This document shows positions 1 to 56,210 of a stretch of DNA of 56,210 nt, piece after piece. The notes under the pieces are model-generated. The model was given only the letters and a program-made list of their open reading frames with translations, was not told the origin of the DNA and made no database searches. Both the position numbers and the translations under genes were made by a program. The first letter of the stretch is position 1, and each line of letters opens with the position of its first letter. The DNA comes from Cellulomonas sp. (GTDB lineage Bacteria > Actinomycetota > Actinomycetes > Actinomycetales > Cellulomonadaceae), in NCBI GenBank assembly GCA_022013895.1, contig JAKLPK010000073.1, forward strand, positions 1 through 56,210. The letters are read 5' to 3'.

Positions 1-1
1 C

Positions 2-175
2 AACGTGATCTGCTCGGCCGGGGTGTGGCAGCGGTTCAGGGCCGCGGCGCGCACCTCGGCCGCGCTCGTCGTACGCGGCAGGCTGGAACGGGCCGACGGT
101 GCGACCAACCTCGTCGCCGAGCATCTGGCACCGCTGTCGCTGAAGGTGCGCACGACCTCACGCGACTTCCGCTGA
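2..175 (+). CDS. dnaE2: Error-prone DNA polymerase DnaE2, C-terminal fragment
   Basis: The window opens inside a frame that reads from the left edge to a TGA at 173-175, giving 57 residues. It begins NVICSAGVWQRFR and ends TTSRDFR. This is the C-terminal OB-fold end of the alpha-subunit-like translesion polymerase DnaE2/ImuC, whose homologues usually end in SRDFR. The family works with ImuA/ImuB in damage-induced mutagenesis. The polymerase and PHP domains lie outside the window, so catalytic residues cannot be checked. The assignment rests on recognising the C-terminal motif from family knowledge. The next gene is convergent and its stop codon begins one base after this TGA. Confidence 0.8.
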   Translation, partial: NVICSAGVWQRFRAAARTSAALVVRGRLERADGATNLVAEHLAPLSLKVRTTSRDFR

Positions 176-176
176 G

Positions 177-1367
177 TCAGGCCTGCGCGGTCACGCCGCC
201 GTGCGCGGTCTCGTCGTCGGGACCGACGACGTCGGCCTCGTCGTCCCCGTCGTCGAGCGGCGGGTCCATCGTGCGCATCTTCGAGAAGATCGCCCACGCC
301 ACGGCGACCAGCGGGACGGAGATGACCGCCCCCAGGATCCCGGCCGTGAGGGTGCCTGCGGTCACGGTGAGCGCGACGACCACCGGGTGCAGCGACACCT
401 GCTTACCCATGACCATCGGCTGCAAGATGTGACCCTCGAACTGGCCGATCCCGGCGATGCACAGGCCGACGACGGCCGCCTGGACCGGTCCGAGGGTCGC
501 AAGTGCCACCACCATCGCGATGACCATCGCCAGCGGGGCTCCGATCAGCGGGATGAACGCACCGATGAACACGAGCACCGCGAGCGGTGCAGCCAGGGGC
601 ACCCGGATGATCTCCAGGGCGATGAACGCCAGGATGCTGTCGGTCGCGGCGATCAGCATCGTGCCTCGCGTGTAGCCGGAGAACGTGTACCAGCCGATCC
701 CGGCGGCCTCGTCCACGTTCCCGCGACCGCGCGCAGGCAGCTGGTTGAGGAACCATGTCCAGATCTGCGAACCGCGGGCCAGGAAGAACACGGTGCAGAA
801 GATGGCCAGGGCCAGGCAGGTGAAGACCTCGACGGCCGAGCTCACGCCGGCGGCCACCTGACCGGCGAGCTGCCCGGCGTTGTCCTGCAACCAGCTCTCG
901 GCGCTGGAGATCCACACGGCGATCTGCTGGTTCGTCACCGTGAACGGCAGGTTCCCCGACTCCAACCAGGTGACGATCCGCTGCAGGCCGTCGGTGAACT
1001 GGACGGACAGCGCGGTCCACTGGTTCGCGATCGAGTAGACGACGAAGGTCAGCAGCCCGGTCACCACGAGGATGCCGCAGAGCAGGGCGATCGCGGTCGC
1101 CAGGCCGCGCGGCAGGAGCTTGGACTGCCAGGCGACGAAGGGACGCAGCACCGCGGTGAAGACGAGAGCCAGGAACACCGCGACGAACAGCAGCAGGACC
1201 TTGGAGACCGCGATGAAGACCAGGGCGAGCGCGGCCACCACCACGATCAACCGCCACGCCACACCGGCCGTCTGCCGCAACCACAGCGGCGCCGTCTGCT
1301 CGACGTCGTTCGTCGTCGAACTGCGGCGCACGCCGGCCACCTTGTGCGGTGTCGTGGGGATGCTCAC
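177..1367 (-). CDS. AI-2E family transporter (membrane permease)
   Basis: This 396-residue polytopic membrane protein has hydrophobic segments at about residues 34-78, 88-112, 180-200 and 225-350. The long central soluble stretch and a C-terminal half rich in G/A/I/V helices are typical of the AI-2E exporter family (formerly UPF0118, TqsA/PerM-like). The first 30 residues are polar and presumably cytoplasmic, and the last 35 are acidic. The GTG start at 1367 is preceded by a clear GGAGGA on the minus strand. Members have been linked to export of autoinducer-2 or to ion antiport, and the substrate cannot be read from sequence. It converges on dnaE2 with a 1-bp gap. Confidence 0.87.
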   Translation of the reverse strand: MSIPTTPHKVAGVRRSSTTNDVEQTAPLWLRQTAGVAWRLIVVVAALALVFIAVSKVLLLFVAVFLALVFTAVLRPFVAWQSKLLPRGLATAIALLCGILVVTGLLTFVVYSIANQWTALSVQFTDGLQRIVTWLESGNLPFTVTNQQIAVWISSAESWLQDNAGQLAGQVAAGVSSAVEVFTCLALAIFCTVFFLARGSQIWTWFLNQLPARGRGNVDEAAGIGWYTFSGYTRGTMLIAATDSILAFIALEIIRVPLAAPLAVLVFIGAFIPLIGAPLAMVIAMVVALATLGPVQAAVVGLCIAGIGQFEGHILQPMVMGKQVSLHPVVVALTVTAGTLTAGILGAVISVPLVAVAWAIFSKMRTMDPPLDDGDDEADVVGPDDETAHGGVTAQA

Positions 1368-1680
1368 GGACCTGATCCTCCTTCGCCGCCGACGGCGTCC
1401 GGGCTCGACCCGGATGTGCCGACCTCCGCACAGTCTGTCCTGGGGCGCCCGTGGCTGCGCGCGCGACCCGCGGAGGTGAGCGCGGCGACGTGCGCGGCCG
1501 TCCGTCTCGCGACGCCGGGCGCGCTCACCGCGTGGCGGTGCAGCCGGGACGCGGGGCGCAGACGTCGACGGGCCACGTGCGGGCGGGTCGGCACGGATGC
1601 GACGATGCGGTCCCTCGGCGCCCCCGTGCTATCGTTTCCGACCGCGTCCCGGGCCGTCGAAGGCTCGTGGACGACCACCT
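1368..1680. other. Intergenic region with a 10-bp inverted repeat
   Basis: This 313-bp stretch lies between the transporter start and the tRNA. I see no credible gene. It holds a perfect 10-bp inverted repeat, GGTGAGCGCG at 1475-1484 and its complement at 1520-1529, separated by 35 nt. It must also carry the transporter and tRNA promoters. A TATCGT-like hexamer near 1630 is a weak candidate -10 for the tRNA. Confidence 0.4.
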
Positions 1681-1764
1681 GTCCGGGTGGCGAAATGGCA
1701 GACGCGCTAGCTTGAGGTGCTAGTGCCCGTATAGGGCGTAGGGGTTCAAGTCCCCTTCCGGACA
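1681..1764 (+). tRNA. tRNA-Leu (anticodon GAG)
   Basis: A complete class II tRNA of 84 nt. The acceptor strand GTCCGGG pairs with TCCGGAC at 1757-1763. The anticodon stem CTAGC/GCTAG encloses the loop TTGAGGT with anticodon GAG. A long variable arm of the Leu type follows (TGCCCGTATAGGGCGT). The T arm is AGGGG-TTCAAGT-CCCCT at 1740-1756. The discriminator base is A at 1764. CCA is not fully encoded, because CC is followed by G. The long variable arm and the GAG anticodon make the identity secure. Confidence 0.95.
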
Positions 1765-1879
1765 CCGAGTTCGACCCGTCGGCGCGAAGCGTCGACGTGC
1801 AGGAACACCCAGCGGGTGACCCCGAAGCAGGCCTCGGGCAACGTCCGGCGCGGGGCGGGCCTGAGGGTGGCGGTCGGCG

Positions 1880-2161
1880 ATGACCCTGCACGCGAAGCTC
1901 GCGGCCGCGCTCTACGCGCTGTGGTTCGTGGCGCTCCTGGTCGTCGTGGTGCGTGCGGGCCGGATCGGCCGGGGCCACGTCCCTCGAACGATCCGGTTCG
2001 GCGCATCCGGAACCGGGATCATCGGCGTCCTCACCGTCTGGGCGATGACCTGGACGCCGTCGGCATCCCGGGAGGCTGTGCCCGGTGCATCGCGGAGCCT
2101 GCGGTGGCGTTCGGGGGAGGTTCATCGGGGCTCGGAGAGCCTGAGTGCGTGGGACCTGTGA
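1880..2161 (+). CDS. Putative small membrane protein (doubtful, possibly decayed)
   Basis: A 93-residue frame whose first ~58 codons look genuinely coding: the third position is almost always G or C, and there are two hydrophobic helices at about residues 6-26 and 46-60. After residue ~60 the translation becomes Arg/Ser-rich and third-position GC falls, as if the frame were lost. A second hydrophobic segment (GLIAAPVFGLLTLL) sits in another plus-strand frame at about 2195-2240. This is compatible with a frameshifted three-helix protein. I do not recognise the family. The rest of 1765-2455 shows nothing else convincing. Confidence 0.35.
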   Translation: MTLHAKLAAALYALWFVALLVVVVRAGRIGRGHVPRTIRFGASGTGIIGVLTVWAMTWTPSASREAVPGASRSLRWRSGEVHRGSESLSAWDL

Positions 2162-2455
2162 TCGTTCGCGCACGTGAGCTGGCGGCCGCGGCGGGGCTGA
2201 TCGCCGCCCCGGTCTTCGGGCTGCTGACCCTGCTGTCGCGCAGGAACGCGGCGGGCGGTGCACGGGGTGGGCAGTGAGCCGTCACCAGGTCGGCGGGGTG
2301 AGTTTTGCCTGGTTCGAGCCACGGGACGTCAGCCGGACGGTACCTTCATGCCCACACAGGTGATTCACATCTGGGCCGGCGCCGTCCACCTGGACCGGGC
2401 GCCGTGAGCAGGGGGTGTCGACTACGTCGCACCCACGACACATGGAGACGACGAC

Positions 2456-3463
2456 GTGACTGACCAGCCCGGATCTGATGACGCCACCGGTGGGGCGCAG
2501 CCGCCGGTCGGCCCGCCCCCGCCGCCTTACGGCGGTCCGCCGGTCCCGCCGCCTCCGGCCGGACCCGCCGTCCCACCGCCGTACGGTGCACCGCCGGCCC
2601 CCGCGGGTGGGGAACCCTCCTACGCGACGCCGCCGCCCCCGGCCGGCCCGGCGCCCGCCTACGGCGCGCCTGCCGCGCCGGGTGCTCCGCCGATGGGCGC
2701 CCAGTACGGGACCGCCCAGTACGGTGCGCCAGCCGCCGCGGGTGCGAAGACGGAGACCACCGCGATCCTCGGACTGGTCTTCGCGTTCCTCATCTGGCCG
2801 GTCGGCCTCGTGCTGTCGATCGTCGGGCTGACGAAGACCAAGAAGAACGGCACGTCCGGCGGGGGGCTCGCGATCGCGGGCATCATCGTGTCGGTCCTGG
2901 CGGCCGTCGCCTCGGTGTTCACCGTGGTTCTGCTCATCGCAGCGGCATCGTCGACGAGCGACGCTCTGGACGATGCGTCGCGCGACCTCTCGTCGGCGCT
3001 GGCCTCTGCCGAGGCCGAGGCGAGCGCGCTCCCCGACGAGGACATCGACGAGACCCCGGATGCCAGCGCCGTAGCGGCCTTCGGCGAGGGCTTCGAGTTC
3101 GAGGACGGGGTGGTGGTGCAGGTCTCGCAGCCGGCAGCCTTCACGCCGAGCGAGTACGCCTACATCGGGACGAGCGGGTTCACGAGCTTCGTGAGCTTCG
3201 ACGTGACCGTCACCAACAACTCCACGGAGCCGTTCCAGCCGCTCATGATGAGCTTCGCGGCGACCTCGGGCGGTGTGGCAGGGGAGGACATCTACGACTC
3301 CGAGTCGAACGTCACGGGGATGGGCCCGGACGGTGACGTCCTGCCCGGTAACACGGTGACGTTCACGGTGGCCTACGCGGTCCAGGACCCGGCCGATCTC
3401 CAGCTCGACGTCTCGACCGGTTTCGACTACGACACGGTCTACTTCACGAGCGCCGGGAGCTGA
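2456..3463 (+). CDS. DUF4190/DUF4352-type membrane-anchored surface protein
   Basis: A 335-residue protein in three parts. Residues 1-95 are a Pro/Gly/Tyr-rich low-complexity cytoplasmic tail (PPPPYGGPP-like repeats). Residues about 98-165 hold two transmembrane helices joined by the short basic loop LTKTKKNGTSGGG, the DUF4190 pattern. After an acidic Ser/Ala/Glu linker, residues about 205-335 form an extracellular beta domain resembling DUF4352/telokin-like domains (VSFDVTVTNNSTEPFQP). The GTG start at 2456 follows GGAGACG. The function is unknown; such proteins are common actinobacterial envelope proteins. A strong hairpin follows the stop codon. Confidence 0.75.
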   Translation: MTDQPGSDDATGGAQPPVGPPPPPYGGPPVPPPPAGPAVPPPYGAPPAPAGGEPSYATPPPPAGPAPAYGAPAAPGAPPMGAQYGTAQYGAPAAAGAKTETTAILGLVFAFLIWPVGLVLSIVGLTKTKKNGTSGGGLAIAGIIVSVLAAVASVFTVVLLIAAASSTSDALDDASRDLSSALASAEAEASALPDEDIDETPDASAVAAFGEGFEFEDGVVVQVSQPAAFTPSEYAYIGTSGFTSFVSFDVTVTNNSTEPFQPLMMSFAATSGGVAGEDIYDSESNVTGMGPDGDVLPGNTVTFTVAYAVQDPADLQLDVSTGFDYDTVYFTSAGS

Positions 3464-3469
3464 GTCCGG

Positions 3470-3504
3470 GTCGGGGGTGGGGCCCGCTGGGTCTCACCCC
3501 CGAC
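3470..3504. terminator. Hairpin terminator between convergent genes
   Basis: Perfect 10-bp arms GTCGGGGGTG (3470-3479) and CACCCCCGAC (3495-3504) enclose a 15-nt loop. It sits 7 bp after the DUF4190 gene and 24 bp beyond the end of the convergent minus-strand gene, so it can serve both. There is no U-tract, as is common at high GC. Confidence 0.6.
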
Positions 3505-3527
3505 CGCTGCGGTCGAGGGGACGTCGG

Positions 3528-4049
3528 TCAGGTCGGCACGATCGGGAACGGCGAGCTCCACGCCGCGTCGACCAGCAGCATCGGTTCGGTGATCCCGTTG
3601 ACGAGCGCCTCGACCAGGCGGTCGGCGATGTCCGGCGCGTCCATGTGGAGGACGTCTCGCAGCGCGAGCTCCGCGTAGCTGACCGCGTAGGCGTTGCGCG
3701 CGCCGAACAGACGGGCCCGCGCGATGGGGTCGGTGAGCTGTAGCGCCTTCAGGTGCAGGCTCACGGTCTGGCTGAACGCGTGGGCGACCAGCTCATGGGC
3801 CTGCGGTGCACTGAGGCTGTGACCCGCCGTGAGTGCTGCGGACTCGAGGCGTCGGCCGAAGTCCGCATCGGCCTCGCGCATCCCACGGTAGAGCTCGGCG
3901 ATGGCCGGATCAGCGGCGGCGGGTCCGACCGGGCGGCTCGCACCGGCGAACTTGACGTCGATGATCGCGCGGGTCCGCTCCGGGCCCAGCCCGTCGTGGG
4001 CGCGGGGGTCGAGCGCGGCCGTTGATCGGCGCACGTCCGGGGTCGTCAT
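3528..4049 (-). CDS. Conserved-looking hypothetical protein
   Basis: A 173-residue, mostly helical soluble protein starting MTTPDVRRSTAALDPRAHDG. I chose ATG 4049 because AGGAGG lies 8-13 bases upstream on the minus strand, and the open frame upstream of it is Arg/Pro noise. There is no signal peptide, transmembrane segment or catalytic motif that I can see. The middle (HELVAHAFSQTVSLHLKALQ) and the end (ITEPMLLVDAAWSSPFP) look like packed amphipathic helices. I do not recognise the family. Third-position GC is high throughout, supporting a real gene. Confidence 0.6.
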   Translation of the reverse strand: MTTPDVRRSTAALDPRAHDGLGPERTRAIIDVKFAGASRPVGPAAADPAIAELYRGMREADADFGRRLESAALTAGHSLSAPQAHELVAHAFSQTVSLHLKALQLTDPIARARLFGARNAYAVSYAELALRDVLHMDAPDIADRLVEALVNGITEPMLLVDAAWSSPFPIVPT

Positions 4050-4357
4050 CGGTGAGGGCCTCCTGCGTCGAAGCTGTCGTGTGCACGATCGGCGCCCGGC
4101 ACCCGGATCTGAGCGAACAGGCTCCGGGCGGTGCACGCGACATGCCGCAGCAGGAGACCACCCTGGCTGCCCGCCGCAGGGGCGGCTTCCGACCCGGGGC
4201 GTCGCTGCCTGCGGGTGTGACGAGGCCCCCGGGGCAGGGGTTCCCGGGGGCCTCGCGGGACACGCTACTCGACGCGCCAGCCGTTCAGGGCGCAGTCAAC
4301 CTGTGAAGTTCCGAGGAGTTGTGCAGCGCCTGAGCTGTCCGGCTCCCGGCGGCTCGC
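4050..4357. other. Intergenic region holding the hydrolase terminator
   Basis: A 308-bp gap between the start of the preceding minus-strand gene and the stop of the next one. Apart from the hairpin at 4221-4255 and the Shine-Dalgarno sequence of the 4049 start, I see nothing. The short frames here have poor codon statistics. Confidence 0.4.
4221..4255 (-). terminator. Strong hairpin, likely terminator of the alpha/beta hydrolase
   Basis: Perfect 13-bp arms (CGAGGCCCCCGGG at 4221-4233 and its complement at 4243-4255) with a 9-nt loop. It lies about 100 bp downstream of the minus-strand hydrolase stop and upstream of the next minus-strand gene, as expected for a terminator. Confidence 0.6.
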
Positions 4358-5047
4358 TCAGGTGAGGAGTGGAGCTCGCAGCTCGTGCAGGGCCTCGAGC
4401 AGGACGCGGTTGAACGCCGCCGGGGCATGCAGGTTGACGTCGTGCCCGGCGCGCGCGACGACGGTCAGCCGGGCACGCGGGACCGCACGGCGGTAGCGCC
4501 ACTCGTCGAGGCGAAGGGGGTCGCGCCGGCCGTTGACCAGCCACAGCGGCGCCCGGAGCCGGGCCAGGTCGGCCAGCGGCGAGTATCCGGACATCGCCGC
4601 CAGCATGTCGCCGACGACATGCCACGAGTCGCTTCCGAGCCGGACGAGCCCGATGAGGCGGTTGATCGCGACCGAGACGGCGCGATAGGCCGACAGCGGC
4701 TTCCCGCGCAGCTCGGTGCTGCAGCTGGCGAGGACGACACCGGCGATCCGGTCGGGATGCCGGCTCGCGTAGGCGAGGCAGGTGTAGCCGCCGAGCGACA
4801 TCCCGACGAGCAGCGGAGGTTCGGAGCAGCTGCGGACGGCGTCGTCGATCGCGTCGAGGGCACCGGCGAGCGTGAAGCGCTCCTCGGTCCGGGTGCCGTG
4901 CCCGGGCAGGTCGATCGCGACCGACGGGTGCCCGTGCTCCAGGAGGCTTGCGGTCTGCTCGTCCCAGATGGCCGAGGACGTTCGGGTGCCGTGCACGAGG
5001 ACGGTCGGTCGGTGGATGATGCGCTCCCGGTTCGGTGTGGCTACCAC
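4358..5047 (-). CDS. Alpha/beta-fold hydrolase
   Basis: A 229-residue alpha/beta hydrolase. LVHGTRTSSAIWDEQ near residue 17 is the oxyanion HG motif. VGMSLGGYT near residue 82 is the nucleophile elbow G-x-S-x-G, with the catalytic Ser. The late Asp is in VNGRRDPLRLDEW and the late His in ARAGHDVNLHAP. Size and motifs fit a small esterase or lactonase of the MhpC/BioH type; the substrate is unknown. The GTG start at 5047 is the last good start before the fold, but there is neither a Shine-Dalgarno sequence nor a well-placed -10, so the start is uncertain. The same open frame continues into the Lrp gene region as shadow. Confidence 0.8.
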   Translation of the reverse strand: MVATPNRERIIHRPTVLVHGTRTSSAIWDEQTASLLEHGHPSVAIDLPGHGTRTEERFTLAGALDAIDDAVRSCSEPPLLVGMSLGGYTCLAYASRHPDRIAGVVLASCSTELRGKPLSAYRAVSVAINRLIGLVRLGSDSWHVVGDMLAAMSGYSPLADLARLRAPLWLVNGRRDPLRLDEWRYRRAVPRARLTVVARAGHDVNLHAPAAFNRVLLEALHELRAPLLT

Positions 5048-5168
5048 GGTACGTGGGGTTGCTGAGGGTGGGCTGGGAGCGGCCAGGTCTGCACGTGATG
5101 TTCGCACTCCGTCCGCGGGACCGGCACGGGTCGGCGGACGTGGGTCGGAGGAGGGGCCGCGGGCCGCG

Positions 5169-5687
5169 TCAGAGGGCCGTGCCGGCCACGAGGGGCGTCG
5201 CGACGAGGTGCTCGAACACGAGCGAGGTCTGGGTGTGCGCGACCTCGCGCCGGGTGGACAGGTGCTCGACGACGAAGGCGCGCAGGGCCGCGGAGTCCTC
5301 GACCGCCACGTGGACGAGGAGGTCCTCGGCGCCACCGAGGAGGTAGACCTCGCGCACCTCGGGTCGGCTGGACAGGTCGCGGGCGACGGGGGACAGGCGC
5401 GCCCGGGACGCGCCGTGCAGCCGGACGGCGACGAGTGCCTGGAGCCCGCGGCCGAGGGCGTCGAGGTCGACCTCGGCGTGGAAGCCGCGGAGCACGCCGC
5501 GGCGGACGAGGGAGCGGATCCGGGCGTGGCAGGTCGAGGGTGCGACGCCCACCTGCGCGGCGAGGTCCTTGTTGCTGATCCGGGCGTCGTGTTCGAGCGC
5601 ACGCAGCAGAGCCAGGTCGATGTCGTCCAGCTGGGCGTGTGCACGACCCGCCCGGGCGGTGCGGCTGGACGAAGATTCTGCGGTCAT
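5169..5687 (-). CDS. Lrp/AsnC family regulator, probable regulator of ald
   Basis: A 172-residue regulator with an N-terminal winged HTH (LDDIDLALLRALEHDARISN to STCHARIRSLVRRGVL, about residues 20-70) and a C-terminal RAM effector domain (about 85-160). The length is usual for the family apart from a 19-residue polar N-terminal extension. It is divergent from ald across 97 bp, the same arrangement as AldR/ald in mycobacteria, where AldR regulates alanine dehydrogenase in response to amino acids. ATG 5687 has no Shine-Dalgarno sequence, but TATCAT lies 6 nt upstream on the minus strand (5694-5699), suggesting a leaderless mRNA. That hexamer lies within the operator arm, consistent with autoregulation. 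Confidence 0.85.
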   Translation of the reverse strand: MTAESSSSRTARAGRAHAQLDDIDLALLRALEHDARISNKDLAAQVGVAPSTCHARIRSLVRRGVLRGFHAEVDLDALGRGLQALVAVRLHGASRARLSPVARDLSSRPEVREVYLLGGAEDLLVHVAVEDSAALRAFVVEHLSTRREVAHTQTSLVFEHLVATPLVAGTAL

Positions 5688-5692
5688 TGGTG

Positions 5693-5739
5693 GATGATAT
5701 CGAAGAATCGCCCATCGACATCATCTCGAAACAGATGAT
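5693..5739. promoter_or_regulatory. Operator cluster in the lrp-ald divergent promoter
   Basis: Two overlapping inverted repeats. GATGATATCGA at 5693-5703 mirrors TCGACATCATC at 5715-5725 with one mismatch. ATCATCT at 5720-5726 mirrors AGATGAT at 5733-5739 exactly, with a 6-nt spacer. The left arm covers the putative -10 of the regulator (5694-5699). The spaced ATCATC/GATGAT half-sites suit a multimeric Lrp-type protein. That the neighbouring regulator binds here is inferred. Confidence 0.6.
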
Positions 5740-5784
5740 CTCCAGAATGTTCGTACCTCAGCCGAACGAACAACGGAGCAGAAG

Positions 5785-6900
5785 ATGCGCATCGGTATCC
5801 CCCGGGAGATCAAGAACCGCGAGTATCGCGTCGCCCTCACCCCGGCCGGAGCCCATGCGCTCGTCGCTGCAGGTCACGAGGTCGTCGTCGAAGCCGGTGC
5901 CGGGCTCGGCTCGGCCATCGCCGACCAGGACTACGTAGCGGCCGGAGCCCGTGTCGAGCCCGATGTCGCCGCGGTCTGGGGCGAGTCCGACCTGGTGTGC
6001 AAGGTCAAGGAGCCGATCGCCGCCGAGTACGGGTACCTGCGTCCCGACCTGCTGCTGTTCACCTACCTGCACCTGGCCGCCGACCGTCCCGGCACCGATG
6101 CGCTGCTGGCCGGCGGGACCACGTCGATCGCCTACGAGACGGTGCAGGGTGCGGACGGTGCCCTCCCGTTGCTCGCCCCGATGAGCGAGGTCGCGGGTCG
6201 GCTCGCCACCGGTGTCGGCTCCTACCACCTCATGAAGAACGAGGGCGGTACCGGTGTGCTGCTCGGCGGTGTGCCGGGCACCAGGCCTGCGAAGGTCGTC
6301 GTGCTCGGCGGCGGGGTCGTCGGGACCAACGCGGCCCAGATCGCGGTGGGGATGCGCGCCGACGTCACGATCCTCGACCTGTCGCTCCCGCGGCTGCGTC
6401 AGCTCGACGAGGCCTTCGGCGGACGGGTGCGCACGCTCGCCTCGACGCCGTGGGCGCTCGAACGCGAGCTGGCGGACGCGGACCTCGTGATCGGCGCCGT
6501 GCTGCTGCCTGGCGCGCGCGCACCCCGCCTGGTGACCAACGACCACGTCGCCGCGATGAAGCCGGGTTCGGTGCTGGTCGACGTCGCCGTCGACCAGGGC
6601 GGATGCTTCGAGGACACGCACGCCACCACCCATGACGACCCGACGTTCGCCGTCCACGGCTCGGTCTTCTACTGCGTGGCCAACATGCCCGGTGCGGTGC
6701 CCGTCACCTCGACCGCTGCGCTGACCAATGCGACCCTGCCGTACCTGCTCGCGCTGGCGACCAAGGGATGGCGCCGGGCGGTCGCCGAGGACGTGTCGCT
6801 CGCCGCCGGTCTCACCACCCACGCCGGTGCGTTGACCAGCACGGCCGTGGCCGAGGCCCACGGGTATGACGTGGCACCCCTGGTCGAGCTGGTCAGCTGA
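5785..6900 (+). CDS. ald: Alanine dehydrogenase
   Basis: A 371-residue NAD-dependent L-alanine dehydrogenase that interconverts L-alanine with pyruvate, ammonia and NADH. Key residues fall at the same numbers as in the mycobacterial enzyme: Arg15 and Lys75 (substrate), His96 (catalysis), the Rossmann glycines at 175-180, Asp198 (NAD ribose) and Asp270. Full length, no gaps. ATG 5785 follows ACGGAG at a normal spacing. Divergent from the Lrp-type gene through the operator cluster at 5693-5739, so probably controlled by amino-acid availability. Followed after 45 bp by a peptidase gene that appears to have its own promoter. Confidence 0.96.
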   Translation: MRIGIPREIKNREYRVALTPAGAHALVAAGHEVVVEAGAGLGSAIADQDYVAAGARVEPDVAAVWGESDLVCKVKEPIAAEYGYLRPDLLLFTYLHLAADRPGTDALLAGGTTSIAYETVQGADGALPLLAPMSEVAGRLATGVGSYHLMKNEGGTGVLLGGVPGTRPAKVVVLGGGVVGTNAAQIAVGMRADVTILDLSLPRLRQLDEAFGGRVRTLASTPWALERELADADLVIGAVLLPGARAPRLVTNDHVAAMKPGSVLVDVAVDQGGCFEDTHATTHDDPTFAVHGSVFYCVANMPGAVPVTSTAALTNATLPYLLALATKGWRRAVAEDVSLAAGLTTHAGALTSTAVAEAHGYDVAPLVELVS

Positions 6901-6945
6901 CGGGCGGGCGCGAGGCGGGGGCGGTCATCGGGCCATGATGGCCTC

Positions 6946-9024
6946 ATGACTGCCCCCACCCTCGACCCCACCAACCCGTTCGCCCGGCCCTCGGTGCTGC
7001 CCTACGGTCTCCCGGACTTCACGCAGATCCGGTTCGAGCACTACCGACCGGCGCTGCTGGCCGGGATGGCCGAGGAACGGGCGCAGATCGAGGCGATCGC
7101 GACGGACTCCCAGCCGCCGACCTTCGAGAACACGGTGGTGGCGCTCGAACGGACGGGTGACCTGCTGGAGCGGGTCACGGCAGTCGTCTACAACCAGCTG
7201 TCGGCGGACGCCAGTGCGGAGCTCGAGCAGCTCGAGGAGGAGATCGCGCCGCTGCTGTCGGCCCATGCGGATGCGATCCACCTCGACTCCCGCCTGTTCG
7301 CCCGGGTCGACGCGGTGCACACCGCCGCCGCCCGCGGTGAGATCGTCCTGGACGACCAGGACGCGTGGCTGCTGGAGCGGGTGCACACCGACTTCGTGCT
7401 CGCCGGTGTCCACCTCGACGAGGTGGGCAAGGAGCGGCTGCGCGAGCTGAACTCCAGGATCACGACGCTCGACGCCGCTTTCGGGCGCACGCTGCTGGCC
7501 GCCACCAACGCGGGCGCGGTCGTGCTGACCGACGAGTCCGAGCTCGACGGCCTGTCACCGCAGGAGATCGCCGCCGCCGCACTGGCCGCCCAGGAGCACC
7601 AGGTCGAGGGCTGGTGGATCGAGCTGGCGAACACCACAGGTCAGCCGTTGCTGGTCTCGCTCAACCGGCGTGACGTGCGCGAGCGGCTGTTCCGGGCGTC
7701 GGCCGACCGCGGGGCGGGGGGTGAGCACGACACCCGCCCGGTCCTGCTCGAGATGGTGCGGCTGCGTGCCGAACGCGCCCAGCTCCTCGGCTTCGAGCAC
7801 CACGCCGCCTACACGGTGGCCGACGAGACCGCCGGATCTGCCCAGGCGGTCGCCGACATGCTCGCGCGCCTGGCCCCGGCAGCGGCCGCCAACGCCCGCC
7901 GCGAGCAGGCGCGGTTGCAGGTCGAGCTCGAACGCGACCACCCGGGGGCCGAGCTGGCGGCGTGGGACTGGGCGTACTACGCCGAACGGGTGCGTCGGGC
8001 CGAGCGCTCGCTCGACGACGCCGTGCTGCGCCCCTACCTGGAGCTCGAGCGAGTGCTCGTCGACGGGGTCTTCGCCGCCGCGCACCGGCTGTACGGGCTG
8101 AGCTTCGTCGAGCGTCCCGAGCTGCCCGGTTACGCGCCCGGGGTGCGGGTGTTCGAGGTCCTCGACTCCGACGGGTCCGGTCTCGGGCTGTTCGTCGCGG
8201 ACTACTTCACCCGCGACTCCAAACGCGGTGGCGCATGGATGAACTCCTTCGTCGACCAGTCCGATCTGCTAGACGCCCGGCCGGTCGTGATCAACAACGC
8301 GAACGTGCCGCGTCCGGTGCCCGGTGAGCCCGCCCTGCTGAGCTGGGACTTCGTCATCACGCTGTTCCACGAGTTCGGGCACGCGCTGCACGGTCTGCTG
8401 TCCGCCGTCCGCTACCCGTCGCGTTCGGGGACGTCGGTGCCGCGCGACTTCGTGGAGTACCCGTCCCAGGTCAACGAGATGTGGGCCTGGGACCGCGAGG
8501 TCCTGGCCTCCTTCGCCCGTCACCACCAGACCGGTGAGCCGATGCCCGCGGAGTGGATCGACACCCTCCTGGAGGCGCGGGCCGACGGTCAGGGGTACAC
8601 GACCACCGAGTACCTGGCCGCCGCGCTGCTCGACCAGGCCTGGCACCGCCTGAGCCCGGCCGACGTGCCGACCGAGGTCGATGAGGTCGGGCCGTTCGAG
8701 GCCCGCGCGCTCGCGGCTGCGGGTCTCGACCTGGCAGCAGTGCCGCCGCGCTACCGCACGACGTACTTCTCGCACGTGTTCGGTGGCGGCTACTCGGCCG
8801 GGTACTACGCGTACATCTGGTCGGAGGTGCTGGACGCCGACACCGTCGAGTGGTTCGCCGAGAACGGCGGTCTGCTCAGGGCCAACGGTGACGCGTTCCG
8901 GACCCGGCTGCTCGGCCGCGGCGGTTCGGTGGACCCGCTCGCCGCGTTCCGCGACCTGCGCGGCCGGGATCCCCGGATCGAACCGTTGCTGGTGCGCCGT
9001 CACCTGGTGGGTGACGCCCGATGA
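6946..9024 (+). CDS. dcp: M3 family oligopeptidase (peptidyl-dipeptidase Dcp-like)
   Basis: A 692-residue cytoplasmic zinc peptidase. The M3 signature is FHEFGHALHG with His475, Glu476 and His479, and the third zinc ligand is Glu504 (FVEYP). The N-terminal TFENTVVALERTG block and the length match bacterial peptidyl-dipeptidases, which cut dipeptides from the C-terminus of peptides. There is no signal peptide. The start has no Shine-Dalgarno sequence, and CATGAT lies 6 nt upstream, possibly leaderless. The stop overlaps the ATG of the next peptidase by 4 bp. The two enzymes may finish peptide breakdown together, for instance peptides released by the proteasome. Confidence 0.9.
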   Translation: MTAPTLDPTNPFARPSVLPYGLPDFTQIRFEHYRPALLAGMAEERAQIEAIATDSQPPTFENTVVALERTGDLLERVTAVVYNQLSADASAELEQLEEEIAPLLSAHADAIHLDSRLFARVDAVHTAAARGEIVLDDQDAWLLERVHTDFVLAGVHLDEVGKERLRELNSRITTLDAAFGRTLLAATNAGAVVLTDESELDGLSPQEIAAAALAAQEHQVEGWWIELANTTGQPLLVSLNRRDVRERLFRASADRGAGGEHDTRPVLLEMVRLRAERAQLLGFEHHAAYTVADETAGSAQAVADMLARLAPAAAANARREQARLQVELERDHPGAELAAWDWAYYAERVRRAERSLDDAVLRPYLELERVLVDGVFAAAHRLYGLSFVERPELPGYAPGVRVFEVLDSDGSGLGLFVADYFTRDSKRGGAWMNSFVDQSDLLDARPVVINNANVPRPVPGEPALLSWDFVITLFHEFGHALHGLLSAVRYPSRSGTSVPRDFVEYPSQVNEMWAWDREVLASFARHHQTGEPMPAEWIDTLLEARADGQGYTTTEYLAAALLDQAWHRLSPADVPTEVDEVGPFEARALAAAGLDLAAVPPRYRTTYFSHVFGGGYSAGYYAYIWSEVLDADTVEWFAENGGLLRANGDAFRTRLLGRGGSVDPLAAFRDLRGRDPRIEPLLVRRHLVGDAR

Positions 9025-10325
9025 ACGCAGCCGACGAGGTCGCCTCGATCGCGGCCGATCTGATCCGGTTCGACACGTCGAACTACGGCGACGGCTCCGG
9101 GCCGGGTGAGCGGGTGGCCGCCGAGTACGTGCAGGGCCTGCTGCAGGACACCGGCCTCGAGCCCGAGCTCTTCGAGTCCGCGCCCGGGCGCGCGAGCGTG
9201 GTGGCCCGGTGGGCGGGCACCGACCCGAGCCGACCTGCGCTCGTGCTGCACGGCCACACGGACGTCGTGCCCGCGCGGGCCGAGGACTGGCAGGTCGACC
9301 CGTTCGCCGCACACGTGGCCGACGGCATGCTCTGGGGCCGTGGTGCGGTCGACATGAAGGGCATGGACGCGATGATCCTGTCCGTCGTGCGCCAGCGGAT
9401 CGCGGAGGGCCGACCGCCGGCACGCGATGTGGTGCTGGCGATGTTCGCCGACGAGGAGCACGGCGGCGTCTTCGGCTCGCACTACGCGGTGACCCGCCGA
9501 CCCGAGCTGTTCGCGGGAGCGACGGAGGCCATCAGCGAGGTCGGCGGCTACTCGGTCGACATCGGCGGGCGGCGCGCCTACCTCATGCAGACCGCCGAGA
9601 AGGGCATCGCCTGGCTCCGGCTGGTCGCCGAGGGGCGGGCCGGTCACGGCAGCCAGGTGAACCCGGACAACGCCGTGGTGCACCTGGCCCAGGCCGTCGC
9701 CGCGATCGGCGCCCACCGCTGGCCGCTCGAGCTGGGCCCGACGGTGCGGACCCTGCTGGAGCGGGTGGCCGAGCTCACGGGTCTGCCGTTCGACCCCGAG
9801 GACGAGTCGTCGGTGCAGGCACTCGTCGCGGCCCTGGGCCCGGCTTCCCGGTTCGTCGGTGCGACGGTTCGGCACACCACCAATCCCACGTCGCTCACGG
9901 CCGGCTACAAGATGAACGTGGTCCCCTCCCGGGCCCAGGCGACGGTCGACGGCCGGTACCTGCCCGGAGGGCACGACGCGCTCATCGAGACCGTCACGCG
10001 GTTGGCGGGCGACCGGGTGCGGGTGGAGGTCGAGCACCACGACATCGCGCTCGAGGCACCCGTCGACGGTTCGCTGCCCGATGCGATGGCGGCGGCGATC
10101 GCCGCGGAGGACCCGGGTGCGGTCGTTCTGCCGTACCTGCTGTCGGCCGGGACCGACAACAAGGCGCTCGCCGAGCTGGGCATCACCGGCTACGGCTTCA
10201 TGCCGCTCCAGCTGCCGTCCGACCTCGACTTCCCGGCCATGTTCCACGGCGTCGACGAGCGAGTGCCGGTGGCCTCGTTGCAGTTCGGGACCCGGGTGCT
10301 GGACCGCCTGCTCGACCTCATGTAG
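9021..10325 (+). CDS. M20/M28-type dipeptidase or deacylase
   Basis: A 434-residue M20 metallopeptidase. Metal-site motifs are HGHTDVVPA (His79, Asp81), GAVDMKG (bridging Asp111) and FADEEHGG (catalytic Glu145, metal Glu146). A late His occurs at about residue 409 (MFHGVDERVP). A dimerisation lid lies between about residues 195 and 320. Relatives include succinyl-diaminopimelate desuccinylase, acetylornithine deacetylase and dipeptidases. The coupled M3 peptidase upstream (ATGA overlap) favours a dipeptidase role, but this is inference. Full length. Confidence 0.88.
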   Translation: MNAADEVASIAADLIRFDTSNYGDGSGPGERVAAEYVQGLLQDTGLEPELFESAPGRASVVARWAGTDPSRPALVLHGHTDVVPARAEDWQVDPFAAHVADGMLWGRGAVDMKGMDAMILSVVRQRIAEGRPPARDVVLAMFADEEHGGVFGSHYAVTRRPELFAGATEAISEVGGYSVDIGGRRAYLMQTAEKGIAWLRLVAEGRAGHGSQVNPDNAVVHLAQAVAAIGAHRWPLELGPTVRTLLERVAELTGLPFDPEDESSVQALVAALGPASRFVGATVRHTTNPTSLTAGYKMNVVPSRAQATVDGRYLPGGHDALIETVTRLAGDRVRVEVEHHDIALEAPVDGSLPDAMAAAIAAEDPGAVVLPYLLSAGTDNKALAELGITGYGFMPLQLPSDLDFPAMFHGVDERVPVASLQFGTRVLDRLLDLM

Positions 10326-10340
10326 CGCCCCGACCAGGGA

Positions 10341-10562
10341 TCAGAAGGTCGACAGCACGCGGATGACCCGGCGGCGAAGCACCACCTCGCGCATCCCGCC
10401 GACGAAGATGCGGGTCCGGGCCAGCTCCCAGCGGCCGTACTCCGCCTCGTCGGTGAGCCGCCGCCGGGCGTCCGAGGTGCTCACCGACGGTGCGATGGTC
10501 AACGTGCGGTACTCGTACTGCCCATGAGCGAGCGCCCGCGGGCTGTGGTGCGTCTGGTTCAT
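10341..10562 (-). CDS. DUF5703 family small protein
   Basis: A 73-residue protein containing QYEYRTLTIAPSVSTSD and EYGRWELARTRIFVGG, the conserved core of actinobacterial DUF5703. The family has no known function and usually sits next to this M20 peptidase. ATG 10562 follows GGGAG at 4 nt. The stop is 15 bp from the end of the convergent M20 gene. Confidence 0.75.
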   Translation of the reverse strand: MNQTHHSPRALAHGQYEYRTLTIAPSVSTSDARRRLTDEAEYGRWELARTRIFVGGMREVVLRRRVIRVLSTF

Positions 10563-10617
10563 TCAGCTCCCGTCGTCCGTCTGGTGCTCGGTGTGCCCAT
10601 TGTGCCCATGGCGGCGA

Positions 10618-10623
10618 TACGGT
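10618..10623 (+). promoter_or_regulatory. Leaderless -10 element TACGGT
   Basis: TACGGT ends 6 nt before ATG 10630. There is no Shine-Dalgarno sequence between them, so transcription probably starts at or beside the start codon. Confidence 0.45.
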
Positions 10624-10629
10624 CTGGGC

Positions 10630-10920
10630 ATGACCGTCGACCCGCGTGCCGCACTGGACCGCCTCATCGCTGCCCTCGAGGCCCACTACAACGCCGTCGC
10701 CGCTCGCAGCGGCGAGGACGACCCGGCCGTCGACGACGCCTATGACGTGCTCGCCGACGCGTTCGAGGTCTACGACGACGCCCTCGGAACCATCCACGGC
10801 GAGGCCACGCCGTTCTACCTCGCCGAGGAGGACGACGACGAGGACGAGGACGACGAGGACGACGACCTCGATGACGAGGACGGCGAGGTCGAGCTGGACG
10901 AGGACCCCGAGGAGGCCTGA
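10630..10920 (+). CDS. Small acidic protein (often annotated primosomal protein)
   Basis: A 96-residue protein with two parts: a helical N-terminal region (MTVDPRAALDRLIAALEAHY to about residue 55) and an extremely acidic tail made largely of Asp and Glu (about residues 65-96). Homologues in related genomes carry the name primosomal protein without good support. The true role is unknown, and the tail suggests interaction with basic partners. ATG 10630 is chosen over upstream starts because TACGGT lies 6 nt before it. It converges on the aldo/keto reductase gene. Confidence 0.65.
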   Translation: MTVDPRAALDRLIAALEAHYNAVAARSGEDDPAVDDAYDVLADAFEVYDDALGTIHGEATPFYLAEEDDDEDEDDEDDDLDDEDGEVELDEDPEEA

Positions 10921-10950
10921 GCCTCGCGGAGCCCGGTCGGCGTCGGGCGC

Positions 10951-11928
10951 TCAGTCGCGACCCGTGACGAGCCGTTCGGGGTAGCCGATCGCGGGCCTGG
11001 TCACCTCGTCGAGCGCCGCGACGATCTCCTCGGGCAGCTGCAGGGACGTCGAGGCGAGGGCGCCGCGCAGCTGGGTCGCGGTCCGGGCGCCCAGCACCGC
11101 GGAGCTGACCTGCGGTCGGGCGCTCACCCAGGCCAGCGCCACCTCGAGCGGGGCGCGATCGAGCCCCTCGGCCGCCGTGACGACGGCGTCGACGACCGCC
11201 GCGGACGACGCGTCGAGGTAGGGCTGCACGAACCCCGCCAGGTGCGCCGAGGCGGCGCGTGAGTCGGCCGGGACCGTCCTGCGGTACTTCCCGGTGAGCA
11301 CGCCGCGGCCCAGCGGCGACCAGGCCAGCAGACCGAGGCCCAGCGCAGCGGCCGCCGGCTGGACCTCCCGTTCGATCCCGCGCGCCAGCAGCGAGTACTC
11401 GACCTCCAGTGCTGCCAGGGCGGGTTCCGGGTCGAGCAGCCCGGCCATCCGGGCGGTCGCCCACCCGGGGTGGTTCGACAGACCGACGTACCGTGCCCGC
11501 CCCGAGCTCACCGCCGTCCGCAGCGCATCGGCCGTCTCGTGGACGGGGGTCCGAGGATCGGGGCTCTGCAGCAGCCACAGGTCCACGTGATCGGTGCGCA
11601 GGCGCCGCAGCGAGGCGTCCAGGCTGTCGAGGAGGGCGCCGCGTGAGGCATCGACCATCGGGCCGTCGGATGTGCGGCGCACCCCTGCCCTGGTCGCCAG
11701 CACGACGTCTTGGCGCGAGACGGCACCGGTGAGCAGCTCACCGAGCAGGGCCTCGGCCCCGCCGTCGGCGTAGCTGGCCGAGGTGTCCACGAGGGTCCCA
11801 CCCGCATCGACGAAGTCCCGCAGGAGCTCGGTCGCCTCGTGCTCGTCGGTGTCGCGGCTCCAGGTCATCGTGCCCAGGCCCAGGGCGGACACCCGAAGTC
11901 CCGTGCGACCCACCTGGCGCTGCTCCAT
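10951..11928 (-). CDS. Aldo/keto reductase family protein with altered catalytic tetrad
   Basis: A 325-residue AKR-fold protein beginning MEQRQVGRTGLRVSALGLGT. Asp48 and Tyr53 of the catalytic tetrad are present (LVDTSASY). The usual Lys is Arg80 (VLATRAGV), and the usual His of the DLYQIH motif is Gln121 (DLWLLQSPDP). NADPH-binding segments near the C-terminus (SSAVLGARTATQLRGAL) look intact. The nearest families are the YajO/voltage-gated-channel-beta-like AKRs. With two tetrad residues changed, activity may be low or different. ATG 11928 is preferred over GTG 11937, because minus-strand TAGGGT (11936-11941) lies 7 nt upstream of 11928 and overlaps the GTG. Confidence 0.85.
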   Translation of the reverse strand: MEQRQVGRTGLRVSALGLGTMTWSRDTDEHEATELLRDFVDAGGTLVDTSASYADGGAEALLGELLTGAVSRQDVVLATRAGVRRTSDGPMVDASRGALLDSLDASLRRLRTDHVDLWLLQSPDPRTPVHETADALRTAVSSGRARYVGLSNHPGWATARMAGLLDPEPALAALEVEYSLLARGIEREVQPAAAALGLGLLAWSPLGRGVLTGKYRRTVPADSRAASAHLAGFVQPYLDASSAAVVDAVVTAAEGLDRAPLEVALAWVSARPQVSSAVLGARTATQLRGALASTSLQLPEEIVAALDEVTRPAIGYPERLVTGRD

Positions 11929-11935
11929 GCACGGC

Positions 11936-11983
11936 ACCCTAATCGGCGTGCCCGTCGGTTCCGGGGGCCCGCGCCGTTAGGGT
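11936..11983. promoter_or_regulatory. Divergent leaderless promoters, aldo/keto reductase and uppP
   Basis: Minus-strand TAGGGT is at 11936-11941, 7 nt before the reductase ATG. Plus-strand TAGGGT is at 11978-11983, 8 nt before the uppP GTG. Only 36 bp separate the two hexamers, so the two -35 regions must overlap. Confidence 0.5.
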
Positions 11984-11991
11984 GACCAACC

Positions 11992-12891
11992 GTGAGTGGC
12001 GCAATGAGCGGGCTGGAAGCGGCGTTCCTCGGTCTGGTCCAGGGGCTGACGGAGTTCTTGCCGATCTCGTCGAGCGCGCACCTGCGCATCATCGGGGAGC
12101 TGACCGGCGCGGGCGACCCCGGTGCCGCTTTCACGGCGATGATCCAGATCGGGACCGAGGCCGCGGTGCTGCTCTACTTCCGCCGGGACGTCGCGCGGAT
12201 CCTTGCGGCGTGGTGGCGGGCGCTGCGCGGCGCGTACGGGACGTCCTGGCGGGCCAGGGTCGGGGCCCCCGTTGACGGCCCCGCCGATCACGATGCGCTG
12301 ATGGCGTGGTTCATCGTCGTGGGGTCGTTGCCGATCGGGCTGCTCGGACTGGCGTTCCAGGACCAGATCGAGAGCACCCTGCGCAACCTGTGGATCATCG
12401 TCTTCACCCTGACCGCGTTCGGTCTCCTGCTGGGGTGGGCGGACCGCGTCAGCCCGCAGCGGCGCACGGTCAAGGACCTCACGGTGCGTGACGCGGTCGT
12501 GTTCGGGCTGTGGCAGGCGCTCGCGCTGATCCCCGGTGTCTCGCGTTCGGGCGGCACCATCACCGGCGGACGTCTCATGGGCTACACCCGGGAGGCAGCC
12601 GCCCGGTACTCGTTCCTGCTGGCCATGCCGGCGGTGTTCGCCTCGGGGCTCTTCCAGCTCGCCAAGAGCCTGGGGGAGTTCGGTACGCCGGGGAAGCCGG
12701 CCCTGGGTGCGACAGTGATCGCGACCCTGGTGGCCTTCGTGGTCGGCTACGTCGTCATCATCGCCTTCCTCAAGATCGTCTCGACCTACAGCTACCGCCC
12801 CTTCGTCTGGTACCGGCTGGGGCTGGCCGCCGTGGTGGCGGTCCTGCTGCTCACCGGGGCGCTGACCGCCGACGCCGGTGTCGGCGCCTAG
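11992..12891 (+). CDS. uppP: Undecaprenyl-diphosphatase UppP/BacA
   Basis: A 299-residue integral membrane phosphatase that recycles undecaprenyl pyrophosphate to the monophosphate carrier for cell-wall synthesis. It also confers bacitracin tolerance. Both family signatures are present: LTEFLPISSSAH (residues 20-30) and PGVSRSGGT (about residue 180). Seven or more hydrophobic segments cover the length. GTG 11992 has TAGGGT 8 nt upstream and no Shine-Dalgarno sequence. An in-frame ATG four codons later is an alternative. The TAG stop forms part of the mshC promoter hexamer. Confidence 0.95.
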   Translation: MSGAMSGLEAAFLGLVQGLTEFLPISSSAHLRIIGELTGAGDPGAAFTAMIQIGTEAAVLLYFRRDVARILAAWWRALRGAYGTSWRARVGAPVDGPADHDALMAWFIVVGSLPIGLLGLAFQDQIESTLRNLWIIVFTLTAFGLLLGWADRVSPQRRTVKDLTVRDAVVFGLWQALALIPGVSRSGGTITGGRLMGYTREAAARYSFLLAMPAVFASGLFQLAKSLGEFGTPGKPALGATVIATLVAFVVGYVVIIAFLKIVSTYSYRPFVWYRLGLAAVVAVLLLTGALTADAGVGA

Positions 12892-12894
12892 GCT
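12889..12894 (+). promoter_or_regulatory. mshC -10 element overlapping the uppP stop codon
   Basis: TAGGCT starts with the TAG stop codon of uppP and ends 6 nt before the mshC GTG. It allows separate transcription of mshC although the genes are only 9 bp apart. Confidence 0.5.
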
Positions 12895-12900
12895 GGCGGC

Positions 12901-14139
12901 GTGATCACCTGGGCAGCACCGACCGTTCCTGCGCTGCCCGGGACCGGGCCGACGGTCCGCCTGCACGATGCCACGACGGGCACCGTGGTCCCGGCCGCGG
13001 CTGGCCCGGTTGCGAGCCTGTACGTCTGCGGGATCACCCCGTACGACTCCACGCACATGGGCCACGCCGCCACCTACCTGGCGTTCGACGTGCTGCACCG
13101 GGCCTGGCTCGACCAGGGGCTGCAGGTGCGGGCGGCCTCCAACGTGACCGACGTCGACGATCCGCTGCTCGAGCGTGCCACCGCGACCGGGGTCGACTGG
13201 CGTGCGCTGGCGGCGGACCAGGCGGCGCAGTTCGCCGACGACATGGCAGCCCTCGCCGTGCTGCCGCCGGACGTGTACGTCGCGGTGACCGAGTGCGTGC
13301 CCCGGCTGGTCGAGGCGGTCGACCAGCTGCTGGACTCCGGTGCGGCCTACCGCGTCCCGACACCGGGCGTCGACGGGCCGGGGGACGTCTACGCCGATCT
13401 GGGGGCCGATCCGGCGTTCGGCTCGGTGTCCGGGTTCGACGAGGCCACGATGCTTGCCCTGTCCGCCGAGCGCGGCGGAGACCCTGACCGTCCGGGTAAG
13501 CGGCACCGCCTGGACCCGCTGCTGTGGCGTCGTGAGCGACCCGGTGAGCCCGCCTGGGAGGCAGGTCGGCTGGGTCGGGGGCGTCCGGGCTGGCACATCG
13601 AGTGCGCGGTGATCGCGCGCGACGGGCTCGGGCTGCCGATCGACGTGCAGGGCGGCGGCAGCGATCTGCTCTTTCCGCACCACGAGATGAGCTGTTCGCA
13701 CGCGCGGCTGCTGTCGACCAGTGTCATGCCGGCGCGCGTCCACACGCACGCCGGCATGGTCGGGCTCGGTGGGCAGAAGATGAGCAAGTCGCTCGGCAAC
13801 CTCGTGCTCGTCGGCAGGCTGCGGGAGGCGGGCGTCGCTCCGTCGGCCATCCGGCTCGCGGTGTTCGCCCACCACTACCGCACCGACTGGGACTGGACGG
13901 ACGCCGGGCTGGCGCATGCGGTCGAGCGGCTCGACCGCTGGCGCGCGGCTGCCGCCCGGCCCACCGGCCCGTCGGGTGAGCGGGTGCTGGCGCAGGTCCG
14001 GGCGGCGCTCGCCGAGGACCTCGACACACCGCGGGCCCTCGCAGCGCTGGACGACTGGGCGGCCGGCGACGGCGATGACGGGTCGGCGCCGGCACTGTTC
14101 GCGGCGACGGCCGATGCGCTGCTCGGGGTGCGCTGGTAG
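12901..14139 (+). CDS. mshC: Mycothiol synthesis cysteine ligase MshC
   Basis: A 412-residue class I aminoacyl-tRNA-synthetase-like enzyme that joins L-cysteine to GlcN-Ins using ATP, the penultimate step of mycothiol synthesis. The zinc/cysteine ligand is Cys43 in SLYVCGITPYDSTHMGH. The HIGH motif is His52-x-x-His55 (HMGH), and KMSKS is exactly at 293-297. It lacks the anticodon-binding extension of CysS and has the MshC length. The N-terminal MITWAAPTVPALPG is typical of MshC. The GTG start is supported by the -10 at 12889-12894. The gene marks the organism as a mycothiol-producing actinobacterium. Confidence 0.95.
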   Translation: MITWAAPTVPALPGTGPTVRLHDATTGTVVPAAAGPVASLYVCGITPYDSTHMGHAATYLAFDVLHRAWLDQGLQVRAASNVTDVDDPLLERATATGVDWRALAADQAAQFADDMAALAVLPPDVYVAVTECVPRLVEAVDQLLDSGAAYRVPTPGVDGPGDVYADLGADPAFGSVSGFDEATMLALSAERGGDPDRPGKRHRLDPLLWRRERPGEPAWEAGRLGRGRPGWHIECAVIARDGLGLPIDVQGGGSDLLFPHHEMSCSHARLLSTSVMPARVHTHAGMVGLGGQKMSKSLGNLVLVGRLREAGVAPSAIRLAVFAHHYRTDWDWTDAGLAHAVERLDRWRAAAARPTGPSGERVLAQVRAALAEDLDTPRALAALDDWAAGDGDDGSAPALFAATADALLGVRW

Positions 14140-14165
14140 ACCAGCCGCGGCTGGATCGCGGAGGG

Positions 14166-15014
14166 TCAGCCGCCGCCGTCGCGACGGCGCAGGTAGCGCT
14201 CGAACTCCTGCGCGATGGCTTCCCCGGTCGCCTCGGGAAGCTCGGCGGTGTCCTTCGCCTCTTCCAGCTGCCGCACGTACTCGCCGATCTCGCTGTCCTC
14301 GCCGGCGAGCTCGTCGACCCCGTGCTGCCAGGCGAGCGCATCCTCGGGCAGCTCTCCGAACGGGATCGGTTCGCCGAGCAGCGTCTCGAGCGCGCCGAGG
14401 ATGGCCAGGCTGGCCTTGGGCGACGGCGGGTGCGCGACGTAGTGCGGGACGGCCGCCCAGAGCGAGGCCGCAGCCACGTCACGAGCAAGCGCCTGCTGGG
14501 CGAGCACCCCCACGATGCCGGTCGGGCCCTCGTAGGTGGTCGGCCCGATGTCGAGCCGATCGCGGAGCGCCTCGTCGTCGCTCGACATGGTCACCGGGAT
14601 CGGCCTGGTGTGCGGCACATCGGCGAGGAGAGCGCCGATCGTCACGACGGTCCGCACGCCGAGGCTCTCCGCGATGTCGAGCAGCTCGGTGCAGTACCTC
14701 CGCCAGCGCATCGACGGTTCGATGCCGTGGACGATGACGACCTGGCGCCCGGCGGGGGTGCGTGCCACGGCGACGGTGGTGGTGGGCCAGGTGATGCGGC
14801 GCACTCCGTCCTCCTCGGTGGCCACCGACGGGCGGTTCACCTGGAAGTCGTGGTAGTCCTCGGGGTCGAGCTGGTCGATCTGCTCGGCGTCCCACACCGC
14901 GTGGAGGTGGTCGAGGGCGTCACTCGCGGACGATCCGGCGTCGTTCCAGCCCTCGAACGCCGCGAGGAGGACGGTCTCCGCCGGCGGCAGGGAGCGCGAC
15001 ACGTGGGACGTCAT
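14166..15014 (-). CDS. PAC2 family protein
   Basis: A 282-residue soluble protein of the PAC2 family (proteasome assembly chaperone 2-like fold). The family motif FEGWNDAGSSASDAL is at about residues 19-33. The middle block VIVHGIEPSMRWRRYCTELL and the C-terminal acidic helix (GVDELAGEDSEIGEYVRQLEE) fit. Archaeal and eukaryotic relatives act in proteasome assembly, while the actinobacterial proteins have no proven function. Its place about 3 kb from a proteasome locus is suggestive only. ATG 15014 has minus-strand TAGGCT 6 nt upstream. Confidence 0.88.
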   Translation of the reverse strand: MTSHVSRSLPPAETVLLAAFEGWNDAGSSASDALDHLHAVWDAEQIDQLDPEDYHDFQVNRPSVATEEDGVRRITWPTTTVAVARTPAGRQVVIVHGIEPSMRWRRYCTELLDIAESLGVRTVVTIGALLADVPHTRPIPVTMSSDDEALRDRLDIGPTTYEGPTGIVGVLAQQALARDVAAASLWAAVPHYVAHPPSPKASLAILGALETLLGEPIPFGELPEDALAWQHGVDELAGEDSEIGEYVRQLEEAKDTAELPEATGEAIAQEFERYLRRRDGGG

Positions 15015-15020
15015 CGCTCC

Positions 15021-15026
15021 AGCCTA
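15021..15026 (-). promoter_or_regulatory. Leaderless -10 element of the PAC2 gene
   Basis: Read on the minus strand this is TAGGCT, ending 6 nt before ATG 15014, with no separate Shine-Dalgarno sequence at normal spacing. Confidence 0.45.
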
Positions 15027-15062
15027 GGCCGCACGAGGCAGCCTGCCGGGTGAGACAGGCGC

Positions 15063-16028
15063 TCAGGCGGCCGGTCCGAAGGCCCGCTGCAGCGCGGCCT
15101 CGTCGATCGGCGGCGGTGTCCCGCCGAACTGTGGGCACAGGTCGCGGAAGGAGCACCACGAGCACAGCGGCGACGGTCGGGGGGTCCATCGGCCCGACGC
15201 CGCGACCTCGAGGATGGTCGTCCACAGCGCGCGGATCCGGGCCTCGAACGTGACCATCTCCGCCTCGGTCGGTTCATGGGTCACGAGGGTCCCGTCGCCC
15301 AGGTACTCGAGCTGGAGCGTGCGGGGCAGAACGCCGCGGGTGCGCCAGACGACGAAGGCGTAGAACCTCATCTGGAAGAGTGCATCAGCCTCGTACCCGG
15401 GGCGGGGGGAACGGCCGGTCTTGTAGTCGACGATCCTGACCCAGCCGTTGGGTGCCACATCGACCCGGTCGATGATCCCGCGGAGCGCGGGTCCGGACTC
15501 GAGCTGATGGTCGACCCGCAGCTCGCGGGCTCGCGGCGCGAGCCGGGTCGGGTCCTCGATCTCGAAGTAACGGCCGATCAGCACCCGGGCCGAGTCCAGC
15601 CAGGCGGTGAGCTCCTCGGGAGAGCCGAACAGCTCCGCCAGCGCCGGGTCCCGTTCGAGCAGGCGCTGCCAGTGCGGGTCGAGCAGTCGGAGCGCCTGCT
15701 CCACCGTCCGTTCGGGTGCGGGGGAGTCGAAGAGTGCCTCAAGGACGGCGTGGACCAGGGTGCCGCGCGCGGCGGGCTGGCTGGACGGTTCGGGAAGCCT
15801 GTCCACGACCCGGAACCGGAAGAGCAGCGGGCACTGCTGGAAGTCCTTGGCCCTGGACGGTGACAGACCGGGCGCCCGCACCGGTGCACCGCCGACGGGT
15901 TCGGCCGCCCGTTCGACGGCCGGATCGCCCGCCGGCTCGCCTGCGAGGTCACCGACGGGTCCACCAGCCAGCTCCGCGGCCGGTGGTGCGGCGGCTTCGG
16001 TGGCCGGGTCGTGCGTCGGGAGGGTCAC
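15063..16028 (-). CDS. RecB-family PD-(D/E)XK exonuclease with Fe-S cysteines
   Basis: A 321-residue nuclease-like protein. The PD-(D/E)XK core is seen as GIIDRVDVAPNG followed by RIVDYKTGRSP (Asp, and the D-Y-K-T-G motif), with a later QMRFYAF helix (RecB motif with Gln/Tyr). One Cys at FQQCPLLFRFR near the N-terminus plus C-x2-C-x5-C at the C-terminus (LCSWCSFRDLCP) match the 4Fe-4S arrangement of AddB/Cas4-type nucleases. The first ~55 residues are a low-complexity Ala/Gly/Pro/Glu stretch. GTG 16028 is chosen because minus-strand TAACCT lies 7 nt upstream. Probably a DNA repair nuclease; there are no CRISPR genes nearby. Confidence 0.86.
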   Translation of the reverse strand: MTLPTHDPATEAAAPPAAELAGGPVGDLAGEPAGDPAVERAAEPVGGAPVRAPGLSPSRAKDFQQCPLLFRFRVVDRLPEPSSQPAARGTLVHAVLEALFDSPAPERTVEQALRLLDPHWQRLLERDPALAELFGSPEELTAWLDSARVLIGRYFEIEDPTRLAPRARELRVDHQLESGPALRGIIDRVDVAPNGWVRIVDYKTGRSPRPGYEADALFQMRFYAFVVWRTRGVLPRTLQLEYLGDGTLVTHEPTEAEMVTFEARIRALWTTILEVAASGRWTPRPSPLCSWCSFRDLCPQFGGTPPPIDEAALQRAFGPAA

Positions 16029-16035
16029 GACGGCC

Positions 16036-16092
16036 AGGTTAGGCCGCCGCACCCACACGGCGCTCCGGACTGCCGGTCACGCCACCTAGGCT
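16036..16092. promoter_or_regulatory. Divergent leaderless promoters, nuclease and site-2 protease
   Basis: Minus-strand TAACCT (16036-16041) lies 7 nt before the nuclease GTG 16028. Plus-strand TAGGCT (16087-16092) lies 6 nt before GTG 16099 of the protease. Confidence 0.45.
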
Positions 16093-16098
16093 GTGGCG

Positions 16099-17229
16099 GT
16101 GAGCCAACCTCAGACCCCGCAGGACCGGTCGCGCGGGTGGGTGGTCGGGCACGTCGCCGGAGCCCCGGTGGTGCTGGCGCCCAGCTCCCTGCTCGCCGCC
16201 GTCGTGCTCACCCTCATGTTCGCACCGTCGCTCTCGGGCCTCGGCTCGCGCTCCTACGTCGTCGCGGCCGCGTTCGTGGTCCTGCTGTTCGGCTCGGTGC
16301 TCATCCACGAGCTCGCTCACGGGTTGGTGGCCCGACGTCGTGGCCAGCAGCCGCGGGAGTTCGTCCTCACGCTGTGGGGCGGGCACACCTCGTTCGACGG
16401 ACCCGACCCCGGGCCGGCCACGACGGCCCTGGTCGCCGTCGTAGGGCCGGCCGCCAACCTCGCGCTCGCCGCGGTGTTCCTGGGCCTGGCGGCGATCACG
16501 CCGGCCGGGTCGTTGGGTGAGTGGCTGATGTACTCGGGCGCCGTGTCGAACGGTTTCGTCGGTGCTTTCAACCTGGTCCCGGGTCTGCCGCTGGACGGCG
16601 GGCGCATCCTGCAGGCTGCCGTCTGGGCGGGCACCAAGGATCGGCACACCGGATCGGTCGTGGCCGGGTGGAGCGGGCGGGTGGTGGCCGCCGGCACGCT
16701 GCTGCTCGCACTCGGGCTGCCGTTGGCGTCGGGGGGTACGCCCAGCCTGTTCACGGTGGCCTGGGCGGCGCTGATCGCCGCGTTCCTGTGGAGCGGCGCC
16801 AGCCAGTCGATCGCCGCCGGGAACCGGGGCCGGCAGGTCGACTCGCTCACGGTCGCGGGCATCGGGCGACGAGCCGTCGGCGTGCCGTACGACGCGACGG
16901 TTCTCGAGGCGGGTCTTCGGGCGCAGGCGGCCGGTGCGGTGGACGTCGTCCTGCTGTCACCCGAAGGTCGACCGGCCGCGTTCGTCGACACCGCGGCCGC
17001 GGCCTCGGTCCCTGCCGACGCGGTCGCGACCACACCGGTGCAGGCGGTCAGCGTGCCGCTGCCGTTCGGCGCGGTGATCGACGCACACGCTCGTGGCCAC
17101 GCCCTGCTCCAGGCGGTTGCGGCGGCGGCGGGCGGCGCCGGTGCGGGGTCGGCCGTCGTCGCTCTCGAGGACGGGATGGTCGTCGCGCTGGTGCGCGTCG
17201 GGGACGTGCTCGCGGCCGTGCGCGGCTGA
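16099..17229 (+). CDS. Site-2 protease family (M50) intramembrane metalloprotease
   Basis: A 376-residue M50 protease. Zinc ligands are in LIHELAHGLVARR (about residues 72-84) and in the conserved NLVPGLPLDGGRIL (about 158-171), where Asp is the third ligand. Hydrophobic helices flank both. Residues about 245-376 form a soluble C-terminal region with the beta-alpha pattern of CBS domains, as in the Rv2625c-like group that lacks PDZ domains. Such proteases cleave anti-sigma factors or other membrane substrates; the target here is unknown. GTG 16099 is chosen from the -10 placement; GTG 16093 is possible. Confidence 0.88.
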   Translation: MSQPQTPQDRSRGWVVGHVAGAPVVLAPSSLLAAVVLTLMFAPSLSGLGSRSYVVAAAFVVLLFGSVLIHELAHGLVARRRGQQPREFVLTLWGGHTSFDGPDPGPATTALVAVVGPAANLALAAVFLGLAAITPAGSLGEWLMYSGAVSNGFVGAFNLVPGLPLDGGRILQAAVWAGTKDRHTGSVVAGWSGRVVAAGTLLLALGLPLASGGTPSLFTVAWAALIAAFLWSGASQSIAAGNRGRQVDSLTVAGIGRRAVGVPYDATVLEAGLRAQAAGAVDVVLLSPEGRPAAFVDTAAAASVPADAVATTPVQAVSVPLPFGAVIDAHARGHALLQAVAAAAGGAGAGSAVVALEDGMVVALVRVGDVLAAVRG

Positions 17230-17244
17230 CCCGCGCCCGCTCCC

Positions 17245-17250
17245 TAGACT
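17245..17250 (+). promoter_or_regulatory. Leaderless -10 element of trmI
   Basis: TAGACT ends 8 nt before GTG 17259. No Shine-Dalgarno sequence lies between, and the preceding gene stops only 29 bp before the start. Confidence 0.45.
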
Positions 17251-17258
17251 TGTCCGTC

Positions 17259-18236
17259 GTGACTGCAACCGTCCCGACCGGCGCCGATCTGCGCCGGGGC
17301 CCCCTGCGTGCCGGCGAGCGTGTCCAGCTCACCGATGTCAAGGGCCGACCGAACACCATCACCCTGGCGGCCGGCGCCGCGTTCCACACCCATCGGGGGC
17401 TCATCGCGCACGACGAGCTGATCGGTTCGGACGAGGGCGTGGTCGTGACGACGACCGCCGGGGTGGAGTACCTGGCCATGCGGCCGCTGCTGGCCGACCA
17501 CGTGATGTCGATGCCACGCGGTGCCGCCGTGGTGTACCCGAAGGACGCCGGCCAGATCGTCACGATGGCCGACATCTACCCCGGCGCACGGGTGGTCGAG
17601 GCCGGGGTCGGCTCCGGTGCGCTCACCCTGTCCCTGCTGCGCGCGGTCGGGGACGGCGGCTCGCTGCTGTCGGTGGAGCGCCGCGAGGACTTCGCCGCGA
17701 TCGCCCGGGCCAATGTCGAGCAGTTCTTCGGCGGTGAGCACCCGGCCTGGACGTTGCAGCTCGGCGATGTGGCCGATGCGTTGCTGGGACTCGGGGCGGC
17801 CGGCGTGGACCGGGTGGTGCTCGACATGCTCGCCCCCTGGGAGAACCTGGCCGCCGTCGCCGCAGCGCTCGTGCCGGGGGGCGTGCTGCTGGCGTACGTC
17901 GCGACGACCACCCAGCTGTCCCGGCTCGCGGAGGACGTGCGGGCCGACGGCCGCTACACCGAGCCGGTGGCCTGGGAGTCGATGGTGCGCGGCTGGCACC
18001 TCGAGGGTCTGGCGGTGCGACCGGAGCACCGGATGATCGGGCACACCGGGTTCCTGCTCACCACCCGCAGGCTCGCGGACGGCGTCGTCGCGCCGCTGCG
18101 CCGGCGCAGGCCCTCCAAGGGCGCCTACCCGGTCGACGGCGCATGGTCGCCCGAGGACCTCGGTGAGGCTCCGATCTCGGAGAAGAAGGTCCGTCGCGTG
18201 CGGCGTGACCTGGAGCCGACGCCCGAGGGCGACTGA
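17259..18236 (+). CDS. trmI: tRNA (adenine-58-N1)-methyltransferase TrmI
   Basis: A 325-residue SAM-dependent methyltransferase that makes m1A58 in the T loop of tRNAs. An N-terminal beta domain (about 1-70) is followed by a Rossmann domain with the SAM motif VVEAGVGSGALTLSLLRAVG at about residue 112 and VDRVVLDMLAPWENL (acidic motif IV). This is typical for TrmI (Rv2118c-like). A basic C-terminal tail follows. In most actinobacteria trmI lies directly upstream of mpa/arc, as here. Many in-frame upstream codons exist but they run antisense-like through the protease gene, so GTG 17259 is used. Confidence 0.93.
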   Translation: MTATVPTGADLRRGPLRAGERVQLTDVKGRPNTITLAAGAAFHTHRGLIAHDELIGSDEGVVVTTTAGVEYLAMRPLLADHVMSMPRGAAVVYPKDAGQIVTMADIYPGARVVEAGVGSGALTLSLLRAVGDGGSLLSVERREDFAAIARANVEQFFGGEHPAWTLQLGDVADALLGLGAAGVDRVVLDMLAPWENLAAVAAALVPGGVLLAYVATTTQLSRLAEDVRADGRYTEPVAWESMVRGWHLEGLAVRPEHRMIGHTGFLLTTRRLADGVVAPLRRRRPSKGAYPVDGAWSPEDLGEAPISEKKVRRVRRDLEPTPEGD

Positions 18237-18287
18237 CGCCGGCGGGTCCCGCACGGGTGTGATCCGGGTCGCGTCGTGGTGAGCTGG

Positions 18288-18293
18288 TTGACA
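18288..18293 (+). promoter_or_regulatory. Candidate -35 element upstream of mpa
   Basis: A perfect TTGACA about 90 bp before the mpa start, in the 148-bp gap after trmI. I could not place a convincing -10 at 16-18 bp spacing. Confidence 0.3.
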
Positions 18294-18384
18294 TCCCCGG
18301 CTACTGTCAGAAGACCAGCAGGCACGACGAGGTGCTCGTCGGCACACCCATCGGAGGACAGCAGGACCGAATCGGAGGGCGACC

Positions 18385-20013
18385 ATGACCGACCCGACGG
18401 CGCAGGATGCGCACCGTGAGCTTGCGGTGCTCGCTGCCAAGAACGAGCGGCTCAGCCAAGCCCTGATCGCCGCCCGCGAGCAGATCGTCGAGCTCAAGCA
18501 CCAGGTGGACGACCTGGCCAAGCCGCCGGGGACCTACGCGACGTTCCTGGCCGCACGCCCGGACGGTTCGGTCGACATCGTCTCGCAGGGCCGCAAGATG
18601 CACGTCGGTGCCAGCCCGTCGCTCGATCTGACCGCGCTGCGTCCCGGCCAGGAGGTCATGCTCAACGAGGCTCTCACCGTCGTCGAGGCGGGTGGTTACG
18701 AGATGGTCGGTGAGCTGGTCACCATCAAGGAGCTGCTGGGCGCCGGGAGGGCGCTGGTCGTCGGGCGTGGTGACGAGGAGCGGGTCGTGCGGTTCGCCGG
18801 TCAGGTGGTCGACGCCGGGGTCCGGATCGGCGATGCCTTGACGATCGACTCGCGCAGCGGGTTCGTGTTCGAGGTGATCCCGCGGGCCGAGGTCGAGGAG
18901 CTGGTCCTCGAGGAGGTCCCGGACATCGAGTACCAGGACATCGGTGGGCTCGGTCCGCAGATCGAGGCGATCCGGGACGCCGTCGAGCTGCCGTTCCTGC
19001 ACCCCGAGCTGTTCGCCGAGCACGGTCTCAAACCGCCGAAGGGCGTGCTGCTCTACGGGCCGCCGGGATGCGGCAAGACGCTCATCGCCAAGGCCGTGGC
19101 GCACTCCTTGGCTGCGACGGCTGCCCTCAGCAGGGGCGAGGACGTCACCGACGGGCGGGCGTTCTTCCTCAACGTCAAGGGTCCCGAGCTGCTCAACAAG
19201 TACGTGGGGGAGACCGAACGCCACATCCGGCTGATCTTCGCGCGAGCCCGTGAGAAGGCGTCCCAGGGTCACCCGGTGGTGGTGTTCTTCGATGAGATGG
19301 AGTCGCTGTTCCGCACCCGCGGGACCGGTGTGTCCAGCGACGTCGAGACGACGATCGTGCCCCAGCTGCTCGCCGAGATCGACGGTGTGGAGCGGTTGGA
19401 GAACGTCATCGTGATCGGGGCCTCGAACCGTGAGGACATGATCGACCCGGCGATCCTGCGGCCCGGGCGCCTCGACGTGAAGATCAAGATCGAGCGCCCG
19501 GACGCCGAGGGTGCGCGGGAGATCTTCGCGAAGTACCTCACGGCTGATCTGCCGCTGCACGACGACGACCTGGCCGAGCACGAGGGCGACAAGGCGCGCA
19601 CCGTCGAGGCCATGATCAACCGCACGGTCGAGCGGATGTATGTCGAGTCCGACGAGAACCGGTTCCTCGAGGTCACCTACGCCAGCGGCGACAAGGAGAT
19701 CCTCTACTTCAAGGACTTCAACTCCGGCGCGATGGTGCAGAACATCGTCGACCGCGCCAAGAAGCAGGCCATCAAGGACTTCCTGGCCACCGGCCAGCGG
19801 GGCATCCGGGTGGAGCACCTGCTGTCGGCCTGCGTCGAGGAGTTCAAGGAGAACGAGGACCTGCCCAACACCACGAACCCGGACGACTGGGCCCGCATCT
19901 CCGGCAAGAAGGGCGAGCGCATCGTGTTCATCCGCACGATCATCGCCGGCAAGAAGGGCACGGAGGGCTCGAAGGTCATCGAGAACGTGACGAACACCGG
20001 CCAGTACCTCTGA
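18385..20013 (+). CDS. mpa: Proteasome-associated ATPase Mpa/ARC
   Basis: A 542-residue hexameric AAA+ unfoldase that recognises Pup-tagged proteins and feeds them to the 20S proteasome. The N-terminal coiled coil is at about residues 5-50 (Pup binding) and the OB domains at about 50-185. Walker A GPPGCGKT is at 225-232, and Walker B ends in Asp303-Glu304 ([10 protein letters not shown]). The arginine-finger and sensor region is in [20 protein letters not shown]. It ends in Gln-Tyr-Leu, the terminal motif with penultimate Tyr that docks on the proteasome. ATG follows GGAGGG. The next gene, dop, starts 70 bp later. Confidence 0.97.
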
Positions 20014-20071
20014 CGGTCCGCCCTCGACGGTCCAGCAGTCGGGTGCTCCGGTTCGGCCCGGGACGCGCCAC

Positions 20072-20077
20072 TAGGGT
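20072..20077 (+). promoter_or_regulatory. Leaderless -10 element of dop
   Basis: TAGGGT ends 6 nt before the dop GTG 20084. There is no Shine-Dalgarno sequence. It implies that dop can be transcribed apart from mpa. Confidence 0.5.
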
Positions 20078-20083
20078 GGCCCG

Positions 20084-21685
20084 GTGAGCGTCCGCCGGGT
20101 GATGGGGATCGAGACCGAGTACGGGATCCTGGAGCCGGGGCGCCCCACGGCCAACCCGATGCTGCTGTCGAGCCATGTGGTGGCCGTCCAGGCCGCGGCC
20201 CGTGACGGCGCCCGACGACGGGCCCGCTGGGACTACGACGCCGAGGACCCGCTGCACGACGCCCGAGGTTTCAGGCTGCAGCGTGCCGCCGCGATCCCCT
20301 CGATGCTCACCGATGTGCCGGGTCGCGCTGCACCGTCCCCGGACGACGACGGGCCCCAGCCCCTGCCGCGGACCGGCGACGAGTACGAGGACCCGGGTGC
20401 TGCGAACGTCATCCTCACCAACGGCGCGCGGCTGTACGTCGACCACGCCCATCCCGAGTACTCCTCGCCCGAGGTGACGAACCCGCGCGACCTCGTCGTG
20501 TTCGACCGGGCCGGTGAGCTGGTCATGCTCGACAGCGTCCGCGCGTTGGCCGCGAGCCCGGCGCTGCCGGACGTGACGCTCTACAAGAACAACGTGGACG
20601 GCAAGGGCGCCACCTACGGGACCCACGAGAACTACCTCGTGGACCGCGCGGTGCCGTTCGACGACCTGGTGCGCTGGGTGACGCCGTTCCTGGTGACCCG
20701 GCAGGTCTTCACCGGCGCCGGCCGCGTCGGGTTGGGTCAGCACGGTGAGCAGGCCGGTTACCAGCTCTCGCAGCGCGCCGACTACATCGAGGCCGAGGTC
20801 GGTCTGGAGACGACGTTGCGCCGGCCCATCGTGAACACCCGCGACGAACCGCACGCCGACCCGGTGCGCTGGCGTCGGCTGCACGTGATCGTCGGCGACG
20901 CGACCATGCTGGAGGTGGCGACCTACCTGCGGGCCGGCACCGCGTCGCTCGTGCTCTGGCTCATCGAACGGGCCACCGCCACCGGGACCGGGTTGCCCGC
21001 GATCGAGGCGCTCGCACTGCGCGACCCGGTGGACGCCGTGCACCGCGTGTCCCGCGACCTGACCCTGGCCGTCCCTCTCGAGCTGTCCCGGGGCGGCACG
21101 GTGACCGCCCTGGAGGTCCAGCGCGCGTACCTCGAGGCCGTCCATCAGGCGCTGGCCGCCGACGGGGTGACGCCCGATGAGCAGACGGTCGATGTGCTGA
21201 AGCGCTGGTCGGACGTCCTGGACCGGTTGGCGACCGATCCGATGAGCTGTTCCCGGGACGTGGAGTGGGTGGCCAAGCTGCGGTTGCTGGAGGGGATGCG
21301 CCGTCGCGAGCACCTGGCCTGGGACCACGCCAAGCTCGCCGCGGTGGATCTGCAGTGGTCCGATCTGCGACCTGAGCGCGGGCTCTACCACCGGCTGGCG
21401 GCGGCCGGTGCGGTGGAGCTGCTGGTCGACCCGCGGGAGGTCGAACGTGCCGCGGCGCACCCCCCGGTCGACACCCGGGCCTACTTCCGTGGTGAGGCGA
21501 TGGCCCGCTATGCCGGTCAGGTGTCGGCGGCCAGCTGGGACTCGGTGGTGTTCGACGTCCCGGGTGCCACCAGCCTGCAGCGGGTCCCGATGCGCGACCC
21601 GTTGCGCGGCACGCAGGCACATGTGGGAGCTCTGCTGGACACGTGCCCGGACGCCGCCAGTCTGCTGAGCGCCCTCGGCGCCTGA
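20084..21685 (+). CDS. dop: Pup deamidase/depupylase Dop
   Basis: A 533-residue glutamine-synthetase-like enzyme that converts the C-terminal Gln of Pup to Glu and also removes Pup from substrates. The ATP/Mg loop MGIETEYGI is at residues 7-15. Catalytic Asp120 is in LYVDHAHPEYSSPE. A long insertion at about residues 41-103 is the Dop loop that separates Dop from PafA. NNVDGKGATYGTHENYL is conserved with PafA. Dop is required here because the local Pup ends in Gln. It is cut off from pup by the large opposite-strand gene. Confidence 0.96.
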   Translation: MSVRRVMGIETEYGILEPGRPTANPMLLSSHVVAVQAAARDGARRRARWDYDAEDPLHDARGFRLQRAAAIPSMLTDVPGRAAPSPDDDGPQPLPRTGDEYEDPGAANVILTNGARLYVDHAHPEYSSPEVTNPRDLVVFDRAGELVMLDSVRALAASPALPDVTLYKNNVDGKGATYGTHENYLVDRAVPFDDLVRWVTPFLVTRQVFTGAGRVGLGQHGEQAGYQLSQRADYIEAEVGLETTLRRPIVNTRDEPHADPVRWRRLHVIVGDATMLEVATYLRAGTASLVLWLIERATATGTGLPAIEALALRDPVDAVHRVSRDLTLAVPLELSRGGTVTALEVQRAYLEAVHQALAADGVTPDEQTVDVLKRWSDVLDRLATDPMSCSRDVEWVAKLRLLEGMRRREHLAWDHAKLAAVDLQWSDLRPERGLYHRLAAAGAVELLVDPREVERAAAHPPVDTRAYFRGEAMARYAGQVSAASWDSVVFDVPGATSLQRVPMRDPLRGTQAHVGALLDTCPDAASLLSALGA

Positions 21686-21705
21686 ACCGGGCCCCGGAGG
21701 CAGGT

Positions 21706-21750
21706 CGACGGCAGGCCGTCCCGGCGGTACGCCGGGACGGCCTGCCGTCG
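21706..21750. terminator. Very strong bidirectional hairpin terminator
   Basis: Perfect 21-bp arms at 21706-21726 and 21730-21750 with a 3-nt loop, placed between the dop stop and the stop of the convergent 6.7-kb gene. It is the longest perfect hairpin I noticed in the core part of the window and should stop transcription from both sides. Confidence 0.8.
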
Positions 21751-21760
21751 TGGTCGCCTG

Positions 21761-24700
21761 TCAGAACGCGGTGAGCACCAGGGTCGCCGTGTAGGTACCC
21801 GGGGTGACCGAGCTCGGGATCTTCTGCAGGCTGAGCGTGCCGTCCAGGCGGACGGAGCCCGTCCCCAGGCCGCTCGGGTAGCTCGCCACCTGCTTGGAGG
21901 TGACGAGCGGGTCGGTCAGCGGTGCGCGATCCGTCACCGTGACGTCGGTGGCCTGCAGGGCGTTGCCGATCACCTGCTGAGCGGCCAGATCGACCAGACC
22001 GACGTGCTCCGCGGAGAACGAGTCCGACCCGGATCCGAAGTCGCTGCTGACCGCCGCGACCGCGAAGCCCGAGTTGCCGGCGCGGGTGTCGGTCACGACG
22101 ATCCGGTCCAGCACGCCCTGAGCGCTGAAGGTCGAGGTGACCTGATCCAGCTCGGCCGGCCCCAGGCGCAACGGGTCGTCCGGCGTGTAGGGCGAGGTGA
22201 TCGTGAGCGCACCGCTGGGGATGTCGACATTCACGGTCTGCTCGTCTCCCGTGGTGCCGGGCGTCCCGTAGGTGACCTCCACCTCGGTCGAGGTCGCCAG
22301 CACTGTGCCGTCCTCGGCGGTCAGCTCTGCGTGCAGGCGGTGCGTACCGACACCGAGGGCATCGGTGGTGAGGGTCACCGTCGTGGCGCCGTCGGCGATC
22401 ACCACGGTGCCCAGCGGTGTCTGGTCGGCGTAGAACGTCACCGTGCCGGTGGTCGGCCTGGTGAGCTGGGCGGTGAGGACGACACCGGCTGCCGGGTCGG
22501 TGACCTCCTCGGGTGCGCTCAGGGTCAGACCCAGTGCCTCGGCGGGCGCGGCGGTGACCGCTGCGCTCGTCGCACTGACCGGGCCGTACCCGGTAGCCGT
22601 CACCGTGACCTGGACCGCGATGCTGTGCCCCTCGTCCTGTGCGGTGAGCTGGTAGTCCGGCAGGGTGGCGCCGGAGATGGGCTCGTCGTCACGCAGCCAC
22701 TGGTAGGCCGCCTCGGGCGAGGTCAGACCGTCGAGCCAGGTGCCGAGGTCCGAGCTCAGCGTCTGACCGGTCTGGGGTGTGCCCTCCACGGTGGCCTGGG
22801 CCACCGGCTGGGCCGCGAGCTCGCAGCCGGCCGGCAGGAGATCGGCCGAGTCGGCCGAGTACTGCTGCGACCCGTCGGCGGAGTGGCAGGTCACGAACGA
22901 GTCGACGACCTCACCGCTGGGGTAGGACACCGCCTCGTAGGTGAGCAGACCGTCGTCGAACCGGATCTTCTGGTAGGTCCGCACGGCCTCGTAGGCGGTG
23001 ACCCGCACGGCCCCGTTGAGGGTCCAGTCGTTCTCGTCGGCGGTGTCCAGGTCGTAGCTCTTGGGCCCGAGCACCGAGGTGGCGAACACCGGACCGTCCT
23101 GCACCCCGCTGAGCCCTGCCACCTCGTGGGAGGCCAGGTATCCGCGTCCGTAGGTGTGGTCGTGGCCCTGGAGCACCAGGTCGACGTTGTTGTCCTCGAT
23201 CACCTGCAGGAATGCCTCGCGCAGGTGCGCCTCGGCGCGACCGACGGCCGTCGAGAACAGCGGCTGGTGGATGGAGACCACCGACCACTGGCCCGGGTTC
23301 GCCTTGAGCACATCGTCGAGGTACTCCGCCTGGAAGTCCCACCAGTACTCGACGAAGTTGAAGTCTGCGGCGCAGCTCACCGAGGCGAGCTCGTCGGCCG
23401 ACGGCATGAGGTCGGCCATCTGGGTGGTGCCGGCCAGGGTGACGAACCGCACGCCCTGGTAGTCGGTCGTCGAGACGATGTCGCGCATCGACTCGACGAA
23501 CTTCTTCTGGTACACCCACTCGCAGGTGCCGGCAGCGGCCGTGATCTGCGGGCCGTTGTCCGCGTTGGTGTAGTGCTCGCGGAAAGCCGTGGCGAGCCCG
23601 CCGTCGGCGTACTCGTGGTTGCCCGCGACCATGATCTGCGGGACCTCGGCGAGCTGCTCGGGCACTGCGCCGAACCAGGAGCCCCATTCGTCGTCGTTGT
23701 CGGCGTGGTTGATCTGGTCACCGGCGTTGAGCGTGATGGCTGCATCGGCGACGTCGGCGTAGGCCTGCTGGACGGCGGGCGTCCACTTGCTGATCAGGTC
23801 GTTCTGGGCGTCGCCGAAGTTGAGCATGGTGAACGACTGCGCGTCGGAGGACGGGACGGTCACCGTGTACCACGGGCTCCAGCCGGCGTCCGACCCCACG
23901 CGGTAGTCGTAGGTGCCGCCGGGCGTCAGCCCGGTCAGCGTGGCGACGTGGCTGCGAGCTGTGAAGGTGCCCGACGAGGACTCGTAGCTCACGGGGTCAC
24001 GGGTGACCGCGGTCAGTGTGGCGACGTCCTGGCCGTCGGAGCGGATCTGCGCGACGGACTGGGTGACGCTGGGATCGGTCCGGTAGGTGGACACCAGGTC
24101 GCCCTCGGCGGAGATCGACAGGATCACCCGGTCCGGTGTGGCTGACGGCGGGTACGCCACCGTGGGCTCAGTGGTGCCGGGGTCGGTCGGGTCGGTCGGG
24201 TCGGTGGGCGTACCGCTGCTGGGATCCGGCAGCTCGGCGTCGTTGCGCGCCGTCGCGGCGCCGGCCAGGTCGACCGTCACCACCTTCTGCAGGTCGCTGG
24301 TGGCCAGCTCGATGTGCTCGACCAGGCTCTGGGAGCTGCCGGTGACGTTGATCTCGAGGTCGACCGTCACCGAGATCGTCACCCGCAGTCCGATCACCGT
24401 GGACCCGTCATCGGTCAGCGTGACCAGCTGGCTGGCCGTCGCATCGATCCGGGTGTGGGCGACGCCCGAGAGGTCCTCGATGTTGAGGTAGCCGTCGAGG
24501 TTCTCCACCCCGAGCGAGGCGAGCAGGGCCGGCAGATCATCGACGGTGCTCTCGTGCGACACGGTGACCGGTGCGGGCAGCGTGCCGTCGACCAGGTCGA
24601 CGGGGGTCCCCAGCAGGGTCAGGGAGCCGATCGAGCCGCTCGCCGTCGGAGCCAGGGTGTCGTCCACCGGCGACGTGGACAGACCCGACACCTGCGTGGC

Positions 24701-27700
24701 GTGGACCAGCTCGTCCAGGCCGGTCAGCTGACCGATCATCCCGTCGTCGTCCAGGGCGAGGTGGTTCATCACGAACTCGGTCACCGTCGCCTCGGTGGTG
24801 ATCCCGGTGGAGTCGCGGGCCGTGGTCACCGAGACGTCCCCGTAGGTGACCCCGGCTCCCAGGCTCTCGATGCCGGTACCGGCCGGGACGCCCGCGGGGT
24901 AGGTCACGGTCAGCGGCTCGGTGCCCTCCGGGGTCCCGGTCTCCGGCAGTGAGAAGGCTGCCCCGTGGATGAGCTCCACGCCGGAGCCGATCTCACCGTT
25001 GATCAGGCCGGAGATGGCACCGCCGGTGGCCTCGCCGGTGCCGATCAGCGGGTCGACGTCGATCGACAGCGGTGAACCGAGCGCGGACACACCGTCCGCG
25101 GCCGGGCCCTGCGGTGCGGTGACCGTGAGCCGGGCGGCGTCGGTGACCACCTGCGGACCGACCCCGTTGTCGAGCACGGCCCGGTACCGCGTGCCGGTGA
25201 GGGTGCTGGTCGCGGTCAGTGAGAGGTCGGTGGTGAGGGCCGAGGGGTTGGCCGTGGCGTCGAGATCGGTCCAGACGGCGTCGTCGTCGACGGCGGACGT
25301 CGTGGACTGCCAGCGCACCGTCGGGACCGGGTTGCCGACGGTCCGGACGCTGAACGTCGCCTGGCTGTCGCGCTCGACCGTGGCGTCGGCCGGCTGCTGG
25401 GTGATCACCGGACCGTAGTGGACGGTCAGGGTCGCGGACTCGGTCGTGGTGGTGCCGATGTCGTTGGTGAGCACCGCGCGCACCTGGGCGCCGTCCTGCG
25501 TGGCGGTGACCGTGGGCGACCAGGTGGCCTCGGTGGTGCCGTCGACGTCCTGCCAGCCGGTGCCGTTGTTGAGCTGCCACTGCACCTGCGGCGCAGGCCA
25601 TCCCGCGACGCCGACGTGCAGGTCGACCACGGAGCCCGCGGTCGCGGTCACGGCAGCGGGCTGGGCGGTGACCACCGGGGCGTACAGGACGGTGAGCTGG
25701 GACTCCTCGGAGACGGCCGAGCCGACGTCGTTGGTGAACACGGCCCGGAAGACGGCACCGCCGTCCTCCCGGGTGGCGGTGAAGGCCAGGTCGGCGTCGT
25801 TCGCACCGGAGATGTCGGTCCACAGACCGTCGCCCGAGGAACGCTGCCACTGGATCGCCGGTTCCGGGAACCCGGACGCCGTGGCGTCGAGGGTGACCAG
25901 GTCGCCGGCGGCCACGGTGACGTCCGCCTCCGGCTGGGTGGTGACCGCCGGTGCCGCAGTGACGGTCAGCGTACGTGCGTTGGAGGTGCCGGCCGAGGTG
26001 CGTACCGTCACGGTGTGCTCGCCGGCCGTCAGGGTCTGCGGTGCGACGACGGTCAGCGTGGTGGCGGACGTGACGGTCGTGGGAGCCTCGACCCCGTCGA
26101 CCAGTGCGACGGCATCGGCGGAGAAGGCCCGTCCTGCGACGGTCACCGTGTCCCCGGGCTGGGCTTGCGCAGGCGAGACCGACAGCAGTGCCGGGGTGAC
26201 GGCGTTGGGCGCGGTCACCTGGACGGCGCCGACCTGGGCGGTGAAGAAGGTGACCTCTTGGCCGTCCCGGCTGCCACCGGTGCCGTGCCGGGCCCGGGTC
26301 TTGCCCAGGCCGCTGTTCTCGCCGTAGTACTTGTACTGCACGGTGGCGCTGAGGGTGAAGGCGCTGGCCTGGGCCGACGAGCCGGAGGCGCTGGCCTGGC
26401 CGGGAGCGACCGTGATGCGCAGCGTCGCGTAGCTGTCGCTCTTGATGTACTTGTAGGCGCTGTGGGGGTCGGAGAAGAAGACTCCGTTCATGGCCGTGAG
26501 CGACGAGAGCTGGCTGGAGCTGTAGGTCAGGGTGAAGGTCTGCGCCTGCGCGACCTTGCCGTCCTGGAGGGCGACGGACTGTCCGAGCACCTTGAGGTCA
26601 CTGATGGACACCTCGCTGGTCGCGGTTCCCTGGACCGGGGCCGTGGCCCGCGTGGTGATGCTGCCCGCGGTGACCACCTGCGGGACGGTCGAGAAGAACT
26701 GGTTCCACGGGGCGGGCAGCGCGAGGCCGTAGTTCCCGGCGACGGCCTCGCCCGTCAGCGCGAACGGGGTACGCGTGACCGTCCCGGTGAAGCCACCTGC
26801 GGCGGCGGTGGTCAGACCGTTGCCGGTCGCGTCGCTCGACGGCGCCGCGACGGACAGGTCGGTCCACGACGAGGCCGTGCCGGCCGGGTTGATCAGATCG
26901 GGGTTGCTCCAGGTCATCACGGAGGAGTTGTCCACGGTCAGGGGGACCTGAGCGGTGCTGCCGACGAGCCCGGTCACAGCGGCCGAGCCGCTGGCGGGGA
27001 CCTCGGGAAGCGTGAGCGCGTGGACGGTCACGGTCAGCGGACCCGCATACCGGTCCCCGTCCCGGACCGCCACCTGCACCGTCCCGGGGGTCAGCCCTTC
27101 GGGAGCAGGGACCTGCAGGGTCAACCCGCTGTCGGCAACCTGGACCCGGGTGCCGGAGACGGTCCGGGTCGTGCCCGAGGAGTCGGTGAACTCGACCCGG
27201 GTACCGCCGGACCGGAAGCCGGACCCGGTCAGTGCGACGGTGCCCCCGTCCACCAGGTCCTGCGGGGTCGCGGCGGTGAGTGTGAGGTCGACGTAGTCCT
27301 CGCCCCGAACCTCGATCTTGCCCGCGGAGACGCTGCCGCCGGCAGTGACCACCTCGACGCTGTAGGAACCGGTCGACAGCCCGACCGGAATCGTGACGGT
27401 GACCGAGCTGCCGTCGGTGGCCACGTTCGTGACCGTCGTCGTCGACCCGCCGACGAGCACCTGGGTGCCGTCCACCACGAATCCTGCCCCGCTGATCGTG
27501 AGCGACTGGCCCACCTCGACGTCCTGACCGGACACGGGGCTGGCGCTGGGCCGGATCGCGGTCGGTGCCGCGGCGGAGAACCGTGCCACATCGGCGACCA
27601 GCACGTCGTTGTCGGCGGTGAGGTCGCCCGAGCCCATGCTCAGGATCATCTTGACCTGGACCCGGGTCTGGATGTGGCCGACGATGTGGAGCCCGCCCGA

Positions 27701-28501
27701 GGCCGGGGTGGACACGGTCACGGTCAGGGTGCCGTCCACGCTCCCGCTGGAGATCAGACCGTCGTACTCGTCGATGTCCGCCTCATCCACACCGAGGCTG
27801 CGCAGCAGCGCGGGGATGTCGGTCGTGTGCACCGTGGTGCTGCGTGAGACCGGTTCGGCGAGACGTCCGTCGGTGAGCGCCACCTGCTGCCCGAGCACCC
27901 GCAGCCCGGCCACCCGCGTGTCGACGGACGTCGTGCCGAGGACGCTCGCGGCGGCCTGGGTGCGCACCTCGTCCGCGTGGACGACCTCGGTCACCCCGAA
28001 GAGGGTCGCGACCTTGTCGTTGAGACCCGTCATGTCCACCTGGACGCCCTGGACCAGCGACGATCCGACGAGTCCGCTCGGGGTCCGGGTGACCTGGTCC
28101 TGGCCGCCGTCGATCGCGATCCCGCTGCCAGGCTCGCTCTTGACCGTGCCGTCCTCGGAGTCGGTGATGACCCCGGGCACGTCGCCGGCGGCCAGTGTCG
28201 CGCCGGCCTGCGCGTTCCCGGTCGCGTCGCCGTCCGGTGCGACGGTTCCCGAGAGGGTGTAGACGCCGTTGTCACCCAGGAGCACCGGGGGATCGATGGC
28301 GCTGGCGAGCTGGCCGGAGACCGAACCGTCCGCGGGCAGCGCCGACACGGTCGCTGCCACGGGCAGTGAGGTGAGAGCGCCGGAGCGGGTGGGGTCTGCG
28401 GCCAGGGCCATCGGCACGACCCCGCCGAGCACGATTGCGCCGGCCAGAAGGGCGCCGAGGGCACCTCGTCGACGAGTGCCGGTGAGCTTTCGATTCGCCA
28501 T
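21761..28501 (-). CDS. Giant secreted multidomain protein: TIG/Ig domains plus calcineurin-like phosphoesterase
   Basis: A 2,246-residue exported protein. Residues 1-34 are a signal peptide (basic start, GALLAGAIVLGGVVPMALA). Three related beta modules occur at about 35-310, 480-760 and 1130-1420. IPT/TIG domains are at about 314-400, 404-490 and 770-850, and Ig-like repeats with a PxxxWQ core at about 850, 937 and 1030. Residues about 1440-1830 are a purple-acid-phosphatase-like unit: an Fn3 domain, then FGDAQ (Asp1564), AGDQIN (Asp1595), GNHE (1627-1630) and GHDH (1779-1782). The Tyr typical of PAP (GDxxY) is replaced. Two more Ig-type domains and a terminal beta domain follow. There is no LPxTG or membrane anchor. 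AAGGA precedes ATG. It probably acts on extracellular phosphoesters or on surfaces; the substrate is unknown. Confidence 0.85.
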   Translation of the reverse strand: MANRKLTGTRRRGALGALLAGAIVLGGVVPMALAADPTRSGALTSLPVAATVSALPADGSVSGQLASAIDPPVLLGDNGVYTLSGTVAPDGDATGNAQAGATLAAGDVPGVITDSEDGTVKSEPGSGIAIDGGQDQVTRTPSGLVGSSLVQGVQVDMTGLNDKVATLFGVTEVVHADEVRTQAAASVLGTTSVDTRVAGLRVLGQQVALTDGRLAEPVSRSTTVHTTDIPALLRSLGVDEADIDEYDGLISSGSVDGTLTVTVSTPASGGLHIVGHIQTRVQVKMILSMGSGDLTADNDVLVADVARFSAAAPTAIRPSASPVSGQDVEVGQSLTISGAGFVVDGTQVLVGGSTTTVTNVATDGSSVTVTIPVGLSTGSYSVEVVTAGGSVSAGKIEVRGEDYVDLTLTAATPQDLVDGGTVALTGSGFRSGGTRVEFTDSSGTTRTVSGTRVQVADSGLTLQVPAPEGLTPGTVQVAVRDGDRYAGPLTVTVHALTLPEVPASGSAAVTGLVGSTAQVPLTVDNSSVMTWSNPDLINPAGTASSWTDLSVAAPSSDATGNGLTTAAAGGFTGTVTRTPFALTGEAVAGNYGLALPAPWNQFFSTVPQVVTAGSITTRATAPVQGTATSEVSISDLKVLGQSVALQDGKVAQAQTFTLTYSSSQLSSLTAMNGVFFSDPHSAYKYIKSDSYATLRITVAPGQASASGSSAQASAFTLSATVQYKYYGENSGLGKTRARHGTGGSRDGQEVTFFTAQVGAVQVTAPNAVTPALLSVSPAQAQPGDTVTVAGRAFSADAVALVDGVEAPTTVTSATTLTVVAPQTLTAGEHTVTVRTSAGTSNARTLTVTAAPAVTTQPEADVTVAAGDLVTLDATASGFPEPAIQWQRSSGDGLWTDISGANDADLAFTATREDGGAVFRAVFTNDVGSAVSEESQLTVLYAPVVTAQPAAVTATAGSVVDLHVGVAGWPAPQVQWQLNNGTGWQDVDGTTEATWSPTVTATQDGAQVRAVLTNDIGTTTTESATLTVHYGPVITQQPADATVERDSQATFSVRTVGNPVPTVRWQSTTSAVDDDAVWTDLDATANPSALTTDLSLTATSTLTGTRYRAVLDNGVGPQVVTDAARLTVTAPQGPAADGVSALGSPLSIDVDPLIGTGEATGGAISGLINGEIGSGVELIHGAAFSLPETGTPEGTEPLTVTYPAGVPAGTGIESLGAGVTYGDVSVTTARDSTGITTEATVTEFVMNHLALDDDGMIGQLTGLDELVHATQVSGLSTSPVDDTLAPTASGSIGSLTLLGTPVDLVDGTLPAPVTVSHESTVDDLPALLASLGVENLDGYLNIEDLSGVAHTRIDATASQLVTLTDDGSTVIGLRVTISVTVDLEINVTGSSQSLVEHIELATSDLQKVVTVDLAGAATARNDAELPDPSSGTPTDPTDPTDPGTTEPTVAYPPSATPDRVILSISAEGDLVSTYRTDPSVTQSVAQIRSDGQDVATLTAVTRDPVSYESSSGTFTARSHVATLTGLTPGGTYDYRVGSDAGWSPWYTVTVPSSDAQSFTMLNFGDAQNDLISKWTPAVQQAYADVADAAITLNAGDQINHADNDDEWGSWFGAVPEQLAEVPQIMVAGNHEYADGGLATAFREHYTNADNGPQITAAAGTCEWVYQKKFVESMRDIVSTTDYQGVRFVTLAGTTQMADLMPSADELASVSCAADFNFVEYWWDFQAEYLDDVLKANPGQWSVVSIHQPLFSTAVGRAEAHLREAFLQVIEDNNVDLVLQGHDHTYGRGYLASHEVAGLSGVQDGPVFATSVLGPKSYDLDTADENDWTLNGAVRVTAYEAVRTYQKIRFDDGLLTYEAVSYPSGEVVDSFVTCHSADGSQQYSADSADLLPAGCELAAQPVAQATVEGTPQTGQTLSSDLGTWLDGLTSPEAAYQWLRDDEPISGATLPDYQLTAQDEGHSIAVQVTVTATGYGPVSATSAAVTAAPAEALGLTLSAPEEVTDPAAGVVLTAQLTRPTTGTVTFYADQTPLGTVVIADGATTVTLTTDALGVGTHRLHAELTAEDGTVLATSTEVEVTYGTPGTTGDEQTVNVDIPSGALTITSPYTPDDPLRLGPAELDQVTSTFSAQGVLDRIVVTDTRAGNSGFAVAAVSSDFGSGSDSFSAEHVGLVDLAAQQVIGNALQATDVTVTDRAPLTDPLVTSKQVASYPSGLGTGSVRLDGTLSLQKIPSSVTPGTYTATLVLTAF

Positions 28502-28711
28502 GATCTTGCGTCCTTGTGCGGTCGACGGGCGGGGACATCCCTTGTGTAGCGACGAAATGTGGCATTTGTCTGATATGTGGGTGTCCTGAGGACGATGGCC
28601 AGCGGTCGTCCGGCAACGGAGCCGCGGCAGGCGGGCGCATCGTGGCGCGGTCGGGGCATCGGCCTCCGCACTGGCCTAGGGTGGTCAGACCACACCGTTC
28701 GGAGGTGCGCC
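28502..28711. promoter_or_regulatory. Divergent promoter region, giant gene and pup
   Basis: A 210-bp intergenic region. The pup side has TAGGGT at 28677-28682, followed by the 6-bp inverted repeat GTGGTC-A-GACCAC at 28681-28693 over the expected start of transcription, then GGAGG before ATG 28712. The other side holds an unusually A/T-rich stretch at about 28545-28585, the likely promoter of the giant gene. Confidence 0.5.
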
Positions 28712-28903
28712 ATGGCAGGTCAAGAGCACGTGAGCAGTCGTCGCGATGACGAGGAGCCGGTCGACGACGTGCCGGCGGTCGCTGTCCCGGCTGCTGCCGC
28801 CCAGGACGAGGCGGTGGACGCCTTGCTGGACGAGATCGACGACGTCCTGGAGCAGAACGTCGAGCAGTTCGTCCGAGGGTTCGTGCAGAAGGGCGGTCAG
28901 TGA
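28712..28903 (+). CDS. pup: Prokaryotic ubiquitin-like protein Pup
   Basis: A 63-residue disordered, acidic tag protein starting [16 protein letters not shown] and ending [10 protein letters not shown]. The C-terminal Gly-Gly-Gln is the form that needs deamidation by Dop before PafA can attach it to lysines. The helix-forming region [19 protein letters not shown] binds the Mpa coiled coil. The start is fixed by GGAGG and by homology (M-A-G/Q-E). The TGA overlaps the prcB start by 4 bp. Confidence 0.97.
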
Positions 28904-29727
28904 GCCTCGTGCCGCCGCCGTCGAGCGGCCGGCTGCCGGCCGCGTTCACCACACCCGGGTCGTCCTCGTTTGTGGAGTTCCTCGCGCAGGCCGCGCCCGC
29001 GCTGCTCCCGGGGAACCGTCCGACGGGTGCAGGTGACCTGGTCGTCCCGCATGCGACGACGATCGTCGCGGCGAGGTTCGACGGCGGGATCGTGATGACC
29101 GGGGACCGGCGCGCGACAGCGGGCTCGATGATCGCGTCACGTCACATCGAGAAGGTGTTCCCGGGCGACGACTACTCGGCGATCGGGATCGCGGGCTCGG
29201 CGGGTCTGGCGATCGAGCTGGTCCGGCTGTTCCAGCTCGAGCTCGAGCACTACGAGAAGATCGAGGGCAGCCTGCTGTCGCTGGACGGCAAGGCAAACCG
29301 GCTGGCGACGTTGCTCCGGGGCAACCTCGGACTGGCGATGCAGGGGTTGGCGGTGGTTCCGCTGTTCGGCGGCTTCGACCTGGCTCGGGCCGTCGGGCGC
29401 ATCTTCTCCTACGACGTGACGGGTGGACGTTACGAGGAGCAGGACCACCATGCGATCGGTTCGGGGTCGGTGTTCGCCCGTGGGTCGTTGAAGAAGCGCT
29501 GGCGGCCCGGGCTCGATGCCGCCGGGGCGGTCGAGGTGGCGGTCGAGGCACTCGTCGACGCGGCCGACGACGACTCGGCGACCGGCGGGCCCGATGCGGG
29601 TCGGCGGATCTACCCGATCGTTGCCACGGTGGATGCCGGGGGCTACCGGCGGGTGAGCGACGACCAGCTGTCGGCGGTGTCCGGGCGGATCGACGTCGAA
29701 CGACAGGTGGGGGACCCGCGCGTATGA
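28900..29727 (+). CDS. prcB: 20S proteasome beta subunit PrcB
   Basis: A 275-residue catalytic subunit. A propeptide of about 52 residues is removed before the active-site Thr53 ([16 protein letters not shown]). Downstream Asp (TGDRRAT) and Lys (HIEKVF) of the Ntn-hydrolase active site are present. The GTG start overlaps the pup stop (GTGA), so the two are translationally coupled. It forms the inner rings of the 20S core with PrcA. Confidence 0.97.
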
Positions 29728-30443
29728 GCATGCCGTTCTACGTCTCGCCCGAACAGCTCATGAAGGACCGGGCCGACTTCGCGCGCAAGGGCATCGCCCG
29801 CGGTCGCTCGGTGGTGGTGCTCCAGTACGACGACGGGATCGCGTTCGCCTCGGAGAACCCGTCGCGTGCGCTGCACAAGATCTCCGAGATCTACGACCGG
29901 ATCGCGTTCGCCGCGGTCGGCAAGTACAACGAGTTCGAGAACCTGCGGGTGGCCGGGGTGCGGTACGCGGATCTGCGCGGTTACTCCTACGACCGGGTCG
30001 ACGTGACGGCGCGGGGACTGGCGAACGCCTACGCACAGACGCTCGGCACGGTGTTCACCACCGAGTCCAAGCCGCTGGAGGTCGAGCTGGTGGTGGCCGA
30101 GGTCGGTGCGGACCCGGTCGCCGACCAGCTGTACCGGCTCACCTACGACGGTTCGGTCGCCGAGGAGCAGGGCTACGTCGTGATGGGTGGGCAGGCCGAA
30201 CGCCTCGGCGCGCTCGTCGCCGAGCAGTGGCAGGCCGGGCTGCCGCTCGCCCGGGTGCTGCAGATCGCGGTGCAGGCGTTGGGCTCGTCACCCGAGGACG
30301 GCGGGACGAACCGCGAGCTCGCACCCGCCCAGCTCGAGGTCGCGGTGCTCGATCGCACCCGCACCCGGCGGGCGTTCCGTCGGCTCACGGGCGAGGCGCT
30401 GGTCGAAGCGCTGGGGTCCGAGCCTGCGACCGCGGACGACTGA
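29724..30443 (+). CDS. prcA: 20S proteasome alpha subunit PrcA
   Basis: A 239-residue non-catalytic alpha subunit, starting [20 protein letters not shown], which forms the gated outer ring and the docking pockets for the Mpa C-termini. The [20 protein letters not shown] strands and the [21 protein letters not shown] block are family features. The N-terminal helix is short, as in other actinobacteria. ATGA overlap with prcB. pafA follows after 11 bp. Confidence 0.97.
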
Positions 30444-30454
30444 AGGAGGCGACG

Positions 30455-31816
30455 ATGGACCGACGCATCTTCGGCCTGGAGACCGAGTACGGCGTGACCT
30501 GCGCATCGTCGGACGGCCGCGGACTGTCGGCCGACGAGGTCGCGCGGTACCTGTTCCGCAAGGTGGTGGCCTGGGGCCGCTCGTCGAACGTCTTCCTGCG
30601 CAACGGGTCGCGGCTGTACCTCGATGTCGGTTCGCACCCGGAGTACGCGACCGCCGAGTGCGACGACTGGCGTCAGCTCGTGGCGCACGACCGGGCGGGG
30701 GAGCGGATCCTCGAAGGTCTGGTCGCCGATGCCCAGGAGCGGCTCGAGCACGAGGGTCTGCCCGGCACGATCCACCTGTTCAAGAACAACACCGACTCCG
30801 CAGGGAACTCCTACGGCTGCCACGAGAACTACCTGGTGGGCCGGGCCGGGGACTTCACCCGGTTGTCCGATGTGCTGGTGCCGTTCCTGATCACCCGGCA
30901 GCTTCTCACCGGCGCCGGCAAGGTCCTCGCCACCCCGCGTGGGGCCACCTACTGCCTGTCGCAGCGGGCCGACCACATCTGGGAGGCCGTGTCCTCGGCG
31001 ACCACCCGTTCGCGGCCCATCATCAACACCCGTGACGAACCGCACGCCGATGCCGAGCTGTTCCGCCGGCTGCACGTCATCGTCGGGGACTCCTCCATGT
31101 CGGAGGCGACCACGGTGCTCAAGGTCGGGATGACGGACCTCGTGCTGCGCGTCATCGAGGCCGGGCTGCCGACGCATGACTTCACGATGGAGAACCCGAT
31201 CAGGTCGATCCGGGAGATCAGCCACGACCCGACGGGACAGCACCCGGTGGTGCTCGCGAACGGCAAGACCGTCACGGCACTCGACATCCAGGAGGAGTAC
31301 CTGTCCCGGGTCACCGAGCTGGTGACCCGCGAGCTCGGCCCGACCCCGCAGGTCAAGGCCGTCCTGGAGCTGTGGGAGCGCGGGCTGCGGGCGATCCGCA
31401 CGGGCGACCTGTCCCTGGTGGATCGTGAGCTCGACTGGGTGATCAAGCTGAAGATGATCGAGCGGTACCAGGCCAAGCACGATCTGGAGCTGTCCGATGT
31501 GCGGGTCGCCCGCCTGGACCTGGCGTACCACGACATCTCGCGGACGCAGGGCCTGTACAACCTGCTGGCGGCCCGCGGTCTGGTCGAGCGGGTGACGACG
31601 GACCTCGACGTGTTCGAGGCGACCGCCCAGCCCCCGCAGACCACCCGCGCGAAGCTGCGCGGGGACTTCGTCCGCGCCGCGCAGGAGGCACGACGCGACT
31701 ACACGGTCGACTGGGTGCACCTCAAGCTCAACGACCAGGCGCAGCGCACGGTGCTGTGCAAGGACCCGTTCCGTTCGGTGGACGACAGGGTGGACCGGCT
31801 CATCGAGTCGATGTGA
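30455..31816 (+). CDS. pafA: Pup-protein ligase PafA
   Basis: A 453-residue glutamine-synthetase-like ligase that phosphorylates the Pup C-terminal Glu and joins it to substrate lysines. The N-terminal [16 protein letters not shown] has Mg-binding Glu9. Catalytic Asp57 is in [32 protein letters not shown] is conserved. It lacks the Dop loop, which separates it from its paralogue at 20084. The ATG is set by AAGGAGG 6 nt upstream and the homologous N-terminus. Confidence 0.96.
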
Positions 31817-31835
31817 TCGGTGGAAGCCCGCCAGG

Positions 31836-31841
31836 TACGGT
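31836..31841 (+). promoter_or_regulatory. Leaderless -10 element of the FKBP gene
   Basis: TACGGT ends 7 nt before GTG 31849, where the translated sequence starts a perfect lipoprotein signal. It suggests an internal promoter within the proteasome operon. Confidence 0.4.
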
Positions 31842-31848
31842 GTCGGGC

Positions 31849-32751
31849 GTGCGAGGACGGGTGTGGCGACGACGGGTGGCTGTGCTGGTGGGCTCCGTGC
31901 TGGTCGCGGGCTCCCTGGTCGCCTGCGCGACCGACGCCGCACCTGATCCCGAGGTCGACGTCTCCGGGGTGCAGGGACAGGCGCCGACGGTCACCTACGT
32001 CGCACCGCTGGATGTCACCGACACCTACCGCCGCACGATCTGGCAGGGCACGGGACCGGAGCTGGTGGACGGGGGACCGGTGCTTCTCGACTTCTCGCTC
32101 GAGGACGCGACCGACGCGACCGTCGTGAAGGAGACGTACTCCGACTCACCCGTCACGCGCACCCTGTCCGAGGAGGACCTGGGGGTCGACCTCTACCAGT
32201 CGTTGCGTGGGCAGCGGGTCGGTGCCCGCATCCTGCAGGTGGCGCCCGGGGCGTCGTCGGGGAGCACCACCTATCCGACGGTGACCGTCCTGGACGTGCT
32301 GCCGCTGCGGGCCGACGGGCAGGACGTGGCTGCGCTGCCCGGGCTGCCGGCGGTGACCCTCGCCGCAGACGGGGCGCCGTCGATCACGGTGACCGGGACC
32401 GAGGCGGCGACCACCCTGATCGCGCAACCGCTCAAGAAGGGCACCGGCGCGCAGGTCGGTGAGCAGGATGTGGTCACCTTCCAGTACGCCGGCTTCGCGT
32501 GGACGACCGGTGAGGAGTTCGACTCGTCGTGGGCGCGGGGTGCGCCGGTCAGTCACTCGCTCCTCGACCTGTCGCAGGCGTTCTCCGAGGGGCTGGTCGA
32601 GCAGACGGTCGGCAGCCAGATCGAGCTGATCGTGCCGCCCACCTACCCGTTGGGTGTCACCGCGGGTGCCGAGCTGTCTGGGCAGACCGTGGTGTTCGTG
32701 GTGGACATCCTGGCGACCCGTACACCCGCGGACGACGGGTCCGGGTCATGA
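31849..32751 (+). CDS. FKBP-type peptidyl-prolyl isomerase lipoprotein
   Basis: A 300-residue exported lipoprotein. The signal [21 protein letters not shown] runs into the lipobox SLVAC, with lipidated Cys at about residue 26. The C-terminal FKBP domain (about 205-300) shows [31 protein letters not shown] and TVVFVVDIL. An upstream region (about 45-180) looks like a second, diverged FKBP unit, consistent with the two-domain proteins next to pafA elsewhere. Frames continue upstream to 31813, but the lipoprotein signal and the -10 favour 31849. The stop overlaps hisF by 4 bp. Confidence 0.88.
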
Positions 32752-33518
32752 GTGTGGCGCTGCGGGTGATCGCCTGCCTGGACGTCGACGCCGGCCGGGT
32801 CGTCAAGGGGGTGAACTTCGCCGGTCTGCGCGATGCCGGCGACCCGGTCGAGCTGGCCCGTCGCTACGACGCGGAGGGTGCGGACGAGATCACGTTCCTC
32901 GACGTGTCGGCCTCGGCCGACGGGCGCGCGACGATGATCGAGGTGGTCGGTCGGACGGCCGACGAGGTCTTCGTACCGCTCACCGTCGGTGGCGGTGTGC
33001 GTGCTGTGGCGGATGTCGACCGGATGCTGCGGGCCGGGGCCGACAAGGTCGGGGTCAACACGGCGGCGATCGCGCGTCCTGAGCTCATCGGGGAGATCGC
33101 CGAACGCTTCGGCAGCCAGGTGCTGGTGCTGTCCGTCGACGCCCGACGGGTGACCGGGAGCACGCGTACGGACTCGGGCTACGAGGTGACCACGCACGGT
33201 GGGCGCCGGGGCACGGGGATCGACGCGGTCGGGTGGGCGCGGCGCGGTGCCGAGCTGGGCGCCGGGGAGATCCTGCTGAACTCGATGGACGCTGACGGGA
33301 CCACCGCCGGTTTCGACCTGGCGATGCTCGCCGACGTGCGCCGCGAGGTGAAGGTCCCGCTCATCGCCTCGGGCGGTGCTGGGACGCCCGAGCACTTCGT
33401 GCAGGCGGCCCGGGCGGGGGCCGATGCCGTGCTGGCGGCCTCGGTGTTCCACTTCGGCACCTTGACGATCGGCCAGGTCAAGGATGCGCTGCGGGCTGCG
33501 GGGCTGACCGTCCGCTAG
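32748..33518 (+). CDS. hisF: Imidazole glycerol phosphate synthase subunit HisF
   Basis: A 256-residue beta/alpha barrel cyclase that uses ammonia from HisH to form imidazole glycerol phosphate and AICAR. Catalytic Asp12 is in [16 protein letters not shown] and Asp131 in [11 protein letters not shown]. The phosphate-binding half-barrel repeats [11 protein letters not shown] and [14 protein letters not shown] are present. The ATG start overlaps the FKBP stop (ATGA). hisH, hisA and the other his genes are outside the window apart from hisI. Confidence 0.96.
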
Positions 33519-33534
33519 GCCCCCGGATGCGCGG

Positions 33535-34167
33535 CTATGCCCCGGCGAGCGCGCCGAGGTCGTCAGCGGCGCCCTCCAGGGTGACGTGCGCGGCGTCCCG
33601 TCGGCCGAAGCAGAACAGGGCGAGGTCCGCCAGCGAACCGCGCACCGCGACGGTCCCGGAGCCGTTGCCCGGGCGGCGGACCCGCGCGCGTGGTCCGTCG
33701 GGGCGGACCAGGATCAGCCCGGTGGGCACGTGCCGGAGCAGTCGCGGAGCCGTCCGCACCAGCCCGGCCCAGATCGCATCGACCAGGCCCGGGTCCACGT
33801 CCGGGTCGGTGAGGCCTGCGGCACGGGTCACGTCGAGGGTGTGGACCGTCAGCTCCAGCAGGTCACCGGCATCGCCGGCCCAGCGCAGCGGGTGCCAGAC
33901 GGGTGGGGCGGCGGCGACCCGGGCGATGAGCGAGGCGTAGCCGGTCTCGTCGTCGGCCGAGCCGGCGAGCGCCTGCACCCGCGCCTCCGCCCGGTCCGCG
34001 AGCGGCGGCGCGAGGAGCGCCAGGTCGTACAGCGGCTCCGACTGACGAAGCACCAGGTGGGCCGCGAGGTGCCGGGTCCGCCAGCCGGCGCAGAGGGTGG
34101 GACCGTCCGGGCCGGCGTCGGCGAGGGTTCGCGCGAGCCGGGCGCGGAGGGAGGGGTGCCATGCCAC
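33535..34167 (-). CDS. TIGR03085 family DinB-like metal-binding protein
   Basis: A 210-residue protein of the TIGR03085 subgroup of mycothiol-dependent maleylpyruvate isomerase-like (DinB-fold) proteins. The family features TLCAGWRTRHLAAHLVLRQ (metal His in LAAHL) and ELTVHTLDVTRA are clear. It probably binds one divalent metal at the top of a four-helix bundle. Function unknown; a thiol-dependent role would fit the mycothiol background. It is divergent from hisI and convergent with hisF. Confidence 0.85.
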   Translation of the reverse strand: MAWHPSLRARLARTLADAGPDGPTLCAGWRTRHLAAHLVLRQSEPLYDLALLAPPLADRAEARVQALAGSADDETGYASLIARVAAAPPVWHPLRWAGDAGDLLELTVHTLDVTRAAGLTDPDVDPGLVDAIWAGLVRTAPRLLRHVPTGLILVRPDGPRARVRRPGNGSGTVAVRGSLADLALFCFGRRDAAHVTLEGAADDLGALAGA

Positions 34168-34267
34168 GGTCCGATCCTGTCATGCGGGTCCGTGAGCCCG
34201 CGGAGCGGCAGGTCTGCGGGCCGGCGTCGGTGGCTGCCGGGCCGGTGCCGCGGGAGGTCGGTGCGTC

Positions 34268-34720
34268 GTGAGTGTCGGCGGACAGCCCCCGGGCGTCGTG
34301 CGGCTGCGTGGCAGGATCGTCCACGTGCCCGTCGCCAGCCTTGACCCCGACATCGCCCGCCGCCTCAAGCGTGACGAGTCCGGCCTGGTCGCCGCCGTCG
34401 TCCAGCAGCACGACACCGGTGAGGTGCTCATGCTCGGCTGGATGGACGACGAGGCCCTGCACCGGACCCTGACCACCGGGCGGGTGACCTTCTGGAGCCG
34501 TTCGCGGCAGGAGTACTGGCGCAAGGGGGACACCTCGGGGCACGTGCAGCACGTCCGTTCGGTCGCCCTCGACTGCGACGGTGATGCACTGCTGGTCCGG
34601 GTCGACCAGGTCGGTGCCGCCTGCCACACCGGGAGCCGGACCTGCTTCGAGGCAGGTGGCCCGCTCCCGGCGGTCGTCGGGCGGGCGCTGGACGACACCT
34701 CGACGGGAGCGCAGCCGTGA
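34268..34720 (+). CDS. hisI: Phosphoribosyl-AMP cyclohydrolase HisI
   Basis: A 150-residue enzyme opening the purine ring of PR-AMP in histidine synthesis. Conserved blocks are [31 protein letters not shown] and the zinc site [21 protein letters not shown] (Asp/Cys/Cys with a later Cys in RTCF). GTG 34268 follows GGGAGG at 10 nt. A shorter start, GTG 34325 ([17 protein letters not shown]), agrees better with usual family N-termini and has CAGGAT 7 nt upstream, so either is possible. The stop overlaps trpE by 4 bp. Confidence 0.94.
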
Positions 34721-36258
34721 CCGCGCCGGTCTGGGGCGTCACCTCGCCGTCGCTCGAGCAGTTCCGCGAGCAGGCCGTCGATGCGCGGGTGATCCCCGTG
34801 GTCCGGAGGCTGCTGGCCGACGACGTGACCCCGGTGGGTCTGTACCGGACCCTCGCGGGCGGCCGCACCGGGACGTTCGTGCTCGAGTCGGCGGAGTCCG
34901 ACGGCACGTGGGGCCGCTGGTCGTTCATCGGCGTCCGGTCGCGGGCCACGTTGTCCTCGCGTGACGGCCAGGCGGTCTGGACCGGTGACGTCCCGGTGGG
35001 CGTCCCGACGCAGGGTGATGTGCTCGAGGTGCTGGGGCGGACCCTCGAGGTGCTCGGTACCCGGGCGGTGCCCGGCCTTCCGCCGCTCACCGGCGGTCTG
35101 GTCGGTGCGATCGGCTGGGACATCGTGCGCCACTGGGAGCCGACGCTGCCCGCGAAGGCGCCCGAGGAGCTGGACGTACCGGAGCTCACGCTCATGCTCG
35201 CCACCGATCTGGCGGTGGTGGACCATGCGGAGGGTTCGGTGTGGCTGATCGCCAACGCGGTCAATGCCGACGGCACCTCCGAACGGGTCGACGAGGCGTG
35301 GTCGGACGCCGTTGCGAGGCTCGACGCGATGCAGGAGGCGATGGCGCACCCGGCTCCGTCGGGTGCCCTCGTCCTCGATGAGGACGCCTGCGAGCCCGAG
35401 CTCGAGTTCCGCTCCGAACGGGCGGAGTACGAGGCGGCCGTGCGGGCGGGCCAGGAGGCGATCGTCGACGGCGAGGTGTTCCAGGTGGTGCTGTCCCAGC
35501 GCCTCGACCTGGACTGCCCGGCCAGCCCGCTCGACGTGTACCGCGTGCTGCGGACCATCAACCCGAGCCCCTACATGTACTACGTGCAGCTCGCCGACCC
35601 GTCGGGCCGACCGTTCGCGGTGGTGGGCTCCAGCCCGGAGACCCTGGTGAAGGTGACCGATCGGCGGGTCGAGACGTTCCCGATCGCCGGTTCACGTCCG
35701 CGTGGTGCGACACCCGAGGAGGACAAGCGCCTCGCGCAGGAGGTGCTGGACGATCCGAAGGAGCTGGCCGAGCACGTGATGCTCGTCGACCTGGCCCGCA
35801 ACGACCTGGCGAAGGTGTGCGAGCCGGACAGCGTCGAGGTCGTCGAGCTCATGGCGGTGCGGCGGTTCAGCCACATCATGCACATCTGCTCGACGGTCGT
35901 CGGTCGGCTGCGCGAGGAGGCGACCGCCCTGTCGACCTTCACCGCGACCTTCCCGGCCGGCACCTTGTCGGGGGCACCGAAGCCGCGGGCGATCGCACTG
36001 ATCGACGAGCTCGAGCCGGCCCGGCGCGGGATCTACGGCGGCACCGTCGGCTACGTGGACTTCGCGGGGAACATGGACATGGCCATCGCCATCCGGACCG
36101 CGCTGATCCGCGACGGGCGGGCCAGCGTGCAGGCCGGTGCCGGGATCGTCGCCGATTCGGTGCCGGCCACCGAGTACCTGGAGTCGCGCAGCAAGGCGGC
36201 GGCGGCGGTGCGGTCCATCCAGGTGGCGGCGCGGCTGCGAAGCCCCGGCCCGGTGTGA
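34717..36258 (+). CDS. trpE: Anthranilate synthase component I TrpE
   Basis: A 513-residue enzyme that aminates and aromatises chorismate to anthranilate with TrpG. The N-terminal Leu-Glu-Ser (residues 56-58, FVLESAES) belongs to the tryptophan feedback site. Chorismate-binding blocks include [34 protein letters not shown], and [15 protein letters not shown] with YGGTVGY. No glutaminase domain is fused, and trpG and trpD are not in the window. The GTG start overlaps hisI, and the stop overlaps the next gene by 4 bp. Confidence 0.96.
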
Positions 36259-36827
36259 GCGTGGCGGCCTCGGCCCGGGGACGGGGGCGCGGGCGCTGGG
36301 TGCTGGTGATCCTGGCGCTCGGCCTGGTCACTGCCGGCCTGAGCACCCCGACCTGGGTCGTCGCGACGGGGGTCTCGGGGGGCGCGCCGGTCGCGGTCCC
36401 CGGCACGGTGGCCGCGCCACAGGTCCTTGCGGTCGCCCTCATGGTGCTCGCGGCGGGTGCGGCGTTGGCGCTGGTCGGTCGCGGCGGGCGCTGGGTCGTC
36501 GCGTTCGTGCTCGTCGCCGGTGGTGCCCTCGTCGTGGTCACGGCGGTCGGGGTGCTGCTCGATCCGGCAGGCGCAGCGGCGGATGCCGTCGCCGCGAGCA
36601 CCGGTCTGACGGGGCTGTCCGGCGTCCCGGAGACCTCGCTGTGGCCCTGGTTCACCGTTGTGGTCGGTGCGGCCCTGGTGGCCTGCGGTGCTGCGCTGGC
36701 GCGGATCGGTCGGAGCTGGCCGGCCACCACCCGGCGTCATGAGCGCGGACCCGACGTCCGGTCCGACTGGGACGCGCTGTCGCAGGGGCGCGACCCGAGC
36801 GAGCCGCCTGACGGCGCCCTCGACTAG
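36255..36827 (+). CDS. Trp biosynthesis-associated membrane protein (TIGR02234)
   Basis: A 190-residue protein with four transmembrane helices at about residues 16-36, 53-75, 82-104 and 130-152, and a basic N-terminus (ARGRGRGRW). The topology and the place between trpE and trpC match TIGR02234, found in tryptophan operons of actinobacteria; its function is unproven. The start GTG overlaps the trpE stop (GTGTGA). The TAG stop forms part of the next promoter hexamer. Confidence 0.85.
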   Translation: MSVAASARGRGRGRWVLVILALGLVTAGLSTPTWVVATGVSGGAPVAVPGTVAAPQVLAVALMVLAAGAALALVGRGGRWVVAFVLVAGGALVVVTAVGVLLDPAGAAADAVAASTGLTGLSGVPETSLWPWFTVVVGAALVACGAALARIGRSWPATTRRHERGPDVRSDWDALSQGRDPSEPPDGALD

Positions 36828-36830
36828 GGT
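36825..36830 (+). promoter_or_regulatory. -10 element upstream of the HGxxPAAW gene
   Basis: TAGGGT, whose TAG is the stop codon of the preceding gene. ATG 36866 lies 36 nt downstream of the hexamer, with GGGG as a weak ribosome site, so this transcript would have a short leader. Confidence 0.4.
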
Positions 36831-36865
36831 GTGCCACACCGACGTACGAAGGGGTCTCCGCCGCC

Positions 36866-37168
36866 ATGGTTTCGAAGGACGTGGTTTCGAAGGACGTGGT
36901 TCAGAACGACGTCACGTTGCCGCCCGTGCAGACCATGCGCCCACCGGTGGGGCCTCCTCCGGCCAACCACGGCCGCACGGTCGCAGCCTGGACCACCACG
37001 TGGGTCGTCGTGGCGGGTGGTCTGATCGCGAGCATCGCCGTCGTCGCCGCGCTCACCTGGATGTTCTGGACGGGGCTCGGCGTGTGCGTGCTCGGGGTGG
37101 CGCTCGGCAAGGTCCTGTCCGTGGCCGGCCTCGGCCAGCGCCGTGACGGCACGTCCGGCGCCCACTGA
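36866..37168 (+). CDS. HGxxPAAW family small membrane protein
   Basis: A 100-residue protein with the family motif in the form HGRTVAAWTTTW (about residues 35-46), followed by two transmembrane helices (about 47-67 and 70-87). The family is confined to actinobacteria, typically between trpE and trpC; its role is unknown. The extreme N-terminus is made by a 15-nt tandem repeat coding VVSKD-like units. The gene overlaps the next one by 26 bp. Confidence 0.85.
   Translation: MVSKDVVSKDVVQNDVTLPPVQTMRPPVGPPPANHGRTVAAWTTTWVVVAGGLIASIAVVAALTWMFWTGLGVCVLGVALGKVLSVAGLGQRRDGTSGAH
36868..36912 (+). repeat. 15-nt tandem repeat inside the HGxxPAAW N-terminus
   Basis: GGTTTCGAAGGACGT occurs exactly at 36868-36882 and 36883-36897. 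A diverged third copy, GGTTCAGAACGACGT, is at 36898-36912. Being a multiple of three, copy-number change would add or remove five residues without a frameshift. Confidence 0.85.
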
Positions 37169-37679
37169 GCCCGAGCACGCCGAGCCTGCGCAGGCTGGGC
37201 CGGTTCGGGCTCCTGACCATCGTGCCGGGCGCCCTCGGGTCGCGCCCACCGAGCTCGAGCGGGTGGGTGCGCCGGTTCCGGGTCTCCTGAACCGCACGCG
37301 CGGACCGCTCGCCGTCGCGGCCGGTGCCGCGGTGCTGGGGGCCGGTCTGCTGCTGCACGACCCGGGCCGTGCGGGCTCCTGGGGCTTCTGCCCGCTCTAC
37401 GAGATCACCGGCCTGTACTGCCCGCTGTGCGGTGGGCTGCGGGCATCTGCGGACCTGCTGCGTGGTGACGTCGGCGGCGCCTGGGCGATGAACCCGCTGT
37501 GGGTGCTGGCCGTCGGTCCGGTCGTGCTGATCTGGTTCGACTGGGTGCGCCGCCGGGTGCTGGACCGACCGGCTCCCGTCGTCCCGGCGACGGTGTGGTG
37601 GGTGGTTCTGGGCGTCGCTCTCGTGTTCGGGGTGGCGCGCAACCTGCCGCTGGTGCATGTGTTCCTCGGCCCGCGCTGA
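37143..37679 (+). CDS. DUF2752 family membrane protein
   Basis: A 178-residue protein whose C-terminal part carries the DUF2752 signature CPLYEITGLYCPLCGGLRA (about residues 80-98), with paired Cys-Pro motifs, and then membrane helices at about 115-135 and 148-168. The first 45 residues are polar and Pro-rich. GTG 37143 overlaps the preceding gene by 26 bp, and later GTG codons are possible. Function unknown; it usually neighbours trp genes in this group. Confidence 0.8.
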   Translation: MTARPAPTEPEHAEPAQAGPVRAPDHRAGRPRVAPTELERVGAPVPGLLNRTRGPLAVAAGAAVLGAGLLLHDPGRAGSWGFCPLYEITGLYCPLCGGLRASADLLRGDVGGAWAMNPLWVLAVGPVVLIWFDWVRRRVLDRPAPVVPATVWWVVLGVALVFGVARNLPLVHVFLGPR

Positions 37680-37742
37680 ACGGGAGGCGGCGGTGAACCG
37701 GTGCCACGGTGGACCGCGGTCGGGGCAGTCCATCGACGCCCG

Positions 37743-37748
37743 TACGAT
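37743..37748 (+). promoter_or_regulatory. Candidate trpC promoter -10
   Basis: TACGAT is placed 60 bp before the trpC GTG, in the 129-bp gap after the DUF2752 gene. A 10-bp palindrome GACCGCGGTC (37712-37721) lies just upstream, where an operator or -35 would fall. I see no leader peptide with repeated Trp codons. Confidence 0.4.
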
Positions 37749-37808
37749 GGAGGAAGCGGGCCCGGCGACCGGCTGCGGACCGCGAAGCCGCGTGGGGAGG
37801 CGATCGAC

Positions 37809-38621
37809 GTGACTGTGCTGGACGACATCGTGGCCGGGGTCAGGGAGGACCTCGCGGCCCGTCAGGCGGCGACCTCGCTGGATGACCTCAAGGCCCTCGC
37901 GCATCGCCGGCCGTCGGCGATCGACTGCCCGGCCCGGCTCAAGGTGGACGACGCCGTCACCGTGATCGCCGAGGTCAAGCGTTCGAGCCCGAGCAAGGGC
38001 GCGCTCGCCGACATCTCCGACCCCGCGGCGCTGGCCGCCGACTACGAGTCCGGCGGTGCGACCGCGATCTCCGTGCTCACGGAGGCGCGTCGGTTCGGCG
38101 GCTCGCTCGCGGACCTCGACGCGGTCCGCGCCCGGGTGGACATCCCGGTGCTGCGCAAGGACTTCATCGTCACGCCGTACCAGGTGTGGGAGGCCCGCGC
38201 GCACGGCGCCGACCTGGTGCTCCTCATCGTCGCCGCGCTGGAGCAGACGGTGCTGACCTCGCTGGTCGACCGGGTGCACTCGCTCGGGATGACGGCTCTC
38301 GTCGAGGTGCACGACAGCGAGGAGGTGTCCCGCGCGGTCGATGCGGGCGCCCGCGTGATCGGTGTGAACGCGCGCAACCTGAAGACTCTGGAGGTCGACC
38401 GGGAGACCTTCACCCGGGTCGCCCCGTCGATCCCGTCCTCCCTGGTCAAGGTTGCCGAGTCGGGGGTGCGCGGACCGCATGACGTCGTCGAGTACGCCCG
38501 CGCCGGTGCGGACGCCGTCCTGGTCGGCGAAGCTCTGGTCACCGACGACGCCCCTCGCCGGTCGGTGGCCGATCTGGTCGCGGCCGGTTCGCACCCGGCG
38601 CTGCGGGCGGTGCGTCGGTGA
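37809..38621 (+). CDS. trpC: Indole-3-glycerol phosphate synthase TrpC
   Basis: A 270-residue TIM barrel converting CdRP to indole-glycerol phosphate. The active-site motif [12 protein letters not shown] places Glu55, Lys57 and Lys63. [21 protein letters not shown] and [14 protein letters not shown] are conserved. Not fused to TrpF. The GTG start follows GGGGAGG at good spacing. The stop overlaps trpB by 4 bp. Confidence 0.96.
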
Positions 38622-39889
38622 GCGGTCGACCCCCGGTGGCCTCTGACGAGCAGGACGGGCCGCTCGCCACCCATGCCGGCCCGTACTTCGGGCCGTTCGG
38701 TGGGCGCTTCGTCCCCGAGGCCCTGATCGCAGCGCTCGACGAGCTCGAGACCGCCTACCACAAGGCCCTCACCGACCCGGAGTTCGGTGCCGAGCTGGCC
38801 CGGTTGCACCGCACCTACACCGGCCGTCCGAGCCCGCTCACCGAGGTCCCGCGGTTCGCCGCCCGGGTCGCGCCCGGGGTACGCGTCTTCCTCAAGCGTG
38901 AGGACCTCAACCACACCGGCTCGCACAAGATCAACAACGTCCTGGGCCAGGCGCTGCTGGTCAAGCGGATGGGCAAGACCCGGGTGATCGCCGAGACGGG
39001 TGCCGGTCAGCACGGTGTGGCGACCGCGACGGCCGCCGCGCTCATGGACCTGGAGTGCACCGTCTACATGGGCGAGGAGGACACCCACCGGCAGGCGCTC
39101 AACGTGGCCCGGATGCGGCTGCTGGGCGCCGAGGTGGTGCCGGTGAAGATCGGGTCCCGCACCCTCAAGGATGCGATCAACGAGGCGCTGCGCGACTGGG
39201 TGGCGAACGTCGAGACCACCCACTACCTGCTCGGCACGGTCACCGGTCCGCACCCGTTCCCGTCGATGGTCCGTGACTTCCACAAGATCATCGGCGAGGA
39301 GGCCCGGGCCCAGCTCGAGCAGGAGATCGGTCGGCTGCCCGATGCGGTCGCGGCCTGTGTCGGTGGCGGGTCGAACGCCATGGGCATCTTCAACGCCTTC
39401 CTGGACGAGCCCTCGGTGAACCTCTACGGCTTCGAGGCCGGCGGCGAGGGCATCGCGTCGGGACGGCACGCCGCGCGTTTCTCCGGCGGTGAGCAGGGCG
39501 TGCTGCAGGGTGCCCGCTCCTACGTGCTGCAGGACGACGACGGCCAGACGCTGCCCTCGCACTCGGTCTCTGCCGGGCTGGACTACCCGAGCGTCGGCCC
39601 GGAGCACGCCTGGCTGCACGAGCTCGGCCGGGTCGACTACCAGCCGGTAACCGATGACGAGGCGATGGACGCGTTCTCCGTGCTCTGCCGTACCGAGGGC
39701 ATCATCCCGGCGATCGAGTCGGCGCACGCCCTGGCGGGTGCGATCCAGCTCGGGCGGCGAGTGCCTGACTGGGCCGGCGACGGGCACGACCCGGTGATCC
39801 TGGTCAACCTGTCGGGTCGCGGCGACAAGGACGTGGAGACCGCGGGCCGCTGGTTCGGTCTGCTGGACGAACAGCGGGAGGAGCAGTGA
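38618..39889 (+). CDS. trpB: Tryptophan synthase beta subunit TrpB
   Basis: A 423-residue PLP enzyme condensing indole with serine. PLP-binding Lys104 is in [11 protein letters not shown], the catalytic Glu is in [14 protein letters not shown], and the phosphate-binding glycines are in [10 protein letters not shown]. It belongs to the TrpB1 type that partners TrpA. The GTG start overlaps trpC, and the stop overlaps trpA by 4 bp. Confidence 0.97.
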
Positions 39890-40707
39890 GCCCGGTCGAC
39901 GTGGCCTCGGCCACCGGGGCGAAGCTCGACGAGCTGGGGCGACCTGCGCTCATCGGGTACCTGCCGGTCGGTTACCCGTCGGTCGACGGCTCCATCGCGG
40001 CGATGCGCACGATGATCGACGCGGGGGCCGACGTCGTCGAGCTCGGCGTCCCCTACTCGGACCCGGTGATGGACGGTCCGGTCATCCAGCGGGCGGTCGA
40101 GGCCGCACTGGCCTCGGGCACCCGGGTGCGTGACAGCCTGCGGGCGGTCGAGCAGATCGCGGGCCGTGGCGCCCCGGTCCTGGTGATGACCTACTGGAAC
40201 CTCGTGCTGCGCTACGGCGTGGACGCCTACGCCCGGGACCTGGCAGCCGCCGGGGGAGCCGGGCTGATCACGCCGGACCTCATCCCCGACGAGGCGCAGG
40301 AGTGGCTCGACGCCTCCGACCGGTACGGGCTGGACCGGGTGTTCCTGGTGGCGCCGAGCTCCACCCCCGAGCGTCTGGTGAGCACCGCGGCGGCGTGCCG
40401 CGGATTCGTCTATGCCGCCTCGACGATGGGCGTCACCGGTGAGCGCGCCCAGGTGGGTGCGCGCGCGGCCCAGCTGGTCGCCGACACCCGGGAGGCCGGT
40501 GCCGAGCACGTCTGCGTCGGGCTCGGTGTCTCGCGGCCCGAGCAGGCGGCGGAGGTGGGCAGCTACGCCGACGGCGTCATCGTCGGCTCGGCGCTCGTCC
40601 GGGCGCTGACCGAGGCGGCCGATGAACGCAGCGGACTGGCCCGGCTGGCCGAGACGACGGCGGCGCTGGCGCAGGCCGTCCGTGGGGCCCGGCGGTCGCG
40701 GTCGTGA
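39886..40707 (+). CDS. trpA: Tryptophan synthase alpha subunit TrpA
   Basis: A 273-residue barrel that cleaves indole-glycerol phosphate and channels indole to TrpB. Catalytic Glu52 ([11 protein letters not shown]) and Asp63 (VMDGP) are in place. [12 protein letters not shown] is the flexible catalytic loop. The coupled GTGA overlaps on both sides imply balanced synthesis with TrpB and Lgt. Confidence 0.96.
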
Positions 40708-41579
40708 GCGGCCTGCTCGCCTCGATCCCGAGCCCCTCGCAGGGCGTCTGGTATCTGGGCCCGTTCCCGGTGCGCGCCTACGCGCTGGCGATCCTGGCCG
40801 GCATCGTCGTCGCGGTGCTCATCAGCCAGCGACGCTGGGTGGCCCGCGGCGGTGACAAGGACACGGTCCTCGAGGTCATCTTCTGGGCGGTCCCGTTCGG
40901 CATCGTCGGTGGGCGGATCTATCACGTGATCAGCTCGCCCGACGCCTACTTCGGGCCTGGTGGGCACCCCTGGCGGGCGTTCGCGGTCTGGGAGGGCGGT
41001 CTGGGCATCTGGGGCGCGATCGCCCTCGGTGGGCTCGGTGCGTGGATCGGCTGCCGCCGCCAGGGGGTGCTGCTCCCGCCGTTCGCGGATGCGCTGGCCC
41101 CCGCCCTGCTCGTCGCCCAGGCCATCGGGCGGCTCGGCAACTGGTTCAACCAGGAGCTGTTCGGTGGGCCGACCACCTTGCCGTGGGGGTTGCAGATCGA
41201 CGACGCGCACCTGCCGCCGGGCTTCGCCTCGGGCACCCTGTTCCACCCCACGTTCCTGTACGAGATCGTGTGGAACCTCGCGATGGCCGGCGTCCTCGTG
41301 ATTCTCGACCGACGGCTGCGGCTCGGCCACGGGCGGGTGTTCGCGCTGTACGTGGTGCTCTACTGCACCGGTCGGCTCTGGGTCGAGATGCTCCGGATCG
41401 ATACCGCGCACCACTTCTTCGGGATGCGGCTCAACGTCTGGACCGCGCTGCTGGTGGGTCTGGGGGCACTGGTAGCGTTCCTGGTGGTCGGCCGCCTGCA
41501 CCCAGGGCGTGAAACGACCGTGCTGCGCGAGGACCCCCCCGCACAGCTCGAGGAGAACCCGGCCGAGCAGCAGGTGTAG
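40704..41579 (+). CDS. lgt: Prolipoprotein diacylglyceryl transferase Lgt
   Basis: A 291-residue, seven-helix membrane enzyme that adds diacylglycerol to the lipobox Cys of prolipoproteins. The family signature GRLGNWFNQELFGGPT is at about residues 143-158. VGGRIYHVISS, HPTFLYE and VEMLRIDTAH are conserved. It could process the FKBP lipoprotein of this window. The GTG start overlaps trpA by 4 bp. A soluble C-terminal tail of about 30 residues is acidic. Confidence 0.96.
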   Translation: MSGLLASIPSPSQGVWYLGPFPVRAYALAILAGIVVAVLISQRRWVARGGDKDTVLEVIFWAVPFGIVGGRIYHVISSPDAYFGPGGHPWRAFAVWEGGLGIWGAIALGGLGAWIGCRRQGVLLPPFADALAPALLVAQAIGRLGNWFNQELFGGPTTLPWGLQIDDAHLPPGFASGTLFHPTFLYEIVWNLAMAGVLVILDRRLRLGHGRVFALYVVLYCTGRLWVEMLRIDTAHHFFGMRLNVWTALLVGLGALVAFLVVGRLHPGRETTVLREDPPAQLEENPAEQQV

Positions 41580-41620
41580 CGGCGGCGGGTACTCGGCGAT
41601 CGGGCCCACCACAAGCGGGG

Positions 41621-41626
41621 TATCGT
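41621..41626 (+). promoter_or_regulatory. Candidate gltB promoter -10
   Basis: TATCGT lies 88 nt before the preferred gltB start in the 135-bp gap after lgt, in a region otherwise lacking features. It implies a transcript with an untranslated leader. Confidence 0.35.
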
Positions 41627-41714
41627 CGCTCCACTGCACTCGGGCCGACGACGTCCCACCGCAAGGAACTTGTCGTACGACGGCCCGGGACGCCGGGTCA
41701 TGAAGGACGGTGCG

Positions 41715-44700
41715 ATGTCGTCGAGCTGGTCGGCGCCTGGTCAGGTGGGGCTCTACAACCCCGTCGCAGAGCATGACGCGTGCGGGTTCGCCTTCGTCGC
41801 GACCCTGCGCGGCACGCCGGGGCGTGACATCGTCGACGCCGGACTGACCGCGCTGCTCAACCTCGACCACCGTGGTGCTGTCGGTGCCGAGGAGCAGAGC
41901 GGCGACGGAGCGGGCATCCTCACCCAGATCCCGGACGCGTTCTGCCGCGATGTCGTCGACGCCGAGCTGCCGCCGGCCGGCCACTACGCCATCGGGCTGG
42001 CGTTCCTGCCGTCCGACGAGGCCGAGCGCCGGGCCGTCGTGCGCCAGATCGAGGCGATCGCGGCCGAGGAGAAGCTCGACGTCCTGGCGTGGCGCGATGT
42101 CGTCGTCACGGCCGACCTCGTGGGTCCGACGGCACGGGCGTCGATGCCGGCGTTCCGTCAGCTCGTGGTGGCCGACCCGGCGCGTGAGCTCGCCGGCATC
42201 GACCTGGACCGCCGCACGTTCCGGCTGCGCCGCCGGGCCGAACGGGAGACCGGGGTCTACTTCGCCTCGCTGTCGGCGCGCACCCTGACCTACAAGGGCA
42301 TGCTCACGACCGCCCAGCTGGAACCGTTCTTCGCCGATCTCTCGGACCCGCGGTACGCGAGCGAGATCGCGCTCGTGCACTCGCGCTTCTCGACGAACAC
42401 CTTCCCGTCCTGGCCGCTCGCGCAGCCGTTCCGGGTGGTCGCGCACAACGGTGAGATCAACACGGTCCGCGGCAACCGGAACTGGGTGGCGGCCCGTCAG
42501 GGCCGGATGGCGAGCGAGCTCGTCGGCGACCTGGCTCCGCTGCTGCCGATCTGTACGCCCGGGGTGAGCGACTCGGGCAGCTTCGACGAGGTGCTCGAGC
42601 TGCTGCACCTGTCCGGTCGCAGCCTGCCGCACGCGGTCATGATGATGATCCCGGAGGCGTGGGAGAACCACGCCCAGATGGATCCGGCCCGCCGGGCGTT
42701 CTACGAGTACCACTCGACGCTCATGGAGCCCTGGGACGGCCCCGCCGCGATGACGTTCACGGACGGGACGCTCGTCGGCTCGGTCCAGGACCGCAACGGG
42801 TTGCGCCCGGGCCGGTACTGGGTGACCGAGGACGGTCTGGTGGTGTGCGCGTCCGAGGCGGGTGTGCTGGACCTGGACCCGGCCACCGTGGTCGCCAAGG
42901 GGCGCCTGGAGCCCGGCCGGATGTTCCTCGTGGACACCGCGCAGGGTCGCATCGTGCCCGACGACGAGATCAAGGCCCAGCTCGCTGCCCAGCGGCCCTA
43001 CGCCCAGTGGGTCGCCGAGAACTCGGTGTACCTGTCCCAGCTGCCCGAACGCGAGCACGTGGCGCACTCGGCTGCCTCGGTCCGGCGTCGTCAACGCACC
43101 TTCGGGTACACCGAGGAAGAGCTCAAGATCATCCTGTCGCCGATGGCGGCGGCGGGGACCGAACCGCTCGGTGCGATGGGGTCCGACACGCCCGTCGCGG
43201 TGCTGTCCGCGCGGCCGCGGCTGCTGTTCGACTACTTCACGCAGATGTTCGCGCAGGTGACCAACCCGCCGCTGGACGCGATCCGCGAGGAGCTCGTCAC
43301 CTCGATCGGCGGGGCGATCGGCCCGGAGCCGAACATCCTGGTGGACGGCCCGGACCACGCCCGCAAGCTCATGCTGCCGTTCCCGGTGCTCGACAACGAC
43401 CAGCTCGCCAAGATCGCGCACGTCCACAAGGAGCCGTCCCTGGGGTTCCGTGCGGTCACGATCCGCGGCCTGTACGACGTGGCCGGCGGCGGTGCCGCGC
43501 TGGAGGCGCGCCTGTCGGAGATCTTCGCCGAGGTCGACGCCGCGATCGCCGACGGGGTGAGCTTCGTGGTCCTCTCGGACCGCAACTCCGACGCCCAGCT
43601 CGCGCCGATCCCGTCGCTGCTGCTGGTCTCCGCCGTGCACCACCACACCCTGCGCAAGCACACCCGGACCCAGATCTCGCTGCTGGTCGAGGCCGGCGAC
43701 GTGCGCGAGGTGCACCAGGTCGCGCTGCTCATCGGCTACGGCGCGGCCGCGGTCAACCCGTACCTGGCGATGGAGTCGGTCGAGGACCTGGCCAAGGCGG
43801 GCTACCTGCCGGGCGTCGCGCCCGAGAAGGCTGTCGCCAACCTCATCAAGGCCCTCGGCAAGGGGGTGCTCAAGGTGATGTCGAAGATGGGCATCTCCAC
43901 CATCGCCTCCTACCGCGGCGCCCAGGTCTTCGAGGCGATCGGCCTGTCGCAGGCGCTCGTCGACCGCTACTTCACCGGGACCACCAGCCGGCTCGGCGGG
44001 ATCGGGCTCGACGTGGTCGCGGCCGAGGTCGCCGCGCGGCACGCCGACGCCTACCCGGCCAGCGGGAACCGGCAGGCCCACCAGCGGCTCGCAGTGGGCG
44101 GGGAGTACCAGTGGCGCCGTGCGGGGGAGGAGCACCTGTTCGACCCCGAGACGGTGTTCCGGCTGCAGCACTCGACCAAGACGCACAGCTACGAGGCGTT
44201 CCGGCAGTACACGGACCGGGTCGACGACCAGGCGGCCCGGCTGATGACGCTGCGCGGACTGCTGAAGCTCACCGAGGGTGTCCGTCCGCCGGTGCCGCTG
44301 GCCGAGGTCGAACCCGTCTCCTCGATCATGAAGCGCTTCTCGACCGGCGCGATGTCCTACGGCTCGATCTCGTCCGAGGCGCACGAGAACCTCGCGAGGG
44401 CGATGAACTCGATCGGCGCCAAGTCGAACACCGGTGAGGGCGGTGAGGACTCGGACCGTCTGCACGACCCGGAGCGCCGGTCGGCGATCAAGCAGATCGC
44501 CTCGGGCCGCTTCGGGGTGACGGCCGAGTACCTGACCAACGCCGACGACATCCAGATCAAGCTCGCCCAGGGCGCCAAGCCCGGTGAGGGCGGTCAGCTG
44601 CCCGGCCACAAGGTCTACCCATGGGTGGCCCGGACCCGGCACTCGACCCCTGGTGTCGGTCTGATCTCGCCGCCGCCGCACCACGACATCTACTCGATCG

Positions 44701-46262
44701 AGGACCTCAAGCAGCTCATCCACGACGCGAAGAACGCCAACCCCCGCGCGCGCATCCACACCAAGCTGGTGAGCGAGTTCGGGGTCGGCACGGTCGCGGC
44801 GGGCTGCGCGAAGGCCCACGCGGACGTGGTCCTCATCTCAGGGCACGACGGTGGGACGGGCGCCAGCCCGCTCACCTCGCTCAAGCACGCCGGGACGCCG
44901 TGGGAGATCGGTCTGGCCGAGACGCAGCAGACCCTCGTGCTCAACGATCTGCGCGACCGGGTGGTCGTCCAGGTGGACGGTCAGCTCAAGACGGGTCGTG
45001 ACGTGATCATCGGTGCGCTGCTGGGCGCCGAGGAGTTCGGCTTCGCGACCGCACCTCTCGTGGTCTCCGGCTGCGTCATGATGCGCGTCTGCCACCTCGA
45101 CACCTGTCCGGTCGGTGTCGCGACCCAGAACCCCGAGCTGCGGGCCCGCTTCACCGGCAAGCCCGAGCATGTGGTCACCTTCTTCGAGTTCATCGCCGAG
45201 CAGGTCCGCGAGCTGTTGGCGGCGCTCGGCTTCCGCACGCTGCTGGAGGCGGTGGGCCACGTCGAGCTGCTCGACACCCGGGCCGCCGTGGACCACTGGA
45301 AGGCGCAGGGCCTGGACCTGGCGCCGATCCTGGCCGTTCCCGAGCTGCGTGAAGGATCGTCCCTGCACCAGGTGCGCACCCAGGAGCACGGTCTGGAGCG
45401 GGCGCTGGACAACCAGCTCATCGCGCTCTCGGCCGATGCCCTCGAACGTGGTGAACCGGTGCGGATCGCGCTGCCCGTGCGCAACGTGAACCGCACGGTG
45501 GGCACGTTGCTGGGCCACGAGGTCACCAAGCGGTACGGCGCGGCCGGTCTGCCCGACGGCACGATCGATGTCGAGCTCACGGGTTCGGGCGGCCAGTCGT
45601 TCGGGGCGTTCCTGCCGGCGGGCATCACGTTGCGGCTCTTCGGCGATGCGAACGACTACGTCGGCAAGGGGCTCTCGGGCGGGCGGATCGTGGTGCGGCC
45701 GGACCGGACGGCGCGGCTGGACCCGCGGGCCAACGTGATCGCCGGCAACGTCATCGGCTACGGCGCGACGTCGGGGGAGATGTACCTGCGCGGTCAGGTG
45801 GGTGAACGCTTCGGTGTGCGCAACTCCGGTGCGACCCTCGTCGTCGGCGGGGTGGGCGACCACGCCTGCGAGTACATGACCGGCGGCACCGTCCTGGTGC
45901 TCGGCCCGACGGGACGCAACTTCGGTGCCGGGATGTCCGGGGGAGTCGCCTACGTGCTCGACCTCGACCCCGCTCTGGTGAACACGGCGGCCCTGGCCTC
46001 GGGGGAGCTCACGGTGGCCGCCCTGGACGATGACGACTGGACGCTGGTCACGCATCTGCTCCGCGAGCATCGCGAGCACACCGGATCGATCGTCGCGGCC
46101 GATCTGCTCGAGGCTCCGTCACCGGCCCGGGCCCGGTTCTCCCGTGTGCTGCCCACCGAGTACGCCCGGGTGCGCGATGCGATCGCCCGTGCCGCCGCTG
46201 AGGGTCTCGACCTGGAGGCGCCTGGCGTCTGGAACGAAGTCCTGGCAGGCACCCGTGGCTGA
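41715..46262 (+). CDS. gltB: Glutamate synthase (NADPH) large subunit GltB
   Basis: A 1,515-residue enzyme that makes two glutamates from glutamine and 2-oxoglutarate. The propeptide ends before the catalytic N-terminal Cys23 ([10 protein letters not shown]). The class II glutaminase domain spans about 23-430, then the central domain, the FMN-binding synthase domain (about 820-1210) and the C-terminal beta-helix (GXXGG-like repeats). The 3Fe-4S motif Cys-x5-Cys-x4-Cys is in [15 protein letters not shown] near residue 1120. ATG 41715 is preceded by AAGGAC; ATG 41700 is also possible. It overlaps gltD by 8 bp. Confidence 0.96.
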
Positions 46263-47733
46263 CCCGCACGGTTTCCTGGAGGTCCGCGACCGCGAGCTCC
46301 CGCCGAACCGCCCCGTGGCCGTGCGCCTGCAGGACTGGGCCGATGTGCACGAGCACCTGGCGGACGGGCAGGCGTTCCTGTCCCGGCAGGCCGGCCGGTG
46401 CATGGACTGCGGCATCCCGTTCTGCCACAACGGGTGCCCCTTGGGGAACCTCATCCCGGAGTGGAACGACCTCGTGTGGCGGGGGCAGTGGGCCGATGCG
46501 GTCGACCGCCTGCACGCCACCAACAACTTCCCGGAGTTCACCGGGCGGATCTGCCCCGCGCCCTGCGAGACGTCGTGCGTGCTGGGCATCAGCCAGCCGC
46601 CGGTGACGATCAAGAACGTCGAGGTCTCGATCATCGACGAGGGGTTCGCGCGCGGGCTCGTCGTCCCGCAGGTCCCGCAGCGGCTCACCGGCCACACGGT
46701 GGCCGTCGTGGGTTCGGGGCCCGCCGGGCTGGCCGCCGCCCAGCAGCTGACGCGGGCCGGTCACACCGTGGCGGTCTATGAGCGTGACGACGCGATCGGC
46801 GGTCTGCTGCGCTACGGCGTCCCGGACTTCAAGCTCGAGAAGCGGCACATCGACCGGCGGCTGGACCAGATGCGCGCCGAGGGCACGCGGTTCCGGCCTG
46901 GGGTCGAGGTGGGTCGGGACATCACGTGGACCCAGCTGCAGGTGCGGTACGACGCCGTCGTGGTCGCGGTGGGTGCCTCTGTGCCGCGGCCGTTGCGGGT
47001 CCCCGGCGCCGACCTCGCGGGCGTCATGCCTGCCATGGACTACCTGCAGCCGTCGAACGTGGCCGTCCGGCACGGTGCGCGGCCGCCCGAGACGTTCGAC
47101 GCGGCAGGCAAGCACGTCGTGGTCATCGGGGGTGGCGACACCGGGTCCGACTGCGTCGGGACGGCGCTGAGGCAGGGTGCTGCGTCCGTGACGACGTTGG
47201 CGATCGGCCGTCGACCGCCGGCGACCCGCCAGGAGAACCAGCCGTGGCCGACGGACCCTGTGCTCTTCGAGGTGTCCTCCTCGCACGAGGAGGGCGGCGA
47301 GCGCGTCTACCTGGCGTCGACGGTCGAGCTGCTCGGCGGGCAGGGCGAGGACGGTGCGCACGTACGTCGGTTGCGCTGGGCGGCGACCAGCTACCTCCAG
47401 GACGGTCGTCGGGTCCCGGCGCCCGGCACGGAGCGCGAGCTGCCGGCCGACCTCGTGCTCGTCGCGATGGGCTTCGTCGGGCCGCAGGCCGCGGGCCTGC
47501 ACGATGAGCTCGGCGCCGTGCTCGACGAACGCGGCGCCGTCGCCCGTGACGACCAGTTCGCGACCACCGTCCCCGGCGTCTTCGTGGCCGGTGACGCCGG
47601 GCGTGGGCAGTCGTTGGTGGTCTGGGCGATCGCCGAGGGTCGCGCCGCGGCCGCGGCGGTGGACACCTACCTGCAGGGCAGCACCGAGCTTCCCGCCCCG
47701 GTCACGGCCGGGACCCGGGCGCTGCGGCCCTGA
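46255..47733 (+). CDS. gltD: Glutamate synthase small subunit GltD
   Basis: A 492-residue FAD/NADPH subunit that supplies electrons to GltB. The N-terminal 4Fe-4S motif is Cys49-x2-Cys52-x4-Cys57-x3-Cys61, with a second cysteine group CPAPCETSC near residue 102. Dinucleotide-binding motifs are [15 protein letters not shown] (FAD) and [15 protein letters not shown] (NADPH). The end [18 protein letters not shown] is the second FAD motif. The GTG start lies within the end of gltB, ensuring coupling. Confidence 0.96.
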
Positions 47734-47741
47734 CTGGCATA

Positions 47742-47776
47742 CCCGACGTCCAGCGACCCCCCGGGGGACGTTCGGG
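47742..47776 (+). terminator. Putative terminator after gltD
   Basis: CCCGACGTCC at 47742-47751 pairs with GGACGTTCGGG at 47766-47776 with one bulged base, enclosing a C/G-rich loop. It ends 26 bp before the pyk -10. Confidence 0.5.
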
Positions 47777-47801
47777 TCCGAACCCCTGAAAGTGGAAGGC
47801 T

Positions 47802-47807
47802 TAGGCT
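47802..47807 (+). promoter_or_regulatory. Leaderless -10 element of pyk
   Basis: TAGGCT ends 6 nt before the pyk ATG 47814, with only C/T between, so no ribosome site is possible. A clear leaderless promoter. Confidence 0.55.
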
Positions 47808-47813
47808 CCCCTC

Positions 47814-49250
47814 ATGCGTAGAGCGAAGATCGTCTGCACGATCGGCCCGGTCACCGAGTCCCCCGAGCAGGTCCAGGCACTGGTCGACGCCGGGATGGAT
47901 GTTGCTCGGCTGAACCGCAGCCACGGCGACACCGAGGTGCACGAGCGGGTGTACCGGAACGTGCGTGCCGCAGCGGTGGCCTCCGGCCGCTCGGTCGCGG
48001 TCCTGGTCGACCTGCAGGGTCCGAAGATCCGGCTCGGCCGGTTCAAGAACGGCAAGGAGATGCTCGCTGTCGGCGACGTCTTCACCATCACGACCGAGGA
48101 TGTGGTCGGCACCAAGGAGCGTGCCTCCACCACGTTCAAGGGCCTGCCGGGCGATGTGGCACCTGGTGACCCGATCCTCATCGACGACGGCAAGGTGCTC
48201 GTACGGGTGACCGCTGTCGAGGGCACCGAGGTGGTCACCCGCGTCGAGGTCCCCGGTCCGATCTCCAACAACAAGGGTCTCAACCTGCCCGGCGTGGCCG
48301 TCTCCGTGCCGGCCATGAGCGACAAGGACGAGGAGGACCTGCGCTGGGCCCTCAACATCGGCGCGGACATCATCGCGCTGTCCTTCGTGCGCTCGGCCGC
48401 CGACTACGACGACGTGCGCCGGATCATGGAGGAAGAGGGCCGGGTCATCCCGGTCATCGCCAAGATCGAGAAGCCGCAGGCCGTCGACAACCTGGTCGAG
48501 ATCGTCCGGGCCTTCGACGGCATCATGGTCGCCCGCGGTGACCTGGGCGTCGAGCTGCCGCTCGAGCAGGTGCCGCTGGTCCAGAAGAAGGCCGTCGAGA
48601 TCGCGCGGCGCAACGCCAAGCCGGTCATCGTCGCCACCCAGGTGCTGGAGTCGATGATCACGAGCCCGCGCCCGACGCGTGCCGAGGCGTCCGACTGCGC
48701 GAACGCCGTGCTCGACGGCGCGGATGCGGTCATGCTCTCCGGTGAGACGAGCGTCGGCGACTACCCGATCGAGGCGGTCCGCACGATGGCCCGCATCATC
48801 GAGGTCACCGAGGACCTGGGCCGCGACCGGATCGCACCGCTCAAGTCGACCCCCTCGACCCGTGGCGGCGCCGTGACCCGTGCCGCCGTCGAGATCGGCA
48901 CGAACCTCGCGGTGAAGTACCTGGTGACCTTCACCCAGTCCGGGGACTCGGCGCGTCGCATGTCCCGGCTGCGCCCTGAGATCCCGCTGCTGGCCTTCAC
49001 CCCGGTCGAGAGCACGCGCAACGTGCTGTCGCTGTCGTGGGGCGTCCAGACTCACCTGGTTCCCCAGGTCGGCAACACCGACGACATGGTGCGCCTCGTC
49101 GACCTCACCCTGCGGGCGAACAAGCTCGCCGAGATCGGCGACTACGTGGTGGTCGTGGCCGGGACGCCGGTGGGCGTCATCGGGTCGACCAACACCGTGC
49201 TCGTGCACAAGATCGGCGACGAGGACGGCCCGCACCCGCGCCGTTCCTGA
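47814..49250 (+). CDS. pyk: Pyruvate kinase
   Basis: A 478-residue glycolytic enzyme making pyruvate and ATP from phosphoenolpyruvate. It begins MRRAKIVCTIGP. The active-site block IPVIAKIEKPQAVDNLVEIV has the catalytic Lys, and MVARGDLGVELPLEQVP binds the metal. MLSGETSVGDYP and the C-terminal allosteric domain (about 350-478) are complete. The ATG is fixed by the leaderless -10. The following hairpin ends the unit. Confidence 0.97.
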   Translation: MRRAKIVCTIGPVTESPEQVQALVDAGMDVARLNRSHGDTEVHERVYRNVRAAAVASGRSVAVLVDLQGPKIRLGRFKNGKEMLAVGDVFTITTEDVVGTKERASTTFKGLPGDVAPGDPILIDDGKVLVRVTAVEGTEVVTRVEVPGPISNNKGLNLPGVAVSVPAMSDKDEEDLRWALNIGADIIALSFVRSAADYDDVRRIMEEEGRVIPVIAKIEKPQAVDNLVEIVRAFDGIMVARGDLGVELPLEQVPLVQKKAVEIARRNAKPVIVATQVLESMITSPRPTRAEASDCANAVLDGADAVMLSGETSVGDYPIEAVRTMARIIEVTEDLGRDRIAPLKSTPSTRGGAVTRAAVEIGTNLAVKYLVTFTQSGDSARRMSRLRPEIPLLAFTPVESTRNVLSLSWGVQTHLVPQVGNTDDMVRLVDLTLRANKLAEIGDYVVVVAGTPVGVIGSTNTVLVHKIGDEDGPHPRRS

Positions 49251-49262
49251 GTCCTGACCGCG

Positions 49263-49313
49263 CGGCCCGCGCGTCTTCCTGGGATCAACGCCCCAGGACG
49301 GCGACGCGGGCCG
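49263..49313. terminator. Two-tier hairpin between pyk and a convergent gene
   Basis: An outer 9-bp stem (49263-49271 with 49305-49313) and an inner 7-bp stem (49277-49283 with 49292-49298). It follows the pyk stop and overlaps the last codons of the minus-strand gene, so it may terminate both. Confidence 0.55.
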
Positions 49314-49767
49314 TCGTGCGTGTGCGGGGGGAGGACGCCCAGGGCACGCCGAGGTGCCTGATCTCGACGTCGCGGCCCGACAGCCGTGCGTCGTCGACCG
49401 CGGCCTGCATACCCGCGGTGACGCCGAGGTCCGCGTACACGACGGTCGCCTCGGAGAACCGGCCCCACACCTCGCGGATGCGCCGGGCGTCCAGGGAACC
49501 GAGGGCCGCGTCCTCGCCCTGCAGGGCGGTCGCCGAGATCGGTGCCTCACCGCGGGCGATCGAGTCGAGGAACGCGGCGCGCTCGTAGCCGGCGTCCGCA
49601 CCGTGCGGGACCTCGATGACGACACGACGAAGGGTGTTGCCCGCCTCATGGTGCACGGGCAGTCCGTGGGCCACCCGGACGACTCCTTCGTTCACCCCCG
49701 TGAGCCGCGAGACCTCGGCGATGAGCGTCTCGCTCAGGGGGCACGCGCCGGTGCAGGGCTGGCTCAT
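49285..49767 (-). CDS. Hypothetical protein
   Basis: A 160-residue protein with AAGGAG seven bases before ATG 49767. The N-terminus MSQPCTGACPLSETLIAEVS has a Cys-x3-Cys pair and leads into a possible small HTH-like segment (SRLTGVNEGVVRVAHGLPVHHE). Later strands and helices are without known motifs. No signal peptide or membrane helix. I do not recognise the family. Codon third positions are strongly G/C, supporting a gene. It is divergent from the HExxH protein, 235 bp away. Confidence 0.6.
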   Translation of the reverse strand: MSQPCTGACPLSETLIAEVSRLTGVNEGVVRVAHGLPVHHEAGNTLRRVVIEVPHGADAGYERAAFLDSIARGEAPISATALQGEDAALGSLDARRIREVWGRFSEATVVYADLGVTAGMQAAVDDARLSGRDVEIRHLGVPWASSPRTRTTARVAVLGR

Positions 49768-50002
49768 GGTCGATGCTCCTTCGCGGGAGGGGACGACGCT
49801 GTCGTCCGGCGGGGCGATGTCGACCTATCGGCAGGCGACGGCGAGCCTTGCGCCATCACGGATGAGATGTCCGTCGTACGTGGGGTGGCGGCGGTGGCCG
49901 GGCCCTTCGATGGTCGCCACCCGGCGGCCGGTGGCGCGTGACACCTCGTGTGCGGGCCCGGCGGGTCGATGAGCACGGTGACCGAGCGGAGGGAGCGCAC
50001 GC

Positions 50003-50605
50003 GTGCGGCTGGACGTCGGTGTGCTCACGGTGGTCACCGTGCTCCTGGTTCTCCTCGCGACCCGTGCGGGCGTCCGTCTGGTCCGGGGCCGTGCGTCGTC
50101 GTGGGGTGTCGGGGTCGTCGCGGTGGTCTGGTGGACGGTGCTGGCGGCGGCTGCGGGCCTCGCCGAGGCCGAGCACCAGGTGACCCAGCAGCTGGCGACG
50201 TCGGTGACCGTGATGGTGTCGGGGCGCCCCGGTGCCGTCGCCCGGTGCGCACGTCGCACCACGGACATGCTCGACGTGTCGGGCAACGCCGGTTCGGTGA
50301 GCTGGGACACCCCGGACGTCGCCCGGTTGCGGGCGGACACCTGTGCCGCGCTGTGGTCCTGGGTCATGTCGGACAAGACGCACCCCACGACCGATCAGGT
50401 GGTCGCGCTCCACGTGCTGGCGCACGAGGCGGTGCACGTCGGCGGCGAGCGTGCCGAAGCCACCACCGAGTGCGTGGCCATGGGCTGGGATGCCACGGTG
50501 GCGCGGGCCCTGGGCGCGTCTGATGCGGTTGCGGAGCAGATCGCCACGGCGTACCGCGAGCAGGTGTACCCGACCATGCCGGACGAGTACCGAGGCGCCT
50601 GCTGA
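50003..50605 (+). CDS. Membrane-anchored HExxH (putative zinc peptidase-like) protein
   Basis: A 200-residue protein with two N-terminal transmembrane helices (about residues 6-22 and 35-53) and an extracytoplasmic or cytoplasmic C-terminal domain. That domain contains [20 protein letters not shown]: His141-Glu142-x-x-His145, followed by Glu152 and Glu156 as possible third ligands, and a Cys at 157. Cysteines at about 81, 113 and 157 plus the final Cys200 could form disulphides. Similar unannotated proteins with HEAxH and EATTEC are known to me in actinobacteria, but no activity is established. GTG 50003 follows GGAGGGAG. Confidence 0.65.
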
Positions 50606-50684
50606 TCGGACCGCATCCCACGTCCTGCGTGCGACGGACGAGGTCCGGGCTGACAGAGGGTGCCGGGGACGGTTGACTGGTCCG

Positions 50685-52619
50685 ATGCCTGAGCGCCCGC
50701 CCTCCGTCGTCCTGGCCGCGGCCGACCGCCACCTCACGGCTGTGCAGCCGATGCGGCGCGAGCTGTTCATGGCGCGTCTGGAGCGGTGGTGGCCCGATCT
50801 GGTGGCGGGTGTGCAGACGGTCTACCCGGGTGAGCCGGGGGAGCAGCTGGTGGCCCGGCTGGTCGGTGCGGCGGCGGCCGCCTTCGCGGACCGTGACCCC
50901 GAGCTGGCTCATCTCGACCTGGTGCGCACGCTCGACCCGCAGTGGTTCCAGTCGCCGACCATGGTGGGCTACGCGGCCTATGCCGAGCGGTTCGCGGGCG
51001 ACCTGCGCGGGGTGGCGGCGCAGGTGGACTACCTGCGGGAGCTCGGGGTGACCTACCTGCACCTCATGCCGCTGCTGGCGACGCGGGAGGGGGACAACGA
51101 CGGCGGGTACGCCGTCACCGACTACCGGACGGTGCGCCCGGACCTCGGCACGATGACCGATCTGCGTGCGCTGGCCCGCACGTTGCGCGCACACGGCATC
51201 TCGCTGGTGCTCGACCTGGTGCTCAACCACGTCGCGCGGGAGCACGCATGGGCGGTCGCGGCCCGCGCGGGGGACGAGCGCCGGCGCGCGTACTTCCACG
51301 TGTTCGCCGACCGCACGGAGCCGGACCGCTTCGAGGAGACGTTGCCCGAGGTGTTCCCCGACTTCGCCCCCGGCAGCTTCACCTGGGACGACGAGCTGTC
51401 CGGCTGGGTCTGGACCACGTTCAACTCCTGGCAGTGGGACGTGAACTGGGCGAACCCGGAGGTCTTCGCCGAGTACGCCGAGGTGCTGCTGGGGCTGGCC
51501 AACGAGGGTGTCGAGGTGTTCCGGCTGGATGCGATCGCGTTCCTGTGGAAGCGACCGGGCACGATGTGCCAGAACGAGCCCGAGGTGCACGCGATCACCC
51601 AGGCGCTGCGGGCGTTGACCCGGATCGCCTGTCCGGCGGTGGTCTTCAAGGCCGAGGCGATCGTCGCCCCGGGTGACCTGGTGCACTATCTGGGCACCGG
51701 TGCCCACTACGGCAAGGTGAGCGATCTGGCCTACCACAACAGCGTGATGGTGCAGATCTGGTCGATGCTCGCGGCCCAGGACGTCCGCCTGGCCGAGCGT
51801 GCGCTGGCGACCCTGCCGGCGACGCCGTCGACCACGGCCTGGATCACGTACGTGCGCTGCCACGACGACATCGGCTGGGCGATCGACGACGGGGATGCGG
51901 CCGCCGTCGGTCTGTCGGGGTTCGCGCACCGCGCGTTCCTCTCGGACTGGTACAGCGGGACGTTCCCGGGGTCGACGGCGCGCGGGCTGGTGTTCCAGGA
52001 GAACCCGGCGACCGGTGACCGTCGGATCAGCGGCACGGCGGCGAGCCTGGTGGGGCTCGAGCACGCGCGGGAGGTCGATGATGCGCAGGCCGTGGCGGCC
52101 GGCATCGACCGGCTGCTGCTGGCCCATGCGGTCACCTTCGGCTGGGGCGGTATCCCGGTGGTCTGGTCCGGTGACGAGCTGGCTCAGCCGAACGACCCTG
52201 CCTGGGCCGACGAACCGGGGCACGCCGGCGACAACCGGTGGGCGCACCGTCCGCGGCTCGACCGCGGGTCCATGGCCCGCAGGCACGTGGACGGAACCGT
52301 CGAGTGCCGGGTGTTCGAGGGGCTGCAGCGGCTGGCTCGGGTCCGGGCCGCGCTTCCCCAGCTGCACGCCGCCACGCCGGTCCAGGTGCTGGCGACCGAA
52401 GACCCGGGGGTGCTTGCGGTGCTTCGCGCACATCCGCTCGGCCCGCTGCTCATGCTGGTGAACGTCACCTGGTCGTGGCGACCGTTCGCGGGGTGGCGCC
52501 TGCGCGAGCTCGGTCTGGTGCCGGCCCACGACGCTCTGGCGGATTTCCAGGTGGCTCCTGCCGACGACGACAACCTGTGGTTGCCGCCGCTGACGGTCCG
52601 GTGGCTGGTCGGCAACTGA
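50685..52619 (+). CDS. Amylosucrase-like GH13 glycoside hydrolase
   Basis: A 644-residue GH13 enzyme of the amylosucrase type (subfamily 4-like), with an all-helical N-terminal domain (about 1-100) and no signal peptide. Catalytic residues are nucleophile Asp282 ([12 protein letters not shown]), acid/base Glu324 (FKAEAIVAP) and transition-state Asp394 (CHDDIGW). The B-domain region and [19 protein letters not shown] and [11 protein letters not shown] are diagnostic. Amylosucrases build alpha-1,4-glucan from sucrose, and related sucrose hydrolases only cleave it; sequence alone does not separate them. The ATG at 50685 is inferred from the start of the helical domain. Confidence 0.88.
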
Positions 52620-52666
52620 CACCGCGGACCGCGCCTCGCCGTCGTGGTCGCCCGACGCACGGATCA

Positions 52667-52682
52667 ATACCCTGGGGGGTAT
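52667..52682. promoter_or_regulatory. CsoR/CstR-type operator overlapping a promoter
   Basis: The palindrome ATACCC-TGGG-GGGTAT has the C-tract/G-tract form of CsoR/CstR operators and runs straight into TATACGAT, a good -10. It is about 34 bp before the small Cys-rich gene, and the regulator is the next gene. Binding by that regulator is inferred. Confidence 0.7.
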
Positions 52683-52715
52683 ACGATCGGCTCTCCCGAC
52701 CACGAGGAGACAGTC

Positions 52716-52883
52716 ATGTGTCGAGCAGTGAGCTGCCGCAAGTGCGGCAAGACGACCTGGGCCGGCTGCGGTCAGCACGTCGACCAGGTCCTGCGCGGGG
52801 TGCCGAAGTCCCAGCGGTGCGCCGGACACGAGAACGACCCCGCGGAGCCCGGCTTCCTCGCCCGGCTCTTCGGGCGTCGCTGA
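52716..52883 (+). CDS. Cys-rich miniprotein in a CstR-type operon
   Basis: A 55-residue protein, MCRAVSCRKCGKTTWAGCGQ at the start, with six cysteines (2, 7, 10, 18, 35 near its end QRCAGH) and His in pairs: C-x4-C-x2-C-x7-C-x-x-H and later C-x-x-H. This looks like a small zinc- or thiol-reactive knuckle. Close relatives occur widely in actinobacteria, often beside DUF156 regulators, without assigned function. GAGGAG precedes ATG 52716. A longer in-frame GTG at 52644 is rejected because it would lie upstream of the operator. Five cysteines are certain from the reading; exact spacing should be recounted. Confidence 0.75.
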   Translation: MCRAVSCRKCGKTTWAGCGQHVDQVLRGVPKSQRCAGHENDPAEPGFLARLFGRR

Positions 52884-52894
52884 GCGGGCGACCG

Positions 52895-53176
52895 ATGGCC
52901 TCCTCGGGTGCGTCGACGCCGATCGACCAGGGCAAGGTGCTCAACCGGCTGCGTCGCGCACAGGGCCAGCTCGCGTCGGTGGTCGATGCGGTGGAGGCCG
53001 GCGGCGACTGCCGTGATGTCGTCGTCCAGCTGGCCGCCGTGTCGAAGGCCCTCGACCGGGCCGGGTTCGCGATCGTCGCGCTCGCGATGCGTGGCTGCCT
53101 CACCGTGCCCGAGGGGGAGCAGAACGACGGGCCGACGGTCGAAGAGCTCGAGAAGCTGTTCCTGTCGCTGTCCTGA
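52895..53176 (+). CDS. Metal/sulfur-sensing CsoR/CstR family repressor
   Basis: A 93-residue, all-helical DUF156 repressor. Core RLRRAQGQLASVVDAVEAGGDCRDVVVQ and ALDRAGFAIVALAMRGC. The two conserved cysteines are 29 residues apart, as in CsoR, but the His four residues before the second Cys is Ala. The Cys-His-Cys copper site is therefore incomplete and the pair resembles CstR, which senses persulfides. It is co-transcribed with the miniprotein (11-bp gap) under the operator at 52667-52682, so probably self-regulating. No copper ATPase or sulfur genes are adjacent. Confidence 0.85.
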   Translation: MASSGASTPIDQGKVLNRLRRAQGQLASVVDAVEAGGDCRDVVVQLAAVSKALDRAGFAIVALAMRGCLTVPEGEQNDGPTVEELEKLFLSLS

Positions 53177-53274
53177 GCGGGTGTGGGACCGAGCCGCGCC
53201 TGGGCTGCTGGGCGGGCTCCGGTCGGCGTGCGGGTCCCGGTCGGCGGGCGGGCTCCTGGCCATGAGCGCCGTGA

Positions 53275-53302
53275 TGGTGCCCCGAGCGAGATTCGAACTC
53301 GC
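53275..53302 (-). pseudogene. 3' fragment of a tRNA gene, likely attachment site
   Basis: Read on the minus strand this is a T arm (GCGAG-TTCGAAT-CTCGC), an acceptor 3' strand TCGGGGC, discriminator A and CCA. The matching 5' acceptor GCCCCGA and D arm are absent in the next 100 bp, so the gene is incomplete. A tRNA 3' end beside an integrase is the usual footprint of integration. The intact tRNA should lie at the far end of the element, to the right of the window. The amino-acid identity cannot be decided. Confidence 0.7.
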
Positions 53303-53445
53303 ACGGCCGTTAGGAACGACTAGGAACCGAGTGGCCGGGAACTCACGAGTTACCAGGTCAGGACCCTGATCTAGCGGAACCACTACCAACCACGCGGAAC
53401 CCCGTGTACCGTCTTCTGTGACACGTAGTGACACGGGGGGATGAG

Positions 53446-54585
53446 TTGGCCAGCAAGCGCAGCGGGTTCGGGCAGGTGACCAAGCTGCCGTCCGGTCGGT
53501 GGCGCGCCCGCTACACCGTCCCCGGCAGCACCCAGCTGTGGGTGAACGCTCCGATGACGTTCACGAAGAAGGACGACGCCGAGACGTGGCTGGCACGCCA
53601 GCGCGCCGACATCGCGGACGGGATCGTCCGGCCCAAGACGGTGTCGTCGAGGATCGCGCTGCGCCAGTACGCCACGGGCTGGCTCGAGGAGCGCCGCAAC
53701 TCCCGGGGAGAGCCGCTGCGGCCCTCGACCCTCAGGACGTACGAGCAGTACCTGACGAAGTACATCTACCCCACCCTCGGGGACGTCGCGCTGCCCAAGA
53801 TCACCGCCGACACGGTGAAGGCATGGCACCGGGACCTGGCGCCCGGCAAGCCGACGATCCGCGCCCTGGTCTACGCGTTCCTCCGGAGCATGCTCGCGAC
53901 GGCCGTCGAGGACGAGATCATCGCCGCCAACCCCTGCCGCATCCGCGGCGCCGGTTCGACCAGGCCCGCCGCCCGCAAGGCCATCGCCACCCCTGCCCAG
54001 GTCGACGAGCTTGCTTCAGCGATGCCCGAGCGCCTGGCGCTCGCGGTCCTGCTGGGTGCCTGGTGCCAGGTCCGCAACGGCGAGGCCATGGAGCTGCGCC
54101 GCAAGGACGTCACGCCCGCGGCCCTCTCGATCAGTCGGGGCGTCACCTGGGCGAACGGCCAGCCGCACGTCGGGCCCCCGAAGACGGGCGCCGGTGTGCG
54201 GGTCATCGCAGTCCCGCCGCACCTGGCGCAGCCCATCACCGACCACCTCAAGCACCACGCCAACCCGGGCCCCGACGGGCTGCTGTTCCCCGCGGCCCCG
54301 GGGCGCGACCGGCAGATGCACCAGTCGACGTTCAGTTACTACCTCGCCGAGGCCGTCAAGAAGACGACGCTGCCGGCCGGGTTCCGCTTCCACTGGCTCC
54401 GGCACACGGGCCTCACCTGGGCGGCCCAGACCGGCGCCACCGTCGGTGAGCTACGGGCCCGGGCAGGACACTCGACCCCCAACATCGCGATGCTCTACCA
54501 GCACGCCACGACCACCCGAGACCAGGCGCTCGCCGCCGCCCTGTCCAAGATCGCCACGGGGGGTGATGAGTCGGGCGCGCGCTGA
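53446..54585 (+). CDS. Tyrosine-type site-specific integrase
   Basis: A 379-residue phage/ICE integrase. The N-terminal arm-binding region (KRSGFGQVTKLPSGRWRARY) and SAM-like core-binding domain (about 55-155) are followed by a catalytic domain with a complete set of residues: Arg in CQVRNGEAMELR, Lys in PPKTGAGVRV, His-x-x-Arg in HWLRHTGLTW, His in GHSTPNIA, and nucleophile Tyr in AMLYQHA. No frameshift, so it could be active. TTG 53446 after GGGGGATGAG is preferred, and GTG 53428 is the alternative. A strong hairpin follows. Confidence 0.92.
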   Translation: MASKRSGFGQVTKLPSGRWRARYTVPGSTQLWVNAPMTFTKKDDAETWLARQRADIADGIVRPKTVSSRIALRQYATGWLEERRNSRGEPLRPSTLRTYEQYLTKYIYPTLGDVALPKITADTVKAWHRDLAPGKPTIRALVYAFLRSMLATAVEDEIIAANPCRIRGAGSTRPAARKAIATPAQVDELASAMPERLALAVLLGAWCQVRNGEAMELRRKDVTPAALSISRGVTWANGQPHVGPPKTGAGVRVIAVPPHLAQPITDHLKHHANPGPDGLLFPAAPGRDRQMHQSTFSYYLAEAVKKTTLPAGFRFHWLRHTGLTWAAQTGATVGELRARAGHSTPNIAMLYQHATTTRDQALAAALSKIATGGDESGAR

Positions 54586-54601
54586 GCGTGAACCCATGAA
54601 C

Positions 54602-54637
54602 GACCCCGGCGCGGTGTAGCCGCACCGCGCCGGGGTC
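54602..54637 (+). terminator. Terminator after the integrase
   Basis: Perfect 15-bp arms (54602-54616 and 54623-54637) with a 6-nt loop, 17 bp after the integrase stop and followed by T-C-T-A-G. Confidence 0.75.
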
Positions 54638-54670
54638 TAGAGCCCCAACCTGAACAACCAGGAGGAACCC

Positions 54671-54880
54671 ATGAGCACGACCCTAACGACGACTACCCCC
54701 GGCACGCGCACGTTGCCCCAGCTCCACGGGCTCCGCGGTTCGGAGGTGACGATCACCTTCGAGGACGGCACGGTGGCGATCTACCTGCCCGATGGGCCCC
54801 GCCTGCTGTTCGCGGTCGACGCGTTCCTGCTCGCGTTCCTCGGTGCTGGCGGCATGGACGTGCCGGCGGTGACCCGGTGA
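54671..54880 (+). CDS. Hypothetical element-borne small protein
   Basis: A 69-residue protein with AGGAGG at ideal distance from ATG 54671. A Thr-rich start (MSTTLTTTTPGTRTLPQ) precedes a short beta-rich part (SEVTITFEDGTVAIYLPDG) and a hydrophobic helix (LLFAVDAFLLAFLGAG) that could be buried or membrane-associated. No known domain. It overlaps the next gene by 4 bp (GTGA), so the two form an operon inside the element. Confidence 0.65.
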   Translation: MSTTLTTTTPGTRTLPQLHGLRGSEVTITFEDGTVAIYLPDGPRLLFAVDAFLLAFLGAGGMDVPAVTR

Positions 54881-55500
54881 GCGCGGCGACGGTCGAGCGG
54901 GTCGACGACGTGCAGATCGCCGCCCGGATGCGGGTTCCGGGGTGGGCCGCCAAGACTGAGAAGTGGGACGTCGACTGCGACGGGACCATGGACCGGACGA
55001 TCAACGGTCCCGATCGCACGGTGCGCACGTGCAAGATCCCCAACTGCGAGGCCGCGTTCGTGACGCTGCACCTTCGCGAGGACCAGTCCACGAAGCCGGC
55101 GTTGTCGGCGCCGCCCAACATCGAGGTGCTGATCGCCAGTCAGATCGACACCCTTCCCGAGTTCTCGTTCAACCTGAACGAGGCGACGGCCCGCGACATG
55201 GCGGCGGGTCTGTACGAGCTGGCCGACCACCTCGCGGCTGCCACCGGGGATGTGCGTGGCCCGGCCGACCGCGAGCACGGCGCTACCCAGCGGGCTGTGA
55301 CCGCGACCGTGCGGCGCATCCTGAAGGACAGGGGCATCCGGCACAGCGAGTTCGCCATCTCGATCGCCTACGACCCGACCGAGCTGTCGGCGTTGATGAC
55401 GGGCGCGACCCGGATGGACATCGAGGACGTCGACCGGTTCGCCACCGCTCTGGGCCTCGACCCGTTCGAGCTGCTCAGCACCGCCATGGGGGTGGAGTAG
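54877..55500 (+). CDS. Element-borne protein with C-terminal XRE-like HTH
   Basis: A 207-residue protein. The C-terminal ~65 residues (TVRRILKDRGIRHSEFAISI onward, to MDIEDVDRFATALGLDPFEL) read as an XRE/Cro-type helix-turn-helix, unusual in lying at the end of the chain. The N-terminal part has three cysteines (VDCDGTM, RTCKIPNC) that could bind a metal. The middle (FSFNLNEATARDMAAGLYELADHL) is helical. Probably a regulator of the integrated element. GTG start coupled to the preceding gene. Confidence 0.6.
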   Translation: MSAATVERVDDVQIAARMRVPGWAAKTEKWDVDCDGTMDRTINGPDRTVRTCKIPNCEAAFVTLHLREDQSTKPALSAPPNIEVLIASQIDTLPEFSFNLNEATARDMAAGLYELADHLAAATGDVRGPADREHGATQRAVTATVRRILKDRGIRHSEFAISIAYDPTELSALMTGATRMDIEDVDRFATALGLDPFELLSTAMGVE

Positions 55501-55525
55501 CAGATACCTACCCACCCGCACGAAC

Positions 55526-55556
55526 ACGACGCCCTTGCCATCGGCAGGGGCGTCGT
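55526..55556 (+). terminator. Terminator after the HTH gene
   Basis: ACGACGCCC pairs with GGGCGTCGT, extended by TTGCC/GGCAG pairing (one wobble) around a 3-nt loop, 26 bp after the stop codon. Confidence 0.65.
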
Positions 55557-55777
55557 GGCGTTGCGACCCACTCGTGGACTTGATGTCCACGAGTTCCGCT
55601 CCGGCCAAGATCCTCACCGATGGCTTCCGCGCCGTCAGCCGTGCCGAGTTTGAGACCGACATCCTGTCGGTCAGTTCCATGGGCCGTCGAACCCCGGCGC
55701 TGTCACGCCTTACCTGTGCGCGACCCTGTGGACAGCCGGGGATAGGGGGCGAAGGGGTGGCTAACGGTTCCTCGGCG

Positions 55778-55882
55778 ATCAGCGTTTCCGCAGGTCAGAG
55801 GCCTACATCGTGAGATGTACTCCCTGCGGCCTCCGCTTCGTAAGGCGCCCGAAAATGGCCTCTGACCTGCGGAAACGCTGAT
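55778..55882. repeat. Perfect 26-bp inverted repeat with 53-bp spacer
   Basis: Arms at 55778-55803 and 55857-55882 are exact complements. The spacer begins with a small hairpin, TACATC-GTGA-GATGTA (55804-55819). No gene crosses it. It may be a recombination or replication site, a structured RNA, or a minimal inverted-repeat element. Confidence 0.85.
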
Positions 55883-55950
55883 TGTTGGCTACACCCGGAT
55901 TCACTCTTTCGGGTGAACTTTGGTGTTGACGGGGCGTGTCCACGCCGCCG

Positions 55951-55980
55951 CTCTACAGCGCTCTACAGCGCTCTACAGCG
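55951..55980 (+). repeat. Triple tandem repeat of CTCTACAGCG
   Basis: Three exact 10-bp copies back to back, about 70 bp after the large inverted repeat. The short period and location resemble a protein-binding iteron array. Confidence 0.85.
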
Positions 55981-56210
55981 CACCTGCGCCGCACCGTCGC
56001 GCACGTGCGCGGCCATCGGCCAGGGGCTCGACGCTGTGGATGGGTCGACCAGCGGATTTCTGCGCTACCCGGCCGGAACAACCTCGATGTAACTTCATTC
56101 ATGCCCGAGCCGCCAGGTTCGGACATAGAGCGGCCCCACTCGATTCCCCGTGTTGACGCACGAGGGAGCAGGGCCGCAACTCCGGCTAGGGAGCATGCCC
56201 ATGTTCGCAC

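Follow-up and report, generated by a model that had tools for sequence, protein, structure and literature searches.

The window analysed here is a 56,210-nt stretch of DNA from a Cellulomonas MAG, which comprises 304 contigs and is 89.8% complete and 5.6% contaminated. The assignment to Cellulomonas follows from the window's Dop protein because its best named matches fall in this genus: MAG KR13_N1.mb.16 (L084) at 94%, Cellulomonas citrea (L085) at 88% and MAG Emb289P3bin125 (L086) at 81% identity. Profile matches place arc, dop, pup, prcB, prcA and pafA together on one strand in the order arc/mpa, dop, pup, prcB, prcA, pafA, with a giant gene of the opposite strand between dop and pup (Table 1). 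From the stop codon of dop to the pup start there are 7,026 bp, and the two genes do not directly succeed each other. The pafA family match covers aa 79–529 of its frame, and the true start of this gene is probably downstream of 30227. In the part of the review available to us, the Pup-proteasome genes are handled as one locus and no statement on dop-pup co-transcription was found (PMC8223512); the available part of a second article likewise yielded nothing on dop-pup transcription (PMC9556782). Our literature search on the Pup-proteasome genes of Cellulomonas led to a mass-spectrometry review which, going by its title, is unrelated. Further downstream, ~770 bp at 33520–34290 are common to the window and C. 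citrea and absent from the sister MAG L084, which has 9 bp between the flanking alignments at this place.

Table 1 Features of the dop-pup region in the window.
Feature	Position	Strand	Basis and remarks
arc/mpa proteasome ATPase gene	18385..20013	+	TIGR03689, 817.6 bits; upstream of dop
CTAGGGT, −10-like, directly 5' of dop	20071..20077	+	Motif scan; putative promoter element
dop (depupylase/deamidase)	20084..21685	+	TIGR03688, 657.3 bits (cut-off 492.3)
Insert relative to nearest relatives	21686..28666		Replaces a spacer stretch of 39 bp in L084 and 48 bp in L085
Perfect 21-bp hairpin	21706..21750		Between convergent ends of dop and giant gene
Giant gene, 2,246 codons	21761..28501	−	ORF, ATG start; PAP-like metallophosphoesterase, probably exported, with Ig/TIG domains
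WxL-like C-terminal domain, aa 2085–2246	21764..22249	−	Weak PF13731 matches in family
PAP N-terminal and calcineurin-like phosphoesterase domains, aa 1440–1890	22832..24184	−	Pfam, metal motifs, fold match
Divergent intergenic region, giant gene/pup	28502..28711		210 bp; sequence
CTAGGGT, −10-like, of pup	28676..28682	+	Starts 36 nt before pup ATG; putative promoter element
pup, 63 aa, C-terminal GGQ	28712..28903	+	PF05639, 74.1 bits; TIGR03687, 59 bits
prcB	28900..29727	+	TIGR03690, 352.3 bits; overlaps pup stop codon
prcA	29724..30443	+	TIGR03691, 373 bits
Frame holding pafA	30227..31816	+	TIGR03686, 734 bits

The preliminary description of this DNA had placed a gene for a 2,246-residue phosphoesterase on the opposite strand between dop and pup, and the gene is confirmed and the phosphoesterase call supported. 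The codon-position GC of the ORF is 0.66/0.54/0.93 (GC3 0.925), and its codon use correlates with that of seven other window frames (RSCU correlation 0.962; one of the seven, 16521–18236, itself looks spurious). Therefore, we regard it on sequence grounds as a real, native-looking gene and not a spurious high-GC frame; the same correlation led us to reject a foreign composition. Four kinds of Pfam domain exceed their cut-offs, Ig_3/I-set, TIG, Pur_ac_phosph_N (PF16656, 47.8 bits) and Metallophos (PF00149, 43.6 bits), and three regions are mutual repeats (aa 36–330, 500–770 and 1135–1430; Smith-Waterman z of 9.4, 13.0 and 6.6 against shuffles). The N-terminus, with basic and hydrophobic residues and ALA|AD, reads by eye as an export signal.

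The metal-ligand motifs of this enzyme class are GD, GD, GNH, H and GHxH, and the tyrosine ligand of purple acid phosphatases (PAPs) sits in GDxxY. The phosphoesterase unit of the giant protein shares 37–41% identity with eight same-order homologues, and the positions GD, GD, GNHE, H and GHDH are invariant across the 9 aligned sequences. At the PAP tyrosine site the giant protein has GDQIN, and none of the 9 aligned rows has a tyrosine there; with Asn at this position, the enzyme is unlikely to contain a purple Fe(III)-tyrosinate centre. The structural model of the unit, whose confidence is intermediate (mean pLDDT 77), matches the plant purple acid phosphatase 3zk4 (Foldseek E 8.8e-21, TM 0.66 on query), and a search of solved structures by sequence with the phosphoesterase fragment returned no matches.

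In a model with pLDDT 93, the C-terminal 162 aa fold into a beta-rich domain. This domain has seven further matches in its own genome (E 2.3e-40 to 0.006), on contigs C6, C72, C116, C128, C214, C225 and C283 of G000; the frame on C128 also has a distant phosphoesterase match. Eight of the 11 family members match the WxL profile PF13731 weakly (best E 3.4e-5), and the window domain does so at E 0.049 and 14.1 bits, below the 25-bit cut-off. Its two WxL motif sites read GFAVA and LVLTA, with no tryptophan in either, and the first motif is kept in four of the 11 members (L210, L211, L206 and L207). In the available part of the literature source, the WxL domain is described from low-GC Gram-positives, with an Asp at W1−8 and an Arg at W1−6 (PMC9772566). 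The corresponding D54 and R56 are invariant in all 11 family members and lie 8 and 6 residues before F62 in the window domain, a spacing that differs in family rows with insertions between. Fold searches with the domain gave middling beta-sandwich matches to pilins, adhesins and GH123 N-domains (Foldseek best E 1.6e-3, VIA Z up to 8.3), with no WxL structure named among the matches listed; we therefore claim no family for the domain from structure. NCBIfam gave nothing useful for it, and our search found no literature on a WxL domain in Cellulomonas. Taken together, these features make the giant protein most likely a wall-associated PAP-like enzyme that is exported, contains Ig/TIG spacers and three repeats, and carries a WxL-like domain at its C-terminus.

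Where dop and the giant gene converge, an inverted repeat (21706–21726/21730–21750) separates them, with a 21-bp stem of 100% match and a 3-nt loop. Its RNA is predicted to fold at −61 kcal/mol on one strand and −59 kcal/mol on the other, with z near −7.3. When we scanned 63 dop-downstream regions for stems, each over up to 120 nt or the spacer and with loops of 3–12, this hairpin was the longest perfect stem, the runner-up being 9 bp. Some actinobacterial terminators are known to lack a T-run. No T-run follows the hairpin here, as a classical intrinsic terminator would have, and a consensus terminator scan did not include 21706–21750 among its calls; for both reasons, we treat "terminator" as a putative function. 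The perfect 21-bp terminator proposed earlier for the dop side thus stands as a hairpin, which probably acts as a two-way terminator.

Comparison with the nearest relatives shows how the locus looks without the giant gene. Their dop-pup spacers are 83 bp (L084), 88 bp (C. citrea) and 65 bp (L086), and all three present an empty site with synteny on both sides, at the Dop identities of 94%, 88% and 81% given above. The flanks of L084 and C. citrea align with the window up to 21685, the dop stop codon, and homology resumes at 28667 (L084) or 28671 (C. citrea), so that ~6,981 bp in the window stand for 39–48 bp of the relatives' spacer. In the Dop tree, the window joins L084 (SH-aLRT 97) and then C. 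citrea (98). From the size of this replacement and the synteny on both sides, we conclude that the giant gene arrived recently. A fragment spanning the phosphoesterase unit matches in six of the 81 genomes of the genus at E <= 1e-20, the source genome included; in the other five, the match has 38–40% identity and is located away from dop. Among the 81, only in the window does the unit lie between dop and pup, and no match of the giant protein above 50 bits was found in the DNA available for 80 named dop loci. We thus looked for, and did not see, the same gene in the gap throughout the family, the finding that in the preliminary description would have marked the layout as old and ordinary. That the gene was ancestral in the gap and lost from the relatives would accord with its native-like composition (RSCU correlation 0.962), yet the three nearest relatives are all empty and the gap of no other genome among the 81 holds the phosphoesterase unit, which makes this the least probable account that we considered.

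Another way to obtain a gene in the gap of one genome alone is an assembly artefact, in which the MAG contig joins foreign DNA into the spacer, and a MAG in 304 contigs with 5.6% contamination leaves room for it. Against this, both junctions lie between intact genes, the reading frame is unbroken over 6.7 kb, codon use is like that of the other window frames and other tenants occupy the same gap in isolates, and we consider an artefact very unlikely. Genome searches with fragments aa 1450–1900 and 1150–2246 named no donor. An order-wide search of 396 genomes, in which two candidates per genome were scored, matched the protein fragment in the phosphoesterase unit or the C-terminal module, and no match over the whole fragment appeared except the window itself. 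Among plasmids, nine records match the phosphoesterase unit at 23–38% identity and none matches the N-terminal 1,393-aa stretch; in the phages collection, a single record matched the unit weakly (23% identity), and IMG/VR gave no match to six peptide patterns drawn from the giant protein. A mobile-element origin was considered and rejected: there is no tRNA within 19000–30000, the insert is one long gene with no transposase, unlike an insertion sequence or transposon, and no target-site duplication was found, the longest exact repeat common to the edge regions being 9 bp (21703 and 28520) and off the junctions.

We then asked how often dop and pup are separated. By Pup and Dop profiles, 50 of 81 genomes in the genus have the two genes adjacent, 27 have them split and four are undecided owing to contig ends or absent Dop matches; the gap between profile edges is 83–221 bp in the 50 and 0.66–7.9 kb in the 27. 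A gene with the SCO7613_CTERM domain occupies 23 of the 27 splits and adjoins dop on the opposite strand in every one of them (a representative tenant, that of L039, reaches 122.7 bits, the cut-off being 45). In two further splits (G004 and G082) the insert includes a PPK2 gene oriented like dop, one (G080) has a gap of 0.66 kb and one is the window. Among the undecided genomes, an SCO7613 gene adjoins dop where the contig ends in G028 and G060, and a match below threshold (26 bits) lies upstream of pup in G094. Outside the genus, 22 order-level relatives were examined, of which two matched neither profile; the genes are adjacent in 16 of the 20 that have both (not in G039, G042, G054 and G056). 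The 80 named loci from all genera comprise 66 adjacent, 13 split and one undecided, and 12 of the 13 split loci are from Cellulomonas, the other being an Isoptericola locus with 0.77 kb. The premise that dop and pup are normally adjacent in actinobacteria is therefore borne out in 16 of 20 order-level relatives outside the genus and in 66 of 79 decidable named loci of all genera. Within the genus, the comparison cuts both ways: the giant gene occupies the gap in the window only, while the split itself is common (27 of 77 decidable genomes). In a 70-row Dop tree, built by a quick method from the loci available and with split loci over-represented relative to the genus and with a chosen outgroup that is not one side of a branch, the adjacent/split layout needs at least 11 changes, and well-supported branches force six for the "adjacent" label; L099, labelled "other" there, has an SCO7613-type frame, which leaves the adjacent/split count unaffected. 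The dop-pup gap of Cellulomonas is thus a repeatedly used insertion place.

The gap contents of individual loci are diverse. SCO7613-type tenants (L033–L044, L165, L167–L176 and L099), a gene of which type also splits dop and pup in C. gelida, are ORFs of 689–1,777 aa with zinc-ribbon-like N-terminal CxxC motifs by eye, and tblastn of the giant protein found no match in SCO7613-tenant loci. The related genomes of L032 and L164 carry PPK2 polyphosphate kinase genes and, by eye, a lipoprotein-like ORF in the gap, which in L164 also holds an AAA_14/DUF4143 ATPase. The 689-aa SCO7613-type ORF of L165 (the tenant of G058) and the gap of just 0.66 kb in L166 (G080) may represent shortened or decayed tenants. 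SCO7613_CTERM exceeds its cut-off in 41 of the 81 genomes of the genus, in several of them away from dop-pup; the genome from which the window comes yields no match. This absence, together with the prevalence of SCO7613-type genes in the splits (23 of 27) and the orientation that they share with the giant gene, would fit a replacement in which an ancestral SCO7613-type gene in the gap was swapped for the giant gene. We regard such a swap as unlikely, in that the window's six-row Dop clade holds three adjacent loci, two with PPK2 and the window, with no SCO7613 tenant, and the spacers of the nearest relatives are short.

Upstream of pup, the motif CTAGGGT lies within 75 nt in 57 of 63 loci (27 of the 28 that are split and 30 of the 35 that are adjacent), and the looser CTANNNT in 28 of 28 and 34 of 35, respectively. 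The third-nearest relative, L086, has GTAGGGT in place of the exact motif, which is also missing from five other loci. In the window, CTAGGGT occurs three times, always on the + strand (20071, 28676 and 36824), against 5.3 expected for both strands from base composition; hence, the argument rests on position and conservation and not on number. A sigma-70 consensus scan of 20000–29700 gave no sites. With the copy before dop ending 6 nt from the GTG, the dop transcript may be leaderless. We infer that a separate unit begins with pup and continues through prcB, prcA and pafA; such a unit would account for the tolerance of the spacer to tenants. The insert ends at 28666, 9 bp short of the pup CTAGGGT, so that the core of the probable pup promoter was kept and the upstream DNA, including any −35 box, is new. 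As the DNA just upstream of the motif was replaced, an altered −35 side of the pup promoter is possible.

The giant gene and pup do diverge from a common intergenic region of 210 bp, as the preliminary description had it, and its proposal that pup could come under the influence of an envelope gene would amount to a regulatory coupling of the two through a shared operator or supercoiling. The new DNA next to the pup −10-like element would allow such a link, and 23 other split genomes have a large opposite-strand gene adjoining dop in the gap before pup. The proposal is nevertheless unsupported, in that the pup-proximal motif is identical in adjacent and split loci and the motif and consensus scans found no shared operator. 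In addition, tenants vary by lineage and 50 of the 77 decidable genomes have none, and therefore no conserved circuit is indicated; we judge coupling to be unlikely. Since the nearest relatives lack the gene and about one-third of the genus has other DNA in the gap, the arrangement resembles a preferred site of insertion more than a new control circuit. A related idea, that the gap is a selected docking site to which large opposite-strand envelope genes come time and again because they insulate arc-dop from pup-prcBA-pafA while sharing control with pup, appears rather improbable to us; were it true, the depupylase and the tagging/degradation arm would be expressed separately.

The reading that we favour, with a probability of about 0.75, is a recent insertion of the giant PAP-like gene into a recurrently used, tolerant dop-pup spacer. 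The gene would have entered, in opposite orientation, the short spacer of one Cellulomonas lineage, where the arc-dop and pup-prcB-prcA-pafA halves would each have their own start signal, and the spacer would be a tolerant, recurrently used insertion point because of these separate signals. The insert follows the dop stop codon and stops short of the pup −10-like element, and a strong hairpin would separate it from dop, so that transcription of both halves of the locus should continue. The likely role of the protein is to cleave phosphate esters outside the cell; its WxL-like C-terminus would anchor it to the wall, with the Ig/TIG domains and repeats as spacers. The more interesting result here is the recurrent tenancy of the gap. 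It indicates that dop-pup adjacency is not rigid, having been broken or restored many times within one genus, with at least three unrelated kinds of tenant, and suggests that co-transcription of dop and pup is not required. Cellulomonas species thus offer a natural series for the effect of separate depupylase and Pup expression on pupylation.

Compared with known Pup-proteasome loci, the window has the same six genes in the same order on one strand and differs in that dop and pup are 7.0 kb apart with an opposite-strand gene between them. The usual tenant of the Cellulomonas gap, the SCO7613 C-terminal domain membrane protein (NF047321), has the same place and orientation as the giant gene; unlike the giant protein, it is hydrophobic and, by eye, probably a multi-pass membrane protein. 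The giant protein shares both domains, the fold and the metal motifs with the plant purple acid phosphatases (3zk4 and 1kbp), at 14–16% identity among the matches listed, whereas it has Asn for the Tyr ligand and its unit is embedded in a 2,246-aa multidomain protein. Its last domain resembles the WxL domain (PF13731) in C-terminal position, length (~160 aa), beta-rich character and the Asp and Arg placed 8 and 6 residues before W1, and differs from it in the Phe for the first Trp, the lack of a second Trp and the sub-cut-off score. The giant protein would add to the multidomain phosphatase-like surface proteins of actinobacteria, its tail being WxL-like.
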